From contig JAJHRB010000003.1 of the NCBI GenBank assembly GCA_020833025.1, forward strand, positions 1 through 42,980: a stretch of 42,980 nucleotides of DNA, in the 5' to 3' direction. Below are positions 1-42,980 of this stretch, piece by piece. The DNA comes from Thermoproteaceae archaeon (GTDB lineage Archaea; Thermoproteota; Thermoprotei; Thermoproteales; Thermoproteaceae). Position numbers and translations under genes: made by a program. The notes beneath the pieces are model-generated. The model was not told where the DNA came from. It made no database searches and saw nothing but the letters and a program-made list of their open reading frames with translations. Each line of letters opens with the position of its first letter. Positions within the stretch are counted from its first letter, which is position 1.

Positions 1-13
1 GCGGGGGGGGCCC

Positions 14-32
14 GGGGGGGGGGGGGGGGGGG
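14..32. repeat. Poly-G homopolymer tract (19 G)
   Basis: Direct reading: uninterrupted G from 14 to 32, preceded by G8 and CCC. Confidence 0.9.
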
Positions 33-109
33 CGCCGGCTAGGGCGGCCGCGCGCCGCGAGCTCGGCGCAGCCCCCAGGCATGCTCTCGTCGCAGCACGA
101 CACAACGCA

Positions 110-141
110 AATTATATCAACCCCCCCCCTCCCGGGCGCCC
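110..141 (+). promoter_or_regulatory. Promoter of the pilin-like gene: TATA-like AAATTATATC followed by a C9 tract
   Basis: AT-rich element about 27 nt upstream of the GTG at 142; C9 run lies between TATA and start. Confidence 0.5.
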
Positions 142-732
142 GTGGCCAGGAGGAGCTACAAGCCGCTGGTGGCGCTGACTGCGCTGGCAATAGCCGCGCT
201 GGCTGCGGCATCGCTCACGCTGGTGAACGTGACGTACTGGGTCGTCAACGCGACGCTCCCGCCGGCAATGAAGTACGCCGGCTCTGACGTCAACATTGCC
301 GGGGGCAAGTACGTCAAGGTCAGCTACTACTACGACTCCAGAACCGGCTACAACATCACGAGGATATCCGTCGTGGGCTTCACGGGAGACCCGACGAACT
401 ACACTGACGTGATTCGCGTGTGCAACAAGCGCGATGACGTGAGCGCGTCAGTCTACCTGCGCTGGGTGGGCCAGGTGGGCAGCACGGGCTACGAGACGTA
501 CGTCAGGAGGTTCGTGGTAGGGAATACGAGCGGTACAAACGTTAACACCGGCGTTGGCTTCATCGGCAATACAACGCACCCGTACGCCGGGCCCTACACC
601 GTCGGCCCCGGCGGCTGCCTCACGCTCGGCGTGCACGTATTGATCGACCCGGAGCTGCCGTCCGCAGTCGCCGACGGCAAGCATGTGATAGCAACGTATC
701 AGGTCAACGTGGAGGTGCAGTACTCGCAGTAA
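142..732 (+). CDS. Exported beta-rich protein, candidate TasA-like/bundling-pilin-type subunit
   Basis: N-terminal hydrophobic signal, then VVNATLPP; N/T/Y-rich mature region; N-terminus aligns with the 723-aa protein at 3764. Confidence 0.6.
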   Translation: MARRSYKPLVALTALAIAALAAASLTLVNVTYWVVNATLPPAMKYAGSDVNIAGGKYVKVSYYYDSRTGYNITRISVVGFTGDPTNYTDVIRVCNKRDDVSASVYLRWVGQVGSTGYETYVRRFVVGNTSGTNVNTGVGFIGNTTHPYAGPYTVGPGGCLTLGVHVLIDPELPSAVADGKHVIATYQVNVEVQYSQ

Positions 733-739
733 GCGCGCA

Positions 740-2002
740 GTGAGGAGCCGGGACAAAGCCCTGCCCCTTTTTTCCGCCGCGGCCCGCCTCAAGAGGGCCC
801 TCCTCCTCTTCCTCCCCGCGCTGGTCTTCGTAATTGCCCTCACGGCGCCTGGGGGCGAGCACGCCTTCAGGGCGGGCCCCCTCGCTGAGGTGTCCGCCGG
901 CCAGGTCCCCCAGTACGTCCACGCGGCAAACAAGACGCTGCACCTCTACAGCTCTCCCTACGCATCCTGGCGGTACCCCGGCGCCGTGGTGGTCAGGCTG
1001 TTCTACCCGACCTCGCTCCTCGCCTCCTCCACGTGCGGCGCGGTGGCAGCGTCCTCCGTCGGCGGGCGGCCAGGAGCCTACCCCGTGGACGTCACGATCC
1101 CGCCTGGATTTCAGGGAGACTGCTGGGTGAACTTCACGCACCCCTCGGGCTGGCGCGACGCCGTGCTCCTCAGGGTCAGGCTGATAGACTGGTACCCGGG
1201 CGCCGGGGAGCGCGCAGTCATTGTGCTGAACGGCACTGGCTGGCAGTTCGTCCAGGTCGGGCATGACGGCACGCTGTACGTCTGGGAGCGGCCCGCGGCA
1301 AGGTCGCCCGTGGCCGGCTGCGTCTTTGTGTTCAACGGGTCGGTCCTTCTGGCCGAGGCCCAGCCCTACAGTGAGGTCGTGCCCGGCGTGATGCCGCCCG
1401 TGACGGCGCCCTCGGGCGCGGGCGCCGTCCGCTACGGCGCGTTCTTGAGCCTCGCCGGCGCCTCCACGCTCTACATATACCGGGCGCCCTGCGCCGTGCT
1501 GGGGAGGCTCAACGTGTCCGGGCCGCCGCCGCTCGCGGCCGAGATAGGCGCGCTCATACCCACGCCCGCGGGCCCGGTCTTCGACGCGCCCCGCGTCGAG
1601 AAGTCTGTGGTGTACAGGTCCGAGCTCAGGGTGATAAACTACAGCGAGGCTGCCGCAAGGACTTACAGGCTGTACGCGTACACGTACAGCACGCCGGTGG
1701 GCCTCTGGGGCGCAGTTCTCCGGCACCACTTCACCCTGACTGCGCTCCTCACGACGAGAGTCTCTCTCTTCAGGCCCGGCGGGGAGCCGGAGAGGGCCGG
1801 CGACGCGTGGGTGTACCACGCTGGGAACGTGAGCTACTGGGTCTACGGGCCGCGGCCCCACTACGTCTGCGAGCCGCCGTGCGGCGTGCCAGCCGGCTGG
1901 CAGGACCCTGTGTACGTTGTGGCAGATCCCACCGGCCAGTGGCGCGGCTGGCCCCAGATACTCGCAATAAGGGGGGAGGTGCTAAAGCCATGGAGGCCGT
2001 AG
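740..2002 (+). CDS. Exported/membrane-anchored protein of unknown function, likely co-transcribed with 142-732
   Basis: 420-aa ORF 8 nt after the upstream stop; N-terminal hydrophobic helix; many N-x-S/T sites. Confidence 0.6.
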   Translation: MRSRDKALPLFSAAARLKRALLLFLPALVFVIALTAPGGEHAFRAGPLAEVSAGQVPQYVHAANKTLHLYSSPYASWRYPGAVVVRLFYPTSLLASSTCGAVAASSVGGRPGAYPVDVTIPPGFQGDCWVNFTHPSGWRDAVLLRVRLIDWYPGAGERAVIVLNGTGWQFVQVGHDGTLYVWERPAARSPVAGCVFVFNGSVLLAEAQPYSEVVPGVMPPVTAPSGAGAVRYGAFLSLAGASTLYIYRAPCAVLGRLNVSGPPPLAAEIGALIPTPAGPVFDAPRVEKSVVYRSELRVINYSEAAARTYRLYAYTYSTPVGLWGAVLRHHFTLTALLTTRVSLFRPGGEPERAGDAWVYHAGNVSYWVYGPRPHYVCEPPCGVPAGWQDPVYVVADPTGQWRGWPQILAIRGEVLKPWRP

Positions 2003-2231
2003 CGCTACGCAACTTTAACCAGACGCGCATTGCACGCACGGTGAGGCCGAAGACCGCCAGCGCTGGGAACGGCCCCGTCAGATCTGCAATCCTCAGCGCT
2101 GGGAGAGAGGTCCCCTCACCATGGCATATCGTGAGGGCTCTCGGCCCTTGCGGCGCCGTCCAGCGGCGCCTCCACGTAGTCGAGCGGGAGGGCTTGGCGT
2201 TGTCCGTTCACGGGGGCGCGGGCTGTTGCGT

Positions 2232-2651
2232 ATGATCGTCGAGGAGCTGAGGAGGGTTGCGGAGAGGTACGACTGCATTCTATTCGCCACGCTCTTCGGC
2301 TCTGCCGCCGCCGGGAGACGCCACAGACACAGCGACGTAGACGTGGCGGTTTACCTGCGGGAGGGATGCGACCCGCTAGACTTCATCGCCTCCTTCTCCG
2401 CCGACGTGGCCGAGGCGCTGGGAGTGGACGACGTAGACGTCTTGATACTCAACGGGGATCTGCCCTACGAGCTTAGATACAGGGCGCTGACGGGCCGGCT
2501 GATATACGCGCGGGACAGGGAGCGGTATGTGGAGGAGGTTGTAAAGGCCGCCTCGCTCTGGGCGGACTTCCGGATCGCGCTTGAGAAGACTCGCGCGAGA
2601 GAGAAGTTTGCCGAGAGGCTATGGGCAAGATCGAGAGGCTCGCCGCACTAG
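2232..2651 (+). CDS. mntA: MNT-type nucleotidyltransferase, antitoxin of an MNT/HepT (MntA/HepT) module
   Basis: LFGSAAAGRRHRHSDVDVAVY matches the GSx(10)DxD minimal nucleotidyltransferase motif; overlaps hepT. In-frame ATG at 2232 preferred to 2121. Confidence 0.8.
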   Translation: MIVEELRRVAERYDCILFATLFGSAAAGRRHRHSDVDVAVYLREGCDPLDFIASFSADVAEALGVDDVDVLILNGDLPYELRYRALTGRLIYARDRERYVEEVVKAASLWADFRIALEKTRAREKFAERLWARSRGSPH

Positions 2652-3052
2652 TCGCGAAGAACCTAGAGGCGCTCGACCGGCTCGTGGAGGCCCACGGAGC
2701 GAGAGGCGTCGTGGAGGACTACGTGCTGCTAAACGCAGCGTTGCACCTACTGCAGACTTCAATACAGGCAGTGATAGATGCCGGCATGCACCTACTGGCC
2801 GAGCTGGGCGCGGAGCCGCCGAGCAGATACACGGACGTGCCCAGAAGACTAAAGGAGCTGGGAGTTCTCGCGGAGAAGGACGCAGAGGGGCTCCGCCGCG
2901 TTATCGGCTTTAGAAACGTCGTGGTGCACGGCTACGAAGACCTCAACATTGAGCTAGTCAGAAGAGTTCTGGACGATCGTTTATACCGCGACCTTCAGAA
3001 ATACATGGCCGCTATATACAGCTACGCGCTTGAGAGGGGGATCGACCCCTGA
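2621..3052 (+). CDS. hepT: HepT-like HEPN toxin (DUF86)
   Basis: RNVVVHGY fits the R-x4-H-x-Y HEPN/HepT motif; overlaps the MNT gene. Confidence 0.8.
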   Translation: MGKIERLAALVAKNLEALDRLVEAHGARGVVEDYVLLNAALHLLQTSIQAVIDAGMHLLAELGAEPPSRYTDVPRRLKELGVLAEKDAEGLRRVIGFRNVVVHGYEDLNIELVRRVLDDRLYRDLQKYMAAIYSYALERGIDP

Positions 3053-3067
3053 GCCGCCGCAACGTTA

Positions 3068-3078
3068 AGTATAAAATA
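3068..3078 (+). promoter_or_regulatory. TATA element (AGTATAAAATATC region) for the wHTH gene
   Basis: About 29 nt upstream of the GTG start at 3102. Confidence 0.5.
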
Positions 3079-3101
3079 TCAGGCAGCGCTTCAGTTCTTC
3101 C

Positions 3102-3767
3102 GTGAACGTCACCGTGCTTATTATTCTTGCGCCTCTGGCTGCCTGGCTGCTCCCGGTGTACGTGCCGCCCAACTCCACGGCGCATGTCACGGCGCACTTG
3201 CCGCCCGGCCTCTGCAACGCCACAGGGACCTTCGCCGTGGAGAGACCCATCGCGATCGCCTGCATCAACCCGTCGACTCAGCCGGCGCTGCTCAGCGGCA
3301 GCGTGGCCGTGGAGTACCCGCGGCCTCCCCCGCCAGAGGCGCCTAAAGCCCCCCGAGACTCCATCCTTGCAGTCGCGCTCGGCGTCGCCGCTGCGGCCGG
3401 CCTCAGCCACCTGCTCGGCAACAGGAGAGAGCTCCTGGCGGCGCTGCCGGCCCTCGCCGCGGCGAGAGTAAAGAGGGCGCTCGGCCTCGAGCACCCCGTC
3501 AGGAGGGAGATTTTCAAGCTGATTGAGAGGGCCGGCGCGATGACGCCCTCCCAGATAGCTAGGGCGCTGGGCAAGAGCTTGGGGTCCGTGCAGTGGCACC
3601 TGTTCGTCTTGGAACGCGAGGGGAGAGTGAGGTCCGTGAGGGTGGGCCCCTTCACGTACTACTTCATAGACCCGAGTGCTGCCGCGGAGGTCATCCTGTC
3701 GTCCGTCGACCCGGCACTGCTGAGCCCCGAGGACAGGGAGAAGCTTGAGCTCATGGCCTCGCAATGA
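3102..3767 (+). CDS. Membrane-anchored winged-helix (ArsR-like) transcriptional regulator with an extracytoplasmic domain
   Basis: N-terminal signal/TM, short exported segment, second hydrophobic segment, then HPVRREIFKLIERAGAMTPSQIARALGKSLGSVQWHLFVLEREGRV wHTH. Confidence 0.7.
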   Translation: MNVTVLIILAPLAAWLLPVYVPPNSTAHVTAHLPPGLCNATGTFAVERPIAIACINPSTQPALLSGSVAVEYPRPPPPEAPKAPRDSILAVALGVAAAAGLSHLLGNRRELLAALPALAAARVKRALGLEHPVRREIFKLIERAGAMTPSQIARALGKSLGSVQWHLFVLEREGRVRSVRVGPFTYYFIDPSAAAEVILSSVDPALLSPEDREKLELMASQ

Positions 3768-5935
3768 GCCGCGCGGCCGCCGCGCTGCTGCTTTTAGGGG
3801 CCGTCGCCCTCCTCGCCTCCCTGGCATTCCTCAACGTGGCGCAGACCGCGGTCAACGCATCGCTGCCGCCCGTCTCCAAGCGCCTCAACGCCTCTCTGGC
3901 GCCCCTCGCAGGCGCCTGGTGGGACGCCGCCGACGGCTACAACGTGACTCACTACAGCATGAAGTTCGTGCCTGGCTGGCCCGAGCTGTACACTGTCGGA
4001 ATGTTCGCTCCCACGCGCGCGGGCTGGGAGGCGAGGCTTGAGAAGCTGGCCCAAGTAGGCACGGCCACATACGCCATAGCTCTAGGCGGCGTGACGCAGA
4101 TAACAGAAAGCCAGGGCGCCGGGCCTTACGTGGCCATCGGCCAGAACACGCCGCTGGACTGGTACATTTACGGCAGTCAGCGCCTCTCCGTCCTAGCCTA
4201 TGCATGGTTCCGGCAGGGAGGCATCACCGCAATCCAGCTCATGAACTTCACGGCGGAGCCCATGGCCAGGCTCTACAGCCAGACCTTCTCCTGTCCCCCC
4301 TCCACACATGCAGACGGCTTCTCGGACTACTGCACGACGTACGCCACGGGCTTCCCGGACGCGTCTTTGCTTAAGTTCTACACTTGGAGCGCTGCAGGCG
4401 GAAGCGAGGCTTACCTGGACGAGTCTTTCGGCAACCCGAAGCCCTCGGTCTACACCGAGGGGAAGAACGGCTACGGCGCGGCGTTTGTGAACCTCACGCG
4501 GTGGATTGGCGGCCTCCCGGCTACGGGAAACCTCACGGTCCAGTACTACCTCCAGGCGGCAATAACCGGCGGGGACTACTTGCAGCTCAACTTCTTCGTG
4601 GACACGGACGGGGACGGTAGGCCGGACGTGGAGGTCGTCTACTACATGTCTGTTAGAGGGAGGGAGCCGGCCTGCCTCTCCTCTGCGATATACGGCTACT
4701 CCATCACCTGCATCTCGATGTTGTACTCCTCTCAAAGTCCCCCCATTAAGACGTGGCTCGACTGGACCGTCACCAAGATCTACGACTACGGCACTGTGGT
4801 GGGCCTTGCCCTCGTCACGTACTCGCCGAACGGCGACACGAAGAGCTGGTGGGATAACTTGAGGGCCGTCAAGTGCATGCTGCCCCCCGCCGTGTCGACG
4901 TACGTCAGAGGGTGGCAGTACACGCAGGTGTACATCAGCCCCAGCACAAGCCCCACCTCTCCGCCCTCTCTCGCCACGGAGGTGGACGCCTACGGCAGCA
5001 CCGGGAGTGTGTATGCAGACTGGGGCGCCGCCGTTGCCAGGTACAGCCTGCCGCAGCCCGTCCCGGCCTACAGCACCACGGTGTCTGTGCAAGGCAGATA
5101 CGTGAGGGATTCGGCGGATGTGCAGAACAACGTCGCCTACGTCTCAATCGGCGTGGATACTGACGGCGACGGGATTGTGGACAGGGAGTACATTGTCTAC
5201 CGGCACGACGTGGCCGCTGGCCAGACAGGCGTAATCGTGTCTGCCTTCTTCGCAGACTCCAGCGGCAGCCCCCTGGTGGTCTGCACAGTAGACAGCAGCG
5301 GCGCCTGCACGCCCGGCGACTCCAGGTTTGCCGTCATCAACGCGGGCGCCATGGCCACGGGCAATAACTATCTGTGGAGCTACACGCTGTACGAGCGGGG
5401 CGCCGTAATTGCGGTCGCGCTTGCCGCGGCGGACGCCTCGGGCCGCGCAGACGGCACCGCCGACGACTTCTGGATCTACTGGGACGACCTGACAGTGCAG
5501 TACAGCGCGTGTCCCCCGCCGGGCGGCTGGGGCGCGAGCGGTAAGTACGTCTGGCAGAGCTACGGCTACCTGCTGGTCTCCGGCTCGGCAGCTGCGTATA
5601 GGACGCTGGTCGCAAATGCCCTGACATACGTTGCTAACTTCTCCGGCTTGGGGACATATGCAGTCTTTGACTCCTCGCTCAGCCCGATATTCGGCGTCTC
5701 AGTGAACGGCTCCTCCTTTACCGCGCTTTGTGGCCCCTCCTCTGTCCCGCTCGGCTCCCTGCCCTCGGCGGTGTGGGTGGAGCTCAGGCCGCTGAATGGT
5801 CTCGGCGATGTCATAATCAGGGACCAGTACGGCAGCGTGCTGGCGAGACACGGCTGCCGGTACGCAGCCGCTCCGCAGTACGTGGGGTTCAGGGGCGGGC
5901 TGCTGAGAGTATATAACATCACGGCGCTGGGATGA
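3764..5935 (+). CDS. Large exported protein with two DTDGDG calcium-binding-type modules; pilus/surface-associated candidate
   Basis: Signal peptide, VNASLPP after the signal, VDTDGDGRPDVEVVYY and VDTDGDGIVDREYIVY repeats; ATGA overlap with the upstream gene. Confidence 0.7.
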   Translation: MSRAAAALLLLGAVALLASLAFLNVAQTAVNASLPPVSKRLNASLAPLAGAWWDAADGYNVTHYSMKFVPGWPELYTVGMFAPTRAGWEARLEKLAQVGTATYAIALGGVTQITESQGAGPYVAIGQNTPLDWYIYGSQRLSVLAYAWFRQGGITAIQLMNFTAEPMARLYSQTFSCPPSTHADGFSDYCTTYATGFPDASLLKFYTWSAAGGSEAYLDESFGNPKPSVYTEGKNGYGAAFVNLTRWIGGLPATGNLTVQYYLQAAITGGDYLQLNFFVDTDGDGRPDVEVVYYMSVRGREPACLSSAIYGYSITCISMLYSSQSPPIKTWLDWTVTKIYDYGTVVGLALVTYSPNGDTKSWWDNLRAVKCMLPPAVSTYVRGWQYTQVYISPSTSPTSPPSLATEVDAYGSTGSVYADWGAAVARYSLPQPVPAYSTTVSVQGRYVRDSADVQNNVAYVSIGVDTDGDGIVDREYIVYRHDVAAGQTGVIVSAFFADSSGSPLVVCTVDSSGACTPGDSRFAVINAGAMATGNNYLWSYTLYERGAVIAVALAAADASGRADGTADDFWIYWDDLTVQYSACPPPGGWGASGKYVWQSYGYLLVSGSAAAYRTLVANALTYVANFSGLGTYAVFDSSLSPIFGVSVNGSSFTALCGPSSVPLGSLPSAVWVELRPLNGLGDVIIRDQYGSVLARHGCRYAAAPQYVGFRGGLLRVYNITALG

Positions 5936-6420
5936 GCGAGGCCAGGCGCGGGGCGGGGGGAAGAAGGCGCGCGGCCGCGCTGGCCGTCCTCGGCGCCGCG
6001 GTAATAGTTGCGCTCCTGTTGAGCACGGCACGCGCGCCGGCTGCCGCGTCGCTCCCGCCCGCGGCGCCTGAAGGGACAGGGGCCGCCGTCCTGGTCGGGC
6101 TCAACGGCACCCAGACCTTCCGCCTGTGGGCCCCGCCTGGCCACGCCGCGCTCTGGGACGTGCTCTTCTGCAACGCGGCCGGCGCTAACGTGACAGTCGC
6201 GGTCAGGCCCCTGAGCGCGCCCCGGGAGGTCAGGCAGTTTCTATTCCATGTCGGCGACGCCTCGTTCGGCTGGGACGGCAGGAGCGCGAGAGAGTGGCAC
6301 GCCGCGCTGGCGCCTGGAGAGTGCGCCCGCGGCGCGCTGGAGGTTCTCGTCGACGGCCGCGCCCCCGCCAATACGGTGTACGTCGTGGCCGTCGAGGTGG
6401 TAGCATGGGTCTCGGGGTGA
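5932..6420 (+). CDS. Small exported protein, candidate minor subunit of the same surface structure
   Basis: ATGA overlap with the 723-aa gene; hydrophobic N-terminus followed by AAASLPP. Confidence 0.6.
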   Translation: MSEARRGAGGRRRAAALAVLGAAVIVALLLSTARAPAAASLPPAAPEGTGAAVLVGLNGTQTFRLWAPPGHAALWDVLFCNAAGANVTVAVRPLSAPREVRQFLFHVGDASFGWDGRSAREWHAALAPGECARGALEVLVDGRAPANTVYVVAVEVVAWVSG

Positions 6421-6679
6421 CGCGTTAAGGATATTCGCGGCGCGATCCTGCCGGCGCCATAGTGGAGAGGCTGAAGGCTGCGGGCTTGGTGCCTGAATAC
6501 CCCTGGACGGCACTGCGCGCGGTAGCTGCAGACGGGGCGGGAGGCGCCGGCCGCGCGCCCAGACGGGAATCCCCGTCGCGCCACAGCAGGGGCCCGTGCG
6601 GCGCAGGCGATCCAGCGCCTGGCCCAGGCCCGCAGGCGGGAGCGCCCACGGCCGCCGACAGTTACTGCCGGCGGGGAAA

Positions 6680-6935
6680 CGCGCGTCGCGGAGAGGCACG
6701 GCTGCGTTGAGTTCGCCACGCTCTTCGGCTCCGCGGCGACAAGCCGGCGGCACGCTCACAGCGACGACCTGCCCTACGAGTTCAGGTACAGGGCGCTGGC
6801 CGGCCGCATGATTTACGCGCGGGACAGGGAGCGGCACGTGGAGGGAGTTGTGAGGGCTGCACCCCCTGGGCCGACCTGCAGATAGCGCTCTGGAAGACGC
6901 GCGAGGGAGAAGTTCGCCGAGAGGCTGTGGGCAAG
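6680..6935 (+). pseudogene. Decayed MNT nucleotidyltransferase copy with internal deletion
   Basis: Nucleotide similarity to 2250-2640 (TTCGCCACGCTCTTCGGCTC, CAGGGCGCTG.CCGGC, GCGCGGGACAGGGAGCGG); the segment after the GS motif up to DLPYE is missing. Confidence 0.75.
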
Positions 6936-7323
6936 GTCGAGAGACTCGTCGCGCTAGTTGCGAAGAACACGGGGCGAGAAAGGTCGTGGAGGGCTGTGTG
7001 CTGCTAAACGCAGCGCTGCACCTCTTGCAGACATCAATACAGGCGGTGATGGACGCTGCCATACACCTCGCCGCAGGGCCGGGCAGGTACAGCGGCGTGC
7101 CGAGGGCGCTGAGAGAACTGGGAGTCCTGCGGGAGGAGGACGCCGGGGGCTCCGCCGCGCCGTAGGCTTTAGGAACGCCGCCGTTAACGGCTACGCAGAT
7201 TTCAACATGGAACTCGTCGAGAGGATCTCTAGCGCCTGTCTCTGCCGCGACCTCCTGCGGTACGCCTCGGCGATTTACAGCGGCGCGCTAGAGGTGACTC
7301 CCGCGCGGCCTCTAGCCATCTAA
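6927..7323 (+). pseudogene. Decayed HepT copy (frameshifts/deletions; motif His changed to Asn)
   Basis: Similarity to 2621-3052 (GTGCTGCTAAACGCAGCG, CAGAC.TCAATACAGGC.GTGAT); RNVVVHGY became RNAAVNGY. Confidence 0.75.
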
Positions 7324-7370
7324 AACGTCTGGCTGGGCCGGGCGTGTGAGATATTGTCGAGCCCACCGTG

Positions 7371-7538
7371 ATGGTGTTGGAGCTTCACAGGTACCAGCGC
7401 AACGGGCCTGACTCCGAGGGCTTTTTCTCTGGAATTCCTGACGACAGACCGGCTGCAGTGCTTGTGTGCACGCCCGCGGGAAGGATTGTTAGCTGCGAGG
7501 ACATCTACAAGAGGGTCTGCGGCCCCTCGCGCAGCTAA
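7371..7538 (+). CDS. Possible small protein of 55 aa
   Basis: ATG...TAA ORF MVLELHRYQRNGPDSEGFFSGIPDDRPAAVLVCTPAGRIVSCEDIYKRVCGPSRS; below the ORF-track cutoff. Confidence 0.3.
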   Translation: MVLELHRYQRNGPDSEGFFSGIPDDRPAAVLVCTPAGRIVSCEDIYKRVCGPSRS

Positions 7539-7543
7539 CGCCG

Positions 7544-7936
7544 CTACGCGTGAAGCGGCAGCGGGACTGCCGGCGGCACCGGCTCCGGCTCGTGCCACAC
7601 TAATGCGCCGATTAGCGCCAGCGCGGCGAGCGCTATTATCAGCGCCAGCAGGGCTCTCAGCGGGTCAACCCCCGCGATGAGAGACAGTGTTGCCAGCGAG
7701 AGCAGAAAGCCGGAGAGCAGCGCGACGGGGAGCGCGATGATTGCGAGCGCGGGGAGGAGCGCGGCAGAGAGCGCGAGCGCGACCAGCGCGGCCACGAGGC
7801 CCAGCAGGAACGCCGGGGGAGCCAGGATAGCGCCGAGCGCGACGCGCAGCGGGTTAACGACGCGCCGCTCCAGCAGGCTCATTGCAAGCCAGAGAATCAG
7901 CACGAACGCCAGGAACCAGACGAGCAGCTCCAGCAC
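7544..7936 (-). CDS. Small Leu/Ala-rich integral membrane protein
   Basis: 130-aa ORF with several hydrophobic helices; GTG start about 24 nt after a CTTTTTAAG element on the minus strand. Confidence 0.6.
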   Translation of the reverse strand: MLELLVWFLAFVLILWLAMSLLERRVVNPLRVALGAILAPPAFLLGLVAALVALALSAALLPALAIIALPVALLSGFLLSLATLSLIAGVDPLRALLALIIALAALALIGALVWHEPEPVPPAVPLPLHA

Positions 7937-7971
7937 GTCACGTACGGCCGGGCACTTAAAAAGGCCTGCAA

Positions 7972-8584
7972 TTACAACTTACTGAGCGCGAGCGCGAACG
8001 CGCCAGTCGCCAGCGCAATGATGAGGAACACGGCGGCTGGATTGTCGGCAAGCGGGAGCCACTTGAGATTCATGCCGTACACGCTAGATATTAGTAGTGC
8101 CGGCACGGCGACGGTCCCGAGCCACGTCAGCCTCCTAACAGACCTCTCGAGGGACAGCAGCGTCACGACTCTGGCGTACCCGCGGACCCTGCGCGCGCCC
8201 CTCAGCACCGCCCTGGCGCGGGCGTAGAGCCTCCGCGGCACACGGCCGGCGCCCAGCAGGTCTTCAGCGACGTCGTGAACCTGATACGCTGCGTGGAGGA
8301 GCGCGTGCGCCGCGTAGACGGCGCGGTGGAGCTTGCGCGGGCCGGCCCGCCCCCAATTCTCCAGCGCGTACTCCAGCTGCTCTAGAGCCTGCTCCACCGG
8401 CTCGAGCGATTTCTCGAGACTCTCAAGTGACGCGCGGAGGGCGTCCTCAAGCGTCGGGAAGGGCCCCCCCGATCACCCTGCCGGACGCGTCGGCAACGAC
8501 CTCTACCTCCTCCTCGACGAGCTCTCCCTCCCTGACGCTGACGAGGGGCAGGCGAAGAGTCAGGCGGCCCTCGCTCTGTGCCAT
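7972..8584 (-). pseudogene. CorA-like divalent cation transporter (short form), reading frame broken at a C7 run
   Basis: C-terminal YGMN and two TM segments; removing one C at 8465-8471 joins MAQSEGRLTLRLPLV...RVIGGPFPTLEDALRASLESLEK with the downstream ORF (about 203 aa). TATA about 23 nt upstream of ATG 8584. Confidence 0.65.
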
Positions 8585-8637
8585 GGCGGCGGGGGCGCCG
8601 CTGCTAAAAATTAATTTTAAGGGGGCTCACAGGGCTC

Positions 8638-8961
8638 ATGCGGTCGTATATTACGTCCCTCGTGCTGCTGTGCGCCGGGGCGGCGCTCGTCGCCTTTGCC
8701 GTTGCCAACGCGCTGCTGCTCTACGCGTCTGAGGTCCCGAGGGCGTCTCTCAACATCACGTCGCCTCTCGGGCAGCTGAGAGTGCAGAACGCGCCGGACC
8801 CGTACTACCTGGGCGTCGGGATCCTGCGGGGGGTGCTGCTTCTCGCGATAGGCATCACGGGCGGGAAGCTGATAGACTCTGGCCTCGCCGAGCTGCGCGA
8901 GAGGAGGAGGGAGAGGGCCGTGAGCCACTACTACGAGCAGTACGCGTACTACCAGTACTGA
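8638..8961 (+). CDS. Small membrane protein with Tyr-rich C-terminus
   Basis: Two hydrophobic segments, tail SHYYEQYAYYQY; AT-rich promoter AAAAATTAATTTTAA upstream. Confidence 0.6.
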   Translation: MRSYITSLVLLCAGAALVAFAVANALLLYASEVPRASLNITSPLGQLRVQNAPDPYYLGVGILRGVLLLAIGITGGKLIDSGLAELRERRRERAVSHYYEQYAYYQY

Positions 8962-8994
8962 CGCGGGACGGGGGCCGTTGACAGGAGGCTCAGG

Positions 8995-9453
8995 CTACCC
9001 GCTCTTGGCCATGATATTATTATGCTGAGCCGGCCCTAAGAGTTTCTCGACGAGGCTCACGTACTCGCTGGCTCTCTCTATCAGCGGCCTGTGCTCGGGC
9101 TCCTCGCACTGCAGCCCGTAGAAACAGGCGCCGTGCAGCATGTCCCTCGCGTCTATAAAATATGCCGCCCACCTGCTGGCCTCCTCCTCGCCGAGACCGG
9201 CCCCCATGAGAACGCCCTTGACAAACTCGCGCCATGCCATCCCCTCCGGCTTGGCGGGAGTCCCGCGTGTTCTGAGCGCCAGGGCCGTCGTTGCGCTCCT
9301 AACGGCCGCCCACGCCTTCTCTGCCGCGTTTGGCAGGTCGCCGGCCTTTAACAGCTCGGCGGCCCTCCTCACGTAGCTTCTTGCCGCCTCTATGAGTTTC
9401 CTGCACTCAGAGTCCGCTCTCGCCTCGCGTTCCATGCGTGCTGCCTGTGGCAT
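8995..9453 (-). CDS. PaREP1-family protein
   Basis: CRKLIEAARSYVRRAAELLKAGDLPNAAEKAWAAVRSATTALALR... pattern of the PaREP1 family; GATATATG element about 25 nt before ATG 9453. Confidence 0.75.
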   Translation of the reverse strand: MPQAARMEREARADSECRKLIEAARSYVRRAAELLKAGDLPNAAEKAWAAVRSATTALALRTRGTPAKPEGMAWREFVKGVLMGAGLGEEEASRWAAYFIDARDMLHGACFYGLQCEEPEHRPLIERASEYVSLVEKLLGPAQHNNIMAKSG

Positions 9454-9776
9454 GTACCGGAGAGATGTACAGGCATATATCAGCTGCATCCCACCTGGCT
9501 CCTGAGACCGCGCGCGCCGCGAGCGCGAGACATCTGTCGTGCTTTACCAGGGCGCATGACGCCGCCTCGCCTCACAGCACGAGGTCGACCCTCCTCATAG
9601 CGCAGCCCGCGGCCCTCATAACTGCCGGCAGGCTGGCCAGGGACGTCGCGGCGTCTCCGAGTCTTGTCAGCTCAGCGAGTCTTGTTGCCGGCCCGCCCCC
9701 TCCTCAACCTCTCTCAAGCCCTCGGCCGGAAGGTATGAGTCCGTTCACGCCGCCGAGGTCTGCAACATCCGCCCTT

Positions 9777-10736
9777 CTACTTAGCGCGACGCGCATTTAT
9801 CTCGCCCAGCAGGCTTTTCGCCGCTAGCCACACCGCATCTCTGGAGCCCAGCCTCGGCCTGAACCCCAGCGCCTTCAGCCTGTCTATCCTCAGCGCTATT
9901 CTCTTGACGTCTCCCGGCCAGCCTACGCCGTGTAGGACCGGCTTGTACACCTTCCTGACGTTCGCCAGCCCCATGGCCTCTATTACCTGGTCCGCCACCT
10001 CGTCGATGGTTATCCAGTCCTCGGAGGCCACGTTGTAAACGGCGTAAGCGTCGTCGGTCTTCTTCCAAGCCAGTAGCGTTGCCTCCACCGCGTCGTCGAT
10101 GTGTATGAAGCTCCTGACCTGCCTGCCGTCGCCGAGAATCTCGAGCTCGCGCGGGTTTCTCGCCAGCTTGACGACAAAGTCGTAGACGACGCCGTGCCTG
10201 AGCCTCGGGCCGACGACGTTGGCGTACCTCAGCGCGACGGCCTTGAGGCCGTACAGCCTCGCGTACGCGTGTATCATGTGCTCGCAGGCGGCCTTGCTAG
10301 CGCCGTAGACGGAGACCGGTCTTAGCGGCGCGCTCTCGTCGACGGGTATCTCGTCCGGCTCGCCGTAGACGCTGCTCGAGGAGGCGAAGACGAGCTGTGT
10401 CACGCCGCTTTTCCTCATGGCCTCCAGTAGGTTGAACGTCGCAACGACGTTCTCGTTGAAGTGCATGTCAGGGCTGGTCGTGCTCACCCTCACCTCCGGG
10501 TTCGCCGCGAGGTGGAAGACAGCGTCCGCGCCGCGGACTGCCCTCCGGGCGTCTTGAGGGTTCTTGAGGTCGCCGACTATCACCTCGACGCCGCTGTGGC
10601 GCGCCAGGTTCTCCAGCCTGCCGCTGCTCAGGTTGTCTATCACTCTCACCTCGTAGCCCTCGGCCGCCAGCCTGTCGACGAGGTGGCTGCCCATGAAGCC
10701 CGCGCCGCCCGTCACGACGACAAGCCCGCCGCCCAT
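9777..10736 (-). CDS. NAD-dependent sugar epimerase/dehydratase (UDP-glucose 4-epimerase family)
   Basis: VVTGGAGFMGSHLVDRL Rossmann motif, SSSSVYG and YGASKAACEH (YxxxK); start likely MGGGLVVVTGG. Confidence 0.9.
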   Translation of the reverse strand: MGGGLVVVTGGAGFMGSHLVDRLAAEGYEVRVIDNLSSGRLENLARHSGVEVIVGDLKNPQDARRAVRGADAVFHLAANPEVRVSTTSPDMHFNENVVATFNLLEAMRKSGVTQLVFASSSSVYGEPDEIPVDESAPLRPVSVYGASKAACEHMIHAYARLYGLKAVALRYANVVGPRLRHGVVYDFVVKLARNPRELEILGDGRQVRSFIHIDDAVEATLLAWKKTDDAYAVYNVASEDWITIDEVADQVIEAMGLANVRKVYKPVLHGVGWPGDVKRIALRIDRLKALGFRPRLGSRDAVWLAAKSLLGEINARRAK

Positions 10737-10852
10737 CCCGCGGCCGCCCTCCCGGCTTAAATCAATTACTCTCAACCCCTCCGGGACTGGATTTCCCGCG
10801 GCCGGGCGGGCCTCCGGCCGCAAAGGCTTTTAGTCGCTGAGGCCCGGCCCGC

Positions 10853-11407
10853 GTGATACGCCACATAATGATGTCGACCAAGTACGTCAAGGCGCTGCTT
10901 GACGGGAGGAAGACAACGACCATAAGGCCCGGCGCGCTGCGGGTCGCCGGCAGGGTTTACATTCACAGCGGGGGCAGGATAGTTGCCGTCGCCGAGGTCG
11001 GGGATGTCGTTTACAAGCTGGTGTCCGAGCTAACGGACGGCGATGCCGTGGCCGACGGCTTCAGGGACAGGGGCGAGCTGATCTCGTTCCTAAAGAGGCA
11101 GTACCCGGGGCTGCGCGACGACGCGATAGTTACGATAATTCACTTCAGGAGCGTGCAGAGGGTCGACCTGCCAGAGGACGTGCACTACGGCGGGCTCTCG
11201 CCAGTCAAGGTTGCAAGGATGGCGCTGGCGAGACTGAGGCTTAGCAGACGCGAGCGCGAGATTTTAGAGGCAGTTGTCGAGACGGGGAGCGTGCGGAGAG
11301 CCGCCCTCAGGCTATTCGGCACGATTGACAAGCGGAGGGCTATACGGAGAGTGCTGAGGAGGGCCGCGAGGGCGCTCGGCAATGGAGGCACTGAGGGCAA
11401 GGCTTAG
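10853..11407 (+). CDS. ASCH-domain protein with C-terminal helical/HTH region
   Basis: STKYVKALLDGRKTTTIRPGALRVAGRVYIHSGGRIVAVAEVGDV resembles ASCH; LSRREREILEAVVETGSVRRAALRLFG resembles HTH. Confidence 0.65.
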   Translation: MIRHIMMSTKYVKALLDGRKTTTIRPGALRVAGRVYIHSGGRIVAVAEVGDVVYKLVSELTDGDAVADGFRDRGELISFLKRQYPGLRDDAIVTIIHFRSVQRVDLPEDVHYGGLSPVKVARMALARLRLSRREREILEAVVETGSVRRAALRLFGTIDKRRAIRRVLRRAARALGNGGTEGKA

Positions 11408-12446
11408 GGCGATTAAACTGCTCGGGGGGCTGCTCAGCGAGGGGGAAAGACAGGCAGCCGCGAGGGACCCGCACGCGAGGAGGCCGCCGAGACCGTGCGG
11501 CATGACCGTGCACACCGGCATTAACTGCCCGCTGGCGTGCGCCTACTGCTACATTTACGACATGGGCTTCTCCGGCGCCGTCAAGCCCTACCCGCTCACG
11601 CCGATCCAGCTGGCGTACGCGATTGCCGTAAACCCCTACGTCGCGATCGGCGCGTCGGGGACTCTTATTGCCGTCGGCTCGGTGACAGAGCCCTTCCTGC
11701 CGGAGACGAGAGAGCTGGCAGTGGGATACATGAGTGCAATTGCCGAGCACCTCGGGAATCCAATACAGGTATCGACAAAGATGCCGCCGCGCGAGCTGGC
11801 AGTCAACCAGAGAGTTGACGTTCTGGTGAGCATCACGGACGCCTCCGGCAGGCTGGAGCCTAGAGCGCCGAGACCCCTCGAGAGACTCGCCGCCGGCGCC
11901 GAGTTGATGAGGCGCGGCGCGAGCGTGACGCTGTTCGTGAGGCCGGTCGTGCCTGGAGTCACCGACAGAGAGATCTCTCGCCTTCTCTCTGTCGCGCGGG
12001 ATCTCGGGTACAGTCGCGTGGTGTTCGGCACGTTGCGAGTCACCGAGAGAATAGCGAGGAGACTTGCCGCGTTTGGAGTTGACGTCACGCCTTACGTCAA
12101 GGAGCTGCATCCCAGGCGCCAGGTGCCGGTAAAGTACAGCAAGGCGGGGCTCGTCAAGCTGGCCAGAGACTGCGGCTTTGAGGTGCTCCCGTCGTCGTGC
12201 GCGTCAAACGTCACGGCCCACGGGCAGGCGTGCGCGCTGTGCGACTGGGGCCCCTGCGGGGACGTGAGGAGGCTGCGCCTTGACGTAGAGAGCGACGTGA
12301 GGGAGTACCTCGAGTGGCGCGGGTACAAGTCCGTCGAGGTTTACGTGAGGGGCCTCCGCATTCACATAAGGGGCAGAGTGGCGCGCGAGGACAGGGTGTT
12401 CGTAGAGCAGGCTACGAGACTCCGCGTGCTAGAGTCGCCACGCTAG
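11382..12446 (+). CDS. Radical SAM protein (SPL-related) with extra C-terminal cysteines
   Basis: CPLACAYCYIYDMGF = CX3CX2C; additional CASNVTAHGQACALCDWGPC; overlaps the ASCH gene. Confidence 0.8.
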   Translation: MEALRARLRAIKLLGGLLSEGERQAAARDPHARRPPRPCGMTVHTGINCPLACAYCYIYDMGFSGAVKPYPLTPIQLAYAIAVNPYVAIGASGTLIAVGSVTEPFLPETRELAVGYMSAIAEHLGNPIQVSTKMPPRELAVNQRVDVLVSITDASGRLEPRAPRPLERLAAGAELMRRGASVTLFVRPVVPGVTDREISRLLSVARDLGYSRVVFGTLRVTERIARRLAAFGVDVTPYVKELHPRRQVPVKYSKAGLVKLARDCGFEVLPSSCASNVTAHGQACALCDWGPCGDVRRLRLDVESDVREYLEWRGYKSVEVYVRGLRIHIRGRVAREDRVFVEQATRLRVLESPR

Positions 12447-13577
12447 AGCCTTCTGCATGTTCGCCGGCCAGGTGATGTAGGAGAGTCTTGCCGGCGCTCT
12501 GGAGGCCAGCGCCGTGAGCGCGGCAGCGGCGAGCTCCGGGCTCACTCTCACGTACTGGTCGACTGCGTCGAGAATCTGGGGATAGCCTGTCATCGGCGAC
12601 GCGGTGTGCGCCAGGAATGCAACTATTGCGTCCGTGCCTAGGCCCCCCAGATCCAGAATCTCGGCGCGGACGGCAATGCCGTGACCCGGCGGCACGTAAT
12701 ACACAATCTCGATGTTGCCGAGGTGGCGCAAGTGGGGGTACTCACTAGACTCAAGCACGCGGGCGAAATTCTCGTTGAACTCGGCGAGCCTCTTGCAGAG
12801 CCTGTCCGCCCCGCGCGCGGCCCCTCCCTCGCGATTGCACGCCGGCCCCCTCTCGCACTCCGCGTAGTGTATTTCCGCCCACCGCGGCAAGACGTCCCGG
12901 AGCCTGCCGAGCGAGAAGTACTCGCCGGGCTTGAGCATGACGGAGGCCGCGACCTTGTCGTTCGCTGGCAGGCACCTCCCCGCGATCACTGACAGGTACC
13001 TCGACCTGACTCGCTTCGCGATGCCCACGATACTGGTCCTGCTGAGCTGCGCCGCGCGCAGCATCCTGTCCATCACGCGGTTCACCTCCTCGTACTTGCC
13101 GCCCCTCACTGCCAGGTTGTACGGGAGGGGGTGGAGCGCAATATCGCCGTCGACTATCAGCACGTCGAGCCTCTTAGAGCCCCTCAGCTTTGCGTCGAGG
13201 AGCCTGGTCGCCAGCCTCCTCTCGAGAATTGCCGAGAATCTCGACAAGTCGGCCTCCCTGCTGTCGCTGAAGTAAAGCGCGCCGGACACAAACTTGTCCT
13301 GCCCGCCGCCGGCGGTGCCAACGTAGCCGTACGCCACGACGGCAAAAACGCCGCCGACCAGCTCGAGCGGCGGCGAGGTGTACGACGAGTCTACAGCGTA
13401 AACGCCAAGCGCTCTAGGAGCGCCCGGAATGCGCGCGGCGCTCACGGCATTGCGCAGCGACGCTAGCTCGTCGAGCAGCGCCCCTAGCTGCGATATTCTC
13501 TCCGCGTGCCTCTCCACCTCGTACTGCAGGGAGACCATTAGGCCGGGCTCGATCCAGTAGTCAAGCGTTAGCCCCAC
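12429..13577 (-). CDS. nurA: NurA-domain 5'-3' nuclease
   Basis: LGVYAVDSSYTSPPLELVGGVFAVVAYGY, VLIVDGDIALHP, ASPMTGYPQILDAVDQYVRVS typical of NurA; TATA about 25 nt upstream of GTG 13577. Confidence 0.75.
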   Translation of the reverse strand: MGLTLDYWIEPGLMVSLQYEVERHAERISQLGALLDELASLRNAVSAARIPGAPRALGVYAVDSSYTSPPLELVGGVFAVVAYGYVGTAGGGQDKFVSGALYFSDSREADLSRFSAILERRLATRLLDAKLRGSKRLDVLIVDGDIALHPLPYNLAVRGGKYEEVNRVMDRMLRAAQLSRTSIVGIAKRVRSRYLSVIAGRCLPANDKVAASVMLKPGEYFSLGRLRDVLPRWAEIHYAECERGPACNREGGAARGADRLCKRLAEFNENFARVLESSEYPHLRHLGNIEIVYYVPPGHGIAVRAEILDLGGLGTDAIVAFLAHTASPMTGYPQILDAVDQYVRVSPELAAAALTALASRAPARLSYITWPANMQKALAWRL

Positions 13578-13675
13578 GGAGCGCTGCGGCTGCGTAATTT
13601 AAGCCCAGCCCCGCACTCCCGCGCCGGGGGCGTGTATCCTGCAGGTAATACCCGGGCGCAGGCCCCTGTGACGGC

Positions 13676-14302
13676 CTAGACCTGCATTCTCAGGAACTCG
13701 CCCACCTCGGCCAGCAGCCTCTCGAGAGCCCTCCTCAACATCTCGGCCCCCCGCTCCGCCGACACCTCGCTCTCCCTCAGGCAGCCCACGACGCCAGACC
13801 TGGAAATCCTGTCCACCCGCATGTACCGCATCAGCCTTGCATCCCCCTCGCACGTCTCTACGACCCTGCCGGCGAGCCTGCCGCCGACAGCTAGATAAAC
13901 GCTAGTCTCGTCGGATCCCGCGTGGTCGCGCGCCCCGATGTAGGCCCACAGATTCACGGGCATGACGCGAGGCCCCATCTCGTAATTGAGCTGTCTCGCG
14001 ACCATGCTCACGGCGTCCCACGCGCCTCCGTGCCCCACAATCACGACAACTCTCAAGCACTTGTCCGCCGCGGACCTCAGCACGTCCCTAATGTACGGCA
14101 CGAAGCTCTCGCAGCTCACGGAAATCGTCTGGGGGTACGAGGAGTGCTCGGCGCTGCACGTATAGTACACCGGCGGCAGGGGGACGCCCCCGAGTCTCTC
14201 CGCGACCTCCCTCGCGACGTGCTCGGCAATCTCGGCGTCAACAGTCGGCGGGAGGTGGGGTCCGTGCTGCTCGTAGGAGCCGACGGGGAGCGCGCAGAAC
14301 AC
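13676..14302 (-). CDS. arfB: Creatininase-family amidohydrolase, probable FAPy deformylase (ArfB-like)
   Basis: PVGSYEQHGPHLPPTVDAEIA and VGHGGAWDA creatininase-family motifs; adjacent to arfA/arfC. Confidence 0.7.
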   Translation of the reverse strand: MFCALPVGSYEQHGPHLPPTVDAEIAEHVAREVAERLGGVPLPPVYYTCSAEHSSYPQTISVSCESFVPYIRDVLRSAADKCLRVVVIVGHGGAWDAVSMVARQLNYEMGPRVMPVNLWAYIGARDHAGSDETSVYLAVGGRLAGRVVETCEGDARLMRYMRVDRISRSGVVGCLRESEVSAERGAEMLRRALERLLAEVGEFLRMQV

Positions 14303-14396
14303 GAGGCGGGGGCGGGCCCCAATTTATGCTCTCGCGCCTGCCGTGTAAACTAAAGTTGACACGCGCAACGCTTAAAATAAACCGGTGTTTACTTGC

Positions 14397-15068
14397 GTGC
14401 ACAAGATAGCGCTGCTGCGCCTCGCCGGCTATAGAGAGTGGACCGAGTCGCTGGGCCCCTGGCGCGAGCGCCTGATCCAGCTCACGCAGGCGCGCATTCA
14501 TGCAGCGCTGTGGAGCGCCTTCACGGCAATTGGAGCGCTCCCCCACCACTTCCGCTATGACTACTTGATCGCGCTTGCAAACAACGTACGCGATGCCGCG
14601 ATAAGGCGCGTCGCGCGCGCGGTCTCGATACACTCGCCAGTTGCCGTCGAGCTGTGCATCGGCAGGGGGGAGACGCCGCTGGGCGCGTACGCTAGCTGCG
14701 GCAGGGGCGGGGACCTGCGCGAGGAGGGAGAGGCGGTTGTCGCTCACGTGGACATAGCCGGCAGCACACGCGCGACCTCCAGCGACGGGCCGCTGAGCGT
14801 TTACCTCGAGGTGGTGGAGCTCATGGCGCGCCTCGGCGACGAGTGCAAGGAGGTGGGCTGCATGGTGTTCTACCTCGGCGGCGACAACATGATGGCATTC
14901 CTGCCGGACCCCGCGGCTGCTGGCGGGCTGCTCAGGCGCGCTGGGCTGCAGAGAGTGAGGGCGGGAGTCGGCGTGAGCGAGAGGCCCTACGACGCGTTCT
15001 CCAAGGCAACGCGCGCGCTGGACTACCTAAGGCGCGCGGGCAGGGAGGGAGTCAAGGTGGTGAAATGA
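14397..15068 (+). CDS. arfA: GTP cyclohydrolase III (ArfA)
   Basis: GYREWTESLGPWRERLIQLTQARIHAAL...FRYDYLIALANNV...HVDIAGSTRATS; TATA 23 nt upstream of GTG 14397. Confidence 0.85.
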   Translation: MHKIALLRLAGYREWTESLGPWRERLIQLTQARIHAALWSAFTAIGALPHHFRYDYLIALANNVRDAAIRRVARAVSIHSPVAVELCIGRGETPLGAYASCGRGGDLREEGEAVVAHVDIAGSTRATSSDGPLSVYLEVVELMARLGDECKEVGCMVFYLGGDNMMAFLPDPAAAGGLLRRAGLQRVRAGVGVSERPYDAFSKATRALDYLRRAGREGVKVVK

Positions 15069-15724
15069 GGCCGTACGTCTATCTCGTCTCAGCAATGACA
15101 GTTGACGGCAGGATTGCGAGCAAGACGGGATACTCGCGGCTCTCGTGCCCGCACGACTTGAGGAGGCTTCACGAAATGCGGGCGAGAGTCGACGCCGTGA
15201 TAATCGGCGCGAACACCGCCATTATCGACAACCCGAGGCTCACCGTGAGGCACGCACCGGGGAGGAATCCAGCGCGCGTGCTTATAGACGGCGCGCTGAG
15301 GGTCCCGACGGCGCTGCGGCTCTTCGACTCGTCAGCGCCTACAATTGTCTTCACCACAAGGCGCGCGCCCGAGGAGAGGGTGAGAGAGCTGAGAGGGCGG
15401 GGGGTCGAGGTCGTAATTGCCGGCGACGAGCTCGTGGACCCGCGCCATGTCCTCCGCGAGCTCTACGCGCGCGGCATGAGGAGCGTGATGGTAGAGGGGG
15501 GCGGGAGGACGAACTGGGAGTTCCTGAGCAGGTGTCTCGTCGACGAGATCGTGGTGACCGTAACGCCGTACGTGCTCGGCCGCGGGGTCTCCCTAGTCGA
15601 GGGCGACGGGTACCCGACCGTCGGCGACGCGCCTTTCTCGCTGGAGCTCCTGTCGGTAGTGCTGTGCGAGTGCGGCGGCGAGGCCGTGCTCACGTACAGA
15701 GTCAGATGCAGGGAGGGGGCGTGA
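15065..15724 (+). CDS. arfC: 2,5-diamino-6-ribosylamino-4(3H)-pyrimidinone 5'-phosphate reductase (RibD C-terminal family)
   Basis: MRPYVYLVSAMTVDGRIASKTG, VIIGANTAIIDNPRLTVR, VMVEGGGRTNWEFL; ATGA overlap with arfA. Confidence 0.9.
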   Translation: MRPYVYLVSAMTVDGRIASKTGYSRLSCPHDLRRLHEMRARVDAVIIGANTAIIDNPRLTVRHAPGRNPARVLIDGALRVPTALRLFDSSAPTIVFTTRRAPEERVRELRGRGVEVVIAGDELVDPRHVLRELYARGMRSVMVEGGGRTNWEFLSRCLVDEIVVTVTPYVLGRGVSLVEGDGYPTVGDAPFSLELLSVVLCECGGEAVLTYRVRCREGA

Positions 15725-16377
15725 GCGCGGTGCGCGAGGCGGTGAGGGCGCTGAGGGAGGGCAGGCTAGTAATGCTGTACGACGGCGACGAGAGGGAGGC
15801 GGAAGTGGACTTCGTCGTGAGGGCAGACGCGGTGACGCCGGGTCTCGTCCGCTGGCTGAGGAAGAACGCTGGAGGCCTTCTGTGCTTTGCCACGACGAGG
15901 GAGGTCGGCAGGGCGCTCGGTCTCGAGCTCCTCAGCGAGGTCTACAGCAGGAGAGGGTTCAAGACGAGGGCGCCGTACGGCGACGACCCGGCATTCATGG
16001 GATACGTGAACCACGCAGGGGTGAGGACGGGGGTCAGAGACGCCGACAAGGCGCTGACGATCAGAGAGCTCGCGAGAGTAGTGGGGCTGGCCTTGAGGGA
16101 CCCGGAGGCCGCGCGCCGCGAGTTTGCCGAGAACTTCTACATGCCGGGCCACGTACCGGTGCTCGGCGGGCGCGTCGGCGAGCGGTGGGGGCACACGGAG
16201 CTTTCGCTCACGCTGGCCGGGATGGCGGGGCTCCCGCCGGCGCTTGCGATTATAGAGGTGCTGGGGGACTACACCGAGGCAATGCCGCTTGCCGACGCGA
16301 GAGAGCTGGCGTCGAGCCTCGGCGTGCCGCTAGTCACGGCCTGGGAGATCCGGGCGCTGCCAGGCAGGCAGCTTTAA
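15721..16377 (+). CDS. ribB: 3,4-dihydroxy-2-butanone 4-phosphate synthase
   Basis: GRLVMLYDGDEREAEVDFVV, GHTELSLTLAGMAGLPPALAIIEVL; GTGA overlap with arfC. Confidence 0.9.
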   Translation: MSAVREAVRALREGRLVMLYDGDEREAEVDFVVRADAVTPGLVRWLRKNAGGLLCFATTREVGRALGLELLSEVYSRRGFKTRAPYGDDPAFMGYVNHAGVRTGVRDADKALTIRELARVVGLALRDPEAARREFAENFYMPGHVPVLGGRVGERWGHTELSLTLAGMAGLPPALAIIEVLGDYTEAMPLADARELASSLGVPLVTAWEIRALPGRQL

Positions 16378-16379
16378 TG
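16371..16379 (+). promoter_or_regulatory. TATA element overlapping the ribB stop codon, placed to drive the C/D sRNA
   Basis: GCTTTAATG centred about 24 nt before the box C at 16400. Confidence 0.45.
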
Positions 16380-16399
16380 CGGCGGGCGTCGTGGCGGTT

Positions 16400-16450
16400 G
16401 TGATGACATATCCCCTTGCCGACGCTAGATGACGCTCGCCCCTCAGCTGA
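16400..16450 (+). ncRNA. C/D box sRNA candidate (2'-O-methylation guide)
   Basis: C GTGATGA (16400-16406), 12-nt guide, D' CCGA (16419-16422), CGC, C' TAGATGA (16426-16432), 14-nt guide, D CTGA (16447-16450). Confidence 0.65.
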
Positions 16451-17152
16451 CGGCGCCTGCCCGCCACTCTACATCTTGACCGCGCGCCTTGCAGGCCCTC
16501 ATTTAGCGCCACACCGACGAGGATGCCCAGCGGTCAGCTGCCCGGAGGCGCACTGCCGAGCGGTGACGAGCCCAGGCCCGGCTAGCCCCTCGGCCCCGCC
16601 TCCACCCTCACTCTCTAGGGTCTCTGCTCAAGCAGCGCTTGGCCGTGCGACAGTCTCCTGCCCCCTGAGGCTGCGGAGCAGCCACGCCACAGCCTGCGGC
16701 TTCTGTTACTTAAAGCCGGCCAGTCCAGGCGTGCTCGCGCCTCTGAGCAGGCAGTGGCAGAGGCTCCCGAGATGGAGGCGCCTTCATATTGATGCCTGCT
16801 ACACTCCTCATGCTCTGCCGCGAGCCAGGCACTCCCGCTCGCATGGAGATTTTTGGTCGGGCAGTTTCGCGAGAATCCTGAGGGTCGCATTTTCAGGTAT
16901 CGCGCAACTGCAAGCCGCAGCGCTGGCCGCGCGGGGAGCGGCGTCATGTCGTAACGGAGCGCGCGCTTGCTGCTCCGGCTTGAAACGCCTTCCAGTGATC
17001 GGCAAGCGCGTCGGCAGTGCAGCCGCGCGGTCTCCGGGCAGCTTGTGGACTGCATTTGGGCCGACCGCCGGAACTTTCCGGCTCACTCTCGGACAAAGCG
17101 CGCCGTCCTTAGAGGCACTGCTTTACAGAGTTGAGGTTCGGCGGATAGTTGG

Positions 17153-17269
17153 CGCCCCGGCCGGGATTTTTAGGCGGGTTCTCCCCTGAACCCGGGTCAC
17201 GGGCTCGACAGGCCCGCCTCAGGGTGGGCCAGCCACCTCACCATCCTGGCCGGACTAGACTACCGGGGC
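17153..17269 (-). tRNA. tRNA-Asp (anticodon GTC at 17209-17207) with two apparent non-canonical introns (about 17241-17217 and 17186-17169)
   Basis: GCCCCGG/CCGGGGC acceptor, D arm GTCT..GGAT, CGGGC CTGTCGA GCCCG anticodon arm, CCGGG TTCA|AAT CCCGG T arm after intron removal, G73 and encoded CCA; TATA about 25 nt upstream. Confidence 0.85.
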
Positions 17270-17400
17270 CTGCGGCCTCACTCTTTAGAGTTTATAAGAA
17301 TTTTTCCCGCGACAGAGTTCTTGCAGGATTTCCCAACTGCTTAAGAGGTGCCGGGCTGGGGCTCGGCCAGCGCGCCGGCATTACGTACAGGAGCGTGAAT

Positions 17401-17413
17401 AATAAAATATATC
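17401..17413 (+). promoter_or_regulatory. AT-rich TATA element for GAPDH
   Basis: AATAAAATATATC upstream of ATG 17437. Confidence 0.5.
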
Positions 17414-17436
17414 ATGGAGGTGCGCCTTTAGCGCAC

Positions 17437-18489
17437 ATGATAAGAGTCGGCGTTGTCGGCTACGGGACGATAGGCAAGCGCGTGGCCGACGCAATAGCGG
17501 CACAGGACGACATGAAGATAGTCGGCGTGCTGAAGACCAAGCCGGACTACGGCGCGATGCTTGCGCTGCGCCGGGGCTTCCCGGTCTACACACTGCCAGA
17601 GAGAGTTGACGAGTTCAGGAAGGCAGGGGTGGAGCCTGCCGGCACCATAGAGGACTTGATAAAGGCTTCTGACGTGATAGTCGACGCGTCGCCCGAGGAC
17701 GTGGGGCGCGAGAACAAGGAGAAGTACTACCAGAAGTACGGCAAGCCGGTGATATTCCAGGGCGGCGAGGAGGCCGACGTCGCGGAGGTCAGCTTCAACG
17801 CGCTGGCCAATTACGAGGAGGCCAGGGGGAGGCGTTACGTGAGGGTCGTGAGCTGCAACACGACAGGCATAATCCGGGCGCTCACCGCGCTCAGGCTCAA
17901 CGGCATTGGCGTGAGGAAGGCCAGGGTCTTTATAGTCAGGAGAGGGGCGGATCCGAAGGAGTTCAAGAGAGGGCCCATCAATGACGTCGTGCCGAACCCC
18001 GTCACGGTGCCGAGCCACCACGGGCCTGACGTTAAGACTGTGCTGAGGGATGTTGATATTGTAACCGTGGCCGTTGCCGTTCCCGTAACGATAATGCACA
18101 TGCACATGGCTTACTTTGAGCTCGACTCGCCTCACTCGAGAGATGCAGTCATAGAGGCAATAGCCAGAACGCCGCGCGTGTACATAGCAGAGGCAGGCCG
18201 CGGGCTGCAGAGTCTCGCGCAGATTATAGAGCTTGCCAGAGATCTCGGCAGGGCCCGCGGCGACTTCCCGGAGATTGCCGTGTTCGGGGACTCGATAACC
18301 GTCAGCGGCAGCGAGCTCTACATGATGTACGGAGTCCACCAGGAGTCGATAGTCGTTCCAGAGAACGTCGATGCGGTCAGGGCAGTTCTCGGCGCGCTGC
18401 CTAAGTGGGCCTCGATAGAGAAGACGGACAGGTCGCTCGGGCTGCTCGCGGAGGGCAAGAGGTACGGGCAGCTGGCGCCCCGGCCGTAA
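17437..18489 (+). CDS. gap: Type II (archaeal) glyceraldehyde-3-phosphate dehydrogenase
   Basis: [36 protein letters not shown] catalytic Cys region, [14 protein letters not shown]. Confidence 0.95.
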
Positions 18490-18518
18490 GTTTTATAGAG
18501 GCGTCCTGCAGAATACAC

Positions 18519-18944
18519 GTGCGCGAGGAGCCATTTTACGAGCTCGCGTACCGCTTCAGGAGGATACTAGTGCCGGTATGCCAGCTAGGCGCCGCGAGGC
18601 TCAGGGAGCTGCTCAGCGTTGCTGCAGACTTCGGCGAGAGGTACGGGGCCAGCGCGGTGTTCCTCTACGTGACGCAGAGCGAGAGCGATCCCTCAATTGA
18701 GGAGCTGAAGAGGGCAATCGGCGAGTACATGAGCAAGCGGGGGGTCAAGCACGAGTTCAAGATCAGGAAGCTCGGCGAGGGGGAGACCGTGGCCTCAGAA
18801 ATTGTAAAGGAGCTGTCGGAGGGCGGCTACGACATGGTGATCCTCGCGTCGCGCGGCTACTACGGCGCGTCGGCGCTGCTGTACAGCAGCACGTCCGTAG
18901 CCGTGGCCATTGCAGCGAACACGTCAGTTTTAATCCTGAGATAG
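18519..18944 (+). CDS. Universal stress protein family (UspA-like)
   Basis: FRRILVPVCQLGAARLRELLSVAADFGERYGASAVFLYVT...YDMVILASRGYYG; TATA TTTTATAG about 25 nt upstream of GTG 18519. Confidence 0.75.
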   Translation: MREEPFYELAYRFRRILVPVCQLGAARLRELLSVAADFGERYGASAVFLYVTQSESDPSIEELKRAIGEYMSKRGVKHEFKIRKLGEGETVASEIVKELSEGGYDMVILASRGYYGASALLYSSTSVAVAIAANTSVLILR

Positions 18945-18952
18945 AGCCGCGC

Positions 18953-19330
18953 GTGGGCGCGCAGACGCTCAGAGTCGGGACCAGGGCTTGCATTTCGGCC
19001 GCGCACTACATAAAGAATTACGCAGGCAAGTGCGCCGGCCTCCACGGCCACAACTACGTGGTTGAGGCTATCGTCGAGGGGCGCCCTGACGAGCGGGGCA
19101 TGGTCGTCGACTTCGTCGAGCTCAAGAGACTGCTCGCCGAGGTGCTCAGCGCGTACGACCACAAGGTGCTGAACGACGTGCTCGGGACGCAGAATGCAAC
19201 AGCAGAGGCGCTGGCGCTAGACATTGCGAGGAGGCTCAGGGAGAGGCTACCAGAGGGTCTGCGCCTGAGGCTCGTGAGAGTCTACGAGACGCAAGACACG
19301 TGGGTCGAGGTGCAGGAGAGCCCGGAATGA
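18953..19330 (+). CDS. queD: 6-pyruvoyl-tetrahydropterin synthase/QueD family
   Basis: ISAAHYIKNYAGKCAGLHGHNYVVEAIVEG, GMVVDFVELK, YDHKVLND, ATAEALALDIA. Confidence 0.85.
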   Translation: MGAQTLRVGTRACISAAHYIKNYAGKCAGLHGHNYVVEAIVEGRPDERGMVVDFVELKRLLAEVLSAYDHKVLNDVLGTQNATAEALALDIARRLRERLPEGLRLRLVRVYETQDTWVEVQESPE

Positions 19331-19449
19331 GCCCGGCGAGCTGGAAGTTCCGGCGTACTCCCCGCGACGCAGAACCTCTGCGGGTAGACCCTGGGGCGCC
19401 GAGTACTGCGCGCCGGTCATTTAAACGGCCGGCATGAGCCTAGCACGCG

Positions 19450-19475
19450 GCGGCCCCCTGACGCGCGGGGGCCGC
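19450..19475 (+). other. GC-rich hairpin (GCGGCCCCC / GGGGGCCGC, 8-nt loop)
   Basis: Perfect 9-bp inverted repeat starting about 25 nt after ATTTAAAC (about 19419-19427). Confidence 0.6.
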
Positions 19476-19595
19476 GCCTGCCTGCAGCGTGCCTCTCTTT
19501 TAAAAGTGCGGTGCCGTGAGCTGCAGCGCAGTGAAGAGCCGGTGGCCGGCCATGCGCGCGACGGCACTCTCGGCAGGTCCGGAGCGCGCGATAAG

Positions 19596-19643
19596 GTGAT
19601 GACCCAGGCTGTGCCGACGCGTGAGGTGAACGACCTCCGCTGA
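19596..19643 (+). ncRNA. C/D box sRNA candidate
   Basis: C GTGATGA (19596-19602), guide CCCAGGCTGTG, D' CCGA (19614-19617), C' GAGGTGA (19623-19629), guide, D CTGA (19640-19643). Confidence 0.55.
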
Positions 19644-19682
19644 GCGGCAAAGCTAAATTAATAACGCGCGCAACAAGCCTGC

Positions 19683-21353
19683 ATGGCGCCCAGCGCAAGG
19701 GCCGCGCTCGTGCTGATCGCGCTTGCCCTGGCCGCCACAGTCCCCGCCGCAGTCTGGCAGGTACAGGTCGTTAAGACAGCCACCGCAGTCATAAATGCGC
19801 TTGCTGTCGGGCCGCAGGGCGGCGCCGTCTTGCCCATTGTCGTGACGGTCATCACGCCGGGGGACGGGCACGCGTACGTTGCCGGAGTGCCCGAGACGGG
19901 GCAGGGCTTCGGGCCCTCGGCTCAGATCGCGCTGTACGTCGCGGCGAGGCTCTCCGGCGCGCACTACAAGAACTACACCGCGCTGCTGAGAGTGATGTCG
20001 AGCGAGGTCCAGGTCGGGGGGCCGTCGGCCAGTGGCTACGTCGCGGCGGCGCTCTTCGCGCTCATGAACGGGCTCCCGCTAAGGAACACCACGGCTCTGA
20101 CGGGAATAATACTGCCCGACGGGCTTATAGGGCCGGTCGGCGGCGTCCAGCAGAAAGTCGAGGCGGCGGCGCGACACGGCATCAGCACGGTGCTCGTGCC
20201 GCTGGGAGAGGCGCCGCGATTCGGCGCGGGGGCCAGAGTAGTCGAGGTCGGGACGGTTGAGGAGGCAATTTACTACCTGACCGGCGTCAAGGTTGAGCCG
20301 GCGCGGCGGGGCGAGGTAGACGAGAGCGCGTTCCGCGAGATCTCGAGAGATCTGTTCTACGCCGTCTACGAGATTTACAACGAGACTGTCAGGGGCGACT
20401 ACGTGGACAGAGGCGAGATAGCCAGATTAAAGTCGCGGGGAATGTACTACACGGCTGCATCCTTGCTGTACCAGGGAATAGCCAAGTACCTCAGCGACGT
20501 AGTCAGCTGGTCCTGGGGCTCCTACAGGGCACTCTACTCGAGGGCGTTAAGCACGGCCAGAGAGGCCGAGTCGGAGCTCTCGCGGATCCCCGTTACGGTT
20601 AATAACGTCGATCTCGTAATTGCGAGCTACTCGCGCGTGTACGAGGTGTACATAAGGGCGAACTCAACATCGCCGCAGCCGCACTTGATGTACGCCAGAG
20701 CCATTACCCTCAAGCCGTGGATTGATGAGGCGCGCAGGATGGCCCGCGGGCGCGTGATAGACGAGCGCGAGCTCTCCGAGATCGCGAGGATGTACCTGGA
20801 TTACGCCAAGGCAATGCACGCGTACCTCGAGACGACATACGGCGCAGTGAGCGGCGAGCTCAGCGAGTCGCTGAGCACGGCCGTGCAGGTGGCCGAGAGG
20901 CTTTACGCCAGCGGTCACTATCTGGCCTCGATAGCTAACTCAATAGACGTGATAGCTATGTCTGCGGCGGCTCTAATGTCGCCGGCCTCTGAAAAATATC
21001 TCGCCATTGCCAGAGACCGGGCTCTGGAGAACATGGGGCGGGCCTCTCAGTGCGGTTACACGAACACGCTCCCCCTTAGCTATTTACAGTTCGGGGACTA
21101 CTTCTCCGGCGCGGGGCGGCGCTCCGAGGCGCTGACTTACTACATCACGGCGTCCATTTACTCCACGGCGTTCGGGGATATAGTGTGCAGGGAGGGCTCG
21201 CAGGTAGTGCTGCAGGAGATGCCGGAGCCGGCAGCGCGCGAGAGCGCGGCGCATCGCGGCGTGGTGCGTGCGGGGGAGGGCTCGTGGGCGCCGCTCCTCG
21301 TGGCAGTGCCGCTGGCTGCGCTGATAGTTCTGCTGTTGTTGCTCAAACGATAA
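19683..21353 (+). CDS. Exported, membrane-anchored S16 (Lon-type) serine protease, archaeal COG1750-like
   Basis: Signal peptide; VGGPSASGYVAAALFALMNG catalytic Ser; GPVGGVQQKVEAAARHG catalytic Lys; C-terminal TM. Confidence 0.8.
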   Translation: MAPSARAALVLIALALAATVPAAVWQVQVVKTATAVINALAVGPQGGAVLPIVVTVITPGDGHAYVAGVPETGQGFGPSAQIALYVAARLSGAHYKNYTALLRVMSSEVQVGGPSASGYVAAALFALMNGLPLRNTTALTGIILPDGLIGPVGGVQQKVEAAARHGISTVLVPLGEAPRFGAGARVVEVGTVEEAIYYLTGVKVEPARRGEVDESAFREISRDLFYAVYEIYNETVRGDYVDRGEIARLKSRGMYYTAASLLYQGIAKYLSDVVSWSWGSYRALYSRALSTAREAESELSRIPVTVNNVDLVIASYSRVYEVYIRANSTSPQPHLMYARAITLKPWIDEARRMARGRVIDERELSEIARMYLDYAKAMHAYLETTYGAVSGELSESLSTAVQVAERLYASGHYLASIANSIDVIAMSAAALMSPASEKYLAIARDRALENMGRASQCGYTNTLPLSYLQFGDYFSGAGRRSEALTYYITASIYSTAFGDIVCREGSQVVLQEMPEPAARESAAHRGVVRAGEGSWAPLLVAVPLAALIVLLLLLKR

Positions 21354-21639
21354 TTACCTCGCTCCCTCCAGCGCGCCTGCCCCTCTTTCTCTTTCCTCTG
21401 CGCCCCGGGAGTAATAGCAGCGCCGCGAGCGCAAGCGGCGTCAAGTACTCCCAGTACGGGGCGTAGACGTAAAAGAGCGAGATAATTTTCTCTGTAACGT
21501 CGCCGCTCACCGTCGCAACAGGCACGAGCACCAACACGAGCCCGGCCACTGCAAGCGCCGCCAGCGCTCTATCGCGTACCCTCCTCAGCGCCAGGGAGGT
21601 TATAACAGCGATGGTTATTATGGCCGCGAGCTCTAGCAT
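21343..21639 (-). CDS. Small membrane protein
   Basis: 98 aa with three hydrophobic segments; 11-bp tail overlap with the S16 gene. Confidence 0.5.
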   Translation of the reverse strand: MLELAAIITIAVITSLALRRVRDRALAALAVAGLVLVLVPVATVSGDVTEKIISLFYVYAPYWEYLTPLALAALLLLPGRRGKRKRGRRAGGSEVIIV

Positions 21640-21825
21640 TGCGCCTGCCTGTAAACGGATTATTATACTCAGAAGTTATTTTCAGCGTCAAGTATATATT
21701 TCCTGCCGCCGCCCGCGCGGCCAGATCGCCATGGCTCCTGTCAGCGCACTCCCGGCGGACATCTCACGCCCGCGCCTCACAACGCCGCGGGCATAAAATA
21801 ACGAGCGAGCAGTGCGGGACCTCAC

Positions 21826-22878
21826 GTGGAGACCGCCGCGCGGGGCCGCAGGGTTTTCGTGCTCGGCCGCGAAGTGCCCCAAGTTGGAACGCTGGCGTTC
21901 GGGATAGTCGACAGGGGCACTAACGTGATTGAGGTCAGGCCCACTACCATGTGCGCACTCTCTTGCATCTTTTGCTCTGTCAACGCGGGGCCGCGCTCAC
22001 GGCTGAGGTGGGCTGAGTACGTCGTAGAGCCAGACGCGCTGCTGGCCGCGCTCGAGGAGGTCGTGAGATTCAAGGGCGTAGACAACGTGGAGGTCCACAT
22101 TGACGGGATGGGAGATCCCGGGCATTACCCAGAGCTCGCCGAGCTCGTTAAGGGAGCCAAGTCAATCAGGGGAGTCTCCGTGGTATCAATGCAGACGCGG
22201 CTCTACATGCTCGACGAGAGAAAGATAAAGGAGCTGGCGGGCGCGGGACTCGACAGGCTGAACGTCAGCATAGATGCGCTCGACGCCGAGCTTGCAAGAA
22301 AGCTGGCGGGCGCGGAGTGGTACGACATTAGTAGGGTGCTGCAGCTGGTGAGGGTCGCGCTGGAGTCCGGGATTAACATAGTTGTGAGCCCCGTGTGGGT
22401 TCCGGGTCTTAACGACGGCGAGATGCCGAAGATCGTGAAGTGGGCCGTCGAGTGCGGCGTCGGCAGGGGGGTGCTGACGCCGGTAGTCATACAGAAGTAC
22501 GTCCCGCACAAGAGGGGCAGGCGCGTCAGAGTGAGGCCGATGACGTGGGGCGAGTTCTGGCGCCGGCTTAGGGAAATGGAGCGGGAGCTCGGAGTGCCGC
22601 TGATACCGAGGCCGGGCGAATATAACATACACAAAGCGCCGGAAATCCCTAAGCCGTTCAGAGTCGGCGACGTCGTCACCGTGGAGCTTGTCGCGAGAGG
22701 GATTTTCAGGGGGGAGCTGCTGGGCGTGCCAGCGGCGCGCAGAGGCACGGCGCTGCTCGACAGGACCTTCACCGTGATCTACGGGCCGAGGGCCTCCGAC
22801 GGGCTAGTGGGGCGCAGGGCGAGAGTTGTGGTCGTCGAGAACAAGCATAACATATACATCGCGAGGCCGCTTAGGTAG
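21826..22878 (+). CDS. Radical SAM protein with C-terminal TRAM-like domain (COG2100-like)
   Basis: TTMCALSCIFCSVNAG = CX3CX2C; C-terminal GDVVTVELVARGIFRGELLGVP...GRRARVVVVENKHNIYIARP. Confidence 0.75.
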   Translation: METAARGRRVFVLGREVPQVGTLAFGIVDRGTNVIEVRPTTMCALSCIFCSVNAGPRSRLRWAEYVVEPDALLAALEEVVRFKGVDNVEVHIDGMGDPGHYPELAELVKGAKSIRGVSVVSMQTRLYMLDERKIKELAGAGLDRLNVSIDALDAELARKLAGAEWYDISRVLQLVRVALESGINIVVSPVWVPGLNDGEMPKIVKWAVECGVGRGVLTPVVIQKYVPHKRGRRVRVRPMTWGEFWRRLREMERELGVPLIPRPGEYNIHKAPEIPKPFRVGDVVTVELVARGIFRGELLGVPAARRGTALLDRTFTVIYGPRASDGLVGRRARVVVVENKHNIYIARPLR

Positions 22879-24430
22879 CCGGCTGCCCCTGCCGCCCAGC
22901 TCTCAGCGCGCTGGAGAGTCTGAGCGAGAAGGCCCTCACTCCCAGCCTCCGCAGGCTCTCGGCAACGTCCAGGCTGAGGCCGCCGCCGTAGCAGTACAGC
23001 ACGTACGTCTTGTCCCGCCCGAGTTTGTCCACCAGAGCGGGCACGTCGCCAGGCTCCGCCCTCAGCGCGCCCGGCACGTGCCACCTCCTGTAGGACTCCT
23101 CGTCCCTGAGGTCTACAACCACGGCTCCCGGCGGTATCTCGTCTATCTCTAGCTCCTGTGGCGCGAGACTGCCGATATAGCTATCGAGCTCGCTCTTCCT
23201 CAAGAGCCTCGCCGACGCCACCACCTCGCGCACTGCATCGTGAACTGCCAGGTCTATCCTCTCGACCTCCTCCCGCGATGCCCACTTCCTCGGCCTCCTG
23301 CTGAACATGGCGCAGTACTCCGGCATGTCCTTCGACAGCTCGTACGTGCCTATGCGTCTGGCCAGCCTCACGATCTCCTCCTTGTCCATTCCTATCAGGG
23401 GTCTCAGCAGCGGCATATCGAGCCCGCGCTCGAGCGCGGCCAGGGCGCCCAGCGTCTGCGACGAGACTTGCCCGAGGGACTCGCCGGTGACTATTGCCAG
23501 CGCGCCCAGAGACCTGGCGAGCTCCCGCGCGGCTAAGTAGAGCGCGCGCTTGAATGCTATGCTCCACAGTCTCTCGTGCACGCCCCTCATTACTGCCCGC
23601 GCTACCGGCGCGCAGTCCGATACCGCGACGCGTGCGTCGTAGCCGTACGACCAGGAGAGGAGCGCCCTTATCGCCTCAAGCGCGCGCTTCAGCGCGAGAG
23701 TGCCCCCGAGATTGCAGTAAAACACGTCAGCGTAGGCCCCCCGCCTCATGATCAGCCACGCGGCGACCGGCGAGTCTATGCCCCCGGAGACTAGCGCCAG
23801 CACCCTCCCCTCTGAGCCGAGCGGGAGGCCGCCCGGCCCCTCAATCACCTCGGTGTAGAGGAATGCCCTGTTGTTGCGTATCTCTATGAAGAGCTCGACG
23901 TCTGGGCTCTCCAGGTCCACCTTCCCGCCGGCACTGACAAGCGCCGAGCCAACGGCCCTGGCGGCATCGAGCGAGGTGAAGTCGTGCCTGCCCACTCTGC
24001 GCACCCTCACGGCGAATTTCCTGCCCGCCACGAGCCCGGACCAGTGCCTCACGGCAGCGTCGACCACCTCCTCGAGCCGCTGGAACGTGAGCTCGCGCGC
24101 GGGGCTCACCGACGTCACGCCGAACATCCTGCACAGCACGCGCTTCAGGCACTCGACGTCGCCGCGCGCGTACACCCTCCCCGGCTCTCTCTCAAACTCG
24201 GCGCCGCCGCACTCCCTAGCTGCCTCTCTCGCCGCCCTGAGCAGCAGCCTCTCCATCCTCGCGCGCGTCGCGCCTCTCTTCACTGTCAGCTCCCCGACGC
24301 GCAATATCACCACATGCCCCGCGGTGCAGCCTGCCGCGCTGCTGGCACGCGCGCTGTCTCCTGCAGCCTCTCGGGGTCTGGCAGTTCCGCGGGGCACCTG
24401 CTGCTCTGCACGGGCTCCCGGCGGGCTCAC
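22871..24430 (-). CDS. thiI: tRNA 4-thiouridine synthase-type ThiI with C-terminal rhodanese domain
   Basis: THUMP region, VLALVSGGIDSPVAAWLIMRRG PP-loop, VLYCYGGGLSLDVAESL rhodanese loop. Start 24430 (fits a TATA at about 24458) or GTG 24313. Confidence 0.85.
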   Translation of the reverse strand: MSPPGARAEQQVPRGTARPREAAGDSARASSAAGCTAGHVVILRVGELTVKRGATRARMERLLLRAAREAARECGGAEFEREPGRVYARGDVECLKRVLCRMFGVTSVSPARELTFQRLEEVVDAAVRHWSGLVAGRKFAVRVRRVGRHDFTSLDAARAVGSALVSAGGKVDLESPDVELFIEIRNNRAFLYTEVIEGPGGLPLGSEGRVLALVSGGIDSPVAAWLIMRRGAYADVFYCNLGGTLALKRALEAIRALLSWSYGYDARVAVSDCAPVARAVMRGVHERLWSIAFKRALYLAARELARSLGALAIVTGESLGQVSSQTLGALAALERGLDMPLLRPLIGMDKEEIVRLARRIGTYELSKDMPEYCAMFSRRPRKWASREEVERIDLAVHDAVREVVASARLLRKSELDSYIGSLAPQELEIDEIPPGAVVVDLRDEESYRRWHVPGALRAEPGDVPALVDKLGRDKTYVLYCYGGGLSLDVAESLRRLGVRAFSLRLSSALRAGRQGQPAT

Positions 24431-24639
24431 TCATTGGAATTGCGGCACGCCTTTTTAACCACAACTATGCCTTTCAATCCTTCTTTTGAGATTCCGGGCC
24501 CTCTCGGCGGGCCTCCCCGCGCCCTTTTAAGCATTCCCGCCCCGACACGCGCCGGCGCTCTCTAAACTGGGCGCCCGCCAGAGCCCGGCGGCAGGGCAGA
24601 CCGCCTAGATGTGTAAAGCGCACGACGCTTGAAGGCGCG

Positions 24640-24800
24640 GGAAAAGGTCGAGAGGCCGAGCTCCTCGTCCCTGAAGGCCCCTCTAAGAAGCTTCCGAACA
24701 GGAAGGCAAGGGCGACTCTCTCCTCCCCCCTCAGCGTCTCGGCTAGCCTCCTCGCAACCCCCTCCCGCTCGCCGGGCCCGAGCTCAAACCACCTGAGCAC
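24640..24800 (-). pseudogene. N-terminal remnant of a nucleotidyltransferase-like gene, frameshifted/truncated
   Basis: VLRWFELGPGEREGVARRLAETLRGEERVALAFLFGSFLEGP then frame change to PFRDEELGL; TATA CTTAAG about 23 nt upstream of GTG 24800. Confidence 0.5.
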
Positions 24801-24921
24801 GCACTGCAGCCACGAACCGCTTAAGTGTGTCGAGGCCCCCGATACTAACAACCACGCCCCTCACGCTCCAGGCGGCCCGACGCCAGCTGACGCTGATGCC
24901 GGGAATCTCGGCGTTGTGCCT

Positions 24922-24930
24922 TTTTTATAC
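24922..24930 (+). promoter_or_regulatory. TATA element (TTTTTATAC)
   Basis: About 23 nt before ATG 24949. Confidence 0.5.
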
Positions 24931-24948
24931 CTGCCGCGGTGTGCAGAC

Positions 24949-25518
24949 ATGTGGCTCGTGCCGCTCAGCATGGGTCTCGGGGCCGTGAGGAGGGCTTACA
25001 GTACAGCCCGGGAGCTCGCGAGAAAGGTGGAGGGCAGGCTGGAGCTAATACAGCCTAAGCACGTGTACGTCAAGGACGCCGAGAAGTTCGGCTACACGCT
25101 GCAGATCGGCAGGATAACCGTGAACCTGCCGCCGGCCGGCATTATGGTGCTCTGGGGCTTTTACAACGCTGACGAGTACCTGGACTTTGTGCGCTTTGTA
25201 AATAACGGCAGGGTGCACGAGTGGTTCGTGCACCCAATTGCCTACTACCCGGAGCGCGTTGGCGTCTGGCTTGAGGAGCCGCTGATACTCAGGGGCGTCG
25301 TTCACGTGGACGTCCACGCAACGTCGACAGAGGGCCGCGACAGAGTCTACGGGTGGCCCCTGGGCTACGTGATATCGCCGGCGAGGCCGCCGCAGGAGGT
25401 GACTGTGCCGCGGCGCACGCCGCGGAGAAAGAGAGCTGAGGAGAGGGCAGAGGCCGGGGTCTCGCAGAAGGCTGGGGAGGCCAAGGAGGCGGGGAGGGGC
25501 GGGGAGGGTGGCGGCTAG
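24949..25518 (+). CDS. Uncharacterised protein with basic/low-complexity tail, paired with a serine recombinase
   Basis: ORF from MWLVPLSMGLGAVRR; overlaps the recombinase gene by 11 nt. Confidence 0.6.
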   Translation: MWLVPLSMGLGAVRRAYSTARELARKVEGRLELIQPKHVYVKDAEKFGYTLQIGRITVNLPPAGIMVLWGFYNADEYLDFVRFVNNGRVHEWFVHPIAYYPERVGVWLEEPLILRGVVHVDVHATSTEGRDRVYGWPLGYVISPARPPQEVTVPRRTPRRKRAEERAEAGVSQKAGEAKEAGRGGEGGG

Positions 25519-26302
25519 CCTAATACCGGCAGTGACCTACATCCGCGTCTCGACGGAGGGGCAGGATCCCGAGAACCAGCGTGCCTTCCTCGAGAGGTGG
25601 GCGGCCGAGAGGGGCATGCAGATCGTGAGGCACTACATTGACGCTGGCGTCTCCGGCGCCACCGAGCCTTGGGAGAGGCCCGCGTTCAGGCAGCTGCTGG
25701 CAGAGGCGGGCAGGCTCGAGCCGAGGCCCAGGGCCCTCCTGGTGTACGAGATCTCAAGGCTCGTGCGCTCGTTTCAGGAGCTGTTCACGCTCCTGGATCT
25801 CGTGGAGGGGAGGCTCGGGCTCGTCGTGATCTCCGCCTCGGAGAGAGAGCAGGCCCTGCAGAGTCTCGACGGCGTGTACCGGCAGTTCCTGAGGGCCGTT
25901 CTCGCCTTCGTGGCGACAATGGAGAGAGAGTTCACGCGCCAGAGGACTAAGGCCGCGCTGGAGAGGGCGCGGGCGGCCGGCAAGCTGTGGAACGTCGCGG
26001 AGAGAGTCGGCGAGGGCGTCGCGAGGAGGGCGGCGGAGATGTACCTGTCGGGGGCCTCCCTCAGGGAGGTGGCCAGGGCGTTTGGAATGTCGCTGTACGA
26101 GGTGAGGCGGGTGCTCTCGGCGGCGGGGGCCTACAGGCCGGGCGAGTACACGTGCCCGCGCTGCTTCTCAAGGCTGAGAGTAGTGGAGCGGTCCGTCAGG
26201 CTCCAGCCCGGGAGGCACGCCGTCGTCGAGAGGCTCTACTGCAAGAACTGCGGCTACGACGAGACGAGGGAGCTCTCTCCTGCCGCCGGCAGCTCCGCGT
26301 AA
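25508..26302 (+). CDS. Serine recombinase/resolvase with C-terminal zinc ribbon
   Basis: VTYIRVSTEGQDPENQRAFLERW resolvase catalytic motif; HTH RRAAEMYLSGASLREVARAFGMSLYEVRRVL; CPRC...CKNC zinc ribbon. Confidence 0.9.
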   Translation: MAASLIPAVTYIRVSTEGQDPENQRAFLERWAAERGMQIVRHYIDAGVSGATEPWERPAFRQLLAEAGRLEPRPRALLVYEISRLVRSFQELFTLLDLVEGRLGLVVISASEREQALQSLDGVYRQFLRAVLAFVATMEREFTRQRTKAALERARAAGKLWNVAERVGEGVARRAAEMYLSGASLREVARAFGMSLYEVRRVLSAAGAYRPGEYTCPRCFSRLRVVERSVRLQPGRHAVVERLYCKNCGYDETRELSPAAGSSA

Positions 26303-26322
26303 GGCACGCGCTAGCGGCACGG

Positions 26323-27048
26323 TCACAGGCTCTTCAGCCTCTCGAGGACCCTGTCGAGATACCTCAATCTGCCCACAACGGCGAGCCTCAGCCTTCTGCT
26401 GCCGCGCCGCACCTCGAATCTCGTGCCGCTGCCCGCCACTCTACCGTCGCAGACCAGCACAGAGCTATCCGCTGTCTCTACGACAACGCTGTCTGACGCC
26501 AGAACGAGAGGCCTCAAGTATAGCGTGAACGGCGCGGCGAACGAAACGACAATGACGTCCGCGCGGTAGTCAACGGCGGGCCCGAGGGCCGATACCGCGT
26601 AGCCGAGAGCCCCTTGAGGCGTCGAGACGATCACGCCGTCTGCCCTCCCGGCGAGCTCTCCCTCGTCTGTAACAAGCCTGAATCTCAGCGGCCTGCCTGG
26701 CTCAGTCCGGTGTATCAAGACCTCGTTGAGGGCCGTGCACTCGCCGCACGCCAGAGTCGGGAGCTCTACAACCCTGTAGTTCCCGCTCGCAATGGAGCCC
26801 ACAATCTCGTCCAGCGGCGTCCCGGGGCTCGCGCTCCTGTAGAAGTTCACGCTGCCCATCCCGAGGTGCACGACAACCGCGTCGAGCACGCACGGAAACT
26901 CTCTGATTGCATAGAGCAGCGTTCCGTCCCCGCCCAGAATGAAGACGTGAGAGAATTCTTCGTCGCAGCTCAAGTCGACCGCGCCGAGTCTTCTCTTAAG
27001 CTCCTCGGCAGCGCCTTTCAAGTCCGGCCTGTAATAGACGGCAAACAC
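26323..27048 (-). CDS. nadK: NAD kinase
   Basis: [47 protein letters not shown]. Confidence 0.9.
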
Positions 27049-27159
27049 GTTCGCAATTCCCCGAGATTAAATTGGAGGTGCCGCCCAATCGCGCGGCGCG
27101 CCCCGCGGCTCGCCGCGCCTGTCGAGACGGGGCTGCAGCGAGCGCGCATTATGCCTCAA

Positions 27160-27173
27160 CAATGCATAAATAC
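27160..27173 (+). promoter_or_regulatory. Shared promoter element CAATGCATAAATAC
   Basis: Starts 32 nt before ATG 27192; matches the element at 29703 and 33584. Confidence 0.55.
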
Positions 27174-27191
27174 TGGGTTATATTTCTGGGC

Positions 27192-29129
27192 ATGTTAATA
27201 CAGCGGCGCGTCCGCCCGGTATACCCGTTCCCGGCAATTGTGGGCATGGAGGACGCGAAGCTCGCGCTGATGGTCGCCGCGGTTAACCCCTCTGTGGGCG
27301 GCGTGCTGCTCCGCGGCGACAAGGGAACCGGGAAGACGACGCTTGTCAGGTCATTCGCCGACGTGCTGCCGGAGGAGGAGGTCGTGGCGGGATGCCCGTT
27401 CAACTGCCACCCGGACGACCCGCGGCTCATGTGCGACGCGTGCTACGAGAGGTGGTCGCGGGGCGAGCCGCTCTCGCGGGCAAAGAGAAAAATGAGAGTG
27501 GTCGACCTCCCGCTCTCAATCACTGTCGACAGGCTGGTGGGCACCCTGGACATAAAGCGGGCTCTTAAGGAGGGAATCCGGGCGCTGCAGCCCGGGCTGC
27601 TTGCAGAGGCCAACCGCAACATACTGTACATCGACGAGGTGAACCTCCTCGACGACTACGTAATTGACGTGCTGCTCGACGCCGCCGCCTACGGCTGGAA
27701 CATAATAGAGAGGGAGGGCGTATCGATCAAGCACCCCGCCCGCTTCATTCTCGTCGGCTCGATGAACCCGGAGGAGGGAGAGCTCAGGCCGCAGCTCCTC
27801 GACAGATTCGGCCTCGTGGTCGACATCGAGGCGCCGAAGGACCCCGAGATAAGGGCGGAGATCGTCAGGCGGGTTGAGGAGTACGAGGCGGATCCCTTCG
27901 CGTTCTACGAGAAGTGGAGGCCGAAGGTAGAGGAGATCAGAGAGAGAATAGTGAGGGCCAGGGAGCTCGTCGGCAAGGTCGTAATCCCCGACGACATGCT
28001 GAGATTCCTCGCCGAGACCGTCGTCAAGATGAACGTGAGGACTAGCAGGGCCGAGATCATTACGGCCAGGGCGGCGAGAGCTATAGCGTCCCTCGACGGC
28101 AGGACCCGCGTGACGGCTGAGGACCTCAAGAAGGCAATGGAGCTGGCGCTGAAGCATAGGATAAAGAGCAGGCCGCTAGAGAGGCCGCCCCCTCCGCCCC
28201 CTCCTCCCCTTAACGTGCTGTCGATGATATGGAGGGGGCACAGGAGGGGGGAGGGCCTGAGCGGTAGGGAGCGCGGGGAGGGCGAGCAGAGGGAGGCGCC
28301 GGAGAGGAGGAGGGGGCAGGGGAGGGGCGACCCCCCGCTGGCCAGCCCGCACAAGCACGACTCGGGCGTGGGCCAGATTCTCGACGTCGAGCGCGCGCTC
28401 GGGCTCGAGAGGAGCAAGACGCCTGAGATGCCGCGGGGGCTGAGGTCGAGGCACTCGTGGAGGAGGGTTGTTGGGGGGCACGTCGGGATTCCGTACATGG
28501 CCGTTCCCGGCACCGGCGACGACGTGGACATAGCCGCGACGATCACGCACGCAGCGCTGAAGAGGCCCGGAGGGCCGCTGGAGATAGCCGACGACGACCT
28601 GATGGTGCGGGTCAGGAGGGCGAGGGCGCCGCGCGTGATGTTAATACTGCTGGACACGAGCGGCAGCATGGGATTCGCCAGGAGGATAGGCGTGGCCAAG
28701 GGCCTCGTGTACAGGCTGGCCGAGGAGGCGTACGTGAAGCGGAGCTACATCGCGCTCGCGGCGTTCCGGGGGGACGGCATTGACTACTTCCACCCGCCGA
28801 CGCGCCACTACGAGAGGATAGTGGAGGAGCTCTCGAGGCTCCCGCACGGCGGCTCGACCCCCCTCTCCGCCGCGCTAAAGTTCGCAATAGACTTCATATC
28901 GAGGCTCAAGCTCAAGCTGAGGGGCGACTACTGGGTCTACCTAATCACCGACGGCAAGGCCAACGTCCCGCTGCGCGATAACATAAGGGAGGAGGTGGCA
29001 GAGCTCGCGGCGGGGCTCTCGAAGCTTGCCAAGCTCGTCGTGTACGACGCAAGTCCCGGCTCGCTCTACCCGGGAGTGTCGTACATAGGCGTGCTCGCGC
29101 AGTACGCCCATTCTGTCGAGAGAGTCTAG
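27192..29129 (+). CDS. ChlI/ChlD (BchI/BchD, CobST-type) fusion: AAA+ ATPase plus vWA chelatase subunit
   Basis: [69 protein letters not shown], Pro-rich linker. Confidence 0.95.
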
Positions 29130-29139
29130 CCGGCGGCCG

Positions 29140-29560
29140 TCACCTGGCGCGCCTCTCAGACGGCCTCAGCCTGCCCGGCGGCTCTCCCCTGAATCTCCAC
29201 AGCCCCCTCCCGAACGACTCCACGGCTATCTCCAGCTCCTCGGCCAGCATGTCGCTTATTAGGGGCTCGTCGGCCAGCGACGACACGAGAAGGTCTGTCA
29301 AGACCTCCTTAGACTCTGCGTCGCCGGCAATCACCTTGACGAGTGCCGCGCGCGGGTAGAACCAGACCCTGAGGGGGCCTCCTGCCGTCTCTACAACTAG
29401 TTCTCTCGACTCGTCGGAGGGCGGCCACAGGCCGAGCGCCCTGGCAGTGCTAATCGGGAAGCAGCTGCGGGGTCGGCGCCTCGAGGCCGCTGTTGAGCAG
29501 CGCCACTTCCTCCACCGACCTCCCCCCGGCCCTTATCCTCACTCTCAGCCTGATGGCCAC
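29140..29560 (-). pseudogene. Clan AA (retropepsin-like) aspartyl-protease-family protein, one-nucleotide frameshift
   Basis: VAIRLRVRIRAGGRSVEEVALLNSGLEAPTPQLLP / PISTARALGLWPPSDESRELVVETAGG...LISDMLAEELEIAVESFGRGLWRFRGEPP; frames join if one base is removed from the GGG near 29456-29460. TATA at about 29585. Confidence 0.6.
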
Positions 29561-29702
29561 TGAGAGCCGCCTTAATCCTGCCGATATAAGCGAAGGCCTT
29601 CGGCGCGATCCTGCCCATTCTCACTCTCCCCGCCACGCGCTGCCCGGCGCCGGGCTTAATAGCTGTGAGGCCGCCTTAGTACATGTATGCGTTACCGCGC
29701 GT

Positions 29703-29717
29703 CAATGCTTTAATACA
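29703..29717 (+). promoter_or_regulatory. Shared promoter element CAATGCTTTAATACA
   Basis: Starts 32 nt before ATG 29735; identical 15-mer at 33584-33598. Confidence 0.65.
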
Positions 29718-29734
29718 TTCACGTATTTAGCAGT

Positions 29735-31213
29735 ATGTCATCAAGAGTCCTCGCCGCGCTGCTGACGCTGCTGCTCGCGCCGCTGGCGTGCGCGAGCGCA
29801 GTCGCGGTGCAGCTGAGAGTCCCCCACGGCGCTGCCGGAGATGTCGTGCACGTGCAGCCCAACGCGACGCTGGGCGGCATTGTCGCCGTGGAGTCGCGGC
29901 AGGACGGGGCCCTGCACTGCCGCGCGAGGCTCGTCTGTCATAACTGCACCGTGTCGCCGGAGGAGTTCACTGCCGTGCTGAGGCTGAGGCACGACGCGAG
30001 GGCAGTTCCCGTCGAGGTCAGGCTCGGCGGCAGTACCGCCGAGCTGCGCGCGGTGGTCGAGTGCAACGGCAGTGCCGCCGTCGCGAGGAAGCTCTTCATT
30101 CCGAGAGCCGAGTGGAGAGTCGGCGTCGAGGTCGTGGCTCCCTCAGACATATTCTGCTCCTTTGACCAGAGGTACGAGCCGTATACATTTATCGTGAGGC
30201 CCAGCTACGTGCCCGAGCTAATCCGGCTCATCACTCAGGAGTCGCGGGCGGGCGGGCATCCTGACCTGATAGGGCTCGTGTGCATAAGGGTCAACAGCAC
30301 GGCAGGGCTCAAGTACACGGCAGTATTGATGTTCGCGAGGCCTGACGGCTCCCCGGCGCCCATCTCGACCCAGTCGCTGCTCCTACACCCCGAGCTGCCG
30401 CAGCAGCACGGGACTGCCGTCGTGCCGGACATCGAGGGCTATCAAGTCGTGCCGCTGTTTTACCCCGGACACGCCGAGCAGGCGGCCGGCAGGTACAGAG
30501 TGACCCTCCTCCTGATACCGCAAGGCGGCTCGAGGCCCGTCTACAACACAACGTTCTACATCACCGTGATATCGACGCGGGGAGAGGCAGTGGCGCTGGC
30601 AGCGTTCTCCGCCTTTGTTGCAATTCCCGCGATGGTCTACCTCCTGTTCCGCTTCGCCAGGAGGGCCACGCTCGGCGACCTGGCCTTCGCGGCGCTCATG
30701 GCCCCGTTGCTCTTCGTGACCGTATACATACCTGGCAGTGTGGCGCGCGGCATCGGAGCGTTTCTCGGCCCGTTCGACTGGCTCGTGTACGGCATTCTCT
30801 TCGACACCGTCGAGTTCGCCCTGCTCGCAATTGCCGTCACGCTCAGGCCGAAGCCCGGCGTGTTGACGGCAATATTCTTCTTCCGCTGGCTGCTAAGCGT
30901 GCTTTACTTCGGCAGGGCCAGCGTGATATCCGCGCTCTGGCTGGCCACGTCGGCGCTCTTTTACGAGGGCGCGCTGTACCTATCCGGCGCCACCCGGGGG
31001 AGGCCGACCTTCGCGCGGGTCGCCGTCCCTCTGGTGCTCGGAGGGGCCTTTGACAGATATGTCGACATGGTCATGTACATGGCCCTGTACAGGCTGTACT
31101 ACGCCGGCTGGTACCTCCTGAGCTACGTGATCGGGACATCTGTCTACTCGGCGCTCGGGGCCCTGCTCGGGAGGCAGTACGCGAGGGTCGTGAGGGGGGC
31201 GCTCCATGAGTGA
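29735..31213 (+). CDS. Membrane protein with signal peptide, about 270-aa predicted extracellular domain and C-terminal multi-TM domain; candidate ECF S-component
   Basis: Exported N-terminal region, C-terminal hydrophobic helices; overlaps the EcfAA' gene. Confidence 0.7.
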   Translation: MSSRVLAALLTLLLAPLACASAVAVQLRVPHGAAGDVVHVQPNATLGGIVAVESRQDGALHCRARLVCHNCTVSPEEFTAVLRLRHDARAVPVEVRLGGSTAELRAVVECNGSAAVARKLFIPRAEWRVGVEVVAPSDIFCSFDQRYEPYTFIVRPSYVPELIRLITQESRAGGHPDLIGLVCIRVNSTAGLKYTAVLMFARPDGSPAPISTQSLLLHPELPQQHGTAVVPDIEGYQVVPLFYPGHAEQAAGRYRVTLLLIPQGGSRPVYNTTFYITVISTRGEAVALAAFSAFVAIPAMVYLLFRFARRATLGDLAFAALMAPLLFVTVYIPGSVARGIGAFLGPFDWLVYGILFDTVEFALLAIAVTLRPKPGVLTAIFFFRWLLSVLYFGRASVISALWLATSALFYEGALYLSGATRGRPTFARVAVPLVLGGAFDRYVDMVMYMALYRLYYAGWYLLSYVIGTSVYSALGALLGRQYARVVRGALHE

Positions 31214-32747
31214 GGTGGCCCTCAGGAAGGTCAGGGTGGTCTACCCGGGAGGCGTTGTGGGGCTTGAGGTTGACCGGCTCGAGATCGGGGGCCCTGGCCT
31301 CTTCCTAATTGCCGGGAGGTCGGGCTCGGGGAAGTCCACGCTCGGCAAGGTGATCGCCGGGGTGATACCGAGGGTGGAAAAGGCAGAGGTGGCGGGAGAG
31401 GTCAGGGCGCCGCCCCGGGCGGCCTACCTGCACCAGTCGCCCTACGACCAGGTGTTCTCGACGTATGTTATCGACGAGTTCTTGCTTGCTAAGGAGCTCT
31501 CTGGCTCGCGCCTCGACGTGCTCGAGGCGGCAAAGCTCGTAGGCATTGAGGAGTTGCTGGGCGCGAGGACGTCGGAGCTCTCCGGCGGGCAGCTGCAGAA
31601 GGTCCTCCTCGGCGTCACGCACCTCCTTGACTTCCCGCTCTACGTCCTCGACGAGCCGCTCGCCCACCTGGACCCCAGGAGCGCGAGAGAGCTTCTCGGC
31701 GCCGTGGTCAAGCTGAAGAGGGACAAGACGGTGCTGCTCATAGAGCACAGGCTCAAGGAGGTCTTGCAGATCTCCAGACACATAGACATGATAATTTTGC
31801 TCGACGGCGGCAGGATTGTCGACATAATGAGGCCCGAGGACGTGTCTGCAAAAGCTTGGCTTCTCTCGCGGCTCGGGCTGAGGCTCCCGCTGAGCCTGAA
31901 GTGCTCGCTGAGGCTAGGAGTCCCCGCGGCTGACCCCCTCGACCCCGCGCCTGTAGAGCGGGCCTTGGAGCTCTACAGGCCGCGCGGCAGCGCTGGCGAG
32001 GCGGGCGAGGCCGTGGTGGAGGTGAGGGGGCTGCACTTCTCTTACGGGAGGAGGGTTGTGTTCGCGGAAGCCGACTACGCGGCCAAGTCAAGGGCGGTGT
32101 ACGTGCTGTTCGGCAGGAACGGCAGCGGGAAGTCGACATTCTTGCACATACTCGCCGGGGTGCTCAAGCCAAGGAGAGGTCTCGTGCGCGTCGCGGGGAG
32201 GGCGGCGTACGTGCCCCAGAACCCCGACCTCACGCTAATGCACGAGACCGTGGAGAAGGAGCTCCTCAGCAGGACGAGGGCGTGGGCCAGGTCGAGGGCC
32301 GAGGCCAGAGAGCTCGCCCTCAAGGTGGCCGACGCGCTGGGCGTGAGACAGCTGATGGGCAGGAACCCCCACGCGCTCTCCAGGGGCCAGAGGTTCAGGG
32401 TGGCGCTGGCCGCTGCGCTGTCCTCGCGGCCGAGAGTCCTCTTGCTCGACGAGGTGACCTCGGGGCAGGACGAGGAGAGCATCGAGGCTCTGGGCAGGGC
32501 GCTCCGAGAGTTCGTGAGAGAGGGAAACGTCGCAATTATCGCAACTCACGACGTCTACTTCGCGCTCGACTTAGCGGACCGCGCGTCCGTTATCGCGGGA
32601 GGCCGCATAACGGAGCCGAGGCCTGTCGGCGACGTGCTGACCGACGAGGGGCTCCTCGAGGCCGGCAACCTGGTCGCGCCGCCGCACTTAGAGATCTGTA
32701 AGAGGCGGGGCATGCCGCCGGTCAGGGAGAGGGAGCTATGCGGCTGA
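31206..32747 (+). CDS. ECF-type ABC transporter ATPase, two fused ATPase domains (EcfA-A')
   Basis: GRSGSGKSTLGKV + LSGGQLQKVLLGVTHLLDFPLYVLDEPLAHLDP; GRNGSGKSTFLHIL + LSRGQRFRVALAAALSSRPRVLLLDEVTSGQD. Confidence 0.95.
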   Translation: MSEVALRKVRVVYPGGVVGLEVDRLEIGGPGLFLIAGRSGSGKSTLGKVIAGVIPRVEKAEVAGEVRAPPRAAYLHQSPYDQVFSTYVIDEFLLAKELSGSRLDVLEAAKLVGIEELLGARTSELSGGQLQKVLLGVTHLLDFPLYVLDEPLAHLDPRSARELLGAVVKLKRDKTVLLIEHRLKEVLQISRHIDMIILLDGGRIVDIMRPEDVSAKAWLLSRLGLRLPLSLKCSLRLGVPAADPLDPAPVERALELYRPRGSAGEAGEAVVEVRGLHFSYGRRVVFAEADYAAKSRAVYVLFGRNGSGKSTFLHILAGVLKPRRGLVRVAGRAAYVPQNPDLTLMHETVEKELLSRTRAWARSRAEARELALKVADALGVRQLMGRNPHALSRGQRFRVALAAALSSRPRVLLLDEVTSGQDEESIEALGRALREFVREGNVAIIATHDVYFALDLADRASVIAGGRITEPRPVGDVLTDEGLLEAGNLVAPPHLEICKRRGMPPVRERELCG

Positions 32748-33553
32748 GCTTCACGGCAAAGCTCGCGCTGCTGGCAGCATTCAACGTGCTCGCAATAGCG
32801 CTCGACTACCTTCCCAACTTAATCGCGCTGGCGGCAGCGGCGGCCGCGATATGGGCCGCGGCGAGGCCCTCAGGCGACAGGCTGAAGCTCACGGCGCTCG
32901 TGGTGGTCCCGTCGGTGTGGTCCGTGGTCGTCTTACAGGGGCTATTCTACACGGGATGGCCCAGGACGGTCATCCTCACGATAATTCCGCCTGAGGCGCC
33001 CGTCCTCGGCTGGCTGACGGGCGGCGTCTACCTAACCTACCAGGGAATGCTGTACGGCCTGAAGCAGAGCCTCAGGATAGTCTCGGTAGCGCTCGTCGGC
33101 CTTGCAGTGGTGTGGACGTCGACGGAGAGAGAAATGATGGCAGAGCTCAGGCGCCTGCTGAGGGGCGCGACCCTGTCGGTCGGCGCCACTGTCGCGGCCA
33201 GGTTCTTCGACGTGTTCGCGCAGGACGCAAGGGCTGCGATGATAGCGTACAGGACGGCCGGCTACAGAATACTCGGCGCGAGCACGCTCAGACTGATCGT
33301 GCCCCTGGCAGTGCAGGTTCTGAGGAGGAGCTACGTGGTCACGCTCGCGCTGATAACGCGCGGGTTCAGCCCCGGGGTCAGGATCTCGTCAGGCGCGAGG
33401 CTAGGGGCCCTCGACATCGCGGCTATCGCCGCCTCGCTGGCAGTCGCCGGGACTGTCGGGCTGCTGAAGCTCCTCGCGCTGCTGTACATCATCGACGTGC
33501 TGTACATACCACAGCTGCGCGAGCTTTACTGGTACACAATCAATTATGTTTGA
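32738..33553 (+). CDS. ECF transporter transmembrane component (EcfT/CbiQ-like)
   Basis: Multi-TM, ARAAMIAYRTAGYRILGASTLRLIVPLAVQVLRRSYVVTLALITRGF coupling-helix-like Ala-Arg region; overlaps the ATPase gene by 10 nt. Confidence 0.85.
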   Translation: MRLSFTAKLALLAAFNVLAIALDYLPNLIALAAAAAAIWAAARPSGDRLKLTALVVVPSVWSVVVLQGLFYTGWPRTVILTIIPPEAPVLGWLTGGVYLTYQGMLYGLKQSLRIVSVALVGLAVVWTSTEREMMAELRRLLRGATLSVGATVAARFFDVFAQDARAAMIAYRTAGYRILGASTLRLIVPLAVQVLRRSYVVTLALITRGFSPGVRISSGARLGALDIAAIAASLAVAGTVGLLKLLALLYIIDVLYIPQLRELYWYTINYV

Positions 33554-33583
33554 TTCCGACCACGTTTCCCATACAGAGTGGAA

Positions 33584-33598
33584 CAATGCTTTAATACA
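33584..33598 (+). promoter_or_regulatory. Shared promoter element CAATGCTTTAATACA
   Basis: Identical 15-mer to 29703-29717; 32 nt before the in-frame GTG at 33616. Confidence 0.65.
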
Positions 33599-33615
33599 AC
33601 AACGTGCGCATAGGC

Positions 33616-35325
33616 GTGAGGAGGGCGGGCATAGTAGCAGGCGTGATAGCCGCCGTTATAATCGCGGCGATCGCGGCGCTGCTGGCGCTGCCGAAGGCCC
33701 CGGCGCCCAAGCCCAACGCCACCGTCTCGCTCCCAGCGGCGCCGGCCGCGCCGGGAATCTCGCTCGCGTGGCAGTCGCCGCCGCTGATTGAGAGAGGCTG
33801 GCTGGTGGAACATGGGATGTATGAGAGGGCGTGGACCTGGTGGACTTTCAGCAAGGGCATTGTCCAAGTCTCGCCCGACGGCAGGTATGTCGCCGTCGGC
33901 ACGCAGAGGGGGGAAGTGGTTGTGCTTGACAGAGACGGGAGGGAGGTCGCCAGGTTTACATACGGCGCCGGGCGCGTGCCGTACTACGTTCTCGAGTTCT
34001 CGCCCGACGGCAGGTACCTCGCGGTCGGCATTGCGTCCAGGGAGGGAGAGCTGATAGTCTACGACACGTCGACATGGCGCGAGGCCGCGCACTTTAACTT
34101 CTCCTCCTACCTTAAAGGCCCCTCGAACGCCACTGAGTCCGCAATACTGAAGCAGCCGTGGTACGGCATCCGGCCGACATTCTTGCTGTTCCGCGGCGAC
34201 ATTCTCTACGTCACGGTGGGCGAGCCTCACATAGACCCCGAGACCCAGTCGCCTGTCTACTTCAAGGTCGCGATGGACCTCTTCAAGCTGTACCCCGAGC
34301 TGAGGAGGAGGTTTCCGAACTTGACGTCATACGTCGCGGTGAGGTACGCCGGGACTCAGTGGTCTAGAGTACTCGCAATAGACACGAAGACATGGCGCGT
34401 GAGGTGGGTCTGGCCCAGGGAGGAGCCGGCCGAGACTATGATACCCAACCTCGCCTCGGACGCGGGGAGGAGGTACCTCGCCCTCTCGACGTGGTGGTAC
34501 GTGTCGCGCAGCGACCCATACAAGTGGCACAGCGGAATGCTGTTCGTGCTAAACGCGACTAGCGGCGAGCTGCTGTACGTATTTGACGTGCCTCCCTACG
34601 TGCCGTACTTCAACTATACCTCAATCTGGACGGCGCCGGCCTTCACTCCCGACGGGAAGTACCTCGCCTTTGCGACTGGCGATGGCAGGGTTTACGTGCT
34701 TGACAACCTGCGCTCTATTGCCGAGAGGGGGGCCGTCGTGCTCTGGGCCGCGTCTATCTCCGACGTCCTGCCGGCGCAGGTACTGCTCATACCGCAAAAG
34801 GGTGGAGAGACAAAGGTCATACAGTCGTACATATACACGTTTGGCGGCCTCGCGGGCATTGTGAACGATAGAGTGATCGCCTACACGTCCGCTACCTATA
34901 CCACCTACTGGGCGCCTGGAGTCGAGCGCAAGCCAGTAACGCAACATCCAAACCAAACGAAACTCTTCGTGTTTGACCTGAACGGGACGCTCCTCTACGT
35001 CGACAAGTTCCTCGGCAAGCCCGCATACGGCAAGGTCGTGCCGTTTGCGATATCCGGCTGCATGCTGGCCGTCGGCGTGGGGAATGATTGGGTGACAAGC
35101 GACGTCTCAATGATGGGGGTGTATGTCTGGGACGTCTGTAGACTGGCTCAAGTGGGTAGATTTCTGACTGTTAAATACGGGGTGCCTCTCGACGTGGCGA
35201 TGTCGGGCAATCGCGTGTATGTATTGACGGGGCTTATCAACGCAGCTCCCAGCGAGACGGCGCCGGCGAACATAATTGGCGAGTACCGGCTGCTCGCACT
35301 TGAGCTGGGCCGGCCGGCGGGGTAG
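33616..35325 (+). CDS. Exported/membrane-anchored beta-propeller (WD40/PQQ-like) protein
   Basis: N-terminal TM; repeated VSPDGRYVAVGTQRGEVVVLDRDG, FSPDGRYLAVGIASREGELIVYD, FTPDGKYLAFATGDGRVYVLD blades. Confidence 0.85.
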   Translation: MRRAGIVAGVIAAVIIAAIAALLALPKAPAPKPNATVSLPAAPAAPGISLAWQSPPLIERGWLVEHGMYERAWTWWTFSKGIVQVSPDGRYVAVGTQRGEVVVLDRDGREVARFTYGAGRVPYYVLEFSPDGRYLAVGIASREGELIVYDTSTWREAAHFNFSSYLKGPSNATESAILKQPWYGIRPTFLLFRGDILYVTVGEPHIDPETQSPVYFKVAMDLFKLYPELRRRFPNLTSYVAVRYAGTQWSRVLAIDTKTWRVRWVWPREEPAETMIPNLASDAGRRYLALSTWWYVSRSDPYKWHSGMLFVLNATSGELLYVFDVPPYVPYFNYTSIWTAPAFTPDGKYLAFATGDGRVYVLDNLRSIAERGAVVLWAASISDVLPAQVLLIPQKGGETKVIQSYIYTFGGLAGIVNDRVIAYTSATYTTYWAPGVERKPVTQHPNQTKLFVFDLNGTLLYVDKFLGKPAYGKVVPFAISGCMLAVGVGNDWVTSDVSMMGVYVWDVCRLAQVGRFLTVKYGVPLDVAMSGNRVYVLTGLINAAPSETAPANIIGEYRLLALELGRPAG

Positions 35326-35340
35326 CTCCGTTTTTTCATG

Positions 35341-35377
35341 CAATACTTAAATTCCGCTTTTCGCGTAATACTTAAAT
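35341..35377 (+). promoter_or_regulatory. Duplicated AATACTTAAAT element (35342-35352 and 35367-35377)
   Basis: Two exact 11-mers 25 bp apart; the second is placed as TATA for ATG 35399. Confidence 0.65.
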
Positions 35378-35398
35378 CTTGTAGAATTATTACACCCC

Positions 35399-36409
35399 AT
35401 GGGCTCCGAGGCGTTGCTCAAGCCTCCCGAGCCTCCTCCGGACGAGATTTACAGGATTGTGCTGCACGCGCAGGCCTTTTACGTGCTCGACGCTGCGCTA
35501 GAGCTTGACCTCTTCGAGAGGCTAAAGACTCCCAAGACTGCGGGGGAGCTGGCCGGGGAGCTGGGCACGGACCCCGCCCTGACGGAGACGGTGTGCGACG
35601 CGCTAGCCGCGCTGGGCCTCCTCAAGAAACGCGGCGGCGCCTACGAAAACTCAGCGCTTGCAAGTGCCTACCTCACGGAGGGCTCGCCCTACTGCATGAA
35701 GAACCTCCTGCGCCTGATGAGGTCGTCCCTGAGGGACAGGTGGCCCCGCCTTCTCGACGCGCTGCGCGGGAAGCCCGTCGGGGCGGGCGGGCGCGACCCG
35801 CGGCTCTTCACGCTGGCCGTGGCCGAGAGCGCGCTGGCAGGCGGCCTGCACGGGGTGGTGGAGGTGCTGAGGGAAATTGAGGACCTCAAGAGGGCCAGGA
35901 GGCTCCTCGACCTCGGGGGCGGCCACGGGCTTTACTCCGTCGCCTTGGTCAAGCTGTTCCCCCAGCTGCACGCCTACGTCCTCGACCTCCCCGAGGTTTT
36001 AGAGGTGGCCAGGGAAATTGTGAGCAGATACGGCGGGGACGTGATCGACAGGGTGCACTTCGTGCCCGCCGACTTCACGAGAGACGACATAGGCAGCGGC
36101 TACGACGTCGTTCTCGCCTCGCACTCCCTTTACGGCTACCGGGAGCGGCTCGCGGAAATCTTGAGGAAAGTGCACGCGGCGCTGAACGGCGGGGGCCTCT
36201 TCATATCGAATCACGCGCACAAGTCGCAGGGGCTGAGGGCCTCCCTCTTCGAGCTCCAGATAGCCATGGCCCGCAGGGGATTCTCGCTCTTCAGCGTGGG
36301 GGAGCTAATGTCGCGGCTCAGAGAGGCCGGGTTTGTCGTCGAGGACGTGGCGGTCGTGGGCGGCGCGTGGCCCTCGACGATAGTTGTTGCCAGGAAGCCG
36401 TTACAATAG
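35399..36409 (+). CDS. SAM-dependent O-methyltransferase (acetylserotonin/BchU-CrtF-like family)
   Basis: N-terminal wHTH dimerisation domain, LLDLGGGHGLYSVALVKLFP SAM motif, YDVVLASHSLYGY. Confidence 0.85.
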   Translation: MGSEALLKPPEPPPDEIYRIVLHAQAFYVLDAALELDLFERLKTPKTAGELAGELGTDPALTETVCDALAALGLLKKRGGAYENSALASAYLTEGSPYCMKNLLRLMRSSLRDRWPRLLDALRGKPVGAGGRDPRLFTLAVAESALAGGLHGVVEVLREIEDLKRARRLLDLGGGHGLYSVALVKLFPQLHAYVLDLPEVLEVAREIVSRYGGDVIDRVHFVPADFTRDDIGSGYDVVLASHSLYGYRERLAEILRKVHAALNGGGLFISNHAHKSQGLRASLFELQIAMARRGFSLFSVGELMSRLREAGFVVEDVAVVGGAWPSTIVVARKPLQ

Positions 36410-36431
36410 GCAAACCCCGCCCCCGGGCAGG

Positions 36432-37385
36432 TCAGAGCAGTAGCGGGAGGGCCGCCAGTAGCGTGAACGCCACGTGTGCGCCTTGTTGTATCAATAATAT
36501 TTTCACTCCGTCGCGCACCCCGAAAATGCCCACAAAGTAAGGTAGGAGAACTCTTAGGCTCAGCGGCACGGCGGAGAGGACATTGCCGAGGACGAGGGCG
36601 GCGACGACCTCTCTGTCTCCCATCGCGCCTGCGGCGCAGAGACCCGCGGCGGTCGCATACGCCGATATCGGGTTTACCATGTGCGCGGCGATTACGGCGA
36701 GGGCCTCTGGCCTCAGCGGCACGATGCCTCCCAGTGCCCCGGCGAGAGCCGAGAACGCCCCCAGCCTCGCGAGGAGCTCGACCGCTGCCATCGTGGCCGC
36801 GATGTTCGCAATCACTCTCAGCGCTCTTCTCCACGACTTTCTCAGCGCCTCCGTTAGAGCCCGCGAGAGCGGCGGCGACTCCCCGCCGGCGGCCACCGCC
36901 ATGAGGGCGCGCGAGGGCGGGGGCAGCAGCAGCCTCCCCAGCAAGGCGAAGAACGCTGTCTTGGCGAGCCCCGCGCCCACGAGAATGAGAAAGTAGGTCA
37001 GGCCGGCGGCGCCGAGGAGCCCGAGGAGTGGCGGCAGCAGGTAGGGCCAGTGCATTAGAATAGCCGGGAAGGAGTTCAGCATGATGGCTATGTACATCTC
37101 CCCCGTGCCTATCTCCCCCCTGTCTCTCAAGTCCCTTAGCATCGTGTAGGCAGCCGTCGGCGAGATGAAGGCAAGCGCGAAGGAGAGGGCGGCATGCGGC
37201 TTTAGGTGCGCGAAGCTCACCAGCGGCCTCACGGCGAGCGCTAGCCTGTAGGATGCCCTCCTGTAAGCGGTCAGCAGCTCCGCGAGCACGAACCCGAAGA
37301 GGACTGCAGGCGCCGAGACAGCAAGCGCTTTCGCGAGCTCCATACCCGGCATTTCTGGTGCTGCTGTGTTGCGCGTGAGCTGCAC
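36432..37385 (-). CDS. Nucleoside-recognition (Gate)-domain membrane protein, putative transporter
   Basis: Multi-TM; ALSFALAFISPTAAYTMLRDL and IAAHMVNPISAYATAAGL internally related segments. Confidence 0.7.
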   Translation of the reverse strand: MQLTRNTAAPEMPGMELAKALAVSAPAVLFGFVLAELLTAYRRASYRLALAVRPLVSFAHLKPHAALSFALAFISPTAAYTMLRDLRDRGEIGTGEMYIAIMLNSFPAILMHWPYLLPPLLGLLGAAGLTYFLILVGAGLAKTAFFALLGRLLLPPPSRALMAVAAGGESPPLSRALTEALRKSWRRALRVIANIAATMAAVELLARLGAFSALAGALGGIVPLRPEALAVIAAHMVNPISAYATAAGLCAAGAMGDREVVAALVLGNVLSAVPLSLRVLLPYFVGIFGVRDGVKILLIQQGAHVAFTLLAALPLLL

Positions 37386-37425
37386 CGTATGAAGTCTGCG
37401 CGCGAATTAAAGTGTATGAGGGAGG

Positions 37426-37440
37426 AAATGTTAAATAATC
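37426..37440 (+). promoter_or_regulatory. Promoter element AAATGTTAAATAATC, diverged relative of the shared element
   Basis: Starts 32 nt before ATG 37458. Confidence 0.4.
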
Positions 37441-37457
37441 GGGAACTTTCACACGCA

Positions 37458-38957
37458 ATGCTCGCAATCAAGACGGAGAAGGCGGGAAGGCTTGTCGAGA
37501 CGCTTAAGCTCGCCCTCGAGATCGTCGACAGGATCAGGGCGAGCGGGCCAGCTGAGACCGCCGGGCTCCTCGCGGGGCTCGAGGGAGGCTACGTGGAGCC
37601 GGGGCCCTCGGGCGCGCTGACGCGGGGCAAGGTTGAGGTGCTGCCCACTGGCAGGAACTTCTTTGCGGTCGACCCGACGCAGATCCCGACTCCCGCCGCG
37701 TGGAAAGTCGGCGTGGAGTCGGCGGAGAGGCTCGTAAGGTACTACAGGGAGAGATACGGGAGGTACCCCGAGAGCGTCGGCGAGGTCCTGTGGTCCATTG
37801 ACGCCTACAAGGCAGATGGGGAGCAGCTGTCGCAAATCCTGTGGCTGATGGGCGTCCAGCCAGTCTGGGCCGAGGACGGCAGCGTTAGGGGCGTTGAGGT
37901 AGTGCCGCTGGAGAAGCTGGGCAGACCCAGAATTGACGCTGTGGCCAGAATAAGCGGGATTGTCAGGGACACCCTGCCGAATTACGCCTACCTCATAGAC
38001 GAGGCGGTGTCAAAGGTAATAGCGCTTGACGAGCCTCTGGATATGAACTTCGTCAAGAAGCACTACTTGGAGACGCTTGAGAAGCTAAAGGCCGCCGGCG
38101 TTGACAAGCCAGAGGAGAGGGCCAGGGCCAGGGTGTACGGAGAGCCGCCGGGGGCCTACGGCGCGGGCGTCAACTACGCCGTGGAGGCCTCGGCGTGGAG
38201 GACAGACGAGGACCTCATGAAGGTGTGGCTCCAGTGGGGCAGCTACGCCTACACGCGCGCAATGTATGGAGAGATGAACGTCGAGGCGTTCGTGGCACAG
38301 CTCTCCAAGGTCGATGTAATAAACAGGAACCACATAAGCGACGAGCACGACATATTTGGCTGTTGTTGTTATTTCGCCTTCCATGGCGGCTTTTACAACG
38401 CCGTCAAGGCGCTGACGGGCAGGAGCGACATAGAAATAGTGACCGTCGACACCAGGGACCTCTCGAACATTGAAGTGCGGGGAATGAGGGAGGAGATAGA
38501 GAGAGTGGTCAGGGCCAAGCTCCTGAACCCCGTCTGGATCTCTGAAATGATGAAGCACGGCTATAGAGGGGCCAACGAGATCCAGAGGAAGATACTGCAC
38601 CTTTACGGCTGGTCCGCCACGACGAAGCTCGTCGACAAGTGGGTGTACGACGAGCTCGTGAGAACGTACGTGCTTGACGAGAGGATGCGCAAGTGGTTCA
38701 TGGAGAACAACATCTACGCGCTGGAGGAGATAGTCAGGCGGTTCATAGAGGCGGCGCAGAGGGGGCTGTGGAGGGCAGACGCGGAGACTCTTGAGAGGCT
38801 CAACGAGATCTACAGCGAGATCGAGGCGGTGCTCGAGGCCGACGTGACAGGCGAGGTGCAGGGAGGCTCAATAGACGTGTACACCCACGCCGACGTCCCC
38901 CAGTGGGGCGAGGCCGTTAAGAGGGTGGAGGAGGCCCTCGCCAGGGTGAGGAAATGA
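37458..38957 (+). CDS. CobN/BchH-type chelatase, C-terminal half
   Basis: LPTGRNFFAVDPTQIPTPAAWKVG, GRYPESVGEVLWSIDAYKADGEQLSQILWLMGVQPVW, LGRPRIDAVARISGIVRDTLPN; start MLAIKTEKAGR favoured by TATA spacing. Confidence 0.9.
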   Translation: MLAIKTEKAGRLVETLKLALEIVDRIRASGPAETAGLLAGLEGGYVEPGPSGALTRGKVEVLPTGRNFFAVDPTQIPTPAAWKVGVESAERLVRYYRERYGRYPESVGEVLWSIDAYKADGEQLSQILWLMGVQPVWAEDGSVRGVEVVPLEKLGRPRIDAVARISGIVRDTLPNYAYLIDEAVSKVIALDEPLDMNFVKKHYLETLEKLKAAGVDKPEERARARVYGEPPGAYGAGVNYAVEASAWRTDEDLMKVWLQWGSYAYTRAMYGEMNVEAFVAQLSKVDVINRNHISDEHDIFGCCCYFAFHGGFYNAVKALTGRSDIEIVTVDTRDLSNIEVRGMREEIERVVRAKLLNPVWISEMMKHGYRGANEIQRKILHLYGWSATTKLVDKWVYDELVRTYVLDERMRKWFMENNIYALEEIVRRFIEAAQRGLWRADAETLERLNEIYSEIEAVLEADVTGEVQGGSIDVYTHADVPQWGEAVKRVEEALARVRK

Positions 38958-41359
38958 AGAGGCTGGCATTCATAATCGGGTACGGCGGGGCTGCCCTCCC
39001 GCTTGTGGAGAAAGCCGCGGGCGAGGAGTGTAAGACGCTGGGTCTTGAGTGCGTTGCGGCAACCGACGTGACCGCGCCGCGGTACAGGCAGTTCATCGCG
39101 TCGGCAGACGCCATTTTCATCTACTCGCACCAGCTCTCCGACGACGTCGTCGAGGCAATAAAGGCGGCGAGGGAGCGCGGCGCGGTGGTGATATCTGCCA
39201 CGGACTACTTCTTCGACCTCGTAAACGCGCCGCCGCAGCTCGTGCTCGAGGCCCGGCGCTACTTTATAACAGGCGGCGAGGACAACTTCAGGGCGCTGGT
39301 CAGGCTCCTGGCAAGAGCCCTCGGCATGAACGTGGACGTCCCGCCGCTGAGGGAGGTCCCGTGGATGGGCGTCTACCACCCGAGGCTCGGCACGTTCACG
39401 TCGCTGGAGGAGTACCTCAGGGTTTACGACATACAGAGCAGGGAGGGAGTCGTCGGCGTGCTGTTCTACAGGACGTACTGGCTCTACGGCAACCTGGCCC
39501 ACGTGAACGCCCTGATAGAGGCGCTCGAGGCCGAGAACCTGGCCGTCGTGCCTGTGTTCACGTACGGCTTCCGCGACGAGAGTGTCGGCGCGCCCTCGGC
39601 GGAGGACGCCATCAGAGAGTTCTTCTTCTACAGGGGCGAGAGAGTAGTCAACGCCGTGATAAACCTCCTCTTCTTCTTCCTGCTGGACAGGGGCAAGTGG
39701 CACAGGAGGGCTGACAGGTTCAAGGTCGCCGAGACCGGCATCGCGCTGCTAAAGAGGCTGAACGTCCCGGTGATAACGCCAATAACGTGCTTCTATAGGT
39801 CCGTCGACGAGTGGGCTAAGGACCCGCAGGGCGTTGACTATCTGACGCAAGTTTACAGCGTGATAATGCCCGAGGTGGACGGCCTGATAGAGCCCGTCTT
39901 TTACGCGGGCGCCAGGCCCGCGCCGGACGGCACCAAGAGGTACGAGCCGTTCCTGGAGCACGCCAGGTACCTGGCCAGGAGGGTGAAGAGGTGGATCAAG
40001 ATGGCGAGGAAGCCCCCGTCGCAGAGAAAGATTGCAATCGTCCTGATAAACCCGCCGTGCAAGAACCTGCAGGCGAACATAGGCGTCGGCCTCGGCCTGG
40101 ACGTGCCGGAGTCCATCGCCAGGCTGCTCCACAGGCTCGCCGAGCTCGGCTACGACGTCGGCCCGAGGGATGCCCTGCTGAAGACGGGGCAGGAGCTCAT
40201 CAAGATGTTCCTAGCGAGAAAGGCCTACAGCGACTTCCGCTTCGCGAGCGTTGAGGACATAGTGATGAGCGGCGGCGCCGCCGCCTTCGTGGATTACGAC
40301 ACGTACATCAAGTGGTTCGAGGAGCTCCCCGAGGAGGCCCGCAGGAGGCTCGAGAGAGACTGGGGCCACCCGCGCGACGTCCTTGAGGGCCGCGCGCCGA
40401 AAGAGTTCGCCGGCATGGTGTACGAGGGGAAGTTCGTCGTGCCCGGCCTTCTATTCGGCAACGTCTTCATCACGCCCCAGCCTAAGTTCGGCTGCGCGGG
40501 CCCCGGCTGCGACGGCAGGATCTGCAGGATACTGCACGATCCCAACATTACGCCGCCCCACCAGTGGCTCGCCGTCTACAGGTGGATAACGAGAGTGTTC
40601 GGCGCGGACGTGGTAATACACTTCGGCACCCACGGGTACCTTGAGTTCAGGCCGGGCAAGGGGGTCGGGCTCGCGCCGTGGGACTGGCCGGAGATCTCGA
40701 TTGACGACGTCCCGCACCTGTACGTCTACGTCGTCTCGAACCCGATGGAGGGGGTGATGGCGAAGAGGAGGTCCTACGCGGTGCTAGTGGACCACATGTA
40801 CCCGCCGATGGCGCTGGCAGAGGGCCTCGAGGAGCTCGAGAGGCTTGTCAACGACTACGCCAAGTACAAGGCCCTGGGCGAGTTTGAGAAGGCAAAGATT
40901 GTGTATGAGGAAATCGTAAAGAAAGCGAAGGATAATCACGTCAGGATACCCGAAGGCGGAGACCCCGAGAAGGTCGTGGAGGAGGTCCACCGTTACATCG
41001 ACATGGTGAAGGGCACGCAGATAAACCTCGGGCTTCACGTCTTCGGCAGCCCGCCGGAGGACCCCGAGAGGCTGGCGCAGTACGCCGCGACGATACTGGC
41101 CTACGACACGGCGAGGGCCCCCTCGATTCGGAGGGTTCTTGCGGAGTACCTGGGCCTCGACTACGATGAGATGAGGAGGAGGCCTCTCGAGGTGAATAAG
41201 CTCGGCATGACAAACGCCGAGACCCTGAACCTGCTGTACAAGGCTGCCGTCGAGATAATCAAACAGCTCGTCTCAGCCCCGCGCTCGGAGGAGGCGATAC
41301 TTAGCGTCGCGGAGTCTGTTCTGCGGAAGCTCTTTGGCGCCAGAACCGCGCCCCTATGA
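38954..41359 (+). CDS. CobN/BchH-type chelatase, N-terminal half
   Basis: VVIHFGTHGYLEFRPGKGVGLAPWDWPEISIDDVPHLYVYVVSNPMEGVMAKRRSYAVLVDHMYPPM; ATGA overlap with the C-terminal-half gene. Confidence 0.9.
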   Translation: MKRLAFIIGYGGAALPLVEKAAGEECKTLGLECVAATDVTAPRYRQFIASADAIFIYSHQLSDDVVEAIKAARERGAVVISATDYFFDLVNAPPQLVLEARRYFITGGEDNFRALVRLLARALGMNVDVPPLREVPWMGVYHPRLGTFTSLEEYLRVYDIQSREGVVGVLFYRTYWLYGNLAHVNALIEALEAENLAVVPVFTYGFRDESVGAPSAEDAIREFFFYRGERVVNAVINLLFFFLLDRGKWHRRADRFKVAETGIALLKRLNVPVITPITCFYRSVDEWAKDPQGVDYLTQVYSVIMPEVDGLIEPVFYAGARPAPDGTKRYEPFLEHARYLARRVKRWIKMARKPPSQRKIAIVLINPPCKNLQANIGVGLGLDVPESIARLLHRLAELGYDVGPRDALLKTGQELIKMFLARKAYSDFRFASVEDIVMSGGAAAFVDYDTYIKWFEELPEEARRRLERDWGHPRDVLEGRAPKEFAGMVYEGKFVVPGLLFGNVFITPQPKFGCAGPGCDGRICRILHDPNITPPHQWLAVYRWITRVFGADVVIHFGTHGYLEFRPGKGVGLAPWDWPEISIDDVPHLYVYVVSNPMEGVMAKRRSYAVLVDHMYPPMALAEGLEELERLVNDYAKYKALGEFEKAKIVYEEIVKKAKDNHVRIPEGGDPEKVVEEVHRYIDMVKGTQINLGLHVFGSPPEDPERLAQYAATILAYDTARAPSIRRVLAEYLGLDYDEMRRRPLEVNKLGMTNAETLNLLYKAAVEIIKQLVSAPRSEEAILSVAESVLRKLFGARTAPL

Positions 41360-42758
41360 CCTCCCGGGCGGCGAGCACGGGCAGCAGCATTGCGATAAAC
41401 GCTGCGGTGCTCGCGTTCATGTTAACTACATATGCGTCTTTTGACGGGAGTGAGTAGTAAATCGGGCCCATCGGCGTCTCGAAGTAGAGGTATGTCTTGT
41501 ACTGCGTGAGCACAGTCCCCGCAATTGCCGACCCCACGGCGAAGCCGATAATGCGGAAGACTGTGTTCAGCGACGTCGCGGCTCCCAGGAGCTCGCGAGG
41601 CGCGGAGAACGTGAGGAGGTTGATCAGCGAGACGAAGAGCAGCATGATGCCGACGTACGCGACGGTTATGCACGACAGCACCGTCCAGACCCCGCTGTAG
41701 AGGTACCTTGCGGTCAGCTGGAGGCCGGCAATTGCCAGCACCACGCCGATTACCGACATGACCTTCGTCCCCACGAAGACTATCGCCCTGCCGGCCACCA
41801 TGGAGGCCGCGGCAGACACTACCGACGGGAACAACATGAGCATTCCGGTCTGTAAGATCGTCAGCCCGTAGCCGTAGGGGACGGGCATCTCGAACAGGTA
41901 TATCACGCTCTGCTGGGCGCCTAGCATCATGCCGAGACCCGCCACGGCTATCGCCGCGTTTGCCACGCTGACGTTTCTCGCGAGCAGCTCTCTGGGTATG
42001 AGCGGCTCTTTCGTCGTTGCCTCGTGGAGCGCGAGGACGAGCGCCGCCACGGCCGAGAGCGCGAAGAGAGACGCTGTCTTTGGCGACGCCCAGCCCCAGT
42101 CGGGCCCCTTGGTCAGCGCTATCAAGAGCGGCACCACGGCAGCCGACAGGAGGCCAACGCCGATGTAGTCGACTCTGCGGTATGCCCTGTACCTGCTCTC
42201 CCTGACGCAGAGCCATATCAGCACGGTGCACAGCGCCGCCAGCGGCGCCGCTGTGTAAAACACAGACCTCCACCCGTAGTTCTGCGACAGGTAAGCGCCT
42301 GCTTGCAGCGCTACCATCATGCCGACGCCGAACATGGCGCTCACGACCCCCTGGGCGAGGGGGGCCATCTCCGGCGGGAACTCCTCCCGTATTATTGAAA
42401 ACGCGAGAGGGAACATTGCGACCCCGAGCCCCTGCAGGGCCCTCAACGCGACGAACGTCCCGAAGTTGGGGGCAAATCCCGCGGCCGTCGTGGCGAGCGC
42501 GTATACAACCAGCGCTACGAGCAGCATCCTCTTCTTGCCGTAGATGTCGCCGAGAGCGCCGAAGACAGACGCGCCGACGGCGCCCGCCACCATGAAGGCG
42601 GTCATGATCCACGCCGCGTCCGCCGCGCTGACGTTAAAGTCGGCCTGTATTCTCGGCAGGCTCGGCATTACGGATCCCGATACGTACATGACGAGGAGAG
42701 CCGCAGAGCCTAGGATTGGCGTTATCCTCCAGGCGTACCTAACGTCGTAGGCCTCCAC
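41301..42758 (-). CDS. MFS transporter, DHA2 (EmrB/QacA)-like
   Basis: VMPSLPRIQADFNVSAADAAWIMTAFMVAGAVGASVFGALGDIYGKKRML; many TM segments. Confidence 0.85.
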   Translation of the reverse strand: MEAYDVRYAWRITPILGSAALLVMYVSGSVMPSLPRIQADFNVSAADAAWIMTAFMVAGAVGASVFGALGDIYGKKRMLLVALVVYALATTAAGFAPNFGTFVALRALQGLGVAMFPLAFSIIREEFPPEMAPLAQGVVSAMFGVGMMVALQAGAYLSQNYGWRSVFYTAAPLAALCTVLIWLCVRESRYRAYRRVDYIGVGLLSAAVVPLLIALTKGPDWGWASPKTASLFALSAVAALVLALHEATTKEPLIPRELLARNVSVANAAIAVAGLGMMLGAQQSVIYLFEMPVPYGYGLTILQTGMLMLFPSVVSAAASMVAGRAIVFVGTKVMSVIGVVLAIAGLQLTARYLYSGVWTVLSCITVAYVGIMLLFVSLINLLTFSAPRELLGAATSLNTVFRIIGFAVGSAIAGTVLTQYKTYLYFETPMGPIYYSLPSKDAYVVNMNASTAAFIAMLLPVLAAREVIGARFWRQRASAEQTPRR

Positions 42759-42980
42759 GGCGCCTGCGCAAGTAGATTGCCGCCCCGGCGGCCGCTATGG
42801 CCGCGGCCAGCGCCAGGGGAACTGCAACCACCGGCTCTATCACGCCCCTCACCTCAATTGGTATCTCGACGTACTGGACGCCGGGTATCAGCACGTCGGT
42901 CTGGTTCCAGGTTATGACGACTACCAGCGGGTAGGTTCCCGGCACGGCCTTGTCCGACACGTCCAGCAGGAATGCAGTCG
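42739..42980 (-). CDS. C-terminal part of an exported protein with C-terminal TM anchor (continues beyond window)
   Basis: TAFLLDVSDKAVPGTYPLVVVITWNQTDVLIPGVQYVEIPIEV (NEW3/COG1361-like) then TM and RRRRGGLRR; frame open to the window edge. Confidence 0.6.
   Translation of the reverse strand, partial: TAFLLDVSDKAVPGTYPLVVVITWNQTDVLIPGVQYVEIPIEVRGVIEPVVAVPLALAAAIAAAGAAIYLRRRRGGLRR

Follow-up and report, generated by a model that had tools for sequence, protein, structure and literature searches.

The NikR repressor has a two-headed DNA-binding architecture, and its operator in E. coli is GTATGA-N16-TCATAC (PMC7055735). In delta-proteobacteria the NikR sites take the form GTGTTAC-N13/14-GTAACAC or the reversed form GTAACAC-N13/14-GTGTTAC, the reversed order being known from Desulfotalea psychrophila and from one Desulfovibrio vulgaris site (PMC545781). 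An archaeal NikR homologue has been presented in published work as possibly zinc-responsive, which counts against NikR as the regulator considered below. In a limited search of open papers, neither a described operator for archaeal NikR nor an account of the regulation of the archaeal CobN/ChlI-D chelatase was found. The present analysis concerns a promoter element that recurs in a chelatase island of a heat-loving Thermoproteaceae archaeon, within a stretch of 42,980 nucleotides (contig JAJHRB010000003.1; hereafter the window). The element is read, with a probability of roughly 60%, as the upstream half-site of a candidate operator (G)TAATAC-N14-16-GTATTA(C) for a nickel- or cobalt-responsive repressor, most likely NikR. 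What the analysis establishes is that the site exists, how it is distributed and conserved, and that NikR is encoded in this genome; that the site is a true operator of some regulator appears likely from its sequence, and the assignment to NikR in particular is tentative, at a little under even odds.

Promoter copies in the chelatase island

The copies of the element, their right half-sites and the genes that follow them in the window, together with the two one-mismatch copies elsewhere in the genome, are the following.

27160..27173, + strand: element CAATGCATAAATAC before the chlI-chlD fusion gene; left half-site CAATGC plus TATA part
27180..27185, + strand: possible right half-site ATATTT of the chlI-chlD promoter; 4/6 to GTATTA, spacer 14
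27192..29129, + strand: gene for a ChlI-ChlD-type chelatase ATPase, putative cobaltochelatase subunit (TIGR02442, below its cut-off)
29703..29716, + strand: element CAATGCTTTAATAC before the ECF operon
29723..29728, + strand: right half-site GTATTT of the ECF promoter; 5/6, spacer 14
29735..33553, + strand: ECF-type transporter operon (membrane protein without Pfam match, double ATPase, CbiQ-like T component)
33584..33597, + strand: element CAATGCTTTAATAC before the beta-propeller gene; right half 2/6, unconvincing
33616..35325, + strand: beta-propeller protein gene
35341..35354, + strand: distal copy CAATACTTAAATTC before the O-methyltransferase gene
35366..35379, + strand: proximal copy TAATACTTAAATCT, left half TAATAC, 33 nt before the O-methyltransferase start
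35387..35392, + strand: right half-site TTATTA of the O-methyltransferase promoter; 5/6, spacer 15
35399..36409, + strand: O-methyltransferase gene (Methyltransf_2)
37426..37439, + strand: cobN C-half promoter AAATGTTAAATAAT, 32 nt before the start; an ordinary promoter and a poor member
37458..41359, + strand: split cobN, C-half at 37458-38957, then N-half at 38954-41359
Contig C67: one-mismatch copy before an ABC substrate-binding protein gene (double Peripla_BP_2)
Contig C54, 4378-4391 (L004), - strand: one-mismatch copy CAATGCATAAACAC, 34 nt before a peptidase-like gene

The initial annotation had proposed an element shared by the first three promoters. The copies at 27160, 29703 and 33584 were found to be exact and in place, with 32 nt from the start of the element to ATG 27192, ATG 29735 and GTG 33616, respectively. 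The CAATG part was, as it had stated, absent from the other promoters of the window, being present at that position in 3 of the 25 found, namely the island trio. The two diverged copies before the O-methyltransferase gene were also recovered, and this promoter ranked third of 341 in the scan described below. The same could not be said of the supposed diverged member at the cobN C-half, which ranked 64th by log-odds with a right half of 3/6.

Several further features of the island were observed. An in-frame ATG at 27162, inside the element, could pass for the start of chlI-D; 27192 agrees better with the promoter spacing. Two separate genes encode the halves of CobN (window, L105, L107-L110, L167-L170), the C-half leading in the window and in G003 and the N-half in G004, G009 and Archaeoglobales. 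The own genome (G000) carries a second, full-length CobN-type gene (L111, C10:12930-17398), as well as truncated CobN-like pieces with in-frame stops (L112, C9:16372-16722) that resemble remnants or assembly breaks. No Rfam match was obtained within the window, and the reading as a cobalamin riboswitch was dropped; a promoter duplication was likewise dropped, since the two identical 15-mers showed no longer shared homology when read from the sequence.

Rarity of the element and its second half

The general promoter was described from genes called in 428 kb of the genome with a simple caller of our own, on which the promoter matrix was fitted, and from genome-wide pattern searches; in relatives, this caller missed several true starts (beta-propeller 1 of G003, binding proteins), which were placed by hand. 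In the sample, a TATA box lies about 26 nt before most starts, with an A-rich BRE upstream of it and C at -1; transcription therefore begins at or near the start codon, and the genome is leaderless. A consensus of about (c)AAaGyTTwwAwa results, and at the most frequent offset the element starts at -32. The spacing, the TATA part and the GC just 5' of it are thus general promoter features, which the element promoters share (TATA about 26 nt before the start, BRE upstream), and the near-constant distance loses the special significance first given to it, since leaderless spacing is found genome-wide.

What is not general is the frequency of the complete element. Exact CAATGCWTWAATAC occurs only at the three island sites in the 1.56-Mb genome, with about 0.09 exact copies per genome expected from the general promoter matrix, and one mismatch adds only the places on C67 and C54. 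When up to two mismatches were allowed, 34 matches were obtained genome-wide, compared with 7 for the reversed control. CAATGC was present in 3/6 island promoters versus 3/275 promoters elsewhere, and a comparable local trio appeared in 0/400 genomes with simulated promoter sets; since the matrix derives from genes we called ourselves and the motif was picked only once it had been seen, these chance figures are strong rather than clean p-values.

A second half-site was then scored against GTATTA at N14-16. The best right half reached 5/6 at the ECF and O-methyltransferase promoters, 4/6 at chlI-D, 3/6 at the C67 binding protein and 2/6 at the beta-propeller, the last two of the five own-genome sites being poor. 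A score of at least 4/6 was reached in three of the four matching window promoters, whereas ten further promoters carrying that left half all fell short of it (3/6 at most); in the background, 4 is reached by 3.4% of other promoters and 5 by 0.3%. Across the whole genome, the two-half pattern, which was chosen post hoc, is confined to the ECF and O-methyltransferase promoters. A direct repeat, AATRC-N3-AATAC, had been considered first; the inverted repeat fits Archaeoglobales, L180 and L182 better.

When 341 own promoters were scored with a matrix trained solely on sites from other genomes, the binding-protein gene ranked 1st, followed by the O-methyltransferase (3rd), ECF (5th), beta-propeller (6th) and chlI-D (9th) promoters; PEP synthase was also among the top-ranked, as were a few housekeeping genes. 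The CAATGCATAAACAC site on C54 has no right half and is probably a chance promoter match, the peptidase-like gene after it having been assigned by eye from sequence. A frequency before housekeeping genes equal to that in the island, which the initial annotation had named as evidence against a regulon, was not found genome-wide, though a few housekeeping promoters do have the left half (PEP synthase, AMP-kinase-like gene). The regulon proposed there is partly supported by these ranks and by the recurrence in relatives and Archaeoglobales, with the C-half of cobN excluded from it.

Recurrence in other archaea

Among 19 family genomes, the CobN/ChlI-D island was present in three congeners (G003, G004 and G009). 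The pattern YAATRCTTWAATA had 0-5 copies per congener genome, and its matches lay near cobN in 3/3 cases in G004, 3/4 in G009 and 3/4 in G003; as the pattern was broadened after the cobN copies had been seen, the independent part consists of the other matches. Copies of the TAATACTTAAATA type precede cobN, the ABC binding protein gene and hypA in G004 and G009, a YAATRCTTWAATA-type site precedes hypA in G002, and the genes downstream of YAATRCTTWAATA in G003 are fmdE-like, beta-propeller, a hypF variant and sulfide:quinone oxidoreductase (SQR). The genes around the congener sites include nikR, hyp, NiFe-hydrogenase and CbiMNQO; these assignments were made by eye, or with Pfam for the genes on which it was run. 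Where a congener has no cobN, the string stands before genes of other kinds, most often SQR, and a left half by itself is therefore not diagnostic. At -32/-33, CAATACTTAAATA or a variant of it was seen before SQR-like genes in several congeners (L123-L126, L130, L138), and SQR may belong to the same or to another conserved promoter class. In G003, the perfect palindrome AATACTACGTAGTATT is found at about 1070550, immediately 5' of the promoter of a binding-protein gene (L106).

In Archaeoglobales, TAATACTTAAATA(C/G) was found at four cobN promoters, further copies in those genomes lying inside coding sequence, and the left half at cobN is followed after 14-16 nt by GTATTA or a near match. The complete TAATAC-N14-16-GTATTA (26-28 bp) is exact at cobN of L167, L168 and L180. 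The cobN upstream regions fitted it with 0, 0, 0, 1, 2, 3, 4, 4 and 4 mismatches, compared with a minimum of 2 across 102 other genes of the same loci (p = 4e-5, slightly generous because a single contig enters twice, as L182 and L184). These two loci are identical and inverted on contig QMRC01000003.1, which suggests a palindromic assembly artefact in the public record. In a scan of 25 genomes, cobN-type promoters had exact inverted repeats in G041, G042 and G050 (two in the last), and a further one was located upstream of a NiFe hydrogenase in G047. The other exact repeats fell in coding sequence or had no assigned gene, and the reversed control also gave matches, so that single exact repeats elsewhere mean little. 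In L180 and in L182 the sequence separating the halves is a different one, yet both halves remain.

Candidate regulator and competing readings

In the proposed operator, the left half would lie over the BRE just upstream of the TATA box and the right half between the TATA box and the start. As the halves flank TATA with their centres about 21 bp from each other, a metal-loaded two-headed repressor bound to both would block TBP, TFB and RNA polymerase. When metal is scarce, the uptake genes (ECF, ABC binding protein) and those for tetrapyrrole metal insertion (ChlI-D, and CobN in relatives) would be transcribed. The candidate site is degenerate in the window (CAATGC), its right half missing at the beta-propeller and, outside the window, weak at the C67 binding protein; left-half copies before PEP synthase, SQR and the AMP-kinase-like gene count against the operator reading.

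For NikR, the half-sites are separated by about two helical turns and form an inverted repeat of 26-28 bp, imperfect in the window, where NikR operators span some 27-28 bp, and nickel-related genes carry the site in relatives (hypA, hypF, hydrogenase); no site was found in the own hyp/hydrogenase cluster beside NikR. The own NikR, on contig C65, scores below the NCBIfam NikR cut-offs and keeps the pattern QH-x10-H-x-H-x5-C, whose residues we take to be the nickel ligands, in positions as in E. coli NikR. In the scoring across genomes, NikR was above the cut-off on the own C65 and in 13 of 14 genomes with cobN, two of those matches being weak or diverged; NikR_C was not found in G044, a site-bearing partial genome, and G045 gave a weak match only. 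NikR is also encoded in congeners without cobN. Autoregulation was considered and rejected, there being no good site before the own NikR and no clear autoregulatory site at NikR genes.

Another regulator, for instance one sensing cobalt or corrinoids, could use the same operator. This is possible, with appreciably less weight than the NikR reading: cobN, a cobaltochelatase-type subunit, is the most conserved target across phyla, NikR is not adjacent to cobN in Archaeoglobales, and one site-bearing genome lacks a NikR match, but hypA, hypF and the NiFe hydrogenase carry the site in relatives, the half-site and two-turn spacing resemble NikR sites, and a non-systematic look at the loci listed brought up no second regulator conserved next to cobN. 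It is doubtful that an undescribed cobalt/corrinoid regulon under a regulator other than NikR, common to Thermoproteota and Archaeoglobales, controls the CobN/ChlI-D chelatase and uptake. The element may otherwise be merely a strong general leaderless promoter, with a good BRE and TATA box at well-expressed genes, shared by chance or descent. Distance, TATA box and much of the string fit this, as do similar left halves at PEP synthase, S8e, SQR and other unrelated genes. It is nevertheless unlikely, given the simulated promoter sets, the clustering of matches near cobN, the right half in register and the conservation in Archaeoglobales and distant Thermoproteota; moreover, the general promoters of G003 and G004 favour T (66%) where the element has C, which argues that the element is not simply their best promoter. 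The initial annotation placed CAATG where BRE or a regulator would bind; that it forms a variant BRE recognised by one specific TFB paralogue is very improbable. CAATGC coincides exactly with the BRE, and the A at its second and third positions agrees with the general BRE preference, but the second half downstream of TATA would be left unexplained, as would the persistence of both halves in L180 and L182 around a different intervening sequence; an operator half-site is the better reading of the CAATG part.

The candidate site shared by the matching chelatase genes of quite different archaea points to an uncharacterised metal switch. If the operator reading is true, one metal switch would link nickel and hydrogenase maturation with tetrapyrrole metal insertion. 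With a site conserved across two archaeal phyla and a named candidate regulator and targets, the questions of the archaeal NikR operator and of chelatase regulation both become testable.

Any novelty most likely lies in a variant of an operator type already described rather than in a new type. The general leaderless promoter of the genome is alike in position and TATA part; AATRC stands at the same place in about 10 of 294 other promoters, and 0/10 of these have a right half of at least 4/6. The E. coli NikR operator also has two 6-bp half-sites two helical turns apart, with a different half-site sequence and orientation, the half-sites here being in reverse order (PMC7055735). The delta-proteobacterial NikR operators are alike in the 27-28-bp inverted repeat and may be comparable in the nickel-related targets and, for the sites of Desulfotalea psychrophila and one of Desulfovibrio vulgaris, in the reversed order; their half-site GTGTTAC is one base apart from the GTATTAC found here (PMC545781). 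Unlike them, the candidate site predicted here from sequence has a spacer of 14-16, lies over an archaeal BRE/TATA and has chelatase (CobN/ChlI-D) targets.
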